A stretch of 64,000 bases of DNA, from NCBI GenBank assembly GCA_902604795.1, contig CACKZV010000005.1, positions 1-64,000 on the forward strand, given 5' to 3'. Source of the DNA: an uncultured Pelagibacteraceae bacterium. Its GTDB lineage: Bacteria; Pseudomonadota; Alphaproteobacteria; Pelagibacterales; Pelagibacteraceae. The notes under the pieces are model-generated. The model made no database searches, was not told the origin of the DNA, and saw only the letters and a list, made by a program, of their open reading frames with translations. Numbering within the stretch: position 1 is the first letter of the stretch; every line of letters begins with the position of its first letter. Shown here piece by piece: positions 1 through 64,000 of the stretch. A program made the translations under genes and the position numbers.

Positions 1-1040
<1,040 letters not shown>

Positions 1041-1043
1041 CTA

Positions 1044-2321
1044 ATGGAGTTAAGCATCAATTCCAAATCATCACACTTAAATAAAATTACATATGTTAAT
1101 TTAAGATGGATAGGTGTAATAGGTCAATTTATAACAATAAATACTGTTGCATTCTTATTTAAATTTGAATTTAATTTTTTAGTAGCAAATATTATAGTTT
1201 TAGTAGGAGCTTTGAGTAACATTTTCCTATTTTATTTCTTTAAAAAGAATCAGTTACATGAAAAAATATCTTTAACTTTTCTTACACTTGATATTATACA
1301 ATTAAGTTTTTTGCTTTATTTAACTGGAGGTACTATAAATCCATTCTCAATATTCCTGATAATACCAAGTATATTTGCCTCAAATAGCTTAAGTATTAGA
1401 ACAAATATTTTATTAATAATTTTGACAATCTCTTCAATTATTCTACTTACTTTCTATCATCAAGAATTACCATCACCATTAAATGAATATATTTTTAGTA
1501 ATTACTATTATTATTCAGTCCCTTTAGCATTAATTATTGCATTAATTTTCCTAAGTTTTTTTGCCTTAACATTTGGAAATGAGTCAAAAGTTCGAAAAGA
1601 CGCATTAGATAAAATTCAGGAAGTTATTTCAAAAGAGAATGAATTAGTCTCATTAGGTGGACAAGCTGCAGCAGCTGCTCATTCTTTAGGTACACCGCTT
1701 TCTACAATAAAAATTATTTCTCAAGATTTGTATAATAATTTTAAAAATAATAATGAATTAAAAAAAGATGTTGAATTACTTATAAGCCAAGTTAATAGAT
1801 GCAATGAAATATTAAAAAAATTATCTTTAAATCCTGAAGTTGAAGATGATTTTATAGATAAGGATATTACTCTGCATAACTATGTGAAACAAATTGTAGA
1901 TTCTTTTAAAGAAATATCAGATAAAAATTTTACCATCAATACTGAGCAGAATTATAATTCTTTTGAAATCTCAAAATTAATTGAAGTTGTCTATGGTATA
2001 AGAAATTTTATTGGAAATGCAAATAAGTTTGCAAAAAAAAATATTTATATTTCAATAACAAGTGACAGTGAAAACTCTTCGATATCTATCGAAGATGATG
2101 GTTCAGGATTTCCTAAAGATATATTAACCAAAATTGGAGATCCATATATAAAATCATTGCAATCTAAAAATAATTCAAGAGCAGGATTGGGTTTGGGAAT
2201 ATTTATAGGTAAAACTTTGTTAGAAAAAAATAAGGCAAAACTCTTAATTAGGAATTCAGAGACCAGAGGCGGTGCAGAAATTAAAATAGAATGGTCTAAT
2301 AAAGATTTAATTAGTCTTTAG
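1044..2321 (+). CDS. regB: RegB/PrrB-type redox-sensing histidine kinase
   Basis: Membrane sensor kinase of the alphaproteobacterial RegB/PrrB family, which adjusts energy metabolism to redox state by phosphorylating RegA. The first ~190 residues hold about six hydrophobic segments. GGTINPF at residues 95-101 matches the family quinone-binding GGxxNPF motif. The H-box [10 protein letters not shown] has phospho-acceptor His213. Cys253 in RCNEIL aligns with the redox-active cysteine of RegB. The C-terminal HATPase domain shows NANKF (N box), DDGSGF (G1) and GLGLGIF (G2). ATG lies 3 bases after the gyrB stop. No regA response regulator is in view, although its gene is often nearby in other alphaproteobacteria. 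The stop overlaps convergent cobT by 4 bases. Confidence 0.88.
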
Positions 2322-4111
2322 TGAAGTTTTTTATTTTCAAATAGTCCACTTAATTGATCAATCATTACATCTCCAAGTTCTTGTACATCGGAAATTTTGA
2401 TTGCTTTTTTATAATATCGAGATACATCGTGACCAATTCCTATAGCTAATATTTCTACTTCACTTTTATTCTCAATAAATTTGACAATTTTTTTCAAATT
2501 TTTTTCTAAAAAGTCTCCTGAATTAACTGATAATGTTGAGTCATCGACTGGTGCTCCATCTGAAATAACCATAAGGATTTTTCTTTCCTCTTTTCTTTTT
2601 TTTAATCTATTAAATGCCCAGGTTATAGCTTCACCATCTATATTTTCTTTTAATAAACCCTCTTTTAGCATCAATCCCAAATTCTTTTTTGATTGTCTCC
2701 AATGAGAATCCGCAGCTTTATAAATTATATGTCTTAAATCGTTAAGTCTTCCAGGATTTTTCATTTTACCCAATCTATTCCACTCTTGGCGGCTTTTACC
2801 ACCTTTCCAATTTTTCGTAGTAAAACCTAGTATTTCAACTTTAACTGAGCATCTTTCTAAGGTTCTGGATAAAATATCAGCACATATTGCAGCTATTGTT
2901 ATTGGTCTACCTCTCATTGACCCAGAGTTGTCAATTAAAAGTGTTACAATTGTATCTTTAAAGTCTAAATCTTTTTCTTTTTTAAATGATAAGGAGTTAT
3001 ATGGATCAATAATAATCCTAGGTAATTTTGAACTATCTAACAATCCCTCTTCTAGATCAAATTCCCATGATCGATTTTGTTTCGCCATCAATTGTCTTTG
3101 TAATTTATTTGCTAACTTAGTAATTAAATCTTGAAAACTTGTGAGTTGCTGGTCCAAATTTTTTCTTAGTTTTTGTATTTCTTCAGCTGTTTCTAGACTT
3201 TCTGCTTTTGCAACTTCATCAAATTCAGTAGTATATATCTTATATTCTTTATCACTTACACTTAAATTTTTCTTTTGAATTATATTTTCTGATTCTGCAT
3301 CTTCGTTATTTTCACTACCTAGCTGATCTTCAAGTCTAAACTCATTTACATTATCCTCACTGTCCATTCCCTGGCTTATATTTTCATCTTCACTTGTTTT
3401 ACCAGAGTCATTATTATCTTTGTCTTCATTATTATTAGAATTATTTTGATCTTGCGTGTCATCATTTTCTTTATTATCTTTTTCAGTTGTGTCATCATTC
3501 TCAAATATATCCATACTTTCTAAAATTTCAGAAAATTTAGCATTATACACTTCTTGATTTTCTAGATTTTGGTTTAAAAACTCAAAGTGTTTATCTATTG
3601 ACTTATTGAAATCTTTCTCCCAAAATTTAAGAATTTCTTTATTTTCTGGATATAATTCGACATTAAAAAATTTATTTGTCATATAAATTTCAAAAGCATC
3701 AATAATATTTGTATCTTCTTTCTTTGTTATTTTTTCTTGTTTAAGATCTTGCAGTCTATTTTTATAATTATCTTTAAAATTTTTGGATATTCCTTTTAGC
3801 ATCTCCGAACCAATTAATTCATATCTTACCTTTTCTGCAAGTTGGTACAGTGCTCTACACGAGGGGTTTTGTGGATTATTTTTTTCTAATAATTTTCTGT
3901 TTGAAAATCTTCTTTTAAGGGCCTGAGAATCTGTCTCAGCCCTTAGTTTTTTAAATTGATTTTTATCGCTAATATTGTCAATTTCCCCAATATCATAAAC
4001 TTTTTCATCATTTTTTTTATTTTTGACAACTTTATAGTCATCTGAAATTACTTTGTAAGTTGATTGAAGGGCTTGTTTGAACTTTTCTTTAATACTATCT
4101 TCTTTGTTCAT
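2318..4111 (-). CDS. cobT: CobT-like VWA-domain protein (cobaltochelatase-type large partner)
   Basis: Protein of 597 residues resembling the CobT subunit of aerobic cobaltochelatase. The N-terminal helical domain (about 1-200) is followed by a very acidic Asn/Asp/Glu-rich linker (about 203-275) and a C-terminal von Willebrand A domain with MIDAS motif DNSGS at about 394-398. CobT works with the AAA+ protein CobS as a BchD/BchI-like motor. Chelation needs a third subunit, CobN, which is not in this window. The ATG at 4111 overlaps the cobS stop (TGATG), so this start was chosen over the TTG one codon upstream. The SAR11-like background makes cobalamin synthesis doubtful, so the true substrate is uncertain. 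Confidence 0.85.
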
Positions 4112-5085
4112 CAAATCTGAATATTGATCATTGATTCTGGCAGTTCATCTCCAAAACATCTTTGATAATATTCAGCAATAGTATTTTTCTCAGCATCATC
4201 ACATTTGTTTAAAAATGTTACTCTAAATGCATATCCAATATCTTTGAAAATTTCAGAATTTTCTGCCCAATGCAAAACTGTTCTAGGACTCATTACTGTT
4301 GATATATCACCTGCCATAAAACCTTTTCTTGTAAGTGAAGCTACTTTTATCATGTTTGAAACTTGTTCTTTACCTTTAGGATTATTTAAATTTTTATTCT
4401 TACCCAATATAATTTCCATTTCTTTATCTAAACTAAGATAGTTTAATGTAGATACAATATTCCATCTGTCCATCTGTCCCTGATTAATTTGCTGTGTCCC
4501 ATGATATAATCCAGTTGTATCACCAAGTCCTACAGTATTTGTTGTTGCAAAAAGCCTAAAAAATTTATTTTGTTTAATAACTTTATTTTTATCTAATAAA
4601 GTAAAACTACCTTCGGACTCTAGCACTCTCTGAATAACAAACATTACATCTGGTCGTCCTGCATCATATTCATCAAAAACTAAGGCAACAGGATTTTGAA
4701 TTGACCAAGGAAGTATCCCTTCTTTAAATTCAGTTACCTGTTTACCATCTTTAATTACTATTGAATCTTTACCTATTAAGTCAATCCTACTAACATGGCT
4801 ATCGAGATTAATTCTTATGCAGGGCCAGTTTAACCTGGCTGCGATTTGTTCAATGTGCGTTGATTTTCCAGTTCCATGGTATCCCTGAATTAAAACTCTT
4901 TTGTTAAAAGAAAATCCTGACAAAATAGCTAACGTTGTGTCTTTATCGAATTTATAAGTCTTGTCAATTTCTGGGACGTACTCACTTGATTTTGAAAATG
5001 CATCAACTTCCATGTCACTTTCGATACCAAAAGTTTGTTTAGTAGATAACTTAATGTCAGGTGTATGGCTAATATTTGGTGTCAA
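4111..5085 (-). CDS. cobS: CobS-like AAA+ ATPase
   Basis: MoxR/BchI-related AAA+ ATPase of 324 residues, the motor partner of CobT. Walker [10 protein letters not shown] at 68-76 and a Walker B of the form VFDEYD are intact, and a sensor-like ATTNT follows. The N-terminal extension of about 45 residues is typical of CobS. The start is TTG at 5085, supported by an AAGGAT Shine-Dalgarno sequence 7 bases upstream. It overlaps the end of the J-domain gene by 17 bases, so 5602-2318 is probably one transcript (J domain, cobS, cobT) with translational coupling. Role in cobalt insertion is known for the family; in this genome it may instead be a general ATP-driven remodelling pair. Confidence 0.87.
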
Positions 5086-5602
5086 TTTTATCCTTATATG
5101 TATTTTTTAATTGAGTATAAGCTAAAGTTATTACTTTAAGCTTGTCTTCAAATTTTTTATTTCCAGAATTCATATCAGGGTGAAATTTTTTGACAAGCTT
5201 TTTAAATTTTTCTTGAACTTTTTCCCATTTTAATCCAACACTTAAACCTAATATATTAAAGGCTTTTAAATCATTACTATTAAATTTAAACTTGTTCATA
5301 TTATTAAAATCATTATTAAATTTAAATTTATCCATCTCATCTTTTAAAGCATTACTCCAAAGAACTTTAAAAAAATTATCAGATGAGCTAAAACTTTGTG
5401 TTGGTTTATGCCAAGTCATATCAGACCTTAAAAAATCAACTATTTGTTGATCACTCATACCTGTAAAATAATTCCAATTTTTATTAAATTCTTTAACGTG
5501 GCTTAAACATAGTAATCTATAATCTTTGCTATTGTCCCTTTCTTTTGGTGCTTTAAAAAGACCTTCTTCCGAGCAATTATTCCAATCACAAATATTTTTC
5601 AT
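5069..5602 (-). CDS. J-domain co-chaperone (alphaproteobacterial type, next to cobS)
   Basis: Protein of 177 residues with a C-terminal J domain (about 110-172) carrying the diagnostic HPD tripeptide in FHPDMNSG, which stimulates DnaK ATPase. The N-terminal half contains a Cys-rich start (CDWNNCSEEG) and a conserved-looking WNYFTGMS/WHKPT segment known from alphaproteobacterial DnaJ-like proteins encoded beside cobS. It lacks the G/F and zinc-finger regions of true DnaJ, so it is a class III J protein. First gene of the J-cobS-cobT run, divergent from bolA with a 20-base spacer that must hold both promoters. Client unknown; the position suggests CobST or a related complex. Confidence 0.85.
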   Translation of the reverse strand: MKNICDWNNCSEEGLFKAPKERDNSKDYRLLCLSHVKEFNKNWNYFTGMSDQQIVDFLRSDMTWHKPTQSFSSSDNFFKVLWSNALKDEMDKFKFNNDFNNMNKFKFNSNDLKAFNILGLSVGLKWEKVQEKFKKLVKKFHPDMNSGNKKFEDKLKVITLAYTQLKNTYKDKIDTKY

Positions 5603-5606
5603 GATG

Positions 5607-5613
5607 TATAATA
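5607..5613. promoter_or_regulatory. Shared, symmetric -10 element for divergent bolA and J-domain gene
   Basis: The 20-base spacer 5603-5622 contains TATAAT (5607-5612) for the plus strand, and the overlapping ATAATA (5608-5613) reads TATTAT on the minus strand. The plus -10 ends 10 bases before the bolA ATG and the minus -10 ends 5 bases before the J-domain ATG, so both transcripts would have near-zero leaders. The promoter role is inferred; the sequence symmetry is directly visible. Confidence 0.5.
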
Positions 5614-5622
5614 CTTTATAAA

Positions 5623-5883
5623 ATGAATATTAATCAACTAATTGAAACTGTAGAAAAAAAAATTTTGTCGCAGGATTGTATTTCAAAAGTTTATATAGAG
5701 GACAAGTCATTTTTACACAAAAATCACAAATCTAATGAAAATGGAAAATTTCACATTATTCTTTCGATTGAGTCTGATAAGTTAAAGAATAAAAGTAAGC
5801 TATACTCGACAAGGTTTATTTATAAAATTTTAGACAATGAATTAAAAAATTATATTCATTCATTGCAGATCAAATTACTTTAA
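5623..5883 (+). CDS. bolA: BolA family protein
   Basis: Small BolA-type protein of 86 residues with the alpha-beta-beta-alpha-alpha-beta fold pattern and the HHxxH-like/FHIILSIES strand region. BolA proteins pair with monothiol glutaredoxins to bind [2Fe-2S] clusters, and also affect cell shape and stress responses. It is divergent from the J-domain/cobS/cobT run, a neighbourhood common in alphaproteobacteria. A perfect TATAAT lies 10 bases upstream of the ATG and no Shine-Dalgarno sequence is apparent, so the mRNA may be nearly leaderless. The 3' end overlaps convergent aroB by 9 bases. Confidence 0.82.
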   Translation: MNINQLIETVEKKILSQDCISKVYIEDKSFLHKNHKSNENGKFHIILSIESDKLKNKSKLYSTRFIYKILDNELKNYIHSLQIKLL

Positions 5884-6978
5884 AATGTTAGAAATATATT
5901 TTTTTAAATCTGAAGGACTGATTTGAAAGTCAATTATTATCTTTCCAAAATTTTTTATTAAAATAAGATTAATGTTATTTGAATTATTTTTCTTATCGCT
6001 CCTCATATAATTCACAATTTTAGATACATGTTTTTTTTTAAACAATTTTTCAATTTTTGGTTTCATCTCAATTTTATTAATATGATTTATGATAATATTA
6101 AATTTTTGTTTTGATAAAATTCTTCTTTTAAAACTAAATTCTACCGCATTTTTAATACCTAAAATTACAGCTTCTCCATGATTTAATTTTTTAGAAAAGC
6201 CCAAAGTAGATTCATAAGAATGAGCAAAGGTATGACCTAAATTTAATACTTTTCTGTAGTTTTTCTCGTCCTCGTCTTTTTCTACAACTCTTTTTTTTAA
6301 ATTACAGCTTTTAATTATGGATCTTTCAATGAAAGGTGATTTTAATTTTAAAATTTTTTTTAAATTTTTGTCTAAATAGAGAAAATTATTAAAATTATCT
6401 ATAATACTACTTTTTAATATTTCAGCATATCCACAAATAATTTCTCTTTCTGGTAAAGAAGATAATATATTCATGTCAGAAACAACTAAATCAGGTTGAT
6501 AAAAACTTCCAATCAAATTTTTTCCAAATTTATTATTTACACCTGTTTTGCCTCCTATTGATGAGTCCACTTGAGACAGTAAAGTTGAGGGAATATTTAC
6601 AAATTTAATGCCTCTTTTAAATGTACTAGATGCGAAGCCAACTATATCCCCAATAATTCCTCCACCAAAAGAAATAACACAATCTTCTCTATTAAATCTG
6701 TTTTCAAATAAAACTGTATGAATTTTTTCAATCGTTCGATAATTTTTATTTTTTTCTGACGCTGTTATTTCTATTTTAAAAAGTTTATTTGTTTTTAACT
6801 TTTTGTATAAAAGTCTTTTAAACTTTTGAGGAATATTTTTATCAATAACAATTAAACATTTATCGAATTTTAGATGATTAGCTTTTAAAATTTTATCAAT
6901 TTTACCTATTAAATCTCTTCCAATAATAATTGAGTAATTCTTAGTGCTTGTTTTTATTGAGATTTTATTTGTATTCAT
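5875..6978 (-). CDS. aroB: 3-dehydroquinate synthase
   Basis: Second step of the shikimate pathway, converting DAHP to 3-dehydroquinate with NAD+ and a divalent metal. The 367-residue length is normal. The nucleotide-binding GGGIIGDIVGF segment, IPSTLLSQVDSSIGGKTGVN and the metal-ligand region LNLGHTFAHS plus LNHGEAV are all present. It overlaps the end of aroK by 14 bases, forming the standard aroK-aroB pair. The C-terminal ~60 residues are Lys/Asn-rich, as in the neighbouring proteins, without an obvious extra domain. Confidence 0.95.
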   Translation of the reverse strand: MNTNKISIKTSTKNYSIIIGRDLIGKIDKILKANHLKFDKCLIVIDKNIPQKFKRLLYKKLKTNKLFKIEITASEKNKNYRTIEKIHTVLFENRFNREDCVISFGGGIIGDIVGFASSTFKRGIKFVNIPSTLLSQVDSSIGGKTGVNNKFGKNLIGSFYQPDLVVSDMNILSSLPEREIICGYAEILKSSIIDNFNNFLYLDKNLKKILKLKSPFIERSIIKSCNLKKRVVEKDEDEKNYRKVLNLGHTFAHSYESTLGFSKKLNHGEAVILGIKNAVEFSFKRRILSKQKFNIIINHINKIEMKPKIEKLFKKKHVSKIVNYMRSDKKNNSNNINLILIKNFGKIIIDFQISPSDLKKYISNILK

Positions 6979-7477
6979 AAATATCTAATATTTTATTTAT
7001 AATTTCAAATTTGTCTAATTTATCGCAATTAATCCTGTGACTCGATAAGCTATAAAATTTTGATCTTTCTTTGATTAAATTGTTAATTTGACTCTTAGTA
7101 AGATTGATTACCAATGGTCTTTTCTTGCTCTTATATATCCTTTTTATTATTGTTTCATTTTTCCAATCTAACCAAAAAGATAAACAATTTTTCTTACACA
7201 TTTTCCTGATTGAGGCATTTATAAAACCCCCTCCACCCAAAGATATTACAGAATTTTCTGAACTGAGAAATTTTAAAGATATTTTTTCTTCAATTTTACG
7301 AAAATATTTCTCTCCATATTTAGTAAAAATTTCTGATATTTTAGAATTTTCAGTTTCTTCAATTTTTTGATCAATATCAATAAATGTTAAGTTTAATTTT
7401 TTTGATAAAATTTTGCCAATTGATGATTTTCCAGATCCCATCATTCCAATTAATACAATATTTTTATTTGATTTCAT
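6965..7477 (-). CDS. aroK: Shikimate kinase
   Basis: Phosphorylates shikimate at the 3-hydroxyl using ATP. The 170-residue P-loop kinase has Walker A GMMGSGKSS at 11-19, the shikimate-binding DID-like motif (FIDIDQKIE) and the GGGGF loop, with an RP(L) lid segment (KKRPLV). First gene of the aroK-aroB pair. The ATG at 7477 is preceded by AT-rich DNA that also serves the divergent small gene at 7533. Confidence 0.95.
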   Translation of the reverse strand: MKSNKNIVLIGMMGSGKSSIGKILSKKLNLTFIDIDQKIEETENSKISEIFTKYGEKYFRKIEEKISLKFLSSENSVISLGGGGFINASIRKMCKKNCLSFWLDWKNETIIKRIYKSKKRPLVINLTKSQINNLIKERSKFYSLSSHRINCDKLDKFEIINKILDIYEYK

Positions 7478-7532
7478 GAGTTTCTATATTGAAAAAACAC
7501 AAATATGTCTTATTTTGAAATTATTAAATTAT

Positions 7533-7715
7533 ATGCAATTTACAAAAAATACAAGTAAAGACAAAATTTTTAGCTTAGGTACAATTTTAAAAATTATAAC
7601 AGTAATATTCATAATTGTATTTGGTGTTATTGCGATTAACCAGATTAATTTGCCCGCTCCAGACAAACAAATTGAAAAAATTTTACCAAATGAAAATTTT
7701 AAAACAATTAAGTAA
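7533..7715 (+). CDS. Small single-pass membrane protein, unknown
   Basis: Sixty-residue protein starting at the ATG at 7533 (the frame is open further upstream, but that would run into aroK). A basic N-terminus is followed by one hydrophobic helix (about residues 18-36, ILKIITVIFIIVFGVIAI) and a polar tail with PAPDKQIEKILP. It overlaps the next gene by 26 bases in another frame, suggesting co-transcription and coupling. I do not recognise a family. The topology suggests an inner-membrane anchor with a short periplasmic tail, possibly partnering the exported protein that follows. Confidence 0.55.
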   Translation: MQFTKNTSKDKIFSLGTILKIITVIFIIVFGVIAINQINLPAPDKQIEKILPNENFKTIK

Positions 7716-9426
7716 GATTTTAATTTCTGCTTCCCTTTTTTTGTTTGTACTATCAGCCCAGGCTCAGGAAGTTAAAGAGATTTGGTCAGAAATAGAAAAA
7801 AAAGAGATTAAAAATACAGAGTCGAAAAATAATGTAGACACAACTATTAATACTGGCCAGCTTGAAGACGTTAAAGTAAAACTTTCTGATGAGAATATTG
7901 TAGTAGATAAAAATTTAGATAATTCTAATATTTTATTGGCTGGATTGTTTGACCCTGATGATAATGATCTAAATCTTGATATGTGGTCAAAAACAGATGG
8001 AATAAAAATTAAAAAGTTACTAGAAAAAATACAGTCTAAAAAATTATCAAGTTTCTCTGAAAGGTTAATGGATGTAGCATTGTTAACAAATTCTTATGTT
8101 CCAAATCAAAATTTTTCATTAAACGAATTTGAAAATTTCACACTCGACCATCTTATTAAAAAAAAAGATTTTAGTTTAGTTGAAGAATTTATTCAAAAAA
8201 ATTCATCAATAAAAGATAAAGAAAGATTAATAAAACACGTAGCTGATTATTACTTGTCATTAAACAAAATAGAAAATTCATGCTCTGCTATTGATAGTTT
8301 AAGTTTAATAACTGATGAATACTTAACATATTTCAAAATTTATTGTTTAATAACTCAGAATAAAAAAGATGAGGCTCAGTTATTGTTCGATCTAAACTCT
8401 GAGCTAGATCCTTTGAATGACTTTTTCGTTAAGAAGTTTGAAGTATTAATGGGTTATAAGGATAATAATTTTATACTATCAGATGAAAATGTTCTTTATT
8501 TTCATTTATCTCATAAAACAGATAAGAATTTTTTATACTATCCATCTGTAGAGTCTGATGAATTTATTTGGAAATATTTATCTAACTCAAATTTGCTTAA
8601 AAATTTAAATGATTTTAATCTCAGTGATATTGATCAGATTAAGTTTTTAGAGAAAGCAACTAGTGAAGGTATATTTGAGGAAAGCGATCTGTTGAATTTG
8701 TACAAAAAATTCCAATTTGAGATTGATGACCTTATTAACTATGAGTTCTCATTAAAAAGTTTACCAGATTATGAAGGAAGAGCTCTCATGTATCAGAGGT
8801 TTTTGCTAACAGATAACCTTGAAAATAAACTTTCATTATTATCAAAATTGAATAATTCCTTTGAAATCTCAAATTTTAAAAAATCATTTGATGATGAATT
8901 ATCTAAGTTATTAAAAAAAATGGATAAAAAAGAAATTCCTTCAAAGTTTACTGACTTCTACCAAACTAATCTAATTACTGAAGAAAATAGAAAAAATAAG
9001 ATTAAGTTTAATAATGAAGTTTTTCATCAATCAAAAGTATTAAATTATTTTTTGAACAAGCAAAGCTTACCTAAAACGCAAAAATTAACTAATAATTTAT
9101 TGTCAAAAATGAAAAAAGATAAAAATTACTCTTTCAACTTTAAAGATGTTATATTATTGCAATCATTGAGATCAGATGGAATTCAAATAGATCAAATTGA
9201 TGAACTCTCTCAATATAAATCTGAATTAAATTCTGAATATGACAAAATGATAGAGAATAAGGAGTCGGGCATGATATTATTAAAATTAGTTGAGATTATT
9301 GGTGAAAAAGAATTGAGTGAATTAAATAGTGTATCGCTAAATTTTATAGTTGAAGTTATGAATAGAACAAAATTAATTAGCTTGAGAAACGAACTATTGT
9401 TGGAAATTCTTCCATTAAAAGTTTAA
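7690..9426 (+). CDS. Large exported protein of unknown function
   Basis: Protein of 578 residues, start chosen at the ATG at 7690 because it gives a clean signal peptide: KILKQ n-region, hydrophobic ILISASLFLFVL and a cleavage-like SAQAQ at about residues 22-26. The mature part is highly charged, lacks further membrane segments and reads as repeated amphipathic helices (many Leu/Lys/Glu with heptad-like spacing), which could be a TPR-like or solenoid fold. There are almost no cysteines beyond about residues 200-222. It sits between aroKB and def-fmt. I do not recognise the family; a periplasmic scaffold or envelope protein is only a guess. Confidence 0.6.
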   Translation: MKILKQLSKILISASLFLFVLSAQAQEVKEIWSEIEKKEIKNTESKNNVDTTINTGQLEDVKVKLSDENIVVDKNLDNSNILLAGLFDPDDNDLNLDMWSKTDGIKIKKLLEKIQSKKLSSFSERLMDVALLTNSYVPNQNFSLNEFENFTLDHLIKKKDFSLVEEFIQKNSSIKDKERLIKHVADYYLSLNKIENSCSAIDSLSLITDEYLTYFKIYCLITQNKKDEAQLLFDLNSELDPLNDFFVKKFEVLMGYKDNNFILSDENVLYFHLSHKTDKNFLYYPSVESDEFIWKYLSNSNLLKNLNDFNLSDIDQIKFLEKATSEGIFEESDLLNLYKKFQFEIDDLINYEFSLKSLPDYEGRALMYQRFLLTDNLENKLSLLSKLNNSFEISNFKKSFDDELSKLLKKMDKKEIPSKFTDFYQTNLITEENRKNKIKFNNEVFHQSKVLNYFLNKQSLPKTQKLTNNLLSKMKKDKNYSFNFKDVILLQSLRSDGIQIDQIDELSQYKSELNSEYDKMIENKESGMILLKLVEIIGEKELSELNSVSLNFIVEVMNRTKLISLRNELLLEILPLKV

Positions 9427-9442
9427 AATACTTCAATCAATC

Positions 9443-9964
9443 ATGACAATAAAAACTATTATAACTGAACCTAACAAGATTTTAAGACAAGTATCAAAAC
9501 CAGTACCAGCAGTGAGTAATGAAGAAAGAAAGTTAATGGATGATATGTTGGAAACAATGTATGCAGCTAATGGTATTGGTTTAGCAGCAATTCAAATTGG
9601 CATCCCTAAAAGGATTATAGTGATGGATATTTCAAAAGATGGAAAGAAAAATCCAATGTATTTTGTAAATCCTATAATTAGAAACAAAGATAAAGAAAAA
9701 ACAACATATGAAGAGGGATGTTTATCTGTTCCAGATTATTTTGCAGAAGTTGATAGACCTAAATATTGTGAGGTTGAATATTTAGATTATAATGGAGAAA
9801 GTAAAGTTTTAGAAGCAAATGGGCTCCTTGCAACTTGTATACAACATGAAATGGATCATCTTGAAGGAATTTTATTTATAGACTACTTATCAAAATTGAA
9901 AAAAACAATGATTGTTAAAAAATTATCAAAAAGAAAAAATCCTCCTGATAGAATTATTGTTTAA
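9443..9964 (+). CDS. def: Peptide deformylase
   Basis: Removes the N-formyl group from nascent chains. All three signature motifs are present: GIGLAAIQIG (motif 1), EGCLSVP (motif 2, metal-ligand Cys) and QHEMDHLEG (motif 3, HExxH). Length 173 is normal. The stop codon overlaps the fmt start by one base (TAATG), so formylation and deformylation enzymes are translationally coupled, with truA following. Confidence 0.97.
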   Translation: MTIKTIITEPNKILRQVSKPVPAVSNEERKLMDDMLETMYAANGIGLAAIQIGIPKRIIVMDISKDGKKNPMYFVNPIIRNKDKEKTTYEEGCLSVPDYFAEVDRPKYCEVEYLDYNGESKVLEANGLLATCIQHEMDHLEGILFIDYLSKLKKTMIVKKLSKRKNPPDRIIV

Positions 9965-10884
9965 TGAGCAAAAAAATTGCTTTCATGGGCACCCCCAACA
10001 TTTCTGGGCAAATACTCAAATCATTGTATCAAAATGGTTTTGATATTGAGGTCGTTTATACTCAACCACCTGTAGCATCGAATAGAGGGCACAGATTAAA
10101 TAAGTCACCAGTTCATATAATGGCTGAAATATTAAACATTCCTGTTAGAACTCCAATTATATTAAATAATATTGAAGAAAAAAACTTTCTTCACAAACAA
10201 AATATAAGTTTAGGTATCGTTGTTGCTTACGGGCAGATTCTTACAAAAGATATCTTAGAAATTCCAAAATATGGATGGATAAATATTCATTATTCACTTT
10301 TACCAAAATTACGAGGTGCAGCTCCCATTCAAAGGGCAATTATGGATAATGAAACTTCAACAGGTATTTCTATAATGAAAATTAATGAGGGTTTAGATTC
10401 TGGTCCCGTCTGTAATCAGTATTCTATAAATATTTTAGAGAATGAAAATAGTGAGGATTTATCACAAAGACTAAGTAATTTAGCATCTGAAAAAATACTA
10501 CAAAATATTGATGATATATTTGATAATAAAGCAAATTTTAAAGAACAAGATCATAGTAAATCTACATATGCAAAAAAAATTAAAAAAGAAGAAGGAAAAA
10601 TAAATTGGGAGCACAGTAATTTAAAAATAATAGGAAAAATTAATGGTCTATATCCTAATCCAGGAGGTTGGTTTGAATTTAAAGGAGAAAGATACAAGAT
10701 ACTAAAAGCAGAAAAATCAATTTTGAGTGGAAAATCAGGATATGTCTTATCAGATAATTTTGAAATTGGTTGTGGTGAAAATTCAATAAAGATAATTGAA
10801 ATACAAAGACAAGGTAAAACAGTTCAAAAAACTAAGGAATTTCTGCGTGGTAGCCAAATTACTAAAGGCACTGATTTGAATTAA
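9964..10884 (+). CDS. fmt: Methionyl-tRNA formyltransferase
   Basis: Formylates initiator Met-tRNA using 10-formyl-THF. The 306 residues show the N-terminal Rossmann-type domain with FMGTPNISG, NIHYSLLPKLRGAAPIQ (the catalytic Asn-His segment with SLLPKxRGAAP) and an OB-like C-terminal domain. It overlaps def by one base and is followed by truA after 2 bases. Confidence 0.96.
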   Translation: MSKKIAFMGTPNISGQILKSLYQNGFDIEVVYTQPPVASNRGHRLNKSPVHIMAEILNIPVRTPIILNNIEEKNFLHKQNISLGIVVAYGQILTKDILEIPKYGWINIHYSLLPKLRGAAPIQRAIMDNETSTGISIMKINEGLDSGPVCNQYSINILENENSEDLSQRLSNLASEKILQNIDDIFDNKANFKEQDHSKSTYAKKIKKEEGKINWEHSNLKIIGKINGLYPNPGGWFEFKGERYKILKAEKSILSGKSGYVLSDNFEIGCGENSIKIIEIQRQGKTVQKTKEFLRGSQITKGTDLN

Positions 10885-10886
10885 AC

Positions 10887-11627
10887 ATGTTCAGATATCA
10901 AATTCTTATCGAATATGTCGGATCTTCTTTCATAGGTTGGCAGGTACAAACAAAAGGCAAAACTATACAAGGATTAATTCAAAAAAAAATTTCATATCTT
11001 TTAAATGAAAATATTACACTTATTGGTTCAGGAAGAACAGATACCGGTGTTCATGCAATTGAGCAATCTGCACATTTTGATGTCACTGAAAAAATCCAAA
11101 ATTTAAATAAATTTTTAAAATCAATTAATTATTTTTTAAATAAATACGAAATAGCCATTTTAAAAATAAAAAGAAAAAATATGAAATTTCATGCACGTTT
11201 TTCTGCGAAGGAAAGAATTTATAAATATGTTATATTCAACCAATTAAGTAAACCCATCCTTCAAAATAAGCGAGGATGGTTTGTTATTAAAAATCTCGAA
11301 TTACAGATAATGAAAAAAGCAGCAAAAAAGTTAATTGGAACTCATGATTTTTCAACTTTTAGAGCATCTGGATGTAATGCAAGGAGTCCAATAAGATCAA
11401 TTAAATCAGTCAAAATTAAAAAGATAAAAAACAAAATTGAATTAGAGTTTAGATCTCAATCATTTTTAAAACAACAAGTTAGATCAATGGTTGGTTGTTT
11501 AAAATATATTGGTGAAAAAAAGTGGACATTAAAAAAATTTATAAGTGTTATTAAATCAAAAAATAGAAATTTATGTGCACCGCCAGCACCGCCAGAAGGA
11601 TTATTTTTGAAAAAAGTCTTATACTAA
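10887..11627 (+). CDS. truA: tRNA pseudouridine(38-40) synthase
   Basis: Modifies positions 38-40 in tRNA anticodon arms. The 246-residue protein has the catalytic aspartate in GRTDTGVHA, the ARFSAKER segment and a C-terminal FLxxQVRSMVG motif (here FLKQQVRSMVGCL). Third gene of def-fmt-truA. Its end overlaps the convergent SET-domain gene by 4 bases. Confidence 0.95.
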   Translation: MFRYQILIEYVGSSFIGWQVQTKGKTIQGLIQKKISYLLNENITLIGSGRTDTGVHAIEQSAHFDVTEKIQNLNKFLKSINYFLNKYEIAILKIKRKNMKFHARFSAKERIYKYVIFNQLSKPILQNKRGWFVIKNLELQIMKKAAKKLIGTHDFSTFRASGCNARSPIRSIKSVKIKKIKNKIELEFRSQSFLKQQVRSMVGCLKYIGEKKWTLKKFISVIKSKNRNLCAPPAPPEGLFLKKVLY

Positions 11628-12097
11628 TTTTTCCTATTACCCATTGCAAATTTTTTATTAATTCTCCACCTTGATTCTGCTCTTACAATATAGCCACAAC
11701 AATTTTTTGACTTACATTTACAAGGAAATTGTTTGTAATCTTTGTCATAACCAAATCCATAGTCACAAGTTAATTCCTCACCTTTTTTAATATTTTTGAT
11801 AGCCTTAACCCAAATTTTAAGTCCCTTCCCATCGTAGTCACAATTATTTTCACAAGAGTGATTTATTAGACCAGCTGTATTCCATGGGAAATCCCCATCA
11901 AGATCATATCTTTTATTTATTGTAAACAAATATATTGGCTTACTGTTATCGTATTTATCAGAATTCTCAGTTTGTTTTTTTGTAATTAATTTTCCAATGT
12001 AATCTATTATTTTTTCACCTTCTTTTATATCTCTTGTGGCGTAAAGTCCTTTACCTTTTTTATCAATATCAGACTTTTTAATCTTATATAGTTTCAT
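11624..12097 (-). CDS. SET-domain protein (putative lysine methyltransferase)
   Basis: Small 157-residue SET-domain protein. Visible signatures are GLYATRDIKEGEKI (SET-N), INHSCENNC (NHSC motif) and ELTCDYGFGY (catalytic tyrosine region). A post-SET-like zinc cluster with Cys residues in CKCKSKNCCGY lies near the C-terminus. SET enzymes transfer methyl groups from SAM to protein lysines; in bacteria the substrates are usually unknown. It lies 31 bases after the start of a histone-deacetylase-family gene on the same strand, so the two may be transcribed together. Confidence 0.85.
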   Translation of the reverse strand: MKLYKIKKSDIDKKGKGLYATRDIKEGEKIIDYIGKLITKKQTENSDKYDNSKPIYLFTINKRYDLDGDFPWNTAGLINHSCENNCDYDGKGLKIWVKAIKNIKKGEELTCDYGFGYDKDYKQFPCKCKSKNCCGYIVRAESRWRINKKFAMGNRKN

Positions 12098-12128
12098 ATA
12101 TTGGTGTGTATTGATTAAAAAAATATTA

Positions 12129-13058
12129 TCAATTAAATTCTATCAACGCATCAACATGTCTTTGGGTGCTACTTTGTAGTGCTTTAAGATCATAACCACC
12201 TTCAAGAATTGAAACAACCTTACCATTACAAAAAGATTTAGAATGTTCTAAAGTCCTTTTGGTAATTTTGTAAAAATCTTCTGTACGTAATCTCATTTGT
12301 GCTAACGGGTCGTCAATATGTGCATCAAAACCCGCAGAAAATAGCAAAAATTCAGGTTTAAACTGCTTTATCTTATTTAAAACATTTTCATATGCATTTA
12401 AATATACTTCAGATGTTGTTCCAGCTTCTAGTGGAATATTCAATACATTATTAAATTTTCCATTTTCCTTATGTGAACCTGAGCCGGGGTAATAAGGGTA
12501 TTGGTGAGTAGAAACATATAATACCTTTTCATTATCATAAAAAATATTTTGAGTACCATTACCATGGTGAACATCAAAATCAATTATTGCAATTTTTTTG
12601 TATTTATACTTTTCAATTAGATAATTAGCACCAACAGCTACATTATTATAAATACAAAATCCCATAGCTTTATTTTTTTCTGCATGATGGCCCGGAGGTC
12701 TTACAGCACAAAAAGCATTTTTGAATTCTTTATTTTGTACTCCATCTATTGCTGTAATAATTGAACCAACTGCATCTTTAGTAGCATCTTTGCTACCAGG
12801 GGAAACAATTGTATCACCATCTAAAAATACTAAACCTTTTTTTGGAAAAGACTGTTTAACATGATTAATATAATCTAATGAATGGGTTTTATTTAAAAAA
12901 AATTCATCAAATTCATTTGGTTTTTTCCATGTAAGATTTTTGTTATCTACTTTTTTAAAGTTATCAATTATTGCAGTAACTCTATCAATTTTTTCTGGAT
13001 GTCCATTTCCAGTATTATGGTTTTTATAAGAATCTGAAGTGATTAGACCAGTCTTCAC
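12129..13058 (-). CDS. Histone deacetylase superfamily protein (acetylpolyamine/AcuC-like)
   Basis: Zinc-dependent deacylase of 309 residues. Catalytic features are all present: His pair HH at 124-125, zinc ligands Asp162 and His164 in DFDVHHGNGT, third ligand Asp245 in SAGFDAH, and the GGYD loop near 293. Bacterial members act on acetylated polyamines, small molecules or proteins. The start is GTG at 13058, overlapping the dapE stop (GTGA). It lies in the dapD-dapE-deacylase run, which recurs in alphaproteobacteria; the substrate cannot be told from sequence. Confidence 0.9.
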   Translation of the reverse strand: MKTGLITSDSYKNHNTGNGHPEKIDRVTAIIDNFKKVDNKNLTWKKPNEFDEFFLNKTHSLDYINHVKQSFPKKGLVFLDGDTIVSPGSKDATKDAVGSIITAIDGVQNKEFKNAFCAVRPPGHHAEKNKAMGFCIYNNVAVGANYLIEKYKYKKIAIIDFDVHHGNGTQNIFYDNEKVLYVSTHQYPYYPGSGSHKENGKFNNVLNIPLEAGTTSEVYLNAYENVLNKIKQFKPEFLLFSAGFDAHIDDPLAQMRLRTEDFYKITKRTLEHSKSFCNGKVVSILEGGYDLKALQSSTQRHVDALIEFN

Positions 13059-14212
13059 TTAAAATAATTTTCTAAAACTTTTGAATATATTAAACTCAAT
13101 TTTTTTAAATCAATTAGTGAGACAGCCTCATCAACTTTATGCATAGTTTTTCCTACTAAGCCAAATTCTAAACAAGGAGCAATTTTCCTAATGAACCTTG
13201 CATCTGATGTACCTCCAGTTGTTGAAAGTTTAGGTTTTATTTTAGTAACTTTTTTAATAACATCTTGTATCATAAATGTTGTACCGTTAGGCTTTGTAAG
13301 AAAAGCTTCACCTGAAACACTGTAATCAATTTTATATTTAGATTTAGTTTTATTACATACTTTTTTTAAAATTTTACTAATTTTTTTTTTAATGGAATTT
13401 GAAGTGTGCATATTATTAAATCTTATATTAAACGAAGCACACGCAAGACCTGGAATTATATTATCTGCAGTATTATTTATATTAATTTTTGTAATTTCAA
13501 GATTTGTCGGTTGAAAATCCTTTGTGCCTTTGTCAAATCGTAAATCTTTTAGTTCATTAAGTATTCTAACTAGAGCAGTCGAAGGGTTATTTGCTCTGTG
13601 AGGATATGCTACATGTCCTTGAATTCCTGTGACTGTTAATCGACCATTCATACTTCCTCTACGACCAATTTTAATCATTTCACCTAATTTATTCGGATTA
13701 GTTGGCTCTCCAACCAAGCAAAAATCTATTTTCTCTCTTTTCTTTTTTAAATAGTTCACAACTTTCTTGGTTCCATTAATGGCAACACCTTCCTCATCTC
13801 CAGTAATTAAAAGACTTATCGATCCTTTAAATCCTCTATTTTTTTCAACAAAAACACTTACAGCTGATACAAAAGCAGCTATAGAGCTTTTCATGTCATT
13901 TGCACCCCTTCCGATTAAATGTCCTTTTTTAATTGATGGTTTAAACGGATTTACTGTCCAATCTCTTAAATTTCCAGCAGGAACAACATCAAGATGTCCT
14001 GCATAACAAAAATTAGGACTTTTATCCCCTAATCTTGCATATAGATTTTTAACCGGTGCATTTCCTTTTTCTTTAAACTCCAGAATTTTAGTTTTAAATC
14101 CAAGTTTTTTTAATTTTTTTTCCAAAAATTTCATTATTCCCGCATCTATAGGGGTTACAGTTGGAAATCTAATTAGCTCTTTGGCTAATTGAAGTTCATT
14201 TATAATTCTCAT
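13055..14212 (-). CDS. dapE: Succinyl-diaminopimelate desuccinylase
   Basis: Lysine/meso-DAP pathway enzyme of 385 residues, M20 metallopeptidase fold. Metal-ligand motifs are visible: GHLDVVPAG, GANDMKSS and TGDEEG, with a further ligand in the GGTSDAR segment. It sits 5 bases after dapD. DapE removes the succinyl group added by DapD, so the two neighbouring genes act in sequence. Confidence 0.95.
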   Translation of the reverse strand: MRIINELQLAKELIRFPTVTPIDAGIMKFLEKKLKKLGFKTKILEFKEKGNAPVKNLYARLGDKSPNFCYAGHLDVVPAGNLRDWTVNPFKPSIKKGHLIGRGANDMKSSIAAFVSAVSVFVEKNRGFKGSISLLITGDEEGVAINGTKKVVNYLKKKREKIDFCLVGEPTNPNKLGEMIKIGRRGSMNGRLTVTGIQGHVAYPHRANNPSTALVRILNELKDLRFDKGTKDFQPTNLEITKININNTADNIIPGLACASFNIRFNNMHTSNSIKKKISKILKKVCNKTKSKYKIDYSVSGEAFLTKPNGTTFMIQDVIKKVTKIKPKLSTTGGTSDARFIRKIAPCLEFGLVGKTMHKVDEAVSLIDLKKLSLIYSKVLENYFK

Positions 14213-14217
14213 CGAAA

Positions 14218-15045
14218 CTATTCTCTCAAGAGATCGTTAATAGAAGTTTTAGATCTTGTTTTCTCATCTACTTGCTTAATTATTACAGCACAATATAGAG
14301 AGGGTGCAGCTGGGCTATTTTTATCAGGAAGTGAACCTGGAACTACAACTGAATAAGGAGGAATTTTTCCATAAGTAATTTCTCCAGTCTTCCTATTAAC
14401 AATTTTAGTAGACTGTCCTATATACATTCCCATACTCAGTACGGATCCTTCTCCTACAATTACACCTTCTACAACTTCAGACATTGCACCTAAAAAAACA
14501 TTATCTTCAATAATAGTTGGTAAAGCTTGTGCAGGTTCTAAAACTCCACCCACACCTGAACCGGCAGAGATATGACAATTTTTTCCAATTTGGCTACAGC
14601 TTCCTGCTCTTGCAAATGTATCAATCATTGTTCCTTCGTCTATGTATGCACCAATGTTAACGTAGCATGGCATTAAAACTGCATTCTTACCAACAAAACT
14701 TCCTTTTCTTACTGGTGAGTTAGGCACCATTCTAAAACCCGCTTTCTCATGATCTTCTTTTGTCCATCCTGCAGTCTTACCTTTTAGTAAATGAGCTTTA
14801 TCATACCAACTACTATATGGACCATTTAAATTCTCCATTGGATATAATCTAAAACTTAACATGATTGCTTTTTTCAAATGTTGATGAGTTATCCATTCAC
14901 CATTTATTTTTTCAGCAACTCGCGACTTTCCACTATCTAAATCATCAATAACTTGATTTATAGTATCTTTTAAGGACTGATCTGAAGCAGGATTTATTTG
15001 ATCCCTTTTTTCCCAAGCTTCATTTATTACATTTTCTATACTCAT
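14218..15045 (-). CDS. dapD: 2,3,4,5-tetrahydropyridine-2,6-dicarboxylate N-succinyltransferase
   Basis: Trimeric left-handed beta-helix acyltransferase of 275 residues. Hexapeptide repeats run through the middle ([56 protein letters not shown]), followed by [10 protein letters not shown]. Uses succinyl-CoA in the DAP pathway. Three bases separate it from the upstream HAD gene. Confidence 0.96.
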
Positions 15046-15048
15046 AAT

Positions 15049-15711
15049 TTAAGAGTTTTTTAATAACCTTATTTCTTTTAAAAATAAAGAGAGATTTTCT
15101 ATTTTATAGTCAATATAGTCTTTATCAGATTCTTTTTTACCCCAATATTCATTATTGATTAGCCAAACAGTAGTAGCTCCTCTTTCTTTTCCAATTGACA
15201 AGTTTTTTGCAATATCTTCGATATAAATTGTTTCTTTTGGGTCAATATCAAATTTTTTTACCATAAGATCGAATGCTTTAGCTGCAGGTTTTGGGCTATA
15301 TTCTGCATCAACAATATCAAATACATTCTCAAAGAGATCATCAATCCCCAAATGTGTAGTTATATTACTAACATGCTCACTAGAACCATTGGTAAAAACG
15401 AATTTTCTTAAATCCAATTTTTCAATTTCACCTCTCAAAACAACATCCTTTTTCATAAAAGATAGGTCAATGTCATGAACAAAATTTAAAAATTCTTTAG
15501 GAGGAATATCGTGATGTATCATTAATCCATTTAGACTTGTGTTATATTTATGAAAGTATTCAGTTTGTAATTTTTTAGCTTCGACTAAATTAATTTTTAA
15601 TTTTTCAGAAATGTATTGTGTCATTCTTTTACTTACTTGACCAAATACAGTCTCTAAATCCTGATAAAGAACACCATCACAATCAAATAAAATATTTTTT
15701 ATATTTTTCAT
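15049..15711 (-). CDS. HAD-family phosphatase, pyrimidine 5'-nucleotidase-like
   Basis: Haloacid-dehalogenase phosphatase of 220 residues. Motif I is FDCDGVLY (nucleophile Asp and acid/base Asp), motif II is FTNGS, a Lys sits in KPAAKAF and motif IV is YIEDIAKN. The length and context between argB and dapD match the alphaproteobacterial pyrimidine 5'-nucleotidase (SDT1-like) group. Substrate unproven. It overlaps the argB end by 4 bases. Confidence 0.8.
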   Translation of the reverse strand: MKNIKNILFDCDGVLYQDLETVFGQVSKRMTQYISEKLKINLVEAKKLQTEYFHKYNTSLNGLMIHHDIPPKEFLNFVHDIDLSFMKKDVVLRGEIEKLDLRKFVFTNGSSEHVSNITTHLGIDDLFENVFDIVDAEYSPKPAAKAFDLMVKKFDIDPKETIYIEDIAKNLSIGKERGATTVWLINNEYWGKKESDKDYIDYKIENLSLFLKEIRLLKNS

Positions 15712-16556
15712 TTTCTTATTAATGTGCCGGCACCTTTATCTGAGAATAATTCAAAAAGAATTGAATGTTTTTTTCTTCCATCAATAATTCCGACACCAGT
15801 AACTCCATTCATTATTGCATCTAAGCAGGTATTAATTTTAGGTATCATGCCCTCTGTTATAATTTCATTATTTATCATCTCTAAAATTTCAGATGATGTA
15901 ATTTCCTCAATGAGTTTTTTTTCTTTATCAAGCACACCTTCAACATTGGTCATTAATAATAATCTTCTACATTTCAAAGATTTAGCTATAGCACCAGCAG
16001 CTGTATCTCCGTTAATATTAAATGTTTGATTATCTCTACCTAAACCTAAAGGTGATATTATTGGAACTGAACTTACTTTTATTATATCTTTTATTATATT
16101 TATATTGATTTTACTTGGCTTTCCAACAAAACCAAGTTCCTCTGCTTCTGGAATAACTTCAATAACATTATTTTTTTTTGTGTTTATCGAGACTGCATTT
16201 GATCCTTTTTCAATTAAAGAATTAACAATATCCTCGTTAAAATCAATAAGGACATCCTCAACTATATTTATAATTTTTTCATCCGTAACCCTTAAACCTC
16301 TAATAAATTTTGATTGAATATTTGATTTTTCTAATTCTCTTTTAATTCTAGGGCCACCTCCGTGGACTATTATTATTGATAATCCTAACTTATTTAGAAT
16401 ACTTATATCTGAAATAAAATTGTTAAAAATATTTCTATCAATAAAAACGTTTCCTCCATATTTAATAACTATTAATTCATTTTTGTATTTATATATATAT
16501 TTTTTAACTTCTTTGATGGAAGGACCATCTTTTGGTACTATTTTTTCTATTTCCAT
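15708..16556 (-). CDS. argB: Acetylglutamate kinase
   Basis: Second step of arginine synthesis. The 282-residue amino-acid kinase has IKYGGN near 31-36, the HGGGP motif near 65-69 and the substrate segment FNINGDTAAGAIA. In many alphaproteobacteria the GTPase gene engB lies between yidC and argB; here only 5 bases separate argB from yidC, so engB is not in this cluster. Confidence 0.95.
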   Translation of the reverse strand: MEIEKIVPKDGPSIKEVKKYIYKYKNELIVIKYGGNVFIDRNIFNNFISDISILNKLGLSIIIVHGGGPRIKRELEKSNIQSKFIRGLRVTDEKIINIVEDVLIDFNEDIVNSLIEKGSNAVSINTKKNNVIEVIPEAEELGFVGKPSKININIIKDIIKVSSVPIISPLGLGRDNQTFNINGDTAAGAIAKSLKCRRLLLMTNVEGVLDKEKKLIEEITSSEILEMINNEIITEGMIPKINTCLDAIMNGVTGVGIIDGRKKHSILFELFSDKGAGTLIRK

Positions 16557-16561
16557 TTCTA

Positions 16562-18244
16562 TTAAACAGTTTTGACAGTCGTTCTTTTGATTATTATGTA
16601 CTGTTGTGCCATTGTTAATATGTTATTTATAGTCCAGTAAATAACTAGTCCTGCTGGGAAAGGAGCAAGAATTACAGTCAAAAATAATGGAAAGAACATA
16701 AATATTTTTGCTTGAACAGGATCGGGAGGCGTTGGATTTAGTTTTTGCTGCATCCACATTGAAACACCCATTAAGCACGGCCATACACCTATGAGTAAGA
16801 AAGAAGGAGGATCCCATGGAATTAGTCCAAATAAATTAAATATGGATGTAGGATCTCTTTCACTTAAATCTTTTATCCAACCAAAAAATGGCTGATGTCT
16901 CATCTCAATTGTTACAAATAAAACCTTATAAATTGCAAAGAAAAAAGGTATCTGTATAAAAATTGGAAGACACCCACTAATTGGATTAACTTTTTCTCTT
17001 TTGTATAATGCCATCATCTCTTGTTGAAGTTTCATTTTATCCTCTTTATGCAACTCTTTTAGTCTCGTCATTTCTGGCTGAAGAACTTTCATTTTAGCCA
17101 TGGACCTAAATGAGTAATTTGCAAGTGGAAAAAATGCTAATCTTATACAAGCAGTTATCATTATAATTGCTATTCCAAAATTGCCAGCTAGATTAAAGAA
17201 ATATTGAATTGCAAAGAATAAAGGTTTTACAATGAAGTAAAACCATCCCCAATCAATTGCTAAATCAAATTTATTAATATTTTCACTCTCAGCATATCCA
17301 TCAATAACGTTTACTTCTTTTGCAGCAATTATTACTCTAATTGAGTTGCTTTTTGTCTCGTTTGCACCAACTTCTGTTGCATTCGTTTCAATAAAATTAG
17401 CTCTAAATTTATTTTTGTAATCAAAATCAGATCTAAAACTTTTATCTTTTTCAGGGATAAGACTAGTAAGCCAATACTTATCAGTTATACCAAGCCATCC
17501 AGATTGTGCATTCTTGGAATATTTTTTTTCTTCAATATCATCATAATCTTCTTCAACTAATTGATCATCAAAAACTCCAATTAAGCCTTCATGCAAAATA
17601 TAAAAATTAGTTACATCGGGGGCTACATTTCTTATGATTTGTCCATATGGATAAAAGTTATAAGTTTTATCCGAACTATTAATTATCGTTTGTTTGATAT
17701 TAAAAAGATATTGTTTATCTAAACTTATTTCTTTTATGAATTTAATATTTTGACTGTTAGTCCAACTTAATATCACTGGGGAATTAGGTGTTAGTTTGCT
17801 ACTTCCTTCTATGCTCCAAAGAGATTTTGAGTTTGGTAAATTAATATTTTTACTAGTTGTTGCCCATCCAGTTTCTACATAATATCCATTATCAGACTGT
17901 TTAGGATTTAGCAGAATTACATTATCATCTCCATTTAAAGTATTTGTATAATTTTTAAAAGTTAAGTCGTCTATTGATGATCCAATTAATGAAATTGAGC
18001 CTTTAATTTTGTCATTTTCAAAAAGAATTCTATCATTTTCTTTTAAAGCATCAGTTCTTGATATTTTAATTGTTTCCTCATCCTGAACTAATGACGGTGC
18101 ATCCGTTGAAGAATTTTCACTAACAATATTTTTATCATTTTGAATATCTTTTTGTTCTACTACTACCGGAGCAAAGAATAAACTATAAAGAATTATTACT
18201 GCTGCACTTAAAGATATTGCGGCAATTACATTTTTTGTATCCAT
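16562..18244 (-). CDS. yidC: Membrane protein insertase YidC
   Basis: Inner-membrane insertase of 560 residues. One N-terminal membrane helix (about 7-27) is followed by a large periplasmic domain and a C-terminal conserved 60KDa_IMP core from about 340. Core features are FFPLANYSFRSMAKMK, the cytoplasmic loop, NPISGCLPIFIQIPFFFAIYKVL and the final helices ending near KTV. A substrate-contacting Arg lies in the first core helix (FRSMAK region). Part of rpmH-rnpA-yidD-yidC. Confidence 0.96.
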   Translation of the reverse strand: MDTKNVIAAISLSAAVIILYSLFFAPVVVEQKDIQNDKNIVSENSSTDAPSLVQDEETIKISRTDALKENDRILFENDKIKGSISLIGSSIDDLTFKNYTNTLNGDDNVILLNPKQSDNGYYVETGWATTSKNINLPNSKSLWSIEGSSKLTPNSPVILSWTNSQNIKFIKEISLDKQYLFNIKQTIINSSDKTYNFYPYGQIIRNVAPDVTNFYILHEGLIGVFDDQLVEEDYDDIEEKKYSKNAQSGWLGITDKYWLTSLIPEKDKSFRSDFDYKNKFRANFIETNATEVGANETKSNSIRVIIAAKEVNVIDGYAESENINKFDLAIDWGWFYFIVKPLFFAIQYFFNLAGNFGIAIIMITACIRLAFFPLANYSFRSMAKMKVLQPEMTRLKELHKEDKMKLQQEMMALYKREKVNPISGCLPIFIQIPFFFAIYKVLFVTIEMRHQPFFGWIKDLSERDPTSIFNLFGLIPWDPPSFLLIGVWPCLMGVSMWMQQKLNPTPPDPVQAKIFMFFPLFLTVILAPFPAGLVIYWTINNILTMAQQYIIIKRTTVKTV

Positions 18245-18247
18245 AAA

Positions 18248-18490
18248 TTACTTTTTCTTTTTAACTGGATCAAATCCCTCTCCACCACCCAAAATTTTTA
18301 CCGGATGGCAACTAAGTATTCTTTTAAATCCATTAATACTTCCTTTTAAAATTCCATTCTCTTTTATGTTTTCAATAAAATAATCAGAACATGTTGGAAG
18401 ATATCTACAATTATTACCTAGATATGGAGATATAAGTATTTGATAAAACCTTATAATCTTGATTATTAAAAATTTAACAAAATTAGTCAT
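18248..18490 (-). CDS. yidD: YidD membrane insertion efficiency factor
   Basis: Small 80-residue haemolytic-type DUF37 protein with the hallmark YQxLISPYLGNNCRYLPTCSDY and ILSCHP segments. It is thought to sit at the inner membrane face and aid YidC-dependent insertion. It overlaps rnpA by 4 bases and precedes yidC by 3 bases. Confidence 0.95.
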   Translation of the reverse strand: MTNFVKFLIIKIIRFYQILISPYLGNNCRYLPTCSDYFIENIKENGILKGSINGFKRILSCHPVKILGGGEGFDPVKKKK

Positions 18491-18828
18491 TTAATTTTTT
18501 TAAAGTCTTCTAGTGTTGCGTTTTTTATTGCTTCATAGGAATCTTTGCTAACAGAAATTCTTGCGATCAATAAATAACAGTAATTAAGATTAATGTTAAT
18601 TGATTTCACAGCTTCGTTCATAATATTTCTTAGTCTTCTTTTAATTTTGTTTCTTGTTACTGCATTTCCAATTTTCTTTTTGGCTACAAAACTAATATTT
18701 AATCTATTATTATTTTTATCAGAAAGTTTTTTAAAGAAAATTGTTAAGTATTTATTAGAAATTTTTTTTCCACTCAGAATAGACTTAAAATCCTCATTTT
18801 TAGAAAGGCTAACAATCTTGTTTTTCAT
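18487..18828 (-). CDS. rnpA: Ribonuclease P protein component
   Basis: Basic protein of 113 residues binding RNase P RNA for tRNA 5' maturation. The signature NAVTRNKIKRRLRN (RNR motif) is clear, and FVAKKKIGNAV precedes it. The ATG at 18828 overlaps the rpmH stop by one base (TAATG). The sequence is unusually rich in Ser/Lys/Asn, in keeping with the AT-rich genome. Confidence 0.95.
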   Translation of the reverse strand: MKNKIVSLSKNEDFKSILSGKKISNKYLTIFFKKLSDKNNNRLNISFVAKKKIGNAVTRNKIKRRLRNIMNEAVKSININLNYCYLLIARISVSKDSYEAIKNATLEDFKKIK

Positions 18829-18965
18829 TAAGCGTTTGTTAATTTTTTTCTTCCTTTGGCCCTTCTTCTTTTTAATACTTTTCTTCCACCCTTTGTCTTT
18901 TTTTTTGCTCTAAAGCCAACAGCCTTTTTTCTTTTTCTATTACTTGGTTGATATGTACGTTTCAT
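18828..18965 (-). CDS. rpmH: 50S ribosomal protein L34
   Basis: Forty-five-residue ribosomal protein translated by hand from the minus strand: it begins [14 protein letters not shown], contains [19 protein letters not shown] and ends KKLTNA before TAA at 18828-18830. The central TKGGRK is the L34 hallmark. First gene of the rpmH-rnpA-yidD-yidC run. Upstream on the minus strand there is TATAAC (-10-like) in the AT-rich divergent spacer 18966-19047. Confidence 0.95.
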
Positions 18966-19023
18966 TGTTGTTAAATAAATGTTAAATTTCGGTAGTTATA
19001 CAAATATATATATATAAGTACAG

Positions 19024-19047
19024 TGATTTTTAATAAGTTAAAAATCA
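19024..19047. repeat. Perfect 10-bp inverted repeat next to a start codon
   Basis: TGATTTTTAA (19024-19033), a 4-base TAAG loop, then TTAAAAATCA (19038-19047). The right arm ends at the base before the ATG at 19048, so it occupies the place of a ribosome-binding site. It could be an operator for divergent rpmH and the VTT protein, or an RNA hairpin that limits translation. Function is inferred only from position. Confidence 0.55.
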
Positions 19048-19767
19048 ATGAATAGAGAAAAAAAAATTAAACTATTTTTAGGCTCTGCCTACATTTTGAT
19101 AGTATTTGTTTTTTTATTGATTTTTTTTAACAACTTTTCCTTTCAGGATTTCTCAAGTTATGAATTAATTAGAGAAAATAGAGAAGCTTTAGAGAATATT
19201 AAAAATAGTAATATTTTTTTATCAAGTATTATTTTTCTAATAGGTACCATAGTCTGGGTTCTTTTATTAGGCTTTGGATCTCCAGTATTTCTAGTTGGTG
19301 GTTTTATTTTTGGAAAGTGGTTAGGAACTTTTTTAATAGTTTTTGGGTTATCTATTGGCGCAACACTTCTTTATATGTTTGCAAATTATTTTTTTAAAGA
19401 TTTGGTTCAGGAAAAATTTTCATCTCGTTTTAGTAATTTTACTGAAAAGTTTAAAAAGAATGAGTTTGTTTTTTTTCTAATCTATAGATTTATTGGTGGC
19501 ATTCCTTTTTTTATCTCAAATATTTTACCTACAATATTTAATGTTAAGGTTAGAAATTTCTTTCTGGGATCAATAATTGGCATGACTCCACAATTATTTG
19601 TTGGAGCATCTCTTGGTGCTGGTTTGAGTAAGATATTGGAGGAAAATTCTGAGGTACCAAGTGTTTTAGAATTAATTTTTTCTCCTGATATTTATTTACC
19701 AATTCTGGGAATTATAATTTTAGTTATAATTGGGTTTTTGCTAAAAAAAAAATTTTATACAAAATAA
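19048..19767 (+). CDS. TVP38/TMEM64-family (VTT domain) membrane protein
   Basis: Integral membrane protein of 239 residues with about five to six hydrophobic segments and the VTT/SNARE-assoc core: FGSPVFLVGGFIFGKWLGTF, GATLLYMFANYF, then a YRFIGGIPFFISNILPTIF segment and GMTPQLFVGASLGAG. The DedA/TVP38 superfamily is linked to lipid scrambling or undecaprenyl-phosphate recycling. The exact role of this member is not known. It ends 3 bases before the convergent tRNA-Thr. Confidence 0.82.
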   Translation: MNREKKIKLFLGSAYILIVFVFLLIFFNNFSFQDFSSYELIRENREALENIKNSNIFLSSIIFLIGTIVWVLLLGFGSPVFLVGGFIFGKWLGTFLIVFGLSIGATLLYMFANYFFKDLVQEKFSSRFSNFTEKFKKNEFVFFLIYRFIGGIPFFISNILPTIFNVKVRNFFLGSIIGMTPQLFVGASLGAGLSKILEENSEVPSVLELIFSPDIYLPILGIIILVIIGFLLKKKFYTK

Positions 19768-19770
19768 TAG

Positions 19771-19844
19771 TGGTGCCCCCATCCAGAATTGAACTGGAAA
19801 CTCATCCTTACCATGGATGTGTTATACCATTTAACTATAGGGGC
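19771..19844 (-). tRNA. tRNA-Thr (anticodon GGT)
   Basis: Minus-strand cloverleaf of 74 bases including an encoded CCA end (19771-19773). The acceptor GCCCCTA pairs with TGGGGGC, the anticodon stem is CATCC/GGATG with loop ATGGTAA giving GGT, and the T stem is TCCAG/CTGGA with TTCAATT. It reads ACC and ACU threonine codons. Its 3' end lies 3 bases from the stop of the convergent VTT gene. Confidence 0.92.
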
Positions 19845-19938
19845 TATATTTACTTAAATTAGTGTATAAAATTAATTTTTTCAAATTATTGCCTTATTTT
19901 TTTTTAAAAATGAGTTATATCTATTTAAGGAAAATGTT

Positions 19939-20136
19939 ATGGGAATTCACTACACCTATGGAGCTAATAAAAATGCAAAGCTCATGGAAAAAAAAGCTAA
20001 ACGAGAGAAAAAGCTTGCAGAAAAAAGAGCAAAAAAACAGGTGAAAACTGGCCCAGTAAAAATTGAAGAAGACAAAACGATTCCTCTCGACCAGGTTATA
20101 ACACTTGATCACCTTACAAATCCTGACAAAAAATAA
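19939..20136 (+). CDS. Small highly charged protein, unknown
   Basis: Sixty-five-residue protein beginning MGIHYTYGANKNAK, with a Lys/Glu-rich helical middle (about 15-42) and an acidic, hydrophobic-spotted end (IPLDQVITLDHLTNPDKK). A Shine-Dalgarno-like AAGGAAAA lies about 6 bases upstream. It is followed after 3 bases by a 34-residue basic protein and then dcd, so it heads a small run. No family recognised; composition suggests nucleic-acid or ribosome association. Confidence 0.6.
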   Translation: MGIHYTYGANKNAKLMEKKAKREKKLAEKRAKKQVKTGPVKIEEDKTIPLDQVITLDHLTNPDKK

Positions 20137-20139
20137 ATA

Positions 20140-20244
20140 ATGAGTTCAAAAAAGAATAATTTTAGTAAACTTGAACTTGCCTTAAGAAAAAATTTAAAAA
20201 AAAGAAAAGAATTCCAAAAAAAAACAAAGAAAAAAAATAAATAA
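20140..20244 (+). CDS. 34-residue basic protein upstream of dcd
   Basis: Short gene starting 3 bases after the previous stop and ending in TAATG, so its stop overlaps the dcd ATG by one base. The product begins [20 protein letters not shown] and is about half Lys/Arg/Asn. Its [15 protein letters not shown] pattern resembles the very short basic proteins that alphaproteobacteria encode near murA. It is shorter than most automatic gene-calling cut-offs. The precise coupling on both sides supports it being real. Confidence 0.65.
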
Positions 20245-20798
20245 TGTCGGTCCAATCTGATAAGTGGATTATACAAATGGCCAGAGATAATGATATGATC
20301 TCTCCTTTTGTAGACAAACAAGTTAGAGGAGACAAAATATCATTTGGTGTTTCATCATATGGTTATGATGCGAGAGTTTCTGATGAATTTAAAATTTTTA
20401 CCAACGTAAATTCTGAAATTGTAGATCCAAAAAATTTTAAATCTTCAAATTTTATTACAAAAAACTCATCTGAATGTATAATACCACCCAATTCATTCGT
20501 ATTAGCGAGAACAGTAGAATATTTTAAGATTCCTAAAAATGTTTTGGTTATATGTTTAGGAAAATCTACATATGCAAGATGTGGAATAATTGTCAACGTC
20601 ACACCCCTCGAACCAGGTTGGGAGGGACATGTAACATTAGAATTTTCTAATACAACACCGTTGCCAGCAAAAATTTACGCCAATGAAGGAGTTGCTCAAT
20701 TTGTTTTTATTAAGGGCAATGAGGATCCAGCTGTTTCATATGCAGATAGAAATGGTAAATATCAAGGTCAAAAGGGAGTTACACTTCCAAAAATATAA
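20244..20798 (+). CDS. dcd: dCTP deaminase
   Basis: Converts dCTP to dUTP for thymidylate synthesis. The 184-residue trimeric dUTPase-fold enzyme shows [28 protein letters not shown] (motif with catalytic Glu) and a C-terminal [14 protein letters not shown], diagnostic of Dcd rather than dUTPase. It overlaps the preceding small gene by one base, and murA follows after 2 bases. Confidence 0.96.
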
Positions 20799-20800
20799 TA

Positions 20801-22063
20801 ATGGACAAATTTATTGTTAAAGGTCCTTGCAAAATAAAGGGCGAAATTTCAATTTCAGGTTCAAAAAACGCTGCCTTACCAATTTTGGCATCGACAATCT
20901 TATTCGAAAAAGAGGTAATAATAAAAAATTTACCTCGTGTTAAAGACATAAATACAATGATAAATCTTTTAAAATCTCTTGGCTCTGAAATAAAATTTAA
21001 TAAAAATAGAAAAATTGTTAAAATAACGAAGAAAAAAAAGCAAAATTTTTTTGCATCATATTCGCTTGTTAGAACGATGAGAGCTGGAATATTAGTTTTA
21101 GGAGCGCTTGTTGCCAAACATCAAAAGTCTATTACTTCTTTGCCTGGTGGCTGCCTAATAGGGGCAAGACCTGTAAATTATCATTTGAATGCGCTTAAAA
21201 AACTTGGAATGAAATATGATATTAAGAAAGGCTATATCCACGCACATACGAAAGAAAAACTCAAAGGTGCAAAAATCAGATTTTCAAAAATTAGTGTTGG
21301 AGCAACTGAAAATACAATTATAGCTGCATGTTTAGCAAATGGAATTACCATTCTTAGAAACTGTGCAATTGAACCAGAAATAATTGATTTAATAAATTTT
21401 TTAAAATCAGGTGGTGCAAAAATAAAATTTATAGGCAAACGTACTGTGAAGATAGAAGGTATTAAATCTTTAGAAAGTACGAGTTATTCAGTGATGTCAG
21501 ATAGAATAGAAACAGGAACTTTTTGTGTAGCAGCATGTTTAACTGGAGGTAATTTAAAAATAAATAATTTTGATCCAAAAATTATAAAAACAGAATTATC
21601 ATTACTAAAAAAAGTTGGAGCAAAAATTAAAGTAGCCAAAAAACAAATTCATATATCTGGTCCAAAAAAAATCAAAAATTTAAACAATTTAGTTACTAAA
21701 GAATATCCTAACTTTCCAACAGATTTACAAGCTCAGTTTATGGTTCTACTTTGTAAGGCTAAAGGTAAAAGTTCAATAACTGAGAGTATTTTCGAAAATA
21801 GATTTATGCATGTAGCTGAATTAAGAAGATTAGGTGCTGAGATTTTAATTAAAAAAAATAAGGCATTTATTTCAGGTGATACTAACTTTCAAGCCGCAGA
21901 ATTAATGTCTAGTGACTTAAGAGCCTCGGTTGCATTAGTTTTAGCTGCAATAGTTGCTACAGGATCGTCCACAATTAATAGAATTTATCACCTTGATAGA
22001 GGATATGAAAATATAGAGAATAAACTAAGAAAAGTTGGGGTAAACATTCGACGTGTTAATTGA
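20801..22063 (+). CDS. murA: UDP-N-acetylglucosamine 1-carboxyvinyltransferase
   Basis: First committed step of peptidoglycan synthesis, adding enolpyruvate from PEP. The 420 residues have the SGSKNAALPILAS start, the catalytic cysteine in LPGGCLIGARPVNYH (the Cys is the fosfomycin target) and TEYPNFPTDLQAQF-like and RYHLDRGYEN-like C-terminal segments. It is followed by a DUF2948 gene with a TGATG overlap. Confidence 0.96.
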   Translation: MDKFIVKGPCKIKGEISISGSKNAALPILASTILFEKEVIIKNLPRVKDINTMINLLKSLGSEIKFNKNRKIVKITKKKKQNFFASYSLVRTMRAGILVLGALVAKHQKSITSLPGGCLIGARPVNYHLNALKKLGMKYDIKKGYIHAHTKEKLKGAKIRFSKISVGATENTIIAACLANGITILRNCAIEPEIIDLINFLKSGGAKIKFIGKRTVKIEGIKSLESTSYSVMSDRIETGTFCVAACLTGGNLKINNFDPKIIKTELSLLKKVGAKIKVAKKQIHISGPKKIKNLNNLVTKEYPNFPTDLQAQFMVLLCKAKGKSSITESIFENRFMHVAELRRLGAEILIKKNKAFISGDTNFQAAELMSSDLRASVALVLAAIVATGSSTINRIYHLDRGYENIENKLRKVGVNIRRVN

Positions 22064-22470
22064 TGGAAAACCAGTATTTAAAAAAGATAATTGCACAAAC
22101 TCCTGAAGATCTTCATATCATTTCAGCTTGCTGCTCTGAGGGTAAAGTTAATATTGACGATGTTAAATATTTAGCTTCTAACAAGATTTTTCTTATTTCA
22201 ATAGCAAGATTTAGTAAAGAAGAGGAAAATAAAAATAAATTAATAAACAGTATTATCAAATTTGAATTTATTAATTCGTCAAAATCTAAGAATATAGACC
22301 AAAATGACACTAATCTAACATTAGAATTATTAACAATTGATATTTTTAAGAAAGGGGAGAATTTTGAAATAACTATGTTATTTTCGAAAAATAGAATTAT
22401 AACTCTTGCCGCTGAAGTAATTGAAGTGACACTAGAGGATCAAAAAATAGTAAATGATAAAAATAATTAA
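22063..22470 (+). CDS. DUF2948 family protein
   Basis: Protein of 135 residues from the ATG at 22063, which overlaps the murA stop (TGATG); a TTG one codon earlier is less likely. It matches the alphaproteobacterial DUF2948 group found between murA and hisD, including an N-terminal DLHIISACCSEGKV segment. Biochemical role unknown. The end overlaps hisD by 17 bases, so translation is probably coupled. Confidence 0.8.
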   Translation: MENQYLKKIIAQTPEDLHIISACCSEGKVNIDDVKYLASNKIFLISIARFSKEEENKNKLINSIIKFEFINSSKSKNIDQNDTNLTLELLTIDIFKKGENFEITMLFSKNRIITLAAEVIEVTLEDQKIVNDKNN

Positions 22471-23719
22471 TTGTAATAAAAAAAATTACTTAAATAATTT
22501 AACACAATTTTTAGATCTTAGAAGATCTGGAAAAATAAATGAAAATAAAAAAATATCTAAAATTTTAAAAGATATTAAGAACAATAAAAATAAAAGTCTT
22601 TTAAAATATGAGAAAAAATTTAGTAAAAATAGTCAAATTAAGCCAAGTATTAAGCAAATTAATAAAGCAATTAAATCTTTAGACCCTAAGATTAAAAGAG
22701 CAATAGATTTTGCTTACAAACGGATACTTAAATTTCATTCTTTACAAAAAACTACAGATATCTTTTATAAAGATAATCTAAACAATAAAATTGAGTATAA
22801 ACATTTACCAATTCAATCGGTAGGTATTTATGTCCCAGCAAACCTACCATCAACACTATTGATGAATGCTATACCAGCAAAAATTGCAGGCGTTAAAAGA
22901 ATTGTACTAGCAAATCCAAAAAATAATGGAAAATTAAATCCTGCAGTTTTATATGCAGCAAAAAAATTGGGAATTAATGAAATTTATTCAATGGGAGGCG
23001 CACAAGCTATAGGTAGTTTGGCTTATATTCAAAAAGTAAATAAAATTGTTGGACCGGGCAATATCTTTGTTGCTGGAGCTAAAAGACAGGTTTTTGGAGA
23101 TGTAGGTATTGAAGGAATGATTGCCGGCCCATCTGAAATAACAATATTAGCAGATAGCAAAACTAATTTAGATGAAGTTACTACATCTATGATTGGGCAA
23201 GCCGAACATGACTCAAATTCTCAATGTATATTGATTACTAAAAATTCTAATTTGATTAACAAATTTAAGAAAGATTTAGAATTAAAATTAAAAGATTTAC
23301 CAAGAAAAAATATTGCATCTAAAAGCATTAAAAATAATGGACTAATTTTAAAAGTATATAATGATAGACAAATTATTGATGCAATTAATGAGATAGCTCC
23401 TGAACACTTAGAAATAAATGTTAGCAATTATAAAAAGTATAAGAATAAAATTTTTAATGCGGGAAGTATTTGTATAGGAAAATATTCTCCTATGGCATTA
23501 AGCGACTATGCTGTTGGGACAAATCATGTATTACCAACTAATTCGTCAGCTAAATTTTCGTCAGGCTTAAGTTTAAGTGAATTTTATAAAAAAATTAGCC
23601 TTATAACTCTTTCAAAAAAAGGTGTTGAGAAAATAGGAGAATACGCTACACATCTCGCTGAGTATGAAGAATTAAAAGGTCATGCTTTGAGTATAAAATC
23701 TAGAATAAATAAGGAGTAA
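22454..23719 (+). CDS. hisD: Histidinol dehydrogenase
   Basis: Last two steps of histidine synthesis, NAD+ dependent and zinc bound. The 421-residue protein has GIYVPAN near the nucleotide site, GGAQAIGSLAY, GPGNIFVAGAKR, and the zinc/catalytic segment IGQAEHDSNSQ plus APEHLE. The remainder is normal length. infA follows after 6 bases. Confidence 0.96.
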   Translation: MIKIINCNKKNYLNNLTQFLDLRRSGKINENKKISKILKDIKNNKNKSLLKYEKKFSKNSQIKPSIKQINKAIKSLDPKIKRAIDFAYKRILKFHSLQKTTDIFYKDNLNNKIEYKHLPIQSVGIYVPANLPSTLLMNAIPAKIAGVKRIVLANPKNNGKLNPAVLYAAKKLGINEIYSMGGAQAIGSLAYIQKVNKIVGPGNIFVAGAKRQVFGDVGIEGMIAGPSEITILADSKTNLDEVTTSMIGQAEHDSNSQCILITKNSNLINKFKKDLELKLKDLPRKNIASKSIKNNGLILKVYNDRQIIDAINEIAPEHLEINVSNYKKYKNKIFNAGSICIGKYSPMALSDYAVGTNHVLPTNSSAKFSSGLSLSEFYKKISLITLSKKGVEKIGEYATHLAEYEELKGHALSIKSRINKE

Positions 23720-23725
23720 CAAAAT

Positions 23726-23941
23726 TTGTCAAAACAAGATTTATTGGAATTTAAGGGTAAAGTCATCGATTTATTACCTAACGCCATGTTCCGAGTAAAG
23801 CTTGAAAATAATCATATTGTTACAGCTCACACAGCTGGAAAGCTGAGGAAGAATAGGATTAGAGTTCTTCAGGGTGATAATGTAACAGTTGAAGTAACAC
23901 CTTATGATTTGACAAAAGGAAGAATTATTTTTAGATTTTAA
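23726..23941 (+). CDS. infA: Translation initiation factor IF-1
   Basis: OB-fold protein of 71 residues with [22 protein letters not shown] and the conserved [18 protein letters not shown] end. The start is TTG at 23726, supported by a clear AAGGAG Shine-Dalgarno sequence at 23711-23716. tRNA-Phe begins 5 bases after its stop, so both are likely on one transcript. Confidence 0.95.
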
Positions 23942-23946
23942 ATAAT

Positions 23947-24022
23947 GGCTTCGTAGCTCAGTTGGTAGAGCAGAGCCCTGAAAAGGCTTGTGTCGCTGGT
24001 TCGAGTCCCGCCGAAGCCACCA
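23947..24022 (+). tRNA. tRNA-Phe (anticodon GAA)
   Basis: Seventy-six bases with encoded CCA (24020-24022). Acceptor GGCTTCG/CGAAGCC, anticodon stem AGCC/GGCT with loop CTGAAAA giving GAA, and T arm CTGG-TTCGAGT-CCCG region. The standard D-arm AGCTCAGTTGGTAGAGC is present. Lies just downstream of infA. Confidence 0.96.
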
Positions 24023-24139
24023 CAAACTGTTAAAAGTGCGCTTGATTAAAGCTTGCATTCAAATTTAAAATCTAATAACTATCCCGCTAGCTGAAGTTTA
24101 GCTAAGTTTAATACAATAAAGAAAGAGTAAACAAAAAGT

Positions 24140-24352
24140 ATGAGTACATTAAAAGGAAAAGTAAAGTGGTTCAACGGTAAGAAGGGCTACGGTTTTATAG
24201 AAAGAGAAGACGGAGAAAAAGATTGTTTCGTTCATGCAAGCGCAGTTCGTGAAGCAGGACTTCGTTTTTTGAATGAGAACGACGCTGTAGAATTTGAAAT
24301 TCAGGACGGAGATAAAGGTCCAAGCGCAGTGAATTTAAAGAAAACTTCTTAA
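24140..24352 (+). CDS. Cold-shock DNA/RNA-binding protein
   Basis: Seventy-residue CspA-family OB-fold protein with RNP1 [10 protein letters not shown] and RNP2 CFVHASAV. It binds single-stranded RNA/DNA and acts as an RNA chaperone. It is preceded by a 117-base spacer after tRNA-Phe containing TACAAT (24112-24117) as a possible -10 and a small TAGCT/AGCTA inverted repeat, and AAGAAAGAG before the ATG. GC content and codon choice are slightly higher than neighbours, as expected for a strongly expressed gene. Confidence 0.94.
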
Positions 24353-24582
24353 AATTTATTTCATTTAAAATTTTGTATAGGAATAAAAGTAGGAAACCCT
24401 ATGAATATTCCTATACAATACATACTTGCATTTTAATTTTAAAATGCTATTTAACTCTCATGTTTAAAAATAGTTACATCTTTGTATCTTACAAAAGACA
24501 TCATTTTCATGCTGGCTTGCAGCTAGCTATCTAACTATTTATAAATTTAAATTTAACTCTAATTAGTATAAAACAACAATAA
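24353..24582 (+). other. Longest intergenic stretch: tandem hairpins after cold-shock gene
   Basis: This 230-base stretch between csp and tRNA-His holds no convincing reading frame. A perfect 13-bp inverted repeat (24373-24385 with 24406-24418) encloses an inner TAGG/CCTA stem. A second hairpin GCATTTT/AAAATGC follows at 24428-24447. Neither has a clean trailing U-tract. They may form the csp 3' end, a processing or stability structure, or a small RNA. The remaining AT-rich part (24448-24582) shows only promoter-like AT stretches before tRNA-His. Confidence 0.5.
24373..24418 (+). terminator. Nested 13-bp hairpin, possible terminator or small-RNA element
   Basis: The left arm TTGTATAGGAATA and right arm TATTCCTATACAA pair perfectly over 13 bp. 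The 20-base interior contains a further TAGG-AAAC-CCTA stem, giving a two-tier structure 21 bases after the csp stop. It is GC-richer than its surroundings. No run of T follows, so a factor-independent terminator is possible but not typical. Confidence 0.45.
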
Positions 24583-24657
24583 GCCCTGGTGGTGAAATGG
24601 TTATCACGTCAGTTTGTGGAACTGAAATTTTTGGTTCGATCCCAAGCCAGGGTACCA
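24583..24657 (+). tRNA. tRNA-His (anticodon GTG), no encoded G-1, A73
   Basis: Seventy-five bases with encoded CCA (24655-24657). Acceptor GCCCTGG/CCAGGGT (first pair G-U), D stem GTGA/TCAC, anticodon stem TCAGT/ACTGA with loop TTGTGGA giving GTG, and T stem TTTGG/CCAAG. The base before position 1 is A, so the near-universal G-1 is not encoded, and the discriminator is A73 instead of C73, as described for a group of alphaproteobacteria. The hisS ATG begins only 4 bases after the CCA. Confidence 0.93.
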
Positions 24658-24661
24658 AAAA

Positions 24662-26056
24662 ATGAAGAAAGAAAATAAATTAATACCCGGGTTACCCTCA
24701 GGGTTTGAAGATCGTTGGGACAAGAAACTTCTTCTCAAAAAAAAGCTGTTATCAGCAATTGAGAATGTTTTTATTAAGTTTGGTGCTGAGCCCCTAGAAA
24801 CCCCATCGTTTGAGATCAGTGAAAATATTGGATCATTTTTGGCAGAGGATGAAACCAACCCTATGTCTGATGTATTTTCATTTAAAGATGGAGATAAAAA
24901 CATTACTCTTCGATACGATCTATCAAGTCCCCTAGCAAGATTTGTTGCTCAAAATAATCAAGAGTTACCCTCAGTTTATAAGAGATACGCTATTCAAAAT
25001 GTTTTCCGTAATGAAAAGGCTGGAAATGGAAGATATAGAGAATTTTTGCAAGCAGATTTTGATATTGTTGGAAATGTTAATTCCTCACAGGCCAATGCAG
25101 AGCTTTGTAACTTAATTTCATCAGCATTAGTAGAATGTGGACTAAAGAAAGATCAATTTACAATCAATGTAAGTAATAGAAAAATAGTTCAAGGATTATT
25201 AGATAATTTGAAAATATCTGAAGAAAAGCAGCTAAAAGTTATTAGAGCAATTGACAAACTTGATAAGCCTGGTTTTGGATTAAAAGGTGTAGAAGATCTC
25301 TTAAGAAAAGAAAGAAAAGACACTAGTGGAGCCATAACAAAAGGTGCAGATTTAAATGATGAGCAGGTTGATCAAATATTAAAATATTTAAAAACAAAGG
25401 ATTTAAAAGAATTAAAACAAAGCTTAAAAAATCCATTGTCACAAGAAGGAATAAAAGAGTTGGAGGAATTTTTTGTGGTTCTTGGGTATGGATCAAGTCT
25501 AGATCAAGTAAAAACCAATTTCACAATTGTGAGAGGTTTAGCTTATTATTCTGATTTTATTGTAGAAACAAATTTAAATTTTAAAGTTACAAATAACAAA
25601 GGTAAAGAAGTAGATATAGGTAGTATTTGCTCAGGAGGAGCTTACGCAAAACTTATATCAAGATTTAAAGGTGTAGATATTCCAGGGACAGGAATAAGTT
25701 TTGGCGTAGACAGACTTTTATTTGCATTAATGCAATTAGATCAAATTGAATTAGATGAGCAAAAACCAGTTTTGGTATGTGTAATGGACCAAAAATATTT
25801 AAAAAATTACTACGAAATTTTAGATCTCTTAAGACAAAACAATATTAACGCTGAAATATTTTTAGATTCTAAAAAAAATCTCGGTAAACAGCTTACTTTT
25901 GCAAACAAACGCCAATTGCCAGTTGCCATTATCTGTGGAGAAAATGAGTTTAAAGATAATACAGTGACAATCAAAAATTTAAAAGGTGTTAAGGGAGAGA
26001 ATAATAAAACTTTTTCAAAGAAAGATTTAATTAATGAAGTCAAAAAACTTGTCTGA
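24662..26056 (+). CDS. hisS: Histidyl-tRNA synthetase
   Basis: Class II synthetase of 464 residues. Motif 2 appears as RNEKAGNGRYREFLQADFDIVG, which differs from the enteric form (RHERPQKGRYRQF) and fits the alphaproteobacterial HisRS adapted to G-1-less tRNA-His. The histidine-specific segment is VRGLAYYSDFIVE and motif 3 is GTGISFGVDRLLFAL. The start codon is 4 bases from the end of its own substrate tRNA, so any Shine-Dalgarno (AGGG) would lie inside the tRNA acceptor stem. It overlaps hisZ by 23 bases. Confidence 0.93.
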   Translation: MKKENKLIPGLPSGFEDRWDKKLLLKKKLLSAIENVFIKFGAEPLETPSFEISENIGSFLAEDETNPMSDVFSFKDGDKNITLRYDLSSPLARFVAQNNQELPSVYKRYAIQNVFRNEKAGNGRYREFLQADFDIVGNVNSSQANAELCNLISSALVECGLKKDQFTINVSNRKIVQGLLDNLKISEEKQLKVIRAIDKLDKPGFGLKGVEDLLRKERKDTSGAITKGADLNDEQVDQILKYLKTKDLKELKQSLKNPLSQEGIKELEEFFVVLGYGSSLDQVKTNFTIVRGLAYYSDFIVETNLNFKVTNNKGKEVDIGSICSGGAYAKLISRFKGVDIPGTGISFGVDRLLFALMQLDQIELDEQKPVLVCVMDQKYLKNYYEILDLLRQNNINAEIFLDSKKNLGKQLTFANKRQLPVAIICGENEFKDNTVTIKNLKGVKGENNKTFSKKDLINEVKKLV

Positions 26057-27083
26057 AAATATTCTTAAATCTTTAAAATCGAGTGGATTTGATTACATCG
26101 ATTTAGATACAGTCATACCTACTAATTTAATTCTTGAGAGATCTGGCGAGTCATTTAGAAGTTTAATTTTTTCATTTGCTGATCAGAATGGAAAAGAAAT
26201 TTGTTTAAGACCAGATTTAACTGTTGCGTCCTGTATTAAATATCTTAATCAAAAAAATAAGAAATCTTCAAAAGTTTTTTACAGCGGACAAGCATTCAGA
26301 AAAGTTCAAAAAAAAACTGATAAGATTATAAGAGACCAAATAGGTTTTGAGATTTTAGGATCAAAAGATGAGAAAAGAGATGATAAAAAAATCATAGATA
26401 CGAGTATTAAAGTTATAAATAAATTTAGATACAAAACTGGAACTATTACAATTGGGAATGTTGAAATTTTTCACTTATTAATAAATAAATTAGATATTCC
26501 AAAAAGATGGAGGCTTAGATTACAAAGACATTTTTGGAGAGAAAATTATTTTAATGAATTGTTGAAGCGTTTAGAGACTAACTCAGATGTAGATGAAACA
26601 GTAGTTGAATTGGATAAAAAAAGATATTTAAAAATGTTTAAACAAAATCAAGATAGAAATATTGCAGGTAGAACTTTAAACGAAATTTTATTAAGATTTG
26701 ATAATAAAATTAAAGATCCTAGAAGGCAAATAAAAGGACAAAATGTCGTAAAAATTATTAGAGATTATTTAAAAATTAGTTGTCCTATGAGCAAAGCAGC
26801 AGCTACTCTAAATACTTTTTTTAAACAAAATAAAATCAATCTTAGTGTTGGAAAGAATTATTTTCCAATAACAAAAAATAAAGTTTCAAAGTTAAATGTA
26901 AATTTTTCATCTTCATTCGGCAGACATTTGGAATATTACACAGGTATGGTTTTTAAAATTCAAACAAAAGTAAAATCAAGAAAAATTGAAGTAAATGGAG
27001 GCCGTTATGACAATCTTATTAGTGATTTAGGATCTAAAATAAAGGTGCCAGCTGTAGGAGGTGCAATAAATTTAAATGATTAA
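26034..27083 (+). CDS. hisZ: ATP phosphoribosyltransferase regulatory subunit HisZ
   Basis: HisRS-like paralogue of 349 residues lacking aminoacylation motifs but keeping the fold: FSFADQNGKEICLRPDLTVASC, FYSGQAFRKVQ and GRHLEYYTGMVF. HisZ binds the short form of HisG to make an active, histidine-sensitive octameric enzyme. Its position between hisS and a short hisG confirms the call. The start overlaps hisS by 23 bases and the end overlaps hisG by 8 bases. Confidence 0.92.
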   Translation: MKSKNLSENILKSLKSSGFDYIDLDTVIPTNLILERSGESFRSLIFSFADQNGKEICLRPDLTVASCIKYLNQKNKKSSKVFYSGQAFRKVQKKTDKIIRDQIGFEILGSKDEKRDDKKIIDTSIKVINKFRYKTGTITIGNVEIFHLLINKLDIPKRWRLRLQRHFWRENYFNELLKRLETNSDVDETVVELDKKRYLKMFKQNQDRNIAGRTLNEILLRFDNKIKDPRRQIKGQNVVKIIRDYLKISCPMSKAAATLNTFFKQNKINLSVGKNYFPITKNKVSKLNVNFSSSFGRHLEYYTGMVFKIQTKVKSRKIEVNGGRYDNLISDLGSKIKVPAVGGAINLND

Positions 27084-27753
27084 AATTGGTATTCCCAGCA
27101 AAGGTAGACTTAGAAAAGATACTTTAAGTATTTTTAAAAATAAAAATCTTAAAATCTTATCAGAAAGAGGAGAAAGAGACCTTTTTGGATATATAAAAGG
27201 AAATAAAAAAATTAAAATAGTATATCTGCATGCAAGAGAAATTATAGAAAGATTAGGGGATGAATCTTTGGATATAGGTTTTTCAGGCTATGATTTATTA
27301 AAAGAGTCTGAATTAAATGTTCAAAAAAAAATAATTATTAATAAAAAACTAGATTATGGAAATGCAACTTTAGTTGTAGCTGTTCCTGACGAATGGATAG
27401 ATGTCCAAACACTTGCTGATTTAGAAGAAATATCTTTTGATTTTAAAGATAATAAGAAAAGTAGATTAAGAGTTGCAACAAAATATCCAAATTTGACCAA
27501 AGAATTTTTATTTTCAAAAGGAGTAACTCAATTTAAATTAGTGCCTTCTCTTGGAGCAACTGAGGTATATCCGTTTACTGGTTCATCTGAGATTTTAACC
27601 GATATAACCAGTACAGGAGAGACTTTAAAAGCTAACAATTTAAGAATTTTAAAGGATGGAAATATTCTTAAAAGTACAGCAATCTTGATGTCGAATAAAA
27701 AATCAAGTAACCAAATTGGTTTAAAGAAAATTTTAAATTTACTTAGTTCTTAG
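27076..27753 (+). CDS. hisG: ATP phosphoribosyltransferase, short form
   Basis: First step of histidine synthesis, joining ATP and PRPP. At 225 residues it is the short type that lacks the C-terminal regulatory domain and depends on HisZ. Recognisable are IGIPSKGRLRKD, the SGYDLL segment, RVATKYPNL and the PRPP-binding-like GATEVYPFTGSSEILTDITSTGETL. It ends the tRNA-His-hisS-hisZ-hisG transcription unit. Confidence 0.94.
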   Translation: MIKIGIPSKGRLRKDTLSIFKNKNLKILSERGERDLFGYIKGNKKIKIVYLHAREIIERLGDESLDIGFSGYDLLKESELNVQKKIIINKKLDYGNATLVVAVPDEWIDVQTLADLEEISFDFKDNKKSRLRVATKYPNLTKEFLFSKGVTQFKLVPSLGATEVYPFTGSSEILTDITSTGETLKANNLRILKDGNILKSTAILMSNKKSSNQIGLKKILNLLSS

Positions 27754-27797
27754 CTTTTCTAATTGAATTTTAAAATTTCACGTATATCCTACGAATC

Positions 27798-28898
27798 ATG
27801 AATACTATAATTCTTGTTTTACTTTCACTCTCACTTATTAGTTCAGTATTAATTATATATTTGAATTTTAAATCAAAGAATGAATCTCATAATGAGAAGG
27901 AAAATCAGGAGATTCAAATGCTAAATCAAGAAATTATAAATTTAAAAGAGTCTTTAAATACAACAATAAATAGCACTATGAACTCAATGGCTACTTCTTT
28001 TAATAATCTTTCATCAGGTGTAACAAAAGATATGACGAATGCTTTAACTCAAGTAGATCAAAAAGTAGCTTCCTTTAATGCCCAAGTTGAAAATTTGAAT
28101 GAAAGTCAGAAGGGCATTAATCAAATATTGGCAGGTGTTAAAAAGTATGGAACCTTAGCTGAGTTTAGTTTGGGCTCCCTGATCAAGGACTTGTTGCCAG
28201 CATCTCAATATTCATCAAATGTAAAAATGAAAGAAGATACGGGTGAAAATGTTGAATTTGCAATTAAACTTCAAGATGGGATTTTGGTTCCAGTTGATAG
28301 CCACTTTCCAGTTGAAAGATTTAAGGCCATCCAAGATGCTCATCAGGAAGATGACAAAAAAGCTATGGCTGATGCAAGAACTAAACTTGCTAGAGCATTT
28401 AAAGAAAAGGCTAAAAGCGTGAACGAAAAATATATCGTCCCACCAAAAACGACAGATTTTGCGATTGTTTATGCGCCAACTGAAAGTTTATTTTTAGAAT
28501 TAGCTAATTATCAAGATCCATCTACAAAAGAATTATTAACTCAAGAATTAATGAAGAAATATAAAGTAACTATCATGGGCCCCAATAATTTATCTGGTTA
28601 TTTACAATCACTCCATATGGGATTTCAGAGCTTACGAATTAAAAAGCATGCATCTGAAATATATGATCATTTAAAAAAAATAAGCACCAGATTTAATATG
28701 CATTTTAACAACGTTTTAGTTTTAAGAAAAAAATTAGAAGAAGCAATGTCGGTAGTTGATAGTTTTGGTAAAGATGCTAGAGCAATAAACAGAAGTATCG
28801 ACTCAATAAAAAATCCTAATGATGACGATGATCCCGATCCAAGTTCTCCATCTCCAATTTCTGGTTATGGTCAGGATGAAAAACGAAAAGTTTCTTAA
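27798..28898 (+). CDS. rmuC: DNA recombination protein RmuC homologue
   Basis: Protein of 366 residues with one N-terminal membrane helix (about 3-22), a coiled-coil region (about 30-110) and the RmuC nuclease-like domain. The domain shows the VPVDSHFPVERF segment, PPKTTDFAIVYAPTESLF and MGPNNLSGYLQSLHMGFQSLRI. RmuC limits inversions and is thought to act on DNA near replication or repair sites; biochemistry is poorly defined. It is shorter than the E. coli protein (475). It heads a run with an exonuclease and ExoI. Confidence 0.92.
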   Translation: MNTIILVLLSLSLISSVLIIYLNFKSKNESHNEKENQEIQMLNQEIINLKESLNTTINSTMNSMATSFNNLSSGVTKDMTNALTQVDQKVASFNAQVENLNESQKGINQILAGVKKYGTLAEFSLGSLIKDLLPASQYSSNVKMKEDTGENVEFAIKLQDGILVPVDSHFPVERFKAIQDAHQEDDKKAMADARTKLARAFKEKAKSVNEKYIVPPKTTDFAIVYAPTESLFLELANYQDPSTKELLTQELMKKYKVTIMGPNNLSGYLQSLHMGFQSLRIKKHASEIYDHLKKISTRFNMHFNNVLVLRKKLEEAMSVVDSFGKDARAINRSIDSIKNPNDDDDPDPSSPSPISGYGQDEKRKVS

Positions 28899-28909
28899 AG
28901 CCTAAATGA

Positions 28910-29596
28910 ATGAAATGGAGTAATAAATTTATTTATACAAAATCTACAAGGTCAATTGAGGATGGATATAGAAAATACTCCTTAGGTGAGGAAAAACTAC
29001 CAAGTGTTACTACAATCTTAAGTGCTACTAAATCCGAAGAGGAAAAGGCGGCCATCAAAAATTGGCAAGAAAGGGTAGGTTATAAGGAAGCAAATAGAAT
29101 TAAAACTGAAGCATCTTCAAGAGGAACGTCAATGCACTCTTATATTGAAGATTACTTAAGAGGCAGGATTAATGAAAGCTTTTTTGAAAGTAATGAACAA
29201 TACAAAAATATGGCCAAAGAAATAATTGAAAAAGGTGTAAATAATAAATTAGATGAAATTTATGGAATGGAAGAAACTATTTATTATCCAGAGCAATATG
29301 CAGGAACTGCAGATTTAATTGGAATTTATCAGGGAAAAGATGTCATAATAGATTTTAAGCAGAGCAATAAACCTAAAAAAACAGATTATATTCAAGATTA
29401 TTTCTTACAACTTGGAGCATATACTTTGGCTCATGATGTAGTACATGGGACAAAAATGAAAGCAGGCATAATTTTACTTTGTACAAAAGATATTCTATTT
29501 CAAGAATTTAAAATTGAAGGTGCAGAATTAGAGATGTACCAAAATTTATTTATGGGAAGAGTTAAAAAATTTTACGAGATGAATAATATAACTTGA
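28910..29596 (+). CDS. PD-(D/E)XK exonuclease resembling MGME1 / phage RecB-like nuclease
   Basis: Protein of 228 residues with a PD-(D/E)XK core: Asp135 in GTADLIG, Asp148-Phe-Lys150 in IIDFKQS, a Gln at about 167 in FLQLGAYTLAH, and His76 in RGTSMHSYIE. The spacing His-59-Asp-13-Asp-2-Lys closely parallels what I recall for mitochondrial MGME1 (H180, D238, D251, K253), a single-strand exonuclease of mtDNA maintenance. Related nucleases also occur in marine phages, so transfer is possible, but base composition matches the neighbours. It lies between rmuC and exonuclease I. Confidence 0.75.
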   Translation: MKWSNKFIYTKSTRSIEDGYRKYSLGEEKLPSVTTILSATKSEEEKAAIKNWQERVGYKEANRIKTEASSRGTSMHSYIEDYLRGRINESFFESNEQYKNMAKEIIEKGVNNKLDEIYGMEETIYYPEQYAGTADLIGIYQGKDVIIDFKQSNKPKKTDYIQDYFLQLGAYTLAHDVVHGTKMKAGIILLCTKDILFQEFKIEGAELEMYQNLFMGRVKKFYEMNNIT

Positions 29597-29724
29597 CTTT
29601 AATCGACCAATACATAGAACAGAGGAAACTAACTAGAAGCTACTTGTTTAGATGCAAAGGTTTAGTATTAAAAAACTTTCCAAAAACCCATCAAAACGTA
29701 GCTAATTTGAGGTTAACAATATGA
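29593..29724 (+). CDS. Possible 43-residue gene between two exonuclease genes
   Basis: A TTG-initiated frame whose start overlaps the upstream stop (TTGA, 29593-29596) and whose stop overlaps the ExoI start (ATGA, 29721-29724). The product begins with LTLIDQYIEQRKLTRSY after initiation, is basic and has one Cys (RCKGLVL). No family is recognised. The otherwise unexplained 124-base gap in a genome that rarely leaves gaps, plus overlap at both ends, supports translation; lack of a strong ribosome-binding site argues for caution. Confidence 0.4.
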   Translation: MTLIDQYIEQRKLTRSYLFRCKGLVLKNFPKTHQNVANLRLTI

Positions 29725-31154
29725 ATTTAGCAATTTGGGACATAGAATCATCGAGTGCTAGCACTGACTTTGGTAGCATTATAGAGATTGGAGGAATACT
29801 ATTTGACGAGAATTTTAAAGAAAAAGATAGATTTAATCTTAGATGTAGACTTCACGAAACTGAGATTTTTCAAGCTGCAGCATTAATTGTTAATAAGACA
29901 TCAATTAAACAACTTACTCAAACAAATCTAAGCCATTACCAAATGTTAGGTCAGGTCGAAAAAATTTTTAAGAAATGGAGCCCTGCTATTTTTTTGGGAT
30001 GGAGTAGCTTAAATTTTGATGAAGAAATGATAAGAAAAGAGTTCTTTAAAAGTATTAGGTATCCTTATTTGACAAATTCCGCTCCCAATACAAGACATGA
30101 TGGAATAAATATTGCAAGAGCTGCATATGCAGTAGATCCAACAGTTTTAGAAACCGAAATTAATGAAAAAAATAACCCAGTTTTTAAATTAGCATCGTTA
30201 GCTCAAATGCAGGGTATAGATGCAAGTGATGCTCACTCTGCACTAGCTGATGCAGAACTTACTGCAAAAGTTTTGAAAATTGTAAAAGAAAAGCAAGAAC
30301 ATACTTGGGAATCTTTCTTAAGTACTGCAAATAAATCTAATACTGAAACAATTATAAAAAAAGGAGAAATTGTAACTTTAAATGAGTATTATTATGGAAA
30401 GTCCAGACTTCATTTAGTCGTACCGTTACATGCTAAACATTGTATGCATCCTATTTATCAAGGATGGTACTATACAATAGATCTTAGAACAGAAATTCAA
30501 CCATTGATAAATAAATCTATAAATGAATTAAAAACTGAGATGAAAAAAACCCCAAAGTTTTTGAGAACTGTTAGATCAAACAAAGCACCAATAATTATTG
30601 ATGCAAAATATGGCTTGAATGTTGAACCATATAATAAATTAGATAAAAACGTTATTAAAAAAAGAGCTGAATATGTTCAAAATAATGAACAGTTTTCACA
30701 AAATATTTTAACCGCTCTTCGTGAGGTCGCAGAAGAAAAAGAGCAATCAAAATCGCAAGAAGAAATATATGCAGAAGAGAGTATTTATACAAAATTTACA
30801 TCGAATAAGGATACTGCTCTGTTCCCAAGTTGGCATGAGGCACCATGGAAAGAGAAATTAAATTTATTAGATAAGTTTGAAGATGAAAGATTAGTCAGTT
30901 TTGGTAAAAAAATTATATTTCAAGAAGCTCCAGAGATACTTCCAAATTCTATGTACAAGTCTATTAGAAGAGATATAGCTAAAAGAATACTAAGCGAAAG
31001 AAAAGAGAAATGGTGGACAATACCTACTTTATACAATGAAATTGATACTTTAAGAGAAAAATACACTAATGAAAATGATAACGAAAAATTAGCACTGTTA
31101 GATGAATTTAATACTTATGCAATGTCTATTCAAAAAAAGTACGAGAATGTTTAA
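29721..31154 (+). CDS. sbcB: Exonuclease I (SbcB/ExoI-like, DEDDh family)
   Basis: Protein of 477 residues. The N-terminal DEDDh exonuclease domain shows Asp7/Glu9 in WDIESS, NFDEEM, and DAHSALADAELT with the catalytic His and Asp. C-terminal regions follow the ExoI SH3-like/helical extension pattern. ExoI degrades single-stranded DNA 3' to 5' in recombination and mismatch repair. A GAGG ribosome-binding site lies 10 bases upstream. Part of the rmuC-nuclease-ExoI run. Confidence 0.85.
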   Translation: MNLAIWDIESSSASTDFGSIIEIGGILFDENFKEKDRFNLRCRLHETEIFQAAALIVNKTSIKQLTQTNLSHYQMLGQVEKIFKKWSPAIFLGWSSLNFDEEMIRKEFFKSIRYPYLTNSAPNTRHDGINIARAAYAVDPTVLETEINEKNNPVFKLASLAQMQGIDASDAHSALADAELTAKVLKIVKEKQEHTWESFLSTANKSNTETIIKKGEIVTLNEYYYGKSRLHLVVPLHAKHCMHPIYQGWYYTIDLRTEIQPLINKSINELKTEMKKTPKFLRTVRSNKAPIIIDAKYGLNVEPYNKLDKNVIKKRAEYVQNNEQFSQNILTALREVAEEKEQSKSQEEIYAEESIYTKFTSNKDTALFPSWHEAPWKEKLNLLDKFEDERLVSFGKKIIFQEAPEILPNSMYKSIRRDIAKRILSERKEKWWTIPTLYNEIDTLREKYTNENDNEKLALLDEFNTYAMSIQKKYENV

Positions 31155-31220
31155 TGTATAAAATTCAATTTAACCATTTTTAACTATTGAATAAATAAAA
31201 TTAATTTATATAAAACTTAT

Positions 31221-31538
31221 ATGGCGACAGTAAAATCTACCGATGAGAGTTTTGATCAATTAGTTAAAGATAATAAGATATTAATTTGTGATTTTTGGGC
31301 AGAATGGTGCGGTCCATGCCACATGGTGGCTCCCAGCTTGGAAGAAATATCAAATGAGATGTCCGACCAATTATCTGTAGCAAAACATAACATTGATGAA
31401 GAGCCAAATACGCCAACTAAATATGGTGTTCGAGGAATCCCCACGATGATTTTGATGAAAGATGGAAATCATGTTTCAACTAAGGTTGGAGCGGTTCCAA
31501 AAAGTGAAATTGTTTCTTGGATAAAAGAAAATATCTAA
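31221..31538 (+). CDS. trxA: Thioredoxin
   Basis: One-hundred-five-residue disulfide reductase with active site WCGPC in DFWAEWCGPCHMVAP and the cis-Pro segment RGIPTMI. It serves ribonucleotide reductase, methionine sulfoxide reductase and other thiol systems. A TATATA element 8 bases before the ATG suggests a short leader. The 3' end overlaps convergent folC by 4 bases. In alphaproteobacteria trxA is often near folC/accD, as here. Confidence 0.96.
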   Translation: MATVKSTDESFDQLVKDNKILICDFWAEWCGPCHMVAPSLEEISNEMSDQLSVAKHNIDEEPNTPTKYGVRGIPTMILMKDGNHVSTKVGAVPKSEIVSWIKENI

Positions 31539-32800
31539 TTTAATCTTAAAATTTCTCCAGCAAGATATAGCGAACCTAAGCATAGTATAATAGTATTTTC
31601 ATTTTTTGATAAGGATTTTATACTTTCTTCAATACCATCAGAAAGTTTCAAATTTAATTTTAAATTATTTAGCTTTTTTCTAAAATCTTCCTTTGAAATT
31701 GCACCATCTTGATTAGGAATATCAATTAAAGTAATTGAATTTACAATATTTTCAAAAGCTTTTATAAATTCTGTATGTTCTTTATCTTTCATCATACCCA
31801 CGATTAGATTTACTTCTTCATTTTGATTTTTAATCCAATTAGCGATAGAAAAACTTGCACTAATGTTGTGACCACCATCAACTATAAGTTTATTATTTCC
31901 AACAATCTCTTTTAATTTTCCCGATTTTATCTCCTCAAGTCTTGCTTTTAATGAAATATTTTTGATACCCTTTGCAATATGTTCATCTTTAATATTAAAA
32001 ATCTTTCTTGATGCAGCAATTGAGGTACTAACATTATAAAGCTGATGATCTCCAAGAATACTTGGTTCAGGTAATACTAATTCTCCCAACTGATCTTGAT
32101 ATTGAATAAATCCATTCTCGGACTTTGCAATATTAAAATCTTTCCCAAAAAAATATTTATTTGATGTATTTTTTTCCAATGAACTTTCTATTTTATCTCT
32201 TATTTCATTATTTACTTGTTTATTAATAAATATATTTGAGTTTAAAAGCTTAACTGTCTTTTCATATATTACCCCTTCAATTGATTTATTTTCAAGCCAT
32301 TGAAAGTGGTCATTATGAATTACACCAATTAGAGTCATTAAATTTTCCTTAAATACATTTGTACTATCAAATTGATGAAATAATCCTGCTTCTATAATAT
32401 TAATATTATCTTTAAAATTTTCAGCATATTTTAAAAAAGCACAAGTTAATATTTCAAATAATGTTGCATTGTCATCTCCTAAAGTCTTTTCAACATCAGT
32501 CAGCAATTCTATTAAATCTTCTTCATTGATTTCTTTATCATCAACGACGTATCTTTCTGTGTAAGAGAGAAGGTGGGGCGAAGTGTAAAGATTAGTCTTG
32601 TATCCAGCTTCGTTAAGTATTGACTTAAAGCTAGAGCACATACTTGCTTTAGCATTAGTTCCAACAACTGTGATTACATTTTTTAACTTATCTTGTGGAT
32701 TACCAAGCTTTTTTAAAAGATTAAAAGTTCTTCCTAAAGATAAATCAAGTTTTTTTTTATGATGCTTCTCTAGTTTGGATATTAGTTTCTGAAGTTTCAT
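31535..32800 (-). CDS. folC: Folylpolyglutamate synthase / dihydrofolate synthase
   Basis: Mur-ligase-family enzyme of 421 residues adding glutamate to folates. The DGGHNISAS segment and overall layout fit FolC. The ATP-binding loop, normally GTNGKGS, reads GTNAKAS at residues 47-53, with alanine replacing both inner glycines; the essential Lys51 remains. The start at 32800 overlaps accD by 44 bases and is needed to include the conserved LDLSLGRT region. It follows accD as in other alphaproteobacteria. Confidence 0.9.
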   Translation of the reverse strand: MKLQKLISKLEKHHKKKLDLSLGRTFNLLKKLGNPQDKLKNVITVVGTNAKASMCSSFKSILNEAGYKTNLYTSPHLLSYTERYVVDDKEINEEDLIELLTDVEKTLGDDNATLFEILTCAFLKYAENFKDNINIIEAGLFHQFDSTNVFKENLMTLIGVIHNDHFQWLENKSIEGVIYEKTVKLLNSNIFINKQVNNEIRDKIESSLEKNTSNKYFFGKDFNIAKSENGFIQYQDQLGELVLPEPSILGDHQLYNVSTSIAASRKIFNIKDEHIAKGIKNISLKARLEEIKSGKLKEIVGNNKLIVDGGHNISASFSIANWIKNQNEEVNLIVGMMKDKEHTEFIKAFENIVNSITLIDIPNQDGAISKEDFRKKLNNLKLNLKLSDGIEESIKSLSKNENTIILCLGSLYLAGEILRLN

Positions 32801-33692
32801 TTAAACTTTCTGAATTTACTTCAGAATTCTTCTTTAGCAATATTTTTAATATTCCAATTATTTTTTCATTTATTTCTTTTCTGTTAAATACTCCATCACA
32901 CATACCTTTTTCAACCAAAACCTTGCTTGATTGAAAACCTTCTGGTAAATCTTCACGTGTCTGATTTTTTACTATATGTTGACCCGCAAAACCAACCATA
33001 GATGGTTCTGCAAAACAAATATCTGCTATAGATGGAGCGGCAAAACTTGCAGTTATACCTCCATAACATTTATTTGTGTAAATATTTATAAACGGTAATT
33101 TTGTAGAATCTTTAAATGTATTTGCTGCTAAAACAGTTTTTACCATAAAATGTAATGCTATGTTTGATTCTTGCATAGCCTGACCTCCACCTTCGCTCCA
33201 AGCTACAACAGGCGTAAGATCATCGATGGCTTTCTGAAAACAATACACTATTGCTTCACCAGCTGACGCATTTATAGAGCCACCATTAAAACGACTATCA
33301 ATTGCGAATGAGGTAACTTTAATTCCATCCTTTACACCTTGAGCAACCATTACAGCACAATGATGTCCTGTAATCTTTCTTCCTCGTTCAAGCTTTTCCT
33401 TATAACCAGGAAAATTTAATGGATTCTCCGCGAGTTCTGGTGTTTTAATTATCTCGTAATTATTTTTTCCAAAAAAATGATCAAACCTTTCTCTTGGTGT
33501 AAATGGATAATGTTTATTACAATTAGGACAGGTGTTGAGCTGTTCTTTATTAAATATTGTTGATTTTAATTGGGGTCCAGTCCCACAGCATGATATCCAT
33601 TTTGAATTAGCCTGCTCTTGCCTAGAAGGTCTTTTTTTAAGCACCTTCTTGATTTTCTCACCAAAATTTATAGCTTTTGTTAACCAATTCAT
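32757..33692 (-). CDS. accD: Acetyl-CoA carboxylase carboxyltransferase subunit beta
   Basis: Beta subunit of 311 residues that with AccA transfers carboxyl from biotin to acetyl-CoA. The crotonase core includes GGSINASAGEAIVY and VAWSEGGGQAMQE. The N-terminal zinc ribbon is atypical: instead of CxxC...CxxC the first pair is Cys35-Cys36 side by side (WISCCGTG), with the second pair Cys55/Cys58 (CPNC) normal. The C-terminal tail is Asn/Ser/Glu-rich. It lies after trpA with a 4-base overlap. Confidence 0.93.
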   Translation of the reverse strand: MNWLTKAINFGEKIKKVLKKRPSRQEQANSKWISCCGTGPQLKSTIFNKEQLNTCPNCNKHYPFTPRERFDHFFGKNNYEIIKTPELAENPLNFPGYKEKLERGRKITGHHCAVMVAQGVKDGIKVTSFAIDSRFNGGSINASAGEAIVYCFQKAIDDLTPVVAWSEGGGQAMQESNIALHFMVKTVLAANTFKDSTKLPFINIYTNKCYGGITASFAAPSIADICFAEPSMVGFAGQHIVKNQTREDLPEGFQSSKVLVEKGMCDGVFNRKEINEKIIGILKILLKKNSEVNSESLNETSETNIQTREAS

Positions 33693-34489
33693 GATATTTT
33701 TTTTCTAAGTTTACTAACCATCTTACTTACATTTATGACAGGATTTTGTCTATTGCTTAAACTTCTAGTAATTTCTTTACAAATTTGACTACCAACAACA
33801 AGTCCATCTGTATTTTTAAACTTTGATATAGTTTTTTCAGTAATACCAAAACCAATAACACAATTTTTTTTAGGACTTATTTTTTTAATTTTATTGTAAT
33901 TAGATAATATTTTTTTTGGTGAAACTTTTAGTTTTCCTCCTGTAGTAGACAGCATGCTTATATAGTAAATCATATCATGAGAGTCTTTTGTAATACTTTT
34001 TAGTCTTTTATTCGATGTTGTAGGAGATATTAATTGAATAAAATAAATTGAATTTTTTTTACATTTCTTTGAAAAAATTTTGTTTTCTGGCCATGGTAAA
34101 TCAACTACTATTAAACCATTAACACCTGATTTTTTACATTTTTTTAAAAAATTATTTTCACCATATTGGAAAATCATATTGTAGTAACCCATCAATATTA
34201 CTGGTTTTGAATTTTTACTTTTTTTAAAATCTCTTACAATTTTAAAAATATCATTCATCTTAATACCATTTTTAATTGCTCTATAAGCACTAGTTTGAAT
34301 TTGGCCTCCATCTGCTACTGGAGTGTTATGAGGTACACCAACTTCTAAAATATCAGCATAATTTGAAATTGCTTTTAAGACTTCTAAAGATTGTCTCTTT
34401 GAGCTATCACCAGCTACAGTATAAGTAAGTAAAGCTGGTCTTTTATCTTCTTTTGCTTTTTTAAATGCAAGGCTAATTGGATTTAACAT
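33689..34489 (-). CDS. trpA: Tryptophan synthase alpha subunit
   Basis: TIM-barrel subunit of 266 residues (ATG at 34489 chosen; it overlaps trpB by 17 bases, and the longer frame would overlap 71). It cleaves indole-3-glycerol phosphate to indole. Catalytic Glu49 (DILEVG) and Asp60 (VADGG) fall at the canonical numbers. The segment between them is HNTP instead of FSDP, so Asp56, which normally salt-bridges the beta subunit, is Thr. The phosphate and loop regions (VDLPWPE, STTGGK, GFGIT, VVGSQIC) are otherwise recognisable. Confidence 0.92.
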   Translation of the reverse strand: MLNPISLAFKKAKEDKRPALLTYTVAGDSSKRQSLEVLKAISNYADILEVGVPHNTPVADGGQIQTSAYRAIKNGIKMNDIFKIVRDFKKSKNSKPVILMGYYNMIFQYGENNFLKKCKKSGVNGLIVVDLPWPENKIFSKKCKKNSIYFIQLISPTTSNKRLKSITKDSHDMIYYISMLSTTGGKLKVSPKKILSNYNKIKKISPKKNCVIGFGITEKTISKFKNTDGLVVGSQICKEITRSLSNRQNPVINVSKMVSKLRKKIS

Positions 34490-35717
34490 ATTTCTTTCCC
34501 AATTTTTTTTCCAAAATTCCTCTGTCTTTATATGCATCTCCACAACTATTAATAATTACTATTGTGTTTTTGCTCAATTTTTTTGCTTCTTTAATCGCCA
34601 CTGAGAATGCATGACTCGGTTCGAGTGATGGTCTTAAATTTTCATATTTTGTAACTATTTGGTAAGCCTTTAATGCTTCCTCATCACTAGCTGCTGTATA
34701 TCTTGCCCGCTTGGCATCTTTTAAAAAGCAATGTAGCGGTGAAATCCCAGGATAATCAAGACCCGCAGATATTGATTCAGTTTCTTCAATCTGACCATCC
34801 CTATTCTGATTTACATATTGTGCTGCACCGTGAAGTATACCGATTTTTGAACCATAAGTTAAAGGAGCTGCATGTTTTTTACTTTTGGCTGGTCCTCCTG
34901 CCTCAACCCCAATAAACTCAACTTGTTTTTTATCATAATCCATAAATTCATTCCAAAAACCAAAACTTGAGGAACCTCCTCCTACACAATTATATAGTTT
35001 AAGTTTTTTAGGAACTTCACCAAATTCATTTATTAATTGAACTTTAAGCTCTCTAGATATTTGACTAGTACTCCATCCACATATTCTAACAAAAATTGCA
35101 GGTCCTACTGTACTACCAACACACATTGCTGTTGTATCACAATTAGCAACCCAATATCTCATACATTCAGAGACAGCATCTACTAGTGTTTGACTTCCTG
35201 AATATACAGGAATTACATCTGCACCATTTTTTTTCATTGCTTTAACATTTGGTTGTTGTCTTTTTATATCTTTTGCACCCATAAAAATTTTACATTCCAG
35301 ACCAAATTTTTTAGCCGCCATACTCAGCATCTTTCCAGCATAGCCAGCGCCTGTGTCACCAATAATGACTTTTTTTCCAGACCTTTTGGCTAATAAACAA
35401 TGTACAGTTGCATTATATATTTTATGAGCTCCTCCATTAGCATCAGAAACAACCTTAGACCAAATCTGCGCTCCACCAACATGTTTTGTTAAATTGTTTA
35501 ATTTAATAAATCTTGTAGGTGTTCCAATCCAATTTTTGAAATAAAAGTCTCTTTCTTTTATAAAGTTTTTGTCATTCTTTAATTTATTAAATTGTATTTC
35601 TAGGTCTTCTATCGGTTTTTTAAGAGTTTCAGGCACAAAATTTCCTCCAAATTTTCCACCCCAAAAACCAAGTCTATCTCCTTGATCTATAACTGGAATT
35701 CCTTTTTTAAGTTTCAT
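34473..35717 (-). CDS. trpB: Tryptophan synthase beta subunit (divergent)
   Basis: PLP enzyme of 414 residues from the ATG at 35717 (a TTG four codons earlier is less likely). It condenses indole with serine. The PLP lysine is Lys99 (GGAHK) and the phosphate loop is GGGSS (246-250). It departs from the canonical enzyme at several sites: the catalytic Glu109 position is Asp121 (GDTGAG), Gln114-His115 are Tyr-Ala, Lys167 is Val179, Ser377 appears as Cys392, and the REDL strand before the lysine is missing. Arg141 and Asp305 counterparts (Arg153, Asp321) are kept. It pairs with an equally unusual TrpA. Confidence 0.88.
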   Translation of the reverse strand: MKLKKGIPVIDQGDRLGFWGGKFGGNFVPETLKKPIEDLEIQFNKLKNDKNFIKERDFYFKNWIGTPTRFIKLNNLTKHVGGAQIWSKVVSDANGGAHKIYNATVHCLLAKRSGKKVIIGDTGAGYAGKMLSMAAKKFGLECKIFMGAKDIKRQQPNVKAMKKNGADVIPVYSGSQTLVDAVSECMRYWVANCDTTAMCVGSTVGPAIFVRICGWSTSQISRELKVQLINEFGEVPKKLKLYNCVGGGSSSFGFWNEFMDYDKKQVEFIGVEAGGPAKSKKHAAPLTYGSKIGILHGAAQYVNQNRDGQIEETESISAGLDYPGISPLHCFLKDAKRARYTAASDEEALKAYQIVTKYENLRPSLEPSHAFSVAIKEAKKLSKNTIVIINSCGDAYKDRGILEKKLGKKYVKSN

Positions 35718-36330
35718 TTTTAGTTGCAAAATTTAATAATTTATTAATTTTTTTTAAATCTTTTTTACCTTCCTCATTTTCTAGTGCACCACTTAGATCA
35801 AAAAAGATGTCTTTATTTTTAAATTTAGCAATATCCTCTATTTTTATATTTCCAGCAATCATTTTATTTACTGAATTAGGTACTGAATTTAATAACTCAT
35901 GATCAAATCCAACTGATTTTTCGTAACCCTTTCCATCAAATAAAATTATATCTGCAATTCCTAAATAACTTATATATTTATTTACATCTATTTGATTTTT
36001 AATTGTAAGCGCTGTAATAATTTTAACTTTAAATTTATCTTTTATTTTTTTTGTTCTTTTAGGATCTACATCATATAGTTGAAAAAAATCGAAGTTTAGA
36101 TCGTTCATTTGTGCCAAGATTTTATCAGTTGGATCAACAAGAACAGAAACAAAATTAGTTTTTTTTTTTTTAATATTTATTAAATTTTTTAATTTATTAA
36201 AATCAACAAATCTTTTACTTTTTTTATAGTTGCAGATAAAACCAATAAATTTTGGTGGATGTCGATGATTTAAGATATATCTTAACGTATCAAGATCAGA
36301 GATCCCACAAATTTTAATTCCCTTTACCAT
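35707..36330 (-). CDS. trpF: Phosphoribosylanthranilate isomerase
   Basis: TIM-barrel isomerase of 207 residues (ATG at 36330, overlapping the pyrF stop as TGATG; a TTG one codon earlier is an alternative). The catalytic Cys in VKICGIS-like IKICGIS and the general acid Asp in ILFDGKG are present. The usual QLHG is QLYD and the last loops are shortened, so it is a divergent TrpF. It precedes trpB with an 11-base overlap. Confidence 0.88.
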   Translation of the reverse strand: MVKGIKICGISDLDTLRYILNHRHPPKFIGFICNYKKSKRFVDFNKLKNLINIKKKKTNFVSVLVDPTDKILAQMNDLNFDFFQLYDVDPKRTKKIKDKFKVKIITALTIKNQIDVNKYISYLGIADIILFDGKGYEKSVGFDHELLNSVPNSVNKMIAGNIKIEDIAKFKNKDIFFDLSGALENEEGKKDLKKINKLLNFATKNET

Positions 36331-37001
36331 CAATCTAAATGATTGATTAATTTTTTTAGATTATTTGAAATATTTCCTTTTGTTATTGGTCTTCCAATCA
36401 CTAACCAATCACTTCCATTTTTGTATGCTTGTTTAGGAGTTAAAACTCTTTTTTGGTCATTTTTTTTACTATTAATTCTTATCCCAGGGGTAATAATTTC
36501 TTTTTTAAATACTTTTTTTACAATATTTACTTCTTTAGCACTACAAACTATAGCGTCTAATTTTGCTTTTCTAGCTAACTGAGCTTGATGTAGTACTATT
36601 CTTTTTAATTTCTTATTATATCCAATTTCTTTTAAAGATTTATTATCTAAAGAAGTTAGTACTGTCACACCAATTAATTTTGTTTTTCCTGAAACTTTTT
36701 TTGCTGCCCTCAATGCTTCTAAGCCAGAATTTATATGAATTGTTATATAATTAAAATTTAAATCTTTAACAGCCCTGATGGCAGATGCACAAGTATTTGG
36801 AATATCTGAAAATTTATAATCCCCAAATGTAATTTTATTTTTTAATTTTGAAATATAATTTCTGCCATCTTTCGAATTTAGAAATTCTAATCCAAATTTA
36901 TAACCAATTTTTAGTTTTGAGTTTTTTGTCTGTTGAATTATTTTTTTTATTTTAATAATATCTCTACTATCACATGCAATAAATAATTTATTTTTTTTCA
37001 T
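36330..37001 (-). CDS. pyrF: Orotidine 5'-phosphate decarboxylase
   Basis: Pyrimidine synthesis enzyme, 223 residues. The catalytic Asp-Lys-x-x-Asp array appears as FGDYKFSDIPNT near residue 60, and the phosphate end as PGIR...GSDWLVIGRPIT. It overlaps the end of ihfB by 14 bases and trpF by one base, placing UMP and tryptophan genes in one run. Confidence 0.95.
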   Translation of the reverse strand: MKKNKLFIACDSRDIIKIKKIIQQTKNSKLKIGYKFGLEFLNSKDGRNYISKLKNKITFGDYKFSDIPNTCASAIRAVKDLNFNYITIHINSGLEALRAAKKVSGKTKLIGVTVLTSLDNKSLKEIGYNKKLKRIVLHQAQLARKAKLDAIVCSAKEVNIVKKVFKKEIITPGIRINSKKNDQKRVLTPKQAYKNGSDWLVIGRPITKGNISNNLKKLINHLD

Positions 37002-37278
37002 TAATTTTTTTAGACCACTCTTTAGAAATTTTTAGTAATATTGCTTTTTTTTCTGGTGTATTTACTTTTTCGTTGGTTTTCGGGTTCCTTGAGACTCTCG
37101 CTTTCTGTAATCTGGGTTCAATTGTAAATATATCTCTTAACTCTACTCTGTCACCTCTTTTTAAAGCTTCCTGCATTTCATGAAGTGTTATATCAAATAA
37201 TTTTAACAAATCTTTCTTTAAAAAATTTGGGTAATTTTTGCCTAACTCTTTAATTAAGTCTGATTTTACAAAAGACAA
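36988..37278 (-). CDS. ihfB: Integration host factor subunit beta (HU/IHF family)
   Basis: DNA-bending protein of 96 residues with the HU/IHF fold and the RNPKTNEKV beta-arm tip containing the DNA-intercalating Pro. The position directly downstream of rpsA (3-base gap) is the classic place of ihfB. The start is TTG at 37278, the only plausible initiator. HU cannot be excluded on sequence alone but the context is strong. Confidence 0.87.
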   Translation of the reverse strand: MSFVKSDLIKELGKNYPNFLKKDLLKLFDITLHEMQEALKRGDRVELRDIFTIEPRLQKARVSRNPKTNEKVNTPEKKAILLKISKEWSKKINEKK

Positions 37279-37281
37279 TTT

Positions 37282-39024
37282 TTATTCAGATTCCTTTTTG
37301 TTCTTTTTGCCATCAAGCTGTTCAGAAAGAGAGGAGAAGGGTAGATTTTTTCCACTTAAAGGACTGGAGTGTTCTTTTATTGCTTTGGCATTCATAATTT
37401 CCTCAAGTAATTTAATACTTAAAGATATTTTTCTTTTTTCAAAATTTAAATCAGCTATTGCTGCATCAATTCTTTCACCTCCCACAAAACGTGATGGTCT
37501 TGCATCTGATGCACTCATTGCAATTTGAGATTTTTTTATTAAAGTTTCGATTTCACTACCTTCCGGTTTAACAATCAATCCTTTGTTATCAGATGATATT
37601 ACTTTTACTGTGATAGCATCATTAATTTTTTTATCTTTAAACCAGTCAAATGGGTCTTTTTGCAGTTGTTTTAACCCTACTCTTACTTTTTGTTCTAATT
37701 TTTTTATCTCTAAAACCTGAACTTTTAATTTGTCTCCCTTTTTATATTTTCTTAGTTCTTCTTCAGGATTTCCATTAAATGAAAGATCATTAGAATGTAA
37801 AAAACCATCAATATCAAAATTATCCAATTTTAAATAAATGGCGTATTCATTTATATTGTTAATCACTCCCTCAATCTCTGACCCAATTGGAAAACTATTC
37901 TCTAGTTTGGTATACGGATTTTCCTGAGTTAGTCTGTGGGATATTGCTACTCTTCTTTTGTCCTTATCAATTTCTGTTATTATGCAATCTATCTGATCAC
38001 CCACATTAAAAATCTTTTTTGGAGATATATTTTTTTTGGTCCAGCTAATTTCACTACTATGAAGAAGCGTACTAAGTCCTGCCTCGAGCTCACAAAAACA
38101 ACCATAATCAGTAATTTTAACAACTTTTACTTTATATTTATTTCCTATTTGATAATTAGAGATATGTTCAAAAGGATCTGGTGATAATTGTTTTATTGAA
38201 CATCCTACTTGTAATTTTTCCATATCTATCGAAATGACTTTTAAATCATGCTTTTCTCCAATATTAAATATTTCATCCGGATGATTAACTCTGCTATAGC
38301 TTATTTCTTGTAAATGACAAAGTGTATCTATTGTTCCCTCTGGTGTTGTTACCTCAAAAAAACAACCAAATGAGGAATATCCTTTTACTACTGCATCTTT
38401 TATAATATCACCGACTTTAAATTCACTAATAATTTTTGCTTTATCCTCTTTTTTATTAGATGAAACCACTTGCCTTCTAGATACAACACTATTCCCTCTT
38501 ATCATATCAAGTTTAATTAGAGCAAATTTTTGTTCTACACCTATTAAATGGTCAACATTTTTTATTGGTTTATCTGAGATCTGTGAGCCTGGGCAAAACA
38601 TAAGTGATCCAGTCTCTATATGTTCAACAATTACACCACCTTTAGTTTTTTGGGTAATCTTTCCATTTATCAATTCATTATTCTCATAACATTTTACTAA
38701 TTTATTCCATCCTTTTATCTTTTGTGCTTTTTGAGCAGAGACAACAACATCACCATTTTTATCTTCTATTTTTTCAAGTAATACTGAGATTACTGTACCC
38801 TCTTTAATTTCTTCATCTATGTTAATTAACTTCATCTCATTAACATCAATTACTGGTTCACTTTTCAAGCCAGGAATAAACAAAAAAATATATTTATTTG
38901 TAATTTTTGTAACCTTGCCCTCGATTATTTTTCCTTCTTCGATCTTATTTTTTGATAATTGGCTATTTAGTAATTTCTCAAACTGTTGACTTGCAGGAGA
39001 TGTAAGATCTTTATAAATTTCCAT
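37282..39024 (-). CDS. rpsA: 30S ribosomal protein S1
   Basis: Protein of 580 residues with six S1 OB domains; domains 3-6 show the repeated VxDYGCFxEL-type and HSSEISW/LHSNDLSF turns. It binds mRNA upstream of the start codon and helps initiation on poorly structured, weak-Shine-Dalgarno messages. It is slightly longer than usual at the C-terminus (Lys/Ser-rich). The ATG overlaps the cmk stop by one base. Confidence 0.96.
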   Translation of the reverse strand: MEIYKDLTSPASQQFEKLLNSQLSKNKIEEGKIIEGKVTKITNKYIFLFIPGLKSEPVIDVNEMKLINIDEEIKEGTVISVLLEKIEDKNGDVVVSAQKAQKIKGWNKLVKCYENNELINGKITQKTKGGVIVEHIETGSLMFCPGSQISDKPIKNVDHLIGVEQKFALIKLDMIRGNSVVSRRQVVSSNKKEDKAKIISEFKVGDIIKDAVVKGYSSFGCFFEVTTPEGTIDTLCHLQEISYSRVNHPDEIFNIGEKHDLKVISIDMEKLQVGCSIKQLSPDPFEHISNYQIGNKYKVKVVKITDYGCFCELEAGLSTLLHSSEISWTKKNISPKKIFNVGDQIDCIITEIDKDKRRVAISHRLTQENPYTKLENSFPIGSEIEGVINNINEYAIYLKLDNFDIDGFLHSNDLSFNGNPEEELRKYKKGDKLKVQVLEIKKLEQKVRVGLKQLQKDPFDWFKDKKINDAITVKVISSDNKGLIVKPEGSEIETLIKKSQIAMSASDARPSRFVGGERIDAAIADLNFEKRKISLSIKLLEEIMNAKAIKEHSSPLSGKNLPFSSLSEQLDGKKNKKESE

Positions 39025-39677
39025 TAATAATTTAATTTTTTGTCCATTATAGTTCTAATCTTTTTAAAGCAGGCTTTCTTACTTAATTTAGAAGTATTAA
39101 TCAAGATAGAATCTTTTGTTTTTTTAAGTGGACCATATTTTCTACTTCTGTCTGATTTATCCCTATTTTTAAGGCTTTTAAATACTTCTCTGTAGGGTAT
39201 TTTTTTATTCAATTTTTTATACTCTTCATAACGTCTTTTTGCTCTAATTTTTAAGCTTGCAGTAATATAAAATTTAAACATTGCATCTTTTACTTGTACA
39301 GTAATTATATCTCTTCCATCTAACACTGATCCTCTATAATGTTTTGGAGGATTATAAGCACATTTTTGTTGAAATTTATGGACAATATCCCTTATATGTT
39401 TGTCTTTAGCAATTATTGAAGCTGATATTGCTACCTCATCGGATAATAATAAATTGTTTTCTAAATATGCTAATTTAATTTTTGATACCTTATTCTTAAC
39501 CAAGGTATAATTGAAATTTTCATTTTCTAATTTTAATTTCCCAATGTATCTGTAAATTTTTCCCGTATCTAAATAAAATAAATTATATTTTTTAGATATT
39601 AATTTGGCCTGAGTTCCAGCACCAGCAGCAGCTGGCGAGTCTATTGCTACTGTAATTATATTCTTTCTTTTTCTCAA
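39024..39677 (-). CDS. cmk: Cytidylate kinase (Walker-A lysine missing)
   Basis: CMP/dCMP kinase of 217 residues. YLDTGKIYR and the DGRDI segment (VLDGRDIITVQV) are typical, and the RxxxDxxR-like RDKSDRSR follows. The P-loop, usually GPAxSGKGT, reads SPAAAGAGT (residues 14-22): the lysine is replaced by Ala20. The start is TTG at 39677 (TTGA overlap with the aroA stop), as no ATG is near. Context aroA-cmk-rpsA is standard, so it is the orthologue. How it binds ATP without the lysine is unclear. Confidence 0.88.
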   Translation of the reverse strand: MRKRKNIITVAIDSPAAAGAGTQAKLISKKYNLFYLDTGKIYRYIGKLKLENENFNYTLVKNKVSKIKLAYLENNLLLSDEVAISASIIAKDKHIRDIVHKFQQKCAYNPPKHYRGSVLDGRDIITVQVKDAMFKFYITASLKIRAKRRYEEYKKLNKKIPYREVFKSLKNRDKSDRSRKYGPLKKTKDSILINTSKLSKKACFKKIRTIMDKKLNY

Positions 39678-40999
39678 ATTATTTTTGCTCCTAATTTATC
39701 TAGGATTTTTAAGAATTCTGGAAAAGAAGTATTAATAGAATCTTTGTCATTAATCTTCCATTTCCCCCCAAGTGTTAATGCTGCAATACAGGAAAGAAAA
39801 AATATTCTATGATCTTTTAAAAAATTTTTCATCTCAAAACTTTTTGTAAGAGACAAATTTGGTTTTCCATGGATATTTATATTATTTTTAAATCTATCAA
39901 CTTTAATACCAATTAATTTTAAAAATTTTACCGCTAAATCTAATCTTTTTGACTCTTTTTTATTCATTTCACCTAAGTCCCTAAATTTTGATATTCCTTT
40001 TGCTTTTGCAGCAACTAAAAAAATAATCAAAAATTCGTCAATGGCTGAACTATTTAATTTAGAAGAGCAATTAATTGAATTTAATTTTTTTTTACTTGTA
40101 ATATAAATATCAGCAACTTCCTCGCCATTATAAATTTTTTTATTTTTAAGTTTTATATTTGCGCCCATTTTATTTAAAATAACAATTATCCCTGTTCTAC
40201 TTTTATTTACATTTACTTTTTCAATTATCATTTTAGACTTTACTGATAAGAGTGTAAGAACTATAAAAAAGGAAGCAGAACTTATATCACCGGGAATATT
40301 ATAATCAAAACTCTTAAATTGACTTAATCCTTTAATTAAAATTTTTTCATATCCTGACTTTTTAATAACTTTAATTGGATATTTTAAAAATTTTAACATC
40401 AATTCAGTATGATTCCTTGAGCTTTTTGAATTAATTTCAGTAACACCAGGGGTATTTAAAGCACTAAATATAATACACGTTTTTACCTGTGCACTTCCTA
40501 TAGTTTCTTTATATTTTATAGGTCTCAAAAAATTAGTGCCAAGAATTTTTATTGGTAAAGTATTTTTCTTACTTTCAACTTCAGCCCCAAAAAGTTTTAA
40601 AGGTTTAATAACTCTAGAAAAATCTCTTTTCGATAAACTTTTATCTCCAATTAATTTAACTTTAGATTTAGATTTTACTAATAATCCAAGTATTAACCTT
40701 GCCAATGTTCCTGAATTACCCGCATTTAAGACTAGTTTTTTTTTTATATTGAAACCATTAACACCGAAACCTTCAATAATATATATATTTTCTTTTTTTC
40801 TATAATTAATACCAAGTTTTTTTATGGTTTTTAAGGTATTTAAAACATCCTCTGACTCAAGTAAATTAGAAATTTTTGAGGAACCAACAGCTTGTGAAGC
40901 GAGAAGCACAGCTCTTATAGAAATACTTTTATCTGCACTTACACTAATTTTTTCGTTAAAACTCGATATCCTCTGTCTTATAAAAATATGGTTTGACAT
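39674..40999 (-). CDS. aroA: 3-phosphoshikimate 1-carboxyvinyltransferase (EPSP synthase)
   Basis: Shikimate-pathway enzyme of 441 residues, target of glyphosate. Seen are SADKSISIRAVLLA near the N-terminus, NAGNSGTLARLILGLL, SRNHTELML and a C-terminal DHRIFFL region. The GNSGT loop differs from the common GNAGT. It is followed by cmk with a 4-base overlap and preceded by lptB after 7 bases. Confidence 0.94.
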   Translation of the reverse strand: MSNHIFIRQRISSFNEKISVSADKSISIRAVLLASQAVGSSKISNLLESEDVLNTLKTIKKLGINYRKKENIYIIEGFGVNGFNIKKKLVLNAGNSGTLARLILGLLVKSKSKVKLIGDKSLSKRDFSRVIKPLKLFGAEVESKKNTLPIKILGTNFLRPIKYKETIGSAQVKTCIIFSALNTPGVTEINSKSSRNHTELMLKFLKYPIKVIKKSGYEKILIKGLSQFKSFDYNIPGDISSASFFIVLTLLSVKSKMIIEKVNVNKSRTGIIVILNKMGANIKLKNKKIYNGEEVADIYITSKKKLNSINCSSKLNSSAIDEFLIIFLVAAKAKGISKFRDLGEMNKKESKRLDLAVKFLKLIGIKVDRFKNNINIHGKPNLSLTKSFEMKNFLKDHRIFFLSCIAALTLGGKWKINDKDSINTSFPEFLKILDKLGAKII

Positions 41000-41006
41000 A
41001 GATGAA

Positions 41007-41783
41007 CTAATTTATTTTAAATTCATCACCAAAGTATGCTGATCTAGCACTTGAGTCTTTTATTATTTCATTAGGACTTCCTGATGCAATTATCTTTCCA
41101 CTAGACAATACTATGGCTCTATCTACACAACTTAACAAATCCCTTGCTTGATGATCGCAAACAACAACAGTTATTTTCTCTAGTGCTTGCAAATTTACAA
41201 TAATTTCTTGTAGCATTTTAATTGTTAGAATATCTAGAGCAGCAAATGGTTCATCTAGAAGAAGAATATTAGGATCATTTATTAAAGCCATTGCAATCAC
41301 TAATTTTTTTTTTTGTCCACCTGACAAATGCTTTCCTTTAATTTTTAGTAAAGGATCAAATTCAAATTGTGAAATTATTTTTTCTATTTTATTTTTTCTT
41401 AAATCTTTCTCTTTAATATGAATTTCACCTACAAGATTCAAATTCTCTAATAAATTTAAATCTTGTATAAAACCACCATGTTGAGGAACGTATCCAAGTT
41501 TAAATTTTGTAGCTCTTTCGTATATAGGTATATTTGTACAGTCTTGCCCATTAATAAAAACTTTACCAAAACTAGGATCTATTAAACCTGTAATAATATG
41601 AAAAATTGTTGATTTACCAACACCATTTGGTCCAAGCATTCCTAAAACTTCTTGTTTGTTAATTTCAAGATTTAAATTATTTAAAATTTGTCTTTTGTTA
41701 TAAAACATAGATATTTTTTCCAACTTTAGTAAAGTATTATCTTCTTTAAAATTTTTTATTCTAAATTTTTTAATTAATGCCAT
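41007..41783 (-). CDS. lptB: LPS export ABC transporter ATP-binding protein
   Basis: ABC ATPase of 258 residues driving lipopolysaccharide export with LptFG. Walker A GPNGVGKST (51-59), signature LSGGQ (153-157), Walker B LLLDEP (174-179) and the switch His in VVCDHQ are all present. The ATG overlaps the lptC stop by one base. No lptA gene separates lptC and lptB. Confidence 0.92.
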   Translation of the reverse strand: MALIKKFRIKNFKEDNTLLKLEKISMFYNKRQILNNLNLEINKQEVLGMLGPNGVGKSTIFHIITGLIDPSFGKVFINGQDCTNIPIYERATKFKLGYVPQHGGFIQDLNLLENLNLVGEIHIKEKDLRKNKIEKIISQFEFDPLLKIKGKHLSGGQKKKLVIAMALINDPNILLLDEPFAALDILTIKMLQEIIVNLQALEKITVVVCDHQARDLLSCVDRAIVLSSGKIIASGSPNEIIKDSSARSAYFGDEFKIN

Positions 41784-42595
41784 TAGTTTGAAATAACCTG
41801 AATATCCTTTGTTAGACTTTCTGGGTTTATATTTATATTTTTTGTTTTTAAATCGAATTCAACTAGACCTGCTTTCATTATTGATTTAGGATCAGTAATT
41901 TTTACGTCATTATAAGCTATAGCTTTACTTGTTTCCATATTAATATCAAAATTTAAACAAGTAATTTGTTTTTCTTGATAGTTTATTACTACGTTATCAT
42001 AAAATTTAGAATTTGAATTTACTGAATTAAATTGAGCGTAATCAGATACTATGTAAATAGTGTCTCTATTATCAGACGTAATTTCACCTCTAACATTAAC
42101 TAAATCTAAAATATCCTTATTATCAATATTTGATTTCCCAGAGTTAGCTAATAAGTAAAAGTTGTTTCCCTTTTCATCAATTGATCTATATTCAACATCT
42201 TTTACAAGATTTTTTGTTTCACTTGAGGAAACACTATTATTTTGATTATCCTCTTTAACCTCTTCTTTTTTAGTATTTTCCTTTTTAACATCCTTTTTTT
42301 TAGTGTTGTCCTTTATAACTTCTACTTTTTTACTATTTTTTTCAATTTGATTTTCAATAGATTTGCTCTCTGCCTTTTTACTAGTTTCATTTTTTAATAA
42401 TAATTCATTATTTTCTAATTCTAATTCTGAGATTTTTGTTTCAAGCTCCCTAATTTGATTTTGGTTAGCTATTTCTAAAGAGTTTATTTCTTCCACCATA
42501 TTTTGATTTATATTAAAATATTTGTAATAAACGGCGGAAATAATGAAAATTATCAGTACAAATATAAAAATTTGAATTAAAGACTTAATAGACAT
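41783..42595 (-). CDS. lptC: LPS export protein LptC-like with long coiled-coil linker
   Basis: Protein of 270 residues. One N-terminal membrane helix (about 7-26) is followed by a coiled coil (about 30-75), a Lys/Glu-rich linker with repeats such as KKKDVKKENTKKEEVKED (about 85-115), then a C-terminal LptC/OstA beta domain (about 130-270) with DNVVINY and AYNDVKI strands. The linker is unusual for LptC (normally ~190 residues). LptC joins the inner-membrane LptB2FG to the periplasmic bridge. LptA is not adjacent. Confidence 0.75.
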   Translation of the reverse strand: MSIKSLIQIFIFVLIIFIISAVYYKYFNINQNMVEEINSLEIANQNQIRELETKISELELENNELLLKNETSKKAESKSIENQIEKNSKKVEVIKDNTKKKDVKKENTKKEEVKEDNQNNSVSSSETKNLVKDVEYRSIDEKGNNFYLLANSGKSNIDNKDILDLVNVRGEITSDNRDTIYIVSDYAQFNSVNSNSKFYDNVVINYQEKQITCLNFDINMETSKAIAYNDVKITDPKSIMKAGLVEFDLKTKNININPESLTKDIQVISN

Positions 42596-43576
42596 CTAAG
42601 TTATGTTTGCATTTAATATATTATGAATATGTAAAAATCCGATTGTCTTATCTTTTTTTTTGTTTTGATGAACACATAGACTAGTAATTTTATTAGTGTT
42701 CATAATAGAAAGCGCTTGTGCTGCAAGCATATTTTTATCTACACTTATTGGTCTTTTTTTAATAACTTCCTTAATTTTTAAATTTTGAAAATTATATTTT
42801 AAATTTGAAAGTCTTTTAATATCGCCGTCTGTAAGAAAACCTTTTGTGATACCCCTTTTATCCTTTATAACTAATGCTCCTAAACCCTTTCTCTCAATAT
42901 TTTTTAGCGCAGTTTTCATACTAATATTTTCATTTACAAATGGTATGTTTCTGCCACTATGCATTAAATCCTCAACAGTTTTTAATTTGATAGATAATGA
43001 ACCACTTGGATGATATTTCTTAAAATCTAACTTGCCAAATTTTTTATATCTCATGCATGCTATTGCTATTGCATCACCCAATGCAATTTGAATGGTTGTG
43101 GATGAAGTTGGGACAAAGCTTCCAGGGCCTGCTTCTTTGACTAAAGGCAATAAAAATTTTACATTTGCATTTTTATACAAAAGAGAGTCTTTCTTCGATG
43201 TAATACCTATGAGTTTTATATTTTTATTTCTAGAGGCATACTGAATTATATTTTTTAACTCATCACTTTCACCACTCAAACTTATCAATATTAAAACATC
43301 ATTTGATGTTATTTGTCCCATATCTCCATGACTTGCGTTTGATGCGTCTAAAAAGAAAGAGGGGGTTCCTGTTGAGGAAAAAGTTGCAGACCATTTCTTT
43401 CCAATTATTCCACTTTTACCAACACCCGAAACTATTATCTTACCATTTTTACAACTTAAAATAGTTTTAGTTATTAACTCAAAGGACTTTCCGATGCTAG
43501 TTTGAAGTTTTCTAAGCGCGTCTGTTTCAATTTTAATTACTTCTTTTGCAATTTTTATTAAATTTTTACTTCTCAT
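42596..43576 (-). CDS. kdsD: Arabinose-5-phosphate isomerase (KdsD/KpsF)
   Basis: Makes arabinose 5-phosphate, the Kdo precursor. The 326 residues show an N-terminal SIS domain (VSGVGKSGIIGKKWSATFSS, SLSGES, TSSTT) and two C-terminal CBS domains (from about 205). It precedes lptC on the same strand, linking Kdo synthesis with LPS export. kdsB lies at 49585. Confidence 0.94.
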   Translation of the reverse strand: MRSKNLIKIAKEVIKIETDALRKLQTSIGKSFELITKTILSCKNGKIIVSGVGKSGIIGKKWSATFSSTGTPSFFLDASNASHGDMGQITSNDVLILISLSGESDELKNIIQYASRNKNIKLIGITSKKDSLLYKNANVKFLLPLVKEAGPGSFVPTSSTTIQIALGDAIAIACMRYKKFGKLDFKKYHPSGSLSIKLKTVEDLMHSGRNIPFVNENISMKTALKNIERKGLGALVIKDKRGITKGFLTDGDIKRLSNLKYNFQNLKIKEVIKKRPISVDKNMLAAQALSIMNTNKITSLCVHQNKKKDKTIGFLHIHNILNANIT

Positions 43577-44188
43577 TCAGTGAGACCATATATCTTCTTT
43601 GAATGAGGCAAAATCTAATTCGACTCTTGTGTTAATAAATTTTATAGTGCTTTCGTAAAGGTCAATTCTTTTTTCCCTTTCTAATATATTTTTTAAAGCT
43701 TGATAAATTTTATGCAAATAAACCACATCTTGCGCACAATATTTCAGTTGTTTTTCAGATAATTCACCACCAAAATCAGATGATTGTAATTGTTTATTTA
43801 CATCAATTCCAATAAACTCTTTGACTAAATCTTTAAGTCCATGTTTATCAGTATAGCTTCTCGCAATTTTACTCATGATTTTTGTACAATTAACATTTTT
43901 AATATCTACTCCTAAATATTTTTTTATGAATAAAAGATCAGCTCTTGCAAAGTGAAATAATTTATTAATTTTTTCGTCACTTAAAATATTTTTAAGATTA
44001 GGAGCGTCATAATTATCTTTATTAAGTTGAATTATATGAGCATCATTTTTACCTGAAGATATTTGAAGTAAGCATAGTCTATCTCTTTCAATATTTAGCC
44101 CTGTAAATTCACAATCTACTGCTATCTTGTCACTGAACTTTATTTCATCTGGTAAATCTTGTTTATGTAATTTAATATCTAAATTCAT
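43577..44188 (-). CDS. Ribonuclease D-like 3'-5' exonuclease
   Basis: DEDDy exonuclease of 203 residues, about half the length of E. coli RNase D because HRDC domains are missing. Motifs: AVDCEFTGL (Exo I with DCE), HFARADLLFI (Exo II) and YCAQDVVYLHKIY (Exo III with Tyr). This short form next to kdsD is common in alphaproteobacteria and likely trims tRNA ends. The gap to the divergent NDUFA9-like gene is only 18 bases. Confidence 0.88.
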   Translation of the reverse strand: MNLDIKLHKQDLPDEIKFSDKIAVDCEFTGLNIERDRLCLLQISSGKNDAHIIQLNKDNYDAPNLKNILSDEKINKLFHFARADLLFIKKYLGVDIKNVNCTKIMSKIARSYTDKHGLKDLVKEFIGIDVNKQLQSSDFGGELSEKQLKYCAQDVVYLHKIYQALKNILEREKRIDLYESTIKFINTRVELDFASFKEDIWSH

Positions 44189-44206
44189 TATTAAATATAT
44201 ATATAT

Positions 44207-45166
44207 ATGAAAAATCAGGATTCAATTTTAATATTTGGTTCATCTGGTCAAATAGGAAAATCTTTAATAAGAAAATTTACAAAAAATAACTATAGAGTAA
44301 TTGCTGTAACTAGAAGTATACACCGTAAAGGCTATCAAATCAAAACACAATCAAATTATGGATATTTAGAGTTAGAAGAAATTAATTCTTTTAATGAAGA
44401 AGCCATCTCAAGATTAATGAAAAAATCTTCAATTTGTATTAATCTTATAGGAATTTTGTTTGAAAAAAAACAAAATCAATTTGAATACATACATTCTTAT
44501 TTGCCATCTTTATTATCAAGATTAGCCTCAAAATATTCGCTTAAACAATTCATTCATTTATCTGCACTAGGTATAGAGTCTGCTGTAGATAGTAATTATG
44601 CTATAAGTAAACTGGATGGAGAAGAAAAAATACGTAAAAATTTTTCTAAATCTATTATTTTAAAACCTTCTATCGTATATTCAGTGGATGATAATTTTAC
44701 AACAAATTTTATGCGTCTTTTAAATATATTTCCAATAATGCCACTTTATTATGGAGGCAAAACTAAATTCACTCCTATCCATGTATCTGATATGACAAAT
44801 ATAATTTTTGGTATTGTTCAAAAAAAAATTACTGGAGAAACAATTGAATGTATAGGTCCTGAAGTTTTTACATTTAAAGAAATAATATTAAAAATTTTAA
44901 AATCAATCAATAAAAAAAGACTGTTATTTCCTTTACCTTTACCTTTAGCAAAACTTAATGCTAGATTATTTCAATTAATGCCAAAACCATTATTGACTAT
45001 GGATCAACTAAAACTACTTAAATACGACAATGTTATTTCTAAAAGTTATAAAACCAATTTTGATATAAAAATTAATGCAAATAAAAAATTTGAAAACGAA
45101 ATAAATCAGTATAGTTTTAATTGGACTAGCGGAGGACAATTTTCAAAAAAAAGAATGATAAAGTAA
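44207..45166 (+). CDS. NAD(P)-binding protein, complex I NDUFA9-like
   Basis: Short-chain dehydrogenase-like protein of 319 residues with nucleotide-binding GSSGQIG near residue 12 and an atypical active site, YAISK (Tyr and Lys) following LSALGI. It resembles the NDUFA9/39-kDa accessory subunit of mitochondrial and alphaproteobacterial NADH dehydrogenase. The C-terminal half is more divergent. The divergent spacer with rnd is TATTAAATATATATATAT. Confidence 0.82.
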   Translation: MKNQDSILIFGSSGQIGKSLIRKFTKNNYRVIAVTRSIHRKGYQIKTQSNYGYLELEEINSFNEEAISRLMKKSSICINLIGILFEKKQNQFEYIHSYLPSLLSRLASKYSLKQFIHLSALGIESAVDSNYAISKLDGEEKIRKNFSKSIILKPSIVYSVDDNFTTNFMRLLNIFPIMPLYYGGKTKFTPIHVSDMTNIIFGIVQKKITGETIECIGPEVFTFKEIILKILKSINKKRLLFPLPLPLAKLNARLFQLMPKPLLTMDQLKLLKYDNVISKSYKTNFDIKINANKKFENEINQYSFNWTSGGQFSKKRMIK

Positions 45167-45170
45167 AATT

Positions 45171-45425
45171 ATGTTAAGTAATATTATTTATATAATTGTA
45201 TTTTTAATTTTAGTATTTGTCTTATCAATTGCTGTAAAAGCAATTACAAGAGGCGTTGAGGCAAAACAGGTAATTAAAGACGAAAAAGAGGCAACTACTT
45301 CTACAGATAATCAAACACAGAATTTAGAAATAATAAAACAGATTAAAGAGCTAAAGGAATTATACGATAATGGAGTAATTAATGAAAATGAATTTGAAAA
45401 AGCTAAGGATAAAATTCTAAAATAA
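45171..45425 (+). CDS. Small membrane protein with SHOCT domain
   Basis: Eighty-four-residue protein: one N-terminal membrane helix (about 4-26) and a C-terminal SHOCT motif (IKELKELYDNGVINENEFEKAKDKIL). SHOCT domains are short helical pieces often ending membrane proteins, perhaps for oligomerisation. It follows the NDUFA9-like gene after 4 bases and faces gcrA with a 1-base gap. Function unknown. Confidence 0.8.
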   Translation: MLSNIIYIIVFLILVFVLSIAVKAITRGVEAKQVIKDEKEATTSTDNQTQNLEIIKQIKELKELYDNGVINENEFEKAKDKILK

Positions 45426-45426
45426 C

Positions 45427-45918
45427 CTAAGCAGATTTTACTTTCTTTTCTATAAACTTTGGTATTTCTTCCTCTTTATCTTCTGTGTCATCTCTTTTTC
45501 CCTTTGGTTGAAAAACAATCATAAGGTGCAAAGGGCAGTAAGAAAATTTCTCTACAGTTTTTCTTCCACAAAATGATGATTCTTTATCATCTGGATGACC
45601 TTCCATGTACTTGCAAGTGTTTTCAGTTAAATCTTCTAATTGAAGATTTTTTGCTTCTTCAAAGTTTTTATCTAAAAGTAATGATCTAAATCTATGTTTT
45701 CTACTACCCTTTTTTAAATTAATATTTGATTTTGCAGGCAAGCTGTTATTTGAAACCGATGATCGAGTTTTAATTTTTGCAGATAGATTTAATCTATGAG
45801 CTTTTCCAATTACCGCGTTCCTGCTTACCCCACCAATTATTACTGCTATTTGGCTAGCTGTTTGTCCTTTGCCCCAAAGATCTTTGAGTTTATTGACTTT
45901 TTCATCTGTCCAGCTCAT
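45427..45918 (-). CDS. gcrA: Cell-cycle regulator GcrA
   Basis: Protein of 163 residues with the conserved N-terminal GcrA DNA-binding region (MSWTDEKVNKLKDLW...SASQIA...GVSRNAVIGKAHRL) and a Cys-containing C-terminus (CKYMEG...FCGRK...YCPLH) likely binding RNA-polymerase sigma factor/zinc. In Caulobacter it works with CcrM adenine methylation (GANTC); no GANTC site was found in its own upstream spacer. The spacer carries the 10-bp palindrome TTAAGCTTAA at 45977-45986. Confidence 0.9.
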   Translation of the reverse strand: MSWTDEKVNKLKDLWGKGQTASQIAVIIGGVSRNAVIGKAHRLNLSAKIKTRSSVSNNSLPAKSNINLKKGSRKHRFRSLLLDKNFEEAKNLQLEDLTENTCKYMEGHPDDKESSFCGRKTVEKFSYCPLHLMIVFQPKGKRDDTEDKEEEIPKFIEKKVKSA

Positions 45919-46034
45919 ATAACTATATTTAGTATATTAAAAATTTTTTACAACATTATCTTGAAATCATAATTACTTAAGCTTAACAAGCATTTTCTTC
46001 TGTTTTTTAACAATTTCCTTAAAAAATGTTTATT

Positions 46035-46044
46035 AATAATACTT
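46035..46044 (+). promoter_or_regulatory. AATAATACTT promoter immediately before ABC-2 permease ATG
   Basis: AATAAT (46035-46040) is followed by ACTT and then the ATG at 46045, leaving only 4 bases between the -10-like element and the start codon. It shares the ATAATACTT pattern with kdsB, accA and bolA. Inferred promoter giving an almost or completely leaderless mRNA. Confidence 0.4.
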
Positions 46045-46857
46045 ATGGTTGAATTACAGAAAAAATATCAAATTGGCAGAAGAAGATTTGGAATAGTTAA
46101 TTGGGTTGGTACTTATTCTTTATTTAAAAAAGAGGTCTTAAGATTTCTAACTGTTTCGGGACAAACTTTACTTGGCCCAATACTTACTAGTATATTGTTT
46201 TTAACCGTTATTACATTAGCCATAGGAGATCAAAGAGCTGATGTAATGGGTGTCCCATACATAAAATTTTTAGCAAGCGGCCTAATAATGATGCAGGTAA
46301 TCCAACAAAGTTTTGCTCATTCTAGCTCTTCTTTAATGATGGGAAAAATGATGGGAACAATTACTGATGTAGTCCATAGTCCTTTATCTGCATCAGAAGT
46401 AGTTTTTGCAATTACACTCGCTTCTACAGCAAGGGGTTTGCTAATTGCATCAGCTTCAACATTAATATTTACTTTTTTTATAGATTTATCAATACAAAAT
46501 TATTTTTTGTGGTTTCTTTATTTATTTTTGGGTGGATTAGTAATGGGATCTCTTGGAATAATAATTGGTTTATATGCAGATAAATTTGATCAAATGAGCA
46601 CTGTAACAAATTTTATAATAGTACCCATGAGTTTTTTGAGTGGCACTTTTTATAGTATTGATAAATTACCTAATATTTTAAAAATTCTTAGTAATTATAA
46701 TCCTTTTTTTCATATGATAGATGGATTTAGATATTCATTTATTGGTGAATTAGATGGATCTATATCATTTGGTATAGCTTTACTGATTTTTTTAAGTTTA
46801 TTAATTATTTATTTAGCATACTTTTTGGTACACAAAGGTTATAAAATAAAATCATAG
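46045..46857 (+). CDS. ABC-2 type transporter permease (YadH-like)
   Basis: Integral membrane protein of 270 residues with six predicted hydrophobic segments and the ABC-2 signature region (LSGTFYSIDKLP, YNPFFHMIDGFRY). Such permeases export drugs, polysaccharides or lipids together with an ATPase. No matching ATPase is adjacent; gcrA and argD flank it. The neighbourhood of argD-argF is similar in other alphaproteobacteria. Substrate unknown. Confidence 0.88.
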   Translation: MVELQKKYQIGRRRFGIVNWVGTYSLFKKEVLRFLTVSGQTLLGPILTSILFLTVITLAIGDQRADVMGVPYIKFLASGLIMMQVIQQSFAHSSSSLMMGKMMGTITDVVHSPLSASEVVFAITLASTARGLLIASASTLIFTFFIDLSIQNYFLWFLYLFLGGLVMGSLGIIIGLYADKFDQMSTVTNFIIVPMSFLSGTFYSIDKLPNILKILSNYNPFFHMIDGFRYSFIGELDGSISFGIALLIFLSLLIIYLAYFLVHKGYKIKS

Positions 46858-46864
46858 TATAAAA

Positions 46865-48037
46865 ATGAGTTCCTTAGCTAAAAATTATAAAAGAAGAAAT
46901 ATATCTTTCATAAAGGGTAAAGGATCTTTTTTGTATACAAAGAAGGGAGAAAAGTTTTTGGATTTTGTACAAGGAATTGCTGTTAATTCATTAGGTCATT
47001 CTAATCCAAATTTAGTAAAAGCAATAAACAAACAATCAAAAAAGCTTTGGCATGTTTCTAATTCTTTTATCATTCCAGAAGGAGAAGAATTGGCAAAGAA
47101 ATTAACAAAAAAAACTTTTGCTGATGCCGTCATTTTTCAAAATAGTGGGGCAGAAGCTACAGAGGCTGCTATAAAAGTTGCTAGAAGATATTTTTATTCA
47201 ATAGGTCAACCAAGAAAAAATAGAATTTTATGCATAAAAAACTCTTTTCATGGAAGAACTATTGCAGCAATAAACGCAAGTGGCTCAAAAAAAATGATAG
47301 AGGGTTTTGGCCCAAAAGTAGGAGGATTTGACCATTTTAAATTTGGAAATCATAATGAGCTTCAAAAAAAAATTACAAGCAAAACTGCAGCTATAATGAT
47401 AGAACCAATTATGGGCGAGGGTGGTATCAAAGTAATACCTACCTGGTGTCTCAAAAAACTTAGACAAATTTGTAATAAAAAAAAGATTCTTCTTATTTTG
47501 GATGAAGTTCAGTGTGGCATTGGGAGATCAGGTAAGTTTTTTTCATATGAGTATGCAAACATAAAGCCAGATATAGTTCCAATTGCAAAAGGAATTGGAG
47601 GTGGGTTCCCGATAGGTGCAGTTTTAATGATAAAAAAAGTTTCTAAGGCTATGGTTCCAGGTACACATGGATCTACTTTTGGCGGGAATCCTTTAGCAAT
47701 GTCTGTTGGGAACGCTGTAATGGATGAAATTTTTAAAAAAGGCTTTCTTTCAAAAGTTAAAAGTAATTCAAAATATTTTATTTCAGAATTAAATAAAATT
47801 AAAAATAAATTTCCAAACATTATTAAAGAAATAAGAGGAATAGGATTAATTTTAGGAATTCAGTTACATCATGATCAGACTAAATTTATACAAAGTTTAA
47901 TGAAAAACAAATTACTAACAATTAGAGCAGCTGAAAATGTTATAAGAATTTTGCCTCCATTAAATGTTAATAAAAATGAAATAAATATAGCTTTAAAAAT
48001 TATCAATAAAGTTTGCGAGGGATATAAAAAACAATGA
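46865..48037 (+). CDS. argD: Acetylornithine aminotransferase
   Basis: Class III PLP aminotransferase of 390 residues (ArgD, also able to act as DapC). Motifs: GAEATEAAIKVARR, SFHGRT, the DEVQCGIGRSG segment and the PLP lysine in IAKGIGGGFPIGA, followed by HGSTFGGNP. It overlaps argF by 4 bases. Dual use in arginine and lysine synthesis is known for the family. Confidence 0.94.
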   Translation: MSSLAKNYKRRNISFIKGKGSFLYTKKGEKFLDFVQGIAVNSLGHSNPNLVKAINKQSKKLWHVSNSFIIPEGEELAKKLTKKTFADAVIFQNSGAEATEAAIKVARRYFYSIGQPRKNRILCIKNSFHGRTIAAINASGSKKMIEGFGPKVGGFDHFKFGNHNELQKKITSKTAAIMIEPIMGEGGIKVIPTWCLKKLRQICNKKKILLILDEVQCGIGRSGKFFSYEYANIKPDIVPIAKGIGGGFPIGAVLMIKKVSKAMVPGTHGSTFGGNPLAMSVGNAVMDEIFKKGFLSKVKSNSKYFISELNKIKNKFPNIIKEIRGIGLILGIQLHHDQTKFIQSLMKNKLLTIRAAENVIRILPPLNVNKNEINIALKIINKVCEGYKKQ

Positions 48038-48966
48038 AAAACTTTCTTCATATTAGAGATATTCCCCTTAAAGATTTAAAAAAAATTATTTCTGATGCAA
48101 AAAAAAGAAAATCAAAAAGAAAAAAATTAAATACCCTTGATCCAGACAAAGACTCACCTTTAAAGGGTAAAATTCTTTTACAGATGTTTGAAAAATCTAG
48201 CCTTAGAACTAGATTAAGTTTTTATTTAGCTATTAAACAATTAGGTGGAGGATCTTTAACGTTAAGACCAGAGGAGTTACACTTAGGTATTGGTAGTGAA
48301 AGTATAGCAGATACATCTAAGATTTTATCAACTTATGGTAATGCTTTTATGTTGAGAACAGATTCGGATAAAAAATTAAATCAATTCAAAAAATATTCAA
48401 GTATACCAATAATTAATGGATTAAGTCCATCCTCACATCCCACTCAGGTTTTGTCAGATATTTTTACTATTCAAGAAATTAAAAAGAAAAGTATTTCAAA
48501 ATTAAAACTATGTTGGATAGGAGATGCTAACAACAACATGATGAATAGTTTAATAGAGGCTAGTATAAAATTTTCTATCTCTTTAAATATTGCATGCCCT
48601 AAAAGCTATGAGCCAAATAAAAAGCTTATTTCTTTGATAAAAAAACAAAAAGGAAATATAAAAATTTTCAATAAAAAAGAAATAGCCATTAAAAATTCTG
48701 ATGTTGTAATGACAGACAAAATCATTTCTTTAAACGATAAAGTGAATAAGAAAAAGAAACTTAAATCATTTAAAGATTTTAAAGTGGATACAAAAACTAT
48801 GAATTTAGCCAAGAAAGATGCAATATTTCTTCATTGTCTACCGAGAGGAAGCGAAGTTACAGAAGAAGTATTTCTTGGGAAACAATCTAAAGTATGGCAA
48901 CAAGCTCTAAATAGAGTTTATGTTCAAAAAAGTATTTTATTATATTGTTTTGGCAAACTAAGGTAG
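48034..48966 (+). CDS. argF: Ornithine carbamoyltransferase
   Basis: Makes citrulline from ornithine and carbamoyl phosphate. The 310 residues include KSSLRTRLSF (STRTR-like carbamoyl-phosphate motif, here SSLRTR), HPTQVLSD (HPxQ) and the ornithine loop FLHCLPR(G)SEVTEEV. The STRTR motif is slightly changed (S-S-L-R-T-R). The end overlaps convergent cycM by 9 bases. Confidence 0.94.
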   Translation: MKNFLHIRDIPLKDLKKIISDAKKRKSKRKKLNTLDPDKDSPLKGKILLQMFEKSSLRTRLSFYLAIKQLGGGSLTLRPEELHLGIGSESIADTSKILSTYGNAFMLRTDSDKKLNQFKKYSSIPIINGLSPSSHPTQVLSDIFTIQEIKKKSISKLKLCWIGDANNNMMNSLIEASIKFSISLNIACPKSYEPNKKLISLIKKQKGNIKIFNKKEIAIKNSDVVMTDKIISLNDKVNKKKKLKSFKDFKVDTKTMNLAKKDAIFLHCLPRGSEVTEEVFLGKQSKVWQQALNRVYVQKSILLYCFGKLR

Positions 48967-49488
48967 TTGTAAAGGACTATCAGCATTAGCATTCATATAT
49001 AAAATTACTGAAGCTCTATCTTTCTCTTTTTTTAATCCCGCAAAAGCCATTTTGGTACCCTTTATATATGAAGCAGGTTTAATTAAAAAACTATTCATCT
49101 CTTGGAATGTCCAATCTTTTCCAAACGCTATCAAGGCTTTTGAATATTTATAATCTTCGAGAGCACCCATATTTCTGCCTAGTACATTATAAAGAGCTGG
49201 GCCAATATTGTTTCTACCGCCTTTTTTAATTGAATGACATGCGCTACATTTCTTAAATACTTTCTTTCCATGATCAACGCTTCCCATGGCTAATAGAGCA
49301 GAAATATCAACTGTTTCAACAGCTGTGGAAGCTTTCGTGCCATCTGTTTCAGCAAATTCAACTTTATAAGCTGATTGACTCGGCTTCTCTACGTAATAGA
49401 TAATGTCAGAAATTTTAGTTATTCCAAATATAACAACAAAAATAACAACTACCGCTGCTATAATTTTATTAATTTCAAATGAGTCCAT
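48958..49488 (-). CDS. cycM: Membrane-anchored class I cytochrome c (CycM-like)
   Basis: Protein of 176 residues: N-terminal membrane anchor (about 9-24), linker, then a cytochrome-c domain with heme motif CSACH (81-85) and Met ligand region GTKMAF near the end. It is the alphaproteobacterial membrane-bound cytochrome (CycM/c552 type) that passes electrons from bc1 to cytochrome oxidase. Divergent from kdsB across a 96-base spacer, as in other alphaproteobacteria. Confidence 0.9.
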   Translation of the reverse strand: MDSFEINKIIAAVVVIFVVIFGITKISDIIYYVEKPSQSAYKVEFAETDGTKASTAVETVDISALLAMGSVDHGKKVFKKCSACHSIKKGGRNNIGPALYNVLGRNMGALEDYKYSKALIAFGKDWTFQEMNSFLIKPASYIKGTKMAFAGLKKEKDRASVILYMNANADSPLQLP

Positions 49489-49554
49489 GATTTTTAATTA
49501 TTAACCTCGTATAACATGTTAAACAAAAAAAAAACTAAATTTAAATTTAATTAT

Positions 49555-49571
49555 TGCGTCTGAAAGACGCA
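49555..49571. promoter_or_regulatory. GC-rich hairpin TGCGTC-TGAAA-GACGCA in cycM/kdsB spacer
   Basis: A perfect 6-bp inverted repeat with a 5-base TGAAA loop lies just before, and overlapping by two bases, the kdsB -10 (CATAAT, 49570-49575). It stands out in an otherwise AT-rich spacer. Possible operator or a small RNA structure; no regulator identified. A 10-bp palindrome TAACATGTTA (49512-49521) lies nearer cycM. Confidence 0.4.
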
Positions 49572-49575
49572 TAAT
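49570..49575 (+). promoter_or_regulatory. Inferred kdsB -10 element
   Basis: CATAAT followed by ACTTA sits 9 bases before the kdsB ATG, so the leader would be only a few bases long. It matches the ATAATACTT pattern seen at accA, bolA and the ABC-2 permease. No convincing -35 was found. Confidence 0.4.
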
Positions 49576-49584
49576 ACTTAGTTT

Positions 49585-50322
49585 ATGAGCAATACAGTAA
49601 TTTTAATTCCATCAAGATTAGCTGCAACAAGGTTACCAAATAAACCTTTATTAAAAATCAATAATATTTCAATTATCAATCATGTTTACAAAATAGCGAA
49701 ATCATCTCTTATTGGAGAAAGTTATGTTGCAACAGGTGATGAAGAAATATTTGATGAGGTGACTAAGCATGGTGGAAAATGTATTTTAACCAAAAAAGAT
49801 CATAAAACTGGAACTGACAGGATTTTCGAGGCCTATCAAGAGTTAAAAGATGATAATATTGAATATGTAATAAATCTTCAAGGAGATGAACCAATGCTTA
49901 ATATTGAGGATGTAAATAATCTCCTCAAAAAAACAATTGAAAAAAAAACTAAGATTTCAACATTAGCCTGTCAAATTGAAGACGAAAAATTTTTCTTAAA
50001 CAAGAATGTTGTAAAAGTAACTACAAAAGAAGAACTTCATCAAAACAATTTATCAATAGCAACATCATTCACAAGAGAAATTAAAAATATTCAAAAAAAT
50101 ATTTATCACCATATTGGAATATATATTTATAATGTTTCATATTTAGAAAGGTTTGTTCAATTAGAACAAACTCAGAATGAAAAATCGGAAAATCTAGAAC
50201 AATTAAGACTTTTGGATAACAATATTGAAATAGACGTAGGATTAGCAAAAACTAAACCAATTGGTGTAGATACAACTGAAGATTATCTAGAAATAAAAAA
50301 AATTATGGAATATAAAAATTAA
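49585..50322 (+). CDS. kdsB: 3-deoxy-manno-octulosonate cytidylyltransferase
   Basis: Activates Kdo as CMP-Kdo for LPS. The 245 residues contain the N-terminal IPSRLAATRLPNKPL nucleotide-binding segment, the KDHKTGTDRIFEA region and INLQGDEPML. Acts with kdsD of this window. Lies in the conserved cycM-kdsB-pheA neighbourhood. Confidence 0.95.
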   Translation: MSNTVILIPSRLAATRLPNKPLLKINNISIINHVYKIAKSSLIGESYVATGDEEIFDEVTKHGGKCILTKKDHKTGTDRIFEAYQELKDDNIEYVINLQGDEPMLNIEDVNNLLKKTIEKKTKISTLACQIEDEKFFLNKNVVKVTTKEELHQNNLSIATSFTREIKNIQKNIYHHIGIYIYNVSYLERFVQLEQTQNEKSENLEQLRLLDNNIEIDVGLAKTKPIGVDTTEDYLEIKKIMEYKN

Positions 50323-50325
50323 ATT

Positions 50326-51153
50326 ATGAAAATTGCTTACCAAGGTGTTGCAGGAAGTTACAGCGAGAGTTGTGCTAAAAAAATGTATCCAGAGAGTGAA
50401 ACAATTCCCTGTAAAACATTTGATGAATGCTTTGAAAGGTCTAGTGAAGATAATTCAATAAAATCTTTAATTCCAGAGTCGAACAAAACAACTGGAAATA
50501 TTGGTGTTGAGTATTTAATCTTTAAATACAGACTAAATATTTATGCAGAGCATTTTTTTCCAATTAATCATAATCTATTAGGATTGAAAGATTCAAAAAT
50601 AGAAGACATAAAAGATGTTTACTCACACGCTCAAGCATTAAGCCAATCTTCAAGATTTATTAAGAAAAAAAAATTCATTGAAAATGTTAGAGCAGATACA
50701 GCTGGTTCAGCAAAATTTGTTTCAGAAACTAAAGATAAATCTAAAGGCGCTATAGCTTCTAGTCTAAGTGCAGAAATATATGGTCTTAAAATTCTTCAAG
50801 AAAAAGTACAAGATGATAAAGATAACGTGACTAGATTTTTATTACTTGGTAAAGATATTTTTCAGCCAGATTTTTCTAATGATAATCATATAACGTCAAT
50901 ATTATTTAAGTTGAAAAGTAAACCTGCTGCTCTTTACTCTGCACTGTCAGGATTTGCGATAAATGGAGTTAATATGAGCAAACTACAAAGTTTTCCCGAA
51001 AAGAACTCATTTTCCTCATATTTTTTTCTATGTGATATTGATGGACACATAGAATCTCCTAAAATCAAAAACTCACTTGAGGAATTGGGTCTGCATTGTC
51101 AAGATATGCACGTTCTAGGTGTTTATAAATCTGATAAATTTAGACAAAAATAA
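50326..51153 (+). CDS. pheA: Prephenate dehydratase
   Basis: Converts prephenate to phenylpyruvate. The 275-residue monofunctional protein has the PDT catalytic domain with VTRF (residues near 168) and SRFI-type segments, and a C-terminal ACT domain starting about residue 185 (ILFKLKSKPAALYSALSGFAINGVN) for phenylalanine feedback. The usual PIENS motif reads PESNK. Three bases after kdsB. Confidence 0.93.
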   Translation: MKIAYQGVAGSYSESCAKKMYPESETIPCKTFDECFERSSEDNSIKSLIPESNKTTGNIGVEYLIFKYRLNIYAEHFFPINHNLLGLKDSKIEDIKDVYSHAQALSQSSRFIKKKKFIENVRADTAGSAKFVSETKDKSKGAIASSLSAEIYGLKILQEKVQDDKDNVTRFLLLGKDIFQPDFSNDNHITSILFKLKSKPAALYSALSGFAINGVNMSKLQSFPEKNSFSSYFFLCDIDGHIESPKIKNSLEELGLHCQDMHVLGVYKSDKFRQK

Positions 51154-51166
51154 ATTTATAACTTTC

Positions 51167-51196
51167 TTGTAGAATAGAAATTTTTATTGATATAAT
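51167..51196 (+). promoter_or_regulatory. Promoter of SRP RNA
   Basis: TTGTAG (51167-51172) and a perfect TATAAT (51191-51196) are 18 bases apart, and 6 bases later the SRP RNA begins at G51203. This is a conventional strong promoter directly after the pheA stop (51153). Inferred from consensus match and spacing. Confidence 0.6.
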
Positions 51197-51202
51197 AAAG
51201 TT

Positions 51203-51289
51203 GGAGGCCAGTCAGGTGGTGTTACCACAAATCCCCTAGGATCGAAAGATAGCAAGGGTAGTGAGTATTTTCCAGGTTGGTTGGTCTCC
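51203..51289 (+). ncRNA. ffs: Signal recognition particle RNA (4.5S type)
   Basis: Small SRP RNA of about 87 bases. The ends pair as GGAGGCCA with TGGTCTCC. The apical domain shows the conserved symmetric loop: TAGG-ATC-GAAA-GAT-AGCA, with the GNRA tetraloop and AGCA strand recognised by Ffh. It guides membrane proteins to YidC/SecYEG. Its 3' end is only 6 bases from the dnaX ATG, so the RNA and mRNA probably share a transcript that must be processed or read through. Confidence 0.9.
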
Positions 51290-51295
51290 TTAAAA

Positions 51296-52927
51296 ATGAC
51301 AGAAAATTCAAAAGTACTAGCATTAAAATATAGACCTCAAGTATTTGAGGATTTAATTGGTCAAGAGATTATTGCTGAAACAATTAAAAATTCAATAATT
51401 TCAGATAAGTCGCCTAATGCATTTTTGTTTACAGGTATTAGGGGAGTAGGAAAAACAACCTTCGCCAGAATAGTTGCAAAGTCATTAAATTGTGAGCATG
51501 GAATTGAAAACATGTGTAAGAAAAAATGTAGTAACTGTGATGCAATAACAAACTCAAATCATATTGATGTTTTGGAAATAGATGCTGCAAGTAAGACCGG
51601 CGTTGATGATGTTAGAGAGCTTATTGAATTTTCAAGATATGGACCAACAACTGCTAAATATAAAATATTTATTATTGATGAAGTTCATATGTTAAGCAAA
51701 CAAGCATTTAACGCGCTTTTAAAAACATTAGAGGAACCACCAAAATATTTAAAATTTATTTTTGCAACAACCGAAATCAAAAAGATACCTATAACAGTAA
51801 TTTCAAGATGTCAGCGTTTTGATCTCTCTAGAGTGAAATCTGAAGAGCTTTATAATTATATAAAAATGATTAAAGATAAAGAAGGCGGTAAAGTTTCTGA
51901 TGAAGCTTTAAAATTAATTGTTAAAATTTCAGAAGGATCTGTTAGAGATGCTTTATCTTTGTTAGATCGTGGACTTGTAGCTAATCAAAATGATGAGGAA
52001 TTAAATCTAGAAAAAGCACAAAGTATTTATGGATACTTTGATAAAAGTTCATTGATAGAATTAATTAAAAATCTGTTTAGTGGTGATGAAAAAAAAGTTT
52101 TTGAGTTGTATAGAAAGATTTATGATTCTGGTGTAGATCCAAAAATTTTTTTGAATGATTTCCTAGAGGTCTTATATTATCTAAAAAATATTAATTTTAT
52201 AAAATTAGATGGAAATAATTTTTCTTTAAATGACCAAGATTTTAGTAATCTTTCCACAATATCTGAAAATTTAGACTCAAAGGACATAATTCTTTTTTGG
52301 CAATTTACACTTGATACAATCGAGGAAATTAATATTGTTTCAAATCCAAATTTATCAGTTGAAATGTTCCTTTTCAGATTAATGAGAATAAAAGGTTTAA
52401 AGGAGAAAGATGTTGAGGAAACCTTTACTGGAAAAAAACCAGATACTTTAATTAAAGAACCTGAAAAAAAAATTTCAAATAAAACAATAGATCAAATCAA
52501 AAATGTTTCACAACAAGAAAAAATTGAACCAAATTTAAAAAAAAATGAAGTAATTAATGAACTTAAAATTGGTTCATTTGAAAGTTTGATAAATTTATGT
52601 GCTGAAAGAAAAGAAGCTAAGATTAAATATGAGCTTGAAACTAATACAAATTTAGTTTCATTCTCTGAGGGTTTAATAGAAATATCTTTTAATGAAAACT
52701 TAGACAAAGATTTTATTAAAAATCTATCTAACAAACTTTACGAATGGACATCTAAGAGATGGATTATCTCTCTTTCAAAAAACCAAGGACAAATTTCAAA
52801 AAAAGAAAAAAATAAAATTGATGAGAAAAAAAAATTTGATGATGTTAAAAAGTCTGAAGCCTATAAAAAAGTGATCGAAGCATTTCCTGATGCAGAATTA
52901 ATAAATGTTGAGTTGAAGGAGGATTAG
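51296..52927 (+). CDS. dnaX: DNA polymerase III subunit tau/gamma
   Basis: Clamp-loader ATPase of 543 residues, from the ATG at 51296; an earlier TTG at 51281 lies inside the SRP RNA and was rejected. Walker A GIRGVGKTT, zinc-binding Cys cluster (LNC...MCKKKCSNC), Walker B IIDEVHML and sensor TTEIKKIP are present. The C-terminal part beyond about 370 is Lys/Glu-rich. No Shine-Dalgarno sequence precedes it. ybaB starts after 1 base. Confidence 0.93.
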   Translation: MTENSKVLALKYRPQVFEDLIGQEIIAETIKNSIISDKSPNAFLFTGIRGVGKTTFARIVAKSLNCEHGIENMCKKKCSNCDAITNSNHIDVLEIDAASKTGVDDVRELIEFSRYGPTTAKYKIFIIDEVHMLSKQAFNALLKTLEEPPKYLKFIFATTEIKKIPITVISRCQRFDLSRVKSEELYNYIKMIKDKEGGKVSDEALKLIVKISEGSVRDALSLLDRGLVANQNDEELNLEKAQSIYGYFDKSSLIELIKNLFSGDEKKVFELYRKIYDSGVDPKIFLNDFLEVLYYLKNINFIKLDGNNFSLNDQDFSNLSTISENLDSKDIILFWQFTLDTIEEINIVSNPNLSVEMFLFRLMRIKGLKEKDVEETFTGKKPDTLIKEPEKKISNKTIDQIKNVSQQEKIEPNLKKNEVINELKIGSFESLINLCAERKEAKIKYELETNTNLVSFSEGLIEISFNENLDKDFIKNLSNKLYEWTSKRWIISLSKNQGQISKKEKNKIDEKKKFDDVKKSEAYKKVIEAFPDAELINVELKED

Positions 52928-52928
52928 A

Positions 52929-53246
52929 ATGACTGATTTTTCAAAATTAATGGAAAAAGCTAAAGAAATTGAAAGTAAAATGAGAGAAAGCCAAGAAAAT
53001 ATTAAAAAAATTGAGGTTGAAGGTGTCTCAGGAGCAAATGATGTAAAGGTTACTTTAAATGGAGAGGGCACTATGATTTCAATTAAACTTAGTGAAAATG
53101 TTTTGAAAGAGGAAAAAGTAATATTAGAAGATCTTATTACTGCTGCTCATAATAACGCAAAATCACAACTTAAATCAAAAACTGCAGAGGAAATTTCTAA
53201 GGCTTCAGGAAATTTTGGAATACCTGGATTTAAGTGGCCTTTATAA
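52929..53246 (+). CDS. ybaB: YbaB/EbfC nucleoid-associated protein
   Basis: One-hundred-five-residue DNA-binding protein with typical YbaB features: helical N-terminus (FSKLMEKAKEIESKM), a central GVSGANDVKVTLNGEG segment and an end AHNNAKSQLK. GGAGG within the end of dnaX serves as its ribosome-binding site. Standard place between dnaX and recR. Confidence 0.94.
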   Translation: MTDFSKLMEKAKEIESKMRESQENIKKIEVEGVSGANDVKVTLNGEGTMISIKLSENVLKEEKVILEDLITAAHNNAKSQLKSKTAEEISKASGNFGIPGFKWPL

Positions 53247-53251
53247 TTTAA

Positions 53252-53863
53252 ATGCAAAACATTCCTGAAATAGAAAATTTAATCAAACTAATATCTAAGT
53301 TACCAGGGCTAGGACCTAAGTCTGCAAAAAGAATAATATTAAAAATGATTAATAACCGACAAGAATTACTAAAGCCTTTGGCTCAAAATTTGAGTGAAGT
53401 TTTTAAAAATATTGTTAGATGTAAAATTTGTGGAACATTGAAGCCTAATACAATTGAGTGTAGTTATAATAATTGCGAAATAGTAGAAAAAAAATATAAT
53501 AAAATTTGTGTTGTAGAAAATATTTCAGATCAGTGGGCAATAGAAAGTTCTTCAATTTTTCAAGGTTACTTCCATATTTTGGGGGGGACTCTATCAAACA
53601 ATAATAATAGTAATAGAGAGGACTTGCTTATTAACTCTCTTATAGAAAGAATAAATAAAGATGATATCGAAGAAGTCATTTTAGCAACTAGCGCAACTGT
53701 AGAAGGTCAAACTACAGCATTTTATATCCAAGATAGTCTAAAAAAAACTGACGTCAAAGTTTCAAAACTTGCTCAAGGTTTACCAGTAGGTGGAGAAATC
53801 GAAAATTTAGATGATGGTACTCTTATATCTGCATTTAAAAATAGAAAAAAGATAGAGGCTTAA
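53252..53863 (+). CDS. recR: Recombination protein RecR
   Basis: DNA repair protein of 203 residues acting with RecF/RecO in loading RecA. The helix-hairpin-helix KLPGLGPKSAKRI, a zinc cluster and the TOPRIM domain (ICVVENISDQWAIE, EEVILATSATVEGQTTA) are clear. The zinc cluster is C-x2-C...C-x4-C rather than the usual C-x2-C...C-x2-C. It ends immediately before convergent glcB. Confidence 0.93.
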   Translation: MQNIPEIENLIKLISKLPGLGPKSAKRIILKMINNRQELLKPLAQNLSEVFKNIVRCKICGTLKPNTIECSYNNCEIVEKKYNKICVVENISDQWAIESSSIFQGYFHILGGTLSNNNNSNREDLLINSLIERINKDDIEEVILATSATVEGQTTAFYIQDSLKKTDVKVSKLAQGLPVGGEIENLDDGTLISAFKNRKKIEA

Positions 53864-56014
53864 TTAACTTTTTTTAATTAATCTATTTAAGTGCAAGAGA
53901 GGTTCTGTATAGCCAGAAGGCTGTGATTTTCCATGAAAGATTAGTTCACATGCTGCTTTAAAAGCAATAGATTTGTCATACTCTGGAGACATACTTTCGT
54001 AGCTAGAGTCGTCTTTATTCTGTTTATCAACAACTTTTGCCATTTTTTTTAAAATTTCAAGAACCTGTCTATTCGAACACAAGCCATGATGAAGCCAATT
54101 GGCAATATGTTGAGATGAAATTCTTAAGGTTGCTCTATCTTCCATTAATCCAATATCATTTATATCAGGAACTTTGGAACAACCTATGCCTTGATCAATC
54201 CATCTGACAACATAACCTAAAATAGTTTGAGCAGAGTTTGAAATTTCAGTATTAATTTCATCTACAGACCAATTAGGACGATCTGCTATTGGAATAGCAA
54301 GAAGATCAGATAACTTTGATGGCTCTCTTTTTAATATTGCTTTTTGCTTTTCAAAAACATTTACTTCATGATAGTGCATAACATGCAATGCAGCGGCAGT
54401 AGGGGAAGGAACCCAAGCACAGTTTGCGCCAGCATTCACATGTCCAATTTTTTGTTCCATCATTTCTTTCATTTTGTCTGGCATGGCCCACATTCCTTTA
54501 CCTATTTGAGCAACTCCTGAAAACCCACATTTTAAGCCTATATCTACGTTATTGTCCTCATAGGTTTTAATCCATTTAGACTCTTTCATATCTCCTTTTT
54601 TGATCATTGGTCCAGCTTCCATTGAGGTGTGCATCTCATCACCAGTTCTATCTAAAAATCCAGTGTTTATAAAAAATACTCTATCTTTAAGTGTTCTAAT
54701 ACATTCTTTAAGGTTTGCAGATGTTCTTCTTTCTTCATCCATAATTCCACACTTAATTGTATTTTTTTCTAACTTTAAAACTTCTTCAACTTTTGTAAAA
54801 ATTAAATTAGTAAATTCTGTTTCCTCTGGACCATGCATTTTTGGTTTAACTATATAAATTGAACCTTCTCTAGAATTACCTTTTCTTTTTAAATCATGAA
54901 TACAAGCTGCTGAGGTTATGAAAGCATCCATTATTCCCTCAGGAACCTCTGATCCATCATTTAAAATAATTGCAGGGTTTGTCATTAAGTGTCCAACATT
55001 TCTCACAAGCAAAAGACTTCTTCCGTGAAGTTTTAACTTTTGACCATTCAATGAAGTGTAACTCCTATCTGGATTAAGTTTTCTTTCTAATTCTTTACCA
55101 TTTTTCTCAAATATTGATTTTAAATTTCCTTTCATCAATCCTAGCCAATTTCTATAACAAGTTACTTTATCTTCAGCATCTACTGCGGCTACACTATCTT
55201 CATGGTCACAAATTGTTGATACAGCAGACTCAACTATAATATCGCTTATACCAGCAGTATCTCTTGCAGCACTAAATGCTCTAGGATTAATAATTATTTC
55301 AAGATGAAGATTATTATTTTTTAAAATTATAGCATTTGGTTTGGCCGCATCTCCTCTATGACCAATAAACTTCTCCAAATCTGATAAATTATATTCTTTG
55401 TTTTCCTTATAGATTGAGAGTTTTTTATTATGTACTGCTAAACCTGTAATATCTTTCCAGTCAAGATCATTTATTGGAAAATATTTGTTCAAAAAGTTTC
55501 TAGTGTATTTAATTACTTCTTGTCCTCTTAAAGGATCATATTTTTCACTTCCACTTTCTTCTGACTCTATTATATTTGATCCATAAAGACTGTCATATAA
55601 GCTTACCCATCTTGCATTTGCAGCATTCAGGCTATATCTAGAGTTCATTATTGGAACAACTAATTGTGGTCCTGCTATATTAGATATTTCTTCATCTAAA
55701 TTTTTAGTTTCTATTTTAAAATCTTTACCTTCTTTTTTTAAATAACCTATTTCTTCTAAAAAAATTTTATATTTATTATAGTCAATCCCGTGGTCTCTAT
55801 TTTTTTTATGCCACAGATCTATTTCTTGTTGTAATGTTTCTCTGATTTCAAGTAATTTTTTATTTTTAGGCGCTAATTCATGCACCACTTTGTCAAAACC
55901 TTCCCAGAACTCGTCAGGACCAACATTAGTATCCAGTAAAAGCTCATTTTTGACAAAATCAGCTAGTTCTTTTGCTACAGATAAGTTGTGGATTTTGATG
56001 TATTGCTCTCTCAT
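53864..56014 (-). CDS. glcB: Malate synthase G
   Basis: Condenses glyoxylate with acetyl-CoA to malate; 716 residues, the length of isoform G. Recognisable are GMWAMPDKMKEMMEQK, the HAGANCAWVPSPTAAALH-like NAGANCAWVPSPTAAALHVMHY segment and a catalytic Asp region near RSYTSLNG. In SAR11 this enzyme supports glycolate/glyoxylate use. Its 96-base upstream spacer contains no glycine-riboswitch-like aptamer. Confidence 0.96.
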   Translation of the reverse strand: MREQYIKIHNLSVAKELADFVKNELLLDTNVGPDEFWEGFDKVVHELAPKNKKLLEIRETLQQEIDLWHKKNRDHGIDYNKYKIFLEEIGYLKKEGKDFKIETKNLDEEISNIAGPQLVVPIMNSRYSLNAANARWVSLYDSLYGSNIIESEESGSEKYDPLRGQEVIKYTRNFLNKYFPINDLDWKDITGLAVHNKKLSIYKENKEYNLSDLEKFIGHRGDAAKPNAIILKNNNLHLEIIINPRAFSAARDTAGISDIIVESAVSTICDHEDSVAAVDAEDKVTCYRNWLGLMKGNLKSIFEKNGKELERKLNPDRSYTSLNGQKLKLHGRSLLLVRNVGHLMTNPAIILNDGSEVPEGIMDAFITSAACIHDLKRKGNSREGSIYIVKPKMHGPEETEFTNLIFTKVEEVLKLEKNTIKCGIMDEERRTSANLKECIRTLKDRVFFINTGFLDRTGDEMHTSMEAGPMIKKGDMKESKWIKTYEDNNVDIGLKCGFSGVAQIGKGMWAMPDKMKEMMEQKIGHVNAGANCAWVPSPTAAALHVMHYHEVNVFEKQKAILKREPSKLSDLLAIPIADRPNWSVDEINTEISNSAQTILGYVVRWIDQGIGCSKVPDINDIGLMEDRATLRISSQHIANWLHHGLCSNRQVLEILKKMAKVVDKQNKDDSSYESMSPEYDKSIAFKAACELIFHGKSQPSGYTEPLLHLNRLIKKS

Positions 56015-56028
56015 AAATTGAAAATCTT

Positions 56029-56051
56029 ATAATAAATTATCATTTTTGCGC
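56029..56051 (-). promoter_or_regulatory. Inferred glcB promoter
   Basis: On the minus strand TTGATT and TATTAT (plus-strand 56029-56034) are separated by 17 bases, followed by 14 bases to the glcB ATG at 56014. Inferred leader about 7 bases. The spacer is shared with the divergent accA promoter. Confidence 0.4.
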
Positions 56052-56068
56052 AATCAAAATTACTTATT

Positions 56069-56099
56069 TTAACAATTTATCGCCTTTTTTGTTTATAAT
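56069..56099 (+). promoter_or_regulatory. Inferred accA promoter
   Basis: A perfect TATAAT (56094-56099) followed by ACTTA lies 11 bases before the accA ATG; TTAACA (56069-56074) is a possible -35 with 19-base spacing. Predicted leader about 5 bases, with no room for a Shine-Dalgarno site. Confidence 0.5.
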
Positions 56100-56110
56100 A
56101 CTTACTCTAT

Positions 56111-57217
56111 ATGAAAAATTACCTAAATTTTGAGACTGATATCAAAAATCTTGAAGAGGAATTAGATAAACTAAAAGACCCCTATAATCAGGAAGGTTTA
56201 TCTGAAGTTGACACTTCAAGAATAAGCAAAGTTGAAGAAGAAATAAATGAAAAGTTAGAGAAAATTTATTCTAACTTAGATCCATGGCAAACAGCATTAG
56301 TTGCTCGTCATGAAGATAGACCTAAAGCAAAATTTTTTGTTGAAAATCTTTTTGATGATTTTATTCAACTTTCTGGAGATAGATATTATGGTGAGGACAA
56401 AGCTGTTATAGCTGGTTTTGCAAAATTCGATGGTAAATCTGTTTTAGTAATCGGTCAAGAAAAGGGATCAGATCTTAATAAAAGAATAGATCATAATTTT
56501 GGAATGATGAGACCAGAGGGTTACAGAAAGACAATTAGACTTATGGAGTTAGCTAACAAGTTTAAAATTCCAATTATTTCAATTGTAGATACTCCAGGAG
56601 CATATCCAGGAGTTGGTGCAGAGGAAAGAGGTCAAGCTGAAGCAATAGCAAAATCTATTGAATGCTCTATGAAGTTAACAGTCCCTACAATTGCGATAAT
56701 AATTGGAGAGGGCGGATCTGGAGGAGCAATAGCTTTAGCATCATCTAATAAAGTAATTATGCTTCAAAACGCAATATACTCTGTTATTTCCCCGGAAGGA
56801 TGTGCCACCATTTTATGGAGAGATCCAAAAAAAACTTTAGAAGCTTCAACTGCAATGAAAATGTCATCTAGTGATCTTTTAAAATTAAATATAATTGATG
56901 AAATAATTCCAGAACCAGTTGGAGGTGCTCATCGAGATAAAGATCTAATATTGGATAATGTAAGAGACTCATTAAAGAAAAATTTAAATTTTTTTGAAAC
57001 AATGGATAAAGATGAAATTCTTATTCATAGAAAAAATAAATTTTTGTCAATTGGAAGAAATAAAGGATTTACAACACAATCAGAAGATGGAAATGATCTA
57101 TCTATGAAGGCAAATGTATTTGAAAGTATTAATCAAAACTTTAAGAAGAATTCTAAAATTTATTATGGTGTATTTGCTGCTGTTTTATTGATATTATTTT
57201 TAAGCATTCTTTTATAA
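56111..57217 (+). CDS. accA: Acetyl-CoA carboxylase carboxyltransferase alpha with C-terminal membrane segment
   Basis: Alpha subunit, 368 residues against the usual ~320. Core features are normal: LNFETDIKNLEEEL start, PWQTALVARHEDRPK, ISIVDTPGAYPGVGAEERGQ, GEGGSGGAIALASS and SPEGCATILWRD. The core ends at about residue 316 (FLSIGR). The extra ~52 residues finish with a hydrophobic helix (about 351-368, YYGVFAAVLLILFLSILL) preceded by Lys residues, which looks like a tail anchor. The last 6 bases overlap secA. Confidence 0.93.
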   Translation: MKNYLNFETDIKNLEEELDKLKDPYNQEGLSEVDTSRISKVEEEINEKLEKIYSNLDPWQTALVARHEDRPKAKFFVENLFDDFIQLSGDRYYGEDKAVIAGFAKFDGKSVLVIGQEKGSDLNKRIDHNFGMMRPEGYRKTIRLMELANKFKIPIISIVDTPGAYPGVGAEERGQAEAIAKSIECSMKLTVPTIAIIIGEGGSGGAIALASSNKVIMLQNAIYSVISPEGCATILWRDPKKTLEASTAMKMSSSDLLKLNIIDEIIPEPVGGAHRDKDLILDNVRDSLKKNLNFFETMDKDEILIHRKNKFLSIGRNKGFTTQSEDGNDLSMKANVFESINQNFKKNSKIYYGVFAAVLLILFLSILL

Positions 57218-59758
57218 AGCACCACAACAATGCTTGAACTTTTTCCCTGTTGCCTCACATCTTTCATTTCTAGAAATTTTTCCTTCTTTATTTGTTACAA
57301 GTAAACATTTTGGATTATTATTTGTATTTATGCTTTTTTCATTTTGAACATCATTTTGATCATCATTTTTTTCAATAAGTTTTAAATTAAATAAAATTGT
57401 AATCAAATCATACTTAAGTTTACTTAATAAATTTTCAAAAAGTGTAAATGCCTCTTTCTTATATTCAACTAAAGGATCTCTTTGTCCATAAGATCTTAAA
57501 CCAATCACTTGTCTTAATTGTTCTAAATATTGAATATGTAATTTCCAATTTTGATCAATTAGTTGTAAAAAAATTCTTTTTTCTATTTCGTTATATTGCT
57601 CTTCATTTAACATTTTTATTTTCTCTTCTCTTGAACTATTAAATTTATTTTTTATTTTTTCTTCAAAAGCCTTATTTTCGAGATTAACTAATTCATTAAT
57701 TTCACTTTCTTCAAATGATTTTCCAAATAAAGATTTTAATTGCATATGGATTTCATTTGATCCAGCATTGGCTAACTTCTTTGTTTTCTTAAGTTTCAAA
57801 TCATCAATAATTTCATCTAAAAAATTTTCAGAATATTGCTTAGAGTCTTTATTTTCTATAACTTCATTTCTTTGCGAAAATATTACTTGCCTTTGATCAT
57901 TTAAAACATTATCAAATTTCAAAAGAGTTTTTCTAATATCAAAATTTCTTGCCTCAACTTTTTGTTGTGCTCTTTCTAATGCTTTATTTATCCAAGGATG
58001 GTCTATACTTTCTCCATCTTTAAGTCCAAGTTTTTCAAGTATATTATTCATTGACTCAGACCCAAAAATTCTCATCAAATCATCCTCTAAACTTACATAG
58101 AATATAGAACTACCTTCATCACCTTGTCTACCTGATCTCCCTCTTGCTTGATTATCTACTCTCCTACTTTCCATCCTTTCTGTACCAATGACAAACAATC
58201 CTCCCAATTTTTTTATCTCAGCTTTATCACTTTCATCCTGACCTCCCAATTTGATATCAACCCCTCTACCTGAAATACTTGTAGTAATAATTATTGAGTT
58301 TTTTTTCCCTGCATCTGCAATAATTTCAGCTTCCCTCTGGTGATTTTTTGCATTTAAAACTGTGTGTTTAATATTTTTTTTATCTAATAGGTTTGAGAAG
58401 TGTTCAGACTTATTTATACTTGAAGTGAAAACTAATAATGGCTGACCTTTTGCGTTGCATTCAACAATCTTATTAATTATTGCCTCGTCTTTTTCATTAC
58501 TAGTTCTAAATATTTGATCATTCGAGTCTTTTCTTATCATCTTCTTGTTGGTAGGGATTGATAATACTGGTAGATTATAGATTTCAAAAAATTCCTCTGA
58601 CTCTGTTAAGGCTGTACCGGTGCATCCAGCTATTTTTTTGTAGAGTTTAAAAAAATTTTGGTAAGTAATTGATGCTAAAGTTTGATTTTCAGCATTAATT
58701 GTTAAATTTTCTTTTGCCTCTAGACTTTGATGAAGGCCATCACCAAACCTCCTTCCTGGTAATTGTCTACCAGTTTGTTCATCAATAATTATTATTTGCC
58801 CATCTTTTACAATGTAATCTCTTCCACTCTGAAAAAGGTGTATTGCACGCAATGATTGATTAACTAAATGAACAATATGAAGGTTTTCTGGATCATAAAA
58901 ATTTTTATTTTTAAGTATTCCAGCATTTGAAAATATACTCTCAACATTATCCACACCATTATTAGTTAATAAAATATTCCTATCTTTTTCATCTATTTCA
59001 AAATCTTCTTTTTTTAAATTTTTAACAAGTTTATCAACAGCTATATATTGATTAGTTTTATCTTCCGTTGCTCCTGAAATTATTAGAGGTGTCCTAGCCT
59101 CATCAATTAAACAAGAGTCAATTTCATCAACAATCGCATAATTATGCTCTCTTTGAACCATAGTCTCTTTAGAAAATTTCATATTATCTCTTAAATAATC
59201 AAAACCCAATTCACTATTAGTAGAATAAGTTATATCTTTTGAATAATTTTCTTTCCTTTCTAAATCATCTTGCCCAGTATTAATATATCCACAAGTTAAA
59301 CCTAAAAACTCATAAATCTTTCCCATATTCTCGCTATCTCTTTTAGCCAAATAATCATTAACAGTTACTATATGGACACCTTTTTTTTCTAGAGCATTAA
59401 GGAAAGCCGCAAGGGCTATGGTTAATGTTTTACCTTCTCCAGTTTTCATTTCTGCAATTTTATTCTCATGGATTACAACACCGCCAATTAGCTGAACATC
59501 AAAGTGTCTTTCATTTCTAATTCTTTTAGAGGCTTCCCTAACCATTGAGAAAGCTTCAGGCAAAAGGTCATTTAAACTTTTACCATTTTTAATTTCTTCT
59601 ATCAGTTTCTCAGTTTTTTTTGGAAACATTTCGTCAGATAAATTTTCTAAATCTTTTTCTAAAAGATTAACTTTATTGACAATTTGTTTAATTCGGTCTA
59701 GTTCCTTTTCATTACCGCTTTTAATAAGCTTTGAAAATATATTAAGTGGGTTAAACAT
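57212..59758 (-). CDS. secA: Preprotein translocase ATPase SecA
   Basis: Export motor of 848 residues. Walker A is MKTGEGKT (104-111) and DEAD-like motif II is VDEID. The domain order is normal: nucleotide-binding 1, preprotein cross-linking, NBD2 with ITTSISGRGVDI, helical scaffold. The C-terminal zinc motif, normally CPCGSGKKYKHC, is altered to RCEATGKKFKHCC (833-845): one cysteine is lost and the loop is one residue shorter. The zinc tail binds SecB/lipids in other bacteria. Confidence 0.96.
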   Translation of the reverse strand: MFNPLNIFSKLIKSGNEKELDRIKQIVNKVNLLEKDLENLSDEMFPKKTEKLIEEIKNGKSLNDLLPEAFSMVREASKRIRNERHFDVQLIGGVVIHENKIAEMKTGEGKTLTIALAAFLNALEKKGVHIVTVNDYLAKRDSENMGKIYEFLGLTCGYINTGQDDLERKENYSKDITYSTNSELGFDYLRDNMKFSKETMVQREHNYAIVDEIDSCLIDEARTPLIISGATEDKTNQYIAVDKLVKNLKKEDFEIDEKDRNILLTNNGVDNVESIFSNAGILKNKNFYDPENLHIVHLVNQSLRAIHLFQSGRDYIVKDGQIIIIDEQTGRQLPGRRFGDGLHQSLEAKENLTINAENQTLASITYQNFFKLYKKIAGCTGTALTESEEFFEIYNLPVLSIPTNKKMIRKDSNDQIFRTSNEKDEAIINKIVECNAKGQPLLVFTSSINKSEHFSNLLDKKNIKHTVLNAKNHQREAEIIADAGKKNSIIITTSISGRGVDIKLGGQDESDKAEIKKLGGLFVIGTERMESRRVDNQARGRSGRQGDEGSSIFYVSLEDDLMRIFGSESMNNILEKLGLKDGESIDHPWINKALERAQQKVEARNFDIRKTLLKFDNVLNDQRQVIFSQRNEVIENKDSKQYSENFLDEIIDDLKLKKTKKLANAGSNEIHMQLKSLFGKSFEESEINELVNLENKAFEEKIKNKFNSSREEKIKMLNEEQYNEIEKRIFLQLIDQNWKLHIQYLEQLRQVIGLRSYGQRDPLVEYKKEAFTLFENLLSKLKYDLITILFNLKLIEKNDDQNDVQNEKSINTNNNPKCLLVTNKEGKISRNERCEATGKKFKHCCGAL

Positions 59759-59816
59759 TTTGATATAAAATTAAATATTAGAAATATATAGTAATTAATT
59801 AATTATTTTAAATATA

Positions 59817-61118
59817 ATGAAATTTAACATAAACAATTTTATAAAAACTGGCAGTCAAAGCTCTAAAATTGTTGATTTTCAGGATTTAGATCATATTGAT
59901 GGAGTTTCAATTTCTGCAGTCAGCGCTGGCTTATACAAATTTAAGAGAGATGAATTAGTTTTATTTTATTTTAGAGATGGCGCAAATTATGCCTCTGTAT
60001 ATACCCAATCAAAGTTAATATCAGAAAATTTAAAATGGAATAAAAAAATAAAAGCAAAAAAAATATTTGCATTATTAGTTAACACTAGAAATGCCAATGC
60101 ATTAACAGGTCAAGAAGGCTATGACGCATTGAAGAAAATTTCTTTAGATTTATCCTCAAAACTAACTGAGGTACAGAAAAGAGATGAAAATACTCCAAAA
60201 AAAATTTCTTCAAAAGAAATACTTTTTGGTTGTACAGGTACTATAGGAGAAAAATTTCCATTAGAAAAAATTAAAAATTCGTTACTAGAGTTAGTTGAGA
60301 AAATAAAATATACACAAAATAAATTAATCTGGATGAAAGCTGCAATGGGTATAATCACAACAGACTTAAAACCCAAATTGTCAATGGCCGAAACAAAAAT
60401 TGGTTCATCAACAATTAAAATTTATGGAATTGCAAAAGGTTCTGGTATGATTTATCCAAATATGGCAACTACATTGGGTTATATATTTACTGATGCAACT
60501 TTATCTTCATCAGTTTTAAATGATGTCTTAAAAAACAATATAAAGACAACATTCAATGCTATTTCATGTGATGGGGACACAAGTACCAATGATATGGTTT
60601 CTATATTTTCAACCTGCAAAGTTAACCATTCAGAAATTAAAAAATTTAATGATAGTAGGCTTAAAAACTTTAACAAGGCAGTTCACGACGTTTTGTTAAA
60701 TTTAGCTAAGCAAGTTGTTTCTGATGGAGAAGGAGCTTCTAAATTTATCTCTATTAATTGTATTAATTGCAGAACTGAAAAAGATGCAAAAAATATATCT
60801 TTTAAAATAGCAAACTCATTGTTAGTTAAGACAGCGATTGCAGGAACAGATCCGAACTGGGGAAGAGTGGCTATGGCAATTGGAAATAGTGACGCCAAAA
60901 TTAATGAACAAAAATTGTCTATTTCGTTCGGACCATATAAAATTTATCACAAAGGATCTTTATACAAATCCTACGATGAAGAAAAAGTAATGGAATACAT
61001 GAAAGGCAAATCAATTGAAATTGAAGTTGATATTGGTCAGGGAATTAAAAAATTTAAATCGTACACTATGGATTTAACAAAAAAATATATAGAAATTAAT
61101 GCTGATTATAGGACTTAG
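59817..61118 (+). CDS. argJ: Bifunctional ornithine acetyltransferase / N-acetylglutamate synthase
   Basis: Recycles the acetyl group in arginine synthesis. The 433-residue precursor self-cleaves before the nucleophilic Thr; here the site is MAT|TLG within GMIYPNMATTLGYIF, against the usual MAT|MLA. TGTIGE (oxyanion hole, here CTGTIGE) and KMAIAGTDPNWGR-like TAIAGTDPNWGRV are present. With argB, argD and argF in this window it covers most steps to citrulline. Upstream spacer shared with secA. Confidence 0.93.
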   Translation: MKFNINNFIKTGSQSSKIVDFQDLDHIDGVSISAVSAGLYKFKRDELVLFYFRDGANYASVYTQSKLISENLKWNKKIKAKKIFALLVNTRNANALTGQEGYDALKKISLDLSSKLTEVQKRDENTPKKISSKEILFGCTGTIGEKFPLEKIKNSLLELVEKIKYTQNKLIWMKAAMGIITTDLKPKLSMAETKIGSSTIKIYGIAKGSGMIYPNMATTLGYIFTDATLSSSVLNDVLKNNIKTTFNAISCDGDTSTNDMVSIFSTCKVNHSEIKKFNDSRLKNFNKAVHDVLLNLAKQVVSDGEGASKFISINCINCRTEKDAKNISFKIANSLLVKTAIAGTDPNWGRVAMAIGNSDAKINEQKLSISFGPYKIYHKGSLYKSYDEEKVMEYMKGKSIEIEVDIGQGIKKFKSYTMDLTKKYIEINADYRT

Positions 61119-61158
61119 CTATATTGAAATTTTATAGGATAATATTTACATAACAATT

Positions 61159-61584
61159 ATGATTAAATATTTACTATATTGTAAAGATTGTGAGCAAGAA
61201 TTTGAAAGTTGGTTTAGCGCTTCTGATGAATACGATAGATTACTAAAACTAAAACTTTTAAATTGTCAATCCTGCGAGTCAATAAATGTTGAAAAGTCAT
61301 TGATGTCCCCAAATTTATTAAACACCAAGAAAAAAGAAAATTTCAAAGAAATAAAAAAATATAAAGAAGTTCGTAAAAAACTTTCCGATTACAAAAAATT
61401 TGTAAAAGCAAATTTTGAGTATGTGGGAGAAAATTTTACCTATAAAGCAAGATCAATTCATTACGACAAAAAGAAACCAAAAAAAGGTATTTATGGTAGT
61501 GCTTCACTCAAAGATGTTAAGGAATTAAGAGAAGAAGGAATAGAAACTGATATTATACCTTGGATTGATGACAATAAAAATTAA
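61159..61584 (+). CDS. DUF1178 family protein
   Basis: Protein of 141 residues with an N-terminal CxxC (YCKDCEQEFESWF) and a second CxxC (CQSC), which could bind zinc, and a Lys-rich helical middle. The alphaproteobacterial DUF1178 family is typically encoded near argJ. Biochemical function unknown. It overlaps convergent ubiG by 4 bases. Confidence 0.85.
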   Translation: MIKYLLYCKDCEQEFESWFSASDEYDRLLKLKLLNCQSCESINVEKSLMSPNLLNTKKKENFKEIKKYKEVRKKLSDYKKFVKANFEYVGENFTYKARSIHYDKKKPKKGIYGSASLKDVKELREEGIETDIIPWIDDNKN

Positions 61585-62309
61585 ACTTTTTTGAATTCTG
61601 AAATATAATTTACAGATTTGTCAGATGTAACAGACCATTTATTTAAGATAGGATTAAATGTCATTCCATCAATTTTTTTTAGTTTTAATGAATTTTTTTT
61701 ACAAATATCTGTCAAATGTTCTGGTTTAACAAATTTCTCCCAATCATGAGTACCTATTGGAAGCCATTTTAAAACATATTCGGCTCCCACAATCGCGAAT
61801 AAATATGATTTAAGTGTTTTGTTTAAGGTAGCAATGAACATCACACCTGATTTCTTTAAAAACTTCGAACTTTCTTTAATGAAAAAATCAATATCCTCAA
61901 CATGTTCAACAATCTCCATATTCAAAATAATATCAAATCTTTTCTTAATTTTTAAATTTTCTGGAGAGGAATTATAATATTTAATTTTAAGTTTACTTTT
62001 TTTTAAATGATACTTAGCTACTTTTATATTTTTGGAAGAAGCATCTATACCAACAACATTTGCTCCAAGTTTAGCCATAGGTTCTGAGAGTAATCCACCA
62101 CCGCATCCAATATCTAAAATGCTCAAGCCTTTAAAAGGTTCATGTGCAATTTTAATTTTAAACTCAGATAAAATTGTATCTCTTATGTATTTTATTCTTA
62201 TCGGGTTAAATTTATGTAATGGCTTAAATTTTCCATTAGGATCCCACCATTCCTCAGCTATTTTTGAAAATTTTTCTATTTCTTTTTTATTTATTGTGTT
62301 ATTTTTCAT
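61581..62309 (-). CDS. ubiG: Ubiquinone biosynthesis O-methyltransferase
   Basis: SAM-dependent methyltransferase of 242 residues acting twice in ubiquinone synthesis. N-terminal KFSKIAEEWWDPNGKFKPLH is the UbiG signature; motif I is LDIGCGGGLLSEPMA and the EHV segment follows (EIVEHVED). Divergent from lysC as in many alphaproteobacteria. A TGTAAT -10-like element lies 11 bases before its ATG. Confidence 0.95.
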   Translation of the reverse strand: MKNNTINKKEIEKFSKIAEEWWDPNGKFKPLHKFNPIRIKYIRDTILSEFKIKIAHEPFKGLSILDIGCGGGLLSEPMAKLGANVVGIDASSKNIKVAKYHLKKSKLKIKYYNSSPENLKIKKRFDIILNMEIVEHVEDIDFFIKESSKFLKKSGVMFIATLNKTLKSYLFAIVGAEYVLKWLPIGTHDWEKFVKPEHLTDICKKNSLKLKKIDGMTFNPILNKWSVTSDKSVNYISEFKKV

Positions 62310-62378
62310 TGTTTATTGACATTACAATCAAGATGTATTTTATCAATATATTTTAATTTATATTAAAAAAAATTATCA

Positions 62379-63590
62379 ATGAAAATAATTGTATTAAAAT
62401 TTGGAGGTACATCAGTTGGTACAACTGATAGGATTAAAAGGGTTGCAAAGATTATTGCTAGTTATAAAAAAAAATACAATGTAATTGTACTGTCTTCTGC
62501 AATGAGTGGTGTGACAAATAAGTTAATCAATTTATCCAAAAAAATTAGCAAAAATTTTTCAGACTCAGAGTACGATGTTTTAGTTTCGTCAGGAGAACAA
62601 GTCTCCTGTGCATTAATTTCAGGAGAATTAATTAATAGAGGTTATAATTCAAGATCTTGGATGTCATGGCAAATCCCAATAAACACAGAGGGAAAGCATA
62701 AATATTCAAGAATTAATAAAATTAACAAAAGTCAAATTGCAAGTTATTTAAAAAAAGGAGGAATTCCTATAATCACAGGATTTCAAGGTATTAACAATAG
62801 AAATAGAATAACAACTATTGGTAGAGGTGGGACAGATGCAAGTGCAATTATGTTTGCAAAGTTTTTCAATGCAGAGAAATGTATAATATACACAGATGTT
62901 GACGGTGTTTATTCTACAGATCCAAAAAAACTTAAGAAAGCTAAAAAAATAAAAGTTATATCTTATGAAGAAATGCTAGAAATGTCTTCTTTAGGAGCAA
63001 AAGTTATGCAACCTCATTCTATTCAAGATGCAAGATTGAATAGGGTAGATATAGAAGTGAGATCTTCCTTTACAAATAATGAAGGTACTCTAATAACAAA
63101 AAAAAAAAACATAATAAATAATAAGATTATTACTGGTATTTCAAATACAACTAATGATGCCAAAGTCACGCTTTTGGGCGTTAGAGATAAACCTGGGATT
63201 GCTGCATCAATTTTTAAACCTCTATCTGAAAATTCTATAAATGTAGATATGGTAGTACAAAATATTTCTGCCAATGGGAAAGAAACTGACTTAACTTTTA
63301 CAATAAAATCTGATGATTTAAGTAAAACAAAAAAAATTATTTTACAAAATAGAAACATAAATTTTAGAGATTTAATATTTGATAAGAATGTTTCAAAAGT
63401 CTCAATAATAGGTGTTGGAATGGTCACCACTCCTGGAGTTACTTATAGAATGTTCCAGTCACTTGCTAATCAAAAAATAAATATTCAAGTAATATCTACA
63501 TCGGAAATAAAAATTTCTGTGCTAATAGATAAAAAGAATTTACAAAAAGCTATATCTTCTCTGCACAAAGAATTTAAATTAAGTAAATAA
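62379..63590 (+). CDS. lysC: Aspartate kinase
   Basis: First step of the aspartate family pathway. The 403 residues show KFGGTSVG at the start, the SSGEQVS segment, GRGGTDASA and a C-terminal pair of ACT domains (from about 262 and 340) for feedback by lysine/threonine. The divergent spacer with ubiG contains a perfect TTGACA (62316-62321) but no good -10 at standard spacing. ispG follows after 3 bases. Confidence 0.95.
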   Translation: MKIIVLKFGGTSVGTTDRIKRVAKIIASYKKKYNVIVLSSAMSGVTNKLINLSKKISKNFSDSEYDVLVSSGEQVSCALISGELINRGYNSRSWMSWQIPINTEGKHKYSRINKINKSQIASYLKKGGIPIITGFQGINNRNRITTIGRGGTDASAIMFAKFFNAEKCIIYTDVDGVYSTDPKKLKKAKKIKVISYEEMLEMSSLGAKVMQPHSIQDARLNRVDIEVRSSFTNNEGTLITKKKNIINNKIITGISNTTNDAKVTLLGVRDKPGIAASIFKPLSENSINVDMVVQNISANGKETDLTFTIKSDDLSKTKKIILQNRNINFRDLIFDKNVSKVSIIGVGMVTTPGVTYRMFQSLANQKINIQVISTSEIKISVLIDKKNLQKAISSLHKEFKLSK

Positions 63591-63593
63591 TTC

Positions 63594-64000
63594 ATGAATA
63601 TTAGACCATTTAGAGAAATAAAAAGACGAAAAACAAAAGTGATTAATGTTGGCAATGTAAAAGTTGGAGGAGATAATCCAATTTCTGTTCAATCAATGAC
63701 TAATACTTTAACTAAAGATGTTAAAGAAACTGTAAATCAAATTGAAAAAATTGAAGAGGCGGGGGCTGATATTGTAAGAGTATCATGCCCAGATGAAGAC
63801 TCTACGAAAGCTCTCAAATATATTATAAAAAATACATCTATCCCAATAGTTGCTGATATACATTTTCACTACAAAAGAGCAATAGAGGCGGCTGAGAGTG
63901 GAGCTGCTTGTCTTAGAATAAACCCTGGAAATATTGGAGACAAAAAAAAAATTAAAGAGGTAATTTCTGCAGCAAAAAATAATAATTGTTCAATTAGAAT
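63594..64000 (+). CDS. ispG: (E)-4-hydroxy-3-methylbut-2-enyl-diphosphate synthase, N-terminal part (cut by window end)
   Basis: First ~135 codons of the MEP-pathway iron-sulfur enzyme. The sequence begins [20 protein letters not shown] and shows the conserved [20 protein letters not shown] and [11 protein letters not shown] segments followed by [10 protein letters not shown]. The [4Fe-4S] cysteines lie beyond the window. It starts 3 bases after lysC, so both probably share a transcript. Confidence 0.95.

Follow-up and report, generated by a model that had tools for sequence, protein, structure and literature searches.

Textbooks use tryptophan synthase to illustrate channelling and allostery; in the Salmonella enzyme alpha-Asp56 contacts beta-Lys167. 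As residue reference we use E. coli K-12 TrpAB, whose numbering we equate with that of Salmonella, and we take His115 and Tyr186 to be positions of the indole pocket. The papers drawn on here and below are represented by extracts of their text. In these extracts, beta-Asn236 is the anchor of the PLP phosphate and changes of alpha-Asp56 in Salmonella lower the activity of TrpA in the complex (PMC6608616), and in the closed state beta-Arg148 is hydrogen-bonded to Gln114, the Q114A mutation destabilising this state (PMC9512447). Six 'stand-alone' residues of TrpB (LBCA-Res6) are given as E36, E42, T53, S187, A279 and M280, and the stand-alone enzymes in question, LBCA TrpB and plTrpB of Pelodictyon luteolum (PMC11917138), have Glu at position 109 (E104 in plTrpB; in LBCA by alignment). 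Finally, Kagan et al. (2008) described a SAR11-like trpB cluster, a separate, early-branching group of trpB1 that includes P. ubique HTCC1062, in which the single trpB was judged functional (PMC2395257).

So how does the locus at hand compare with these systems? The window, a stretch of 64,000 nucleotides from an uncultured Pelagibacteraceae bacterium (contig CACKZV010000005.1), contains a trpB that overlaps trpA by 17 bp, and the ORF check agrees with the first-pass annotation, which had placed the two genes at 33689..35717 (Table 1). The length of TrpA recurs in most of the listed homologues. Against the TrpB1 profile, TIGR00263, the window TrpB scores 382.5 bits, 10 under the curated cut-off of 392.45, which is exceeded by six of its type 2 relatives (L119, 402.3; L122, 395.8; L123 and L124, 395.0 each; L125, 394.8; L126, 393.4). 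At 97.8 bits it lies below the TrpB2 cut-off (TIGR01415, 518.85); it shares with TrpB2 the PLP fold type and a distant homology but, in distinction to TrpB2, is paired with trpA. As expected of a TrpB1, it adjoins and matches a trpA: the overlapping gene passes the TIGR00262 cut-off (201.6 bits against 102.35), and the type 2 sequences form a single clade in the TrpA tree as in the TrpB tree. The closest solved chain in a PDB sequence search is that of LBCA TrpB (5ey5, 340.6 bits). The AlphaFold2 model, of mediocre quality (mean pLDDT 71.6, with residues 1-28 and 280-335 under 50, from an alignment of 26 close relatives), was used for the fold alone, and its best PDB match is PfTrpB.

Table 1. 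Genes and residue positions of the tryptophan synthase locus in the window (counts are of aligned type 2 rows unless stated).
Feature	Coordinates	Strand	Basis or residue counts
trpB	35717..34473	-	ATG 35717, stop 34473; 414 aa; SAR11-type ('type 2') tryptophan synthase beta subunit
trpB start	first ATG = codon 5 of 418-aa TTG ORF	-	ORF list
trpA	34489..33689	-	ATG 34489, stop 33689; 266 aa; alpha subunit
trpF	35707..36333	-	ORF and profile search; context
pyrF	36330..37001	-	ORF and profile search; context
accD	32757..33692	-	TIGR00515 178.4 bits, cut-off 317.45; context, itself a divergent form
folC	31535..32800	-	ORF and profile search; context
beta-Lys87 equivalent (PLP lysine), kept	35421..35423	-	K 126/126
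beta109 Glu to Asp	35355..35357	-	D 126/126; canonical E 50/50
beta114-115 Gln-His to Tyr-Ala	35337..35342	-	Y 122, M 4; A 121, F 3, N 2 of 126
beta148 Arg to Ala	35238..35240	-	A 120/126; canonical R/K 50/50
beta167 Lys to Val	35181..35183	-	V 126/126; canonical K 48, A 2 of 50
beta236 Asn to Ser	34968..34970	-	S 126/126; canonical N 50/50
beta377 Cys, ordinary	34542..34544	-	canonical C 34/50
alpha56 Asp to Thr (HNTP replaces FSDP)	34322..34324	-	T 116, C 4, A 3 of 123
alpha181 Gly to Ser, loop 6	33947..33949	-	S 120, N 3 of 123

Residues were counted over 126 type 2 TrpB rows (113 of them different over the region compared) and 123 type 2 TrpA rows, and compared with a canonical set of 50 TrpB rows. 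Glu109, Gln114, His115 and Asn236, all invariant among the canonical beta subunits, are replaced in every aligned type 2 member, as is the alpha56/beta167 pair. The first-pass annotation had read Asp at catalytic Glu109, Tyr-Ala at Gln114-His115, Val179 at the Lys167 position and a rebuilt stretch ahead of the PLP lysine, with the equivalents of Arg141 and Asp305 retained; each of these readings is true of the window TrpB, Val179 being numbered from the ATG and the rebuilt stretch comprising R77V, L80D and H82N. Cys at Ser377, which it had listed as a further peculiarity, was over-read. It made no mention of Y186M/L (126/126 rows) and R379D (122/126), or of N236S, R148A and alpha-G181S. The carboxylate loop T110-G111-A112-G113 is kept in 126/126 rows, with Q114 and H115 of TGAGQH replaced, and in the GGGSN phosphate loop GGGS is kept; R141 and D305 are retained throughout type 2, R175 is fixed too, and E350 is kept. 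Altogether, the type 2 pair shares with the Salmonella and E. coli enzymes the fold, the PLP lysine, the TGAG loop, R141, D305, E350 and alpha-E49, D60 and T183, whereas the window proteins depart from them by E109D, Q114Y, H115A, R148A, K167V, Y186M, N236S and R379D in TrpB and by D56T, G181S and E134P in TrpA.

In TrpA, the window sequence was correctly described as keeping Glu49 and Asp60 with Thr at position 56; E49 and D60 are present in 123/123 type 2 rows, T183 is kept throughout and P57 in 120/123. All 123 type 2 loci in which both genes were read combine a neutral residue at alpha56 with Val at beta167, and all 52 other such loci combine an acid with Lys; Ala occupies beta167 in two further canonical TrpBs, the TrpA of which was unread. 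Thus, of the proposal that both partners changed together, the change on both sides stands (123/123 loci), but it represents only one or two evolutionary events, too few for a statistical case for covariation at this pair. Type 4, another SAR11 kind, has Thr/Leu at 56/167; AU tests (p 0.91 and 0.74) allow a single origin of types 2 and 4 but do not demonstrate a clade of the two.

Could the stand-alone enzymes help in understanding this interface? At positions 36, 42, 53, 187, 279 and 280 the window TrpB has N, D, T, S, A and A, that is, three of the six residues and not the full set: Thr53, Ser187 and Ala279 are common to type 2, LBCA TrpB and plTrpB, whereas positions 36, 42 and 280 differ (PMC11917138). 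Thr53 occurs in 126/126 type 2 rows and 6/50 canonical ones, Ser187 in 126/126 and 9/50, and Ala279 in 125/126 and 3/50; position 280 is Ala in 122/126 type 2 rows and Arg or Lys in 47/50 canonical rows. Taken as sequence evidence, the lost contact pair and the three stand-alone residues suggest weaker alpha-beta coupling, and the altered allosteric coupling proposed for this pair at first pass is plausible.

Type 2 is indeed a distinct TrpAB subfamily, as had been supposed: it forms one clade in the TrpB and TrpA trees (SH-aLRT 100, stems of 1.06 and 1.14 changes per site), with its residues conserved. The pair is under strong purifying selection, with a median dN/dS against the window of 0.038 for TrpB (51 usable of 125 pairs) and 0.138 for TrpA (111 usable of 122 pairs), values that rule out a pseudogene. 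No second TrpB1 was found in the organism's own genome (about 80% complete) or in seven type 2 genomes that are 99-100% complete (G001, G003, G005, G009, G013, G020 and G158), where the next-best matches reach at most 40.2 bits. Both trpC and trpD exceed their cut-offs in the own genome and in the same seven genomes, and the TrpE N-domain was found in the own genome. Type 2 TrpAB is also carried by G011, which we take to be HTCC1062. Given P. ubique, the gene order and G011, we infer that the cluster of Kagan et al. (PMC2395257) is type 2. The artificial seawater medium used to grow HTCC1062 and HTCC7211 is supplemented with pyruvate, glycine, methionine and vitamins, and the extract does not list tryptophan (PMC8437039); this growth indirectly supports tryptophan synthesis from indole and L-serine by type 2.

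The hypothesis that we consider probable is that the cell makes its tryptophan with the type 2 pair, Asp109 being predicted to act in the role of Glu109. TrpA, with E49, D60 and T183 kept, would cleave indole-glycerol phosphate, and indole would reach a beta site that retains the PLP lysine, the TGAG loop, R141, D305 and E350, where Asp109 would stabilise indole N1. Where the canonical enzyme has the Asp56-Lys167 contact and hydrogen bonds among Gln114, Asn145 and Arg148, the subunits would meet through small neutral residues, T56/V167 and A282/A283; given such an interface, the two are predicted to activate each other less strongly or through other contacts, and TrpB may lean towards stand-alone activity.

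A possible, if less probable, alternative is that the coupling is intact, the interface having been rebuilt by compensating changes such that TrpA still strongly activates TrpB. The fixation of beta R141, R175 and D305 and of alpha-T183, along with the near-fixation of alpha-P57, is compatible with this scenario, as is the fact that TrpA and TrpB of differing kinds are never paired in rows placed on both trees, which is to be expected of a tightly matched complex. Several observations count against the main hypothesis: type 3, another SAR11 kind, has Ser187 in 7/7 rows and yet keeps acid/Lys at 56/167, the stand-alone residues at 36, 42 and 280 are absent from the window TrpB, its TIGR00263 score is below the cut-off, and in Salmonella changes of alpha-Asp56 impair TrpA in the complex. 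Against intact coupling speak the lost pairing of Gln114 with Arg148 and the shift to three of the six stand-alone residues. It is unlikely that the changes reflect drift, an ancient burst of little functional consequence in a streamlined lineage: the single long stem, the similarly long stems of the other SAR11 TrpAB kinds and the divergence of AccD at the same locus would fit, but of the 68 positions invariant in the canonical TrpBs, 24 were altered and have since been held almost constant, the TrpB dN/dS is low, and the changes hit catalytic, cofactor and interface residues. For a beta site turned to another nucleophile or donor (O-phosphoserine, O-acetylserine or another indole), one could invoke E109D, H115A and Y186M in or near the indole pocket and the glycine requirement of SAR11, with a possibly unusual serine supply (PMC8437039); however, the TGAG loop, D305 and E350 are kept, the neighbouring TrpA keeps its catalytic residues, this is the only TrpB1 of near-complete genomes in which trpC and trpD are also present, and cultured strains grow without added tryptophan, so that this reading appears quite improbable, and the altered substrate use suggested at first pass found no support. 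That the pair is decaying or inactive beside a normal TrpAB elsewhere, for which one could cite only the incompleteness of the own genome, is hardly credible given intact frames, dN/dS far below 1, unscattered residues, one TrpB1 per near-complete genome examined and the fact that strains are cultured without a tryptophan supplement.

Among the sampled bacterial genomes, type 2 was found in SAR11 only. Window-like TrpB matches (E <= 4.5e-102) occur in 258/297 sampled Pelagibacterales and in 0/380 sampled Alphaproteobacteria of other orders; in a scan of 385 genomes of the class, the five that exceed 340 bits all belong to the window's family (the next scores 334.4), and the exact DTGAGYAG codon pattern is present in 2/398 genomes of the phylum, both SAR11. 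Among mobile elements, 20 phage and 127 plasmid records are all under 60% identity; six viral contigs show the DTGAGYAG pattern, and in the two inspected it falls within a short unnamed protein in one and a collagen-like repeat protein in the other, TrpB being the source in neither. A TrpB hit is lacking in 23 sampled SAR11 genomes (weak in 9, none in 14). Of the 12 that were checked, 8 lack accD as well, and in the other 4 the sequence stops within trpA, at accD or just past it. The simplest reading, from these 12, is that assembly gaps rather than true loss of trpBA are responsible.

In other SAR11 genomes the slot in pyrF-trpF-[trpB-trpA]-accD holds other deep TrpAB kinds, the distribution of which disagrees with the pyrF tree. 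With several kinds in one slot not following the pyrF tree, trpBA appears to be exchanged as a cassette among SAR11. A more speculative and rather unlikely extension is that trpBA(-accD) is an allele-swap island, with at least four deep TrpABs, one of them a largely uncoupled Asp109 enzyme, whole-cassette exchange between close relatives and diversifying selection, for example, for escape from an inhibitor or toxin.

The clade was already noticed by Kagan et al. (PMC2395257), whose account, as far as the extract goes, contains no analysis of residues or of TrpA and no other kinds at the locus. No description of the active-site changes in SAR11 was found among the literature matches listed and the extracts used. 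Type 2 is a widespread natural variant that lacks Glu109, Gln114, His115 and Asn236, and some strains of its group are cultured with no tryptophan added. It offers a ready test for which allosteric parts are needed, and its TrpB is a new starting scaffold for TrpB biocatalysis. Furthermore, the presence of several TrpAB kinds at one locus exemplifies how marine bacteria that are close relatives can differ by replacement of a core enzyme.

Alignment of the TrpA and TrpB proteins extracted from the collected loci against those of the annotated E. coli K-12 genome (row EC, whose numbering is used here) located in the codons of the window all the TrpB and TrpA substitutions that the first-pass annotation had named; Cys377, listed there as unusual, is also found in 34 of the 50 canonical rows, that is, those outside types 2, 3 and 3b and mostly from Alphaproteobacteria. 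In type 2, the SAR11 kind of TrpAB to which the proteins of the window belong, D109, V167 and S236 are each present in all 126 TrpB rows, as is M or L at beta186, with A148 in 120 and D379 in 122; beta114 is Y in 122 and M in 4, and beta115 is A in 121, F in three and N in two. Among the 123 TrpA rows, alpha56 is T in 116, C in 4 and A in 3, alpha181 is S in 120 and N in 3, and E49 and D60 are kept throughout. The PLP lysine, the TGAG loop, R141, D305, E350 and the TrpA catalytic residues are fixed across the aligned type-2 rows. At 24 of the 68 TrpB positions that do not vary in the canonical rows, more than 90% of the type-2 rows carry another residue, and the same is true of 6 of 24 canonical-invariant positions in TrpA. 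These counts leave out L176-L179 (four additional type-2 loci, from genomes G003, G005, G007 and G001, three being repeats), L001 and L082 (both again the gene of the window), the E. coli locus, which serves only as reference, the TrpB2 row L199 and the short TrpA rows L030, L158 and L132; the 126 TrpB rows comprise 113 different ones over E. coli positions 20-250, some genomes having entered via two collections.

Features of the trpBA region in the window and loci of the other deep SAR11 TrpAB kinds
Feature	Location	Strand	Remarks
pyrF	within window	minus	
trpF	within window	minus	
trpB	35717-34473	minus	TIGR00263 382.5 bits, 10 under the curated cut-off
trpA	34489-33689	minus	17 bp overlap with trpB; NCBIfam score 201.6, cut-off 102.35
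accD	32757-33692	minus	TIGR00515 score 178, cut-off 317
folC	within window	minus	
Type 3	L118, L120, L121, L129, L130, L131, L133		seven Pelagibacter genomes, same locus
Type 3b	L115, L116, L117		family f2; groups with type 3
Type 4	L202, L203, L204		fourth deep kind; TrpB stem 2.3 changes per site

The suggestion of a distinct subfamily is borne out by maximum-likelihood trees, built as quick searches, in which type 2 forms a single clade both for TrpB (SH-aLRT 100, 16 of 52 rows, stem 1.06) and for TrpA (SH-aLRT 100, 14 of 43 rows, stem 1.14). The median dN/dS against the window is 0.038 for TrpB (51 of 125 pairs usable, dS being saturated in the other 74) and 0.138 for TrpA (111 of 122 pairs usable). 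In the genome survey, where a type 2 call means a match to the TrpB of the window at E <= 4.5e-102 (residues were read in aligned rows only), type 2 was found in 258 of the 297 sampled genomes of the order Pelagibacterales (SAR11); seven carry type 3, three type 4, three type 3b and three a canonical form, nine have weak TrpB hits only and 14 no hit, and the 12 checked among the 23 genomes that lack a proper match all appear to be assembly gaps. Matches above 340 bits occur in five of 385 genomes of the class, all in the family of the window, and the exact DTGAGYAG codon pattern in two of 398 genomes of the phylum, both SAR11. Type 2 is a genuine variant of a known enzyme, widespread and under strong conservation. 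The clade itself was already known, since the trpB of P. ubique and Sargasso Sea sequences are described as a separate, early-branching trpB1 cluster (Kagan et al. 2008, PMC2395257); among the literature matches listed, we found no residue-level account of these SAR11 TrpAB changes.

Could a second, canonical enzyme be doing the work? The next-best TIGR00263 match does not exceed 40.2 bits in any of seven type-2 genomes that are 99-100% complete, and trpC and trpD score above cut-off in all seven; in the genome of the window (1.07 Mb, about 80% complete), trpC, trpD and the TrpE N-domain are located outside the trpBA locus. P. ubique is described as having one trpB, judged functional (Kagan et al. 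2008, PMC2395257). The culture medium reported for HTCC1062 and HTCC7211 consists of artificial seawater, pyruvate, glycine, methionine and vitamins (PMC8437039), and therefore tryptophan is most likely made inside these cells. In one of the seven, the otherwise complete G158, trpC is split over two overlapping frames (C1:930231-930997), presumably through a frameshift or a sequencing error. One 607-aa protein, P0241, is a TrpF-TrpB fusion with a TrpB part of type 2, and five of 43 SAR11 genomes examined (G202, G283, G171, G221, G018) have an extra gene that may encode TrpB2, with a frame of 454-475 aa and a TIGR00263 score of 140-152 bits.

Types 3 and 3b occupy the same syntenic slot in other SAR11 genomes, and pyrF, accD and trpF are found in the same loci as trpBA of type 4. 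Type 3 combines a TrpB with ESGAGQ, a 3-aa deletion before beta165 and a replaced D305 with a TrpA that has Glu at 56 and, in 7 of 7, Glu at catalytic position 60, as also in 3 of 42 canonical TrpAs; type 3b has ETGAGAH and Leu at R141 in TrpB and Glu at alpha56, and the TrpB of type 4 has ETGASM. Types 3, 3b and 4 each form a clade in the TrpB tree as well as in the TrpA tree, and mixed pairs, with the two subunits of different kinds, are absent from the rows placed on both. The pyrF tree (36 rows), by contrast, does not keep the kinds together: two starred pairings each join a genome whose TrpAB is of type 2 to one of type 3, namely G011 to G024 and G013 to G228; type 2 requires 11 changes, close to the mean of 11.3 for shuffled labels, and single clades of type 2 (p 7.9e-4) and of types 3 and 3b together (p 2.7e-5) are rejected. 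A less distinct picture comes from the trpF tree (26 rows), with kinds clustered beyond chance (type 2, 3 changes versus a shuffled mean of 8.2) and a single clade of type 3 rejected at p 0.024. The evidence that trpBA has been exchanged as a cassette is thus strong but not final, because any recombination affecting pyrF or trpF would obscure such comparisons. The adjacent accD is a mosaic (L002-L039, L048, L049 and L079 compared), of which the window carries the rarer form, found in 7 of 41 close relatives, window included, versus 34 with the other; likeness is at least 94% within the former, at least 89% within the latter and about 51% between them, the protein ends being nearly identical by eye (window versus L002). 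Beyond folC, a thioredoxin gene (31221-31538) is patchy among the close relatives L002-L081, about 90-100% identical in most and about 62% in others whose trpB is still at least 93% identical.

What would these changes mean for the enzyme? Glu109 of the beta subunit is described as stabilising the charge on indole N1, and alpha-Gly181 as part of an allosteric contact; the Salmonella E109D mutant reportedly retains part of its activity, and Asp109 would take the role of Glu109. In the closed state, Gln114 is described as hydrogen-bonding Asn145 and Arg148, its loss destabilising that state (PMC9512447), and Asn at 236, a position obtained by offset from FtTrpB numbering, as a PLP phosphate anchor (PMC6608616); Gln114 and Arg148 may have been abandoned together, and the alpha56/beta167 charge pair would have given way to Thr/Val. 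The proposed joint change of this pair holds across rows with both genes read (acid/Lys in 52 of 52, neutral/Val in 123 of 123), but on the tree it amounts to one event, or two with type 4, which has Thr/Leu; the data are compatible with types 2 and 4 having arisen once (AU p 0.91 for TrpB, 0.74 for TrpA). Two canonical TrpBs have Ala at beta167, and neither locus contains a TrpA. Three of the six residues described as marking stand-alone TrpBs (PMC11917138) are nearly fixed in type 2, and the sixth position of the set is a neutral Ala, with Arg or Lys in 47 of 50 canonical rows. Against altered coupling, the closure residues are intact in type 2, the other three stand-alone residues are absent, and type 3 shares a Ser from the set of six yet retains the charge pair. 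A rebuilt interface could also sustain coupling just as strong as in the ordinary enzyme. Type 2 is likely a working tryptophan synthase of these bacteria whose alpha-beta coupling is predicted to be weakened or rerouted, the prediction on coupling being the weaker half of the claim.
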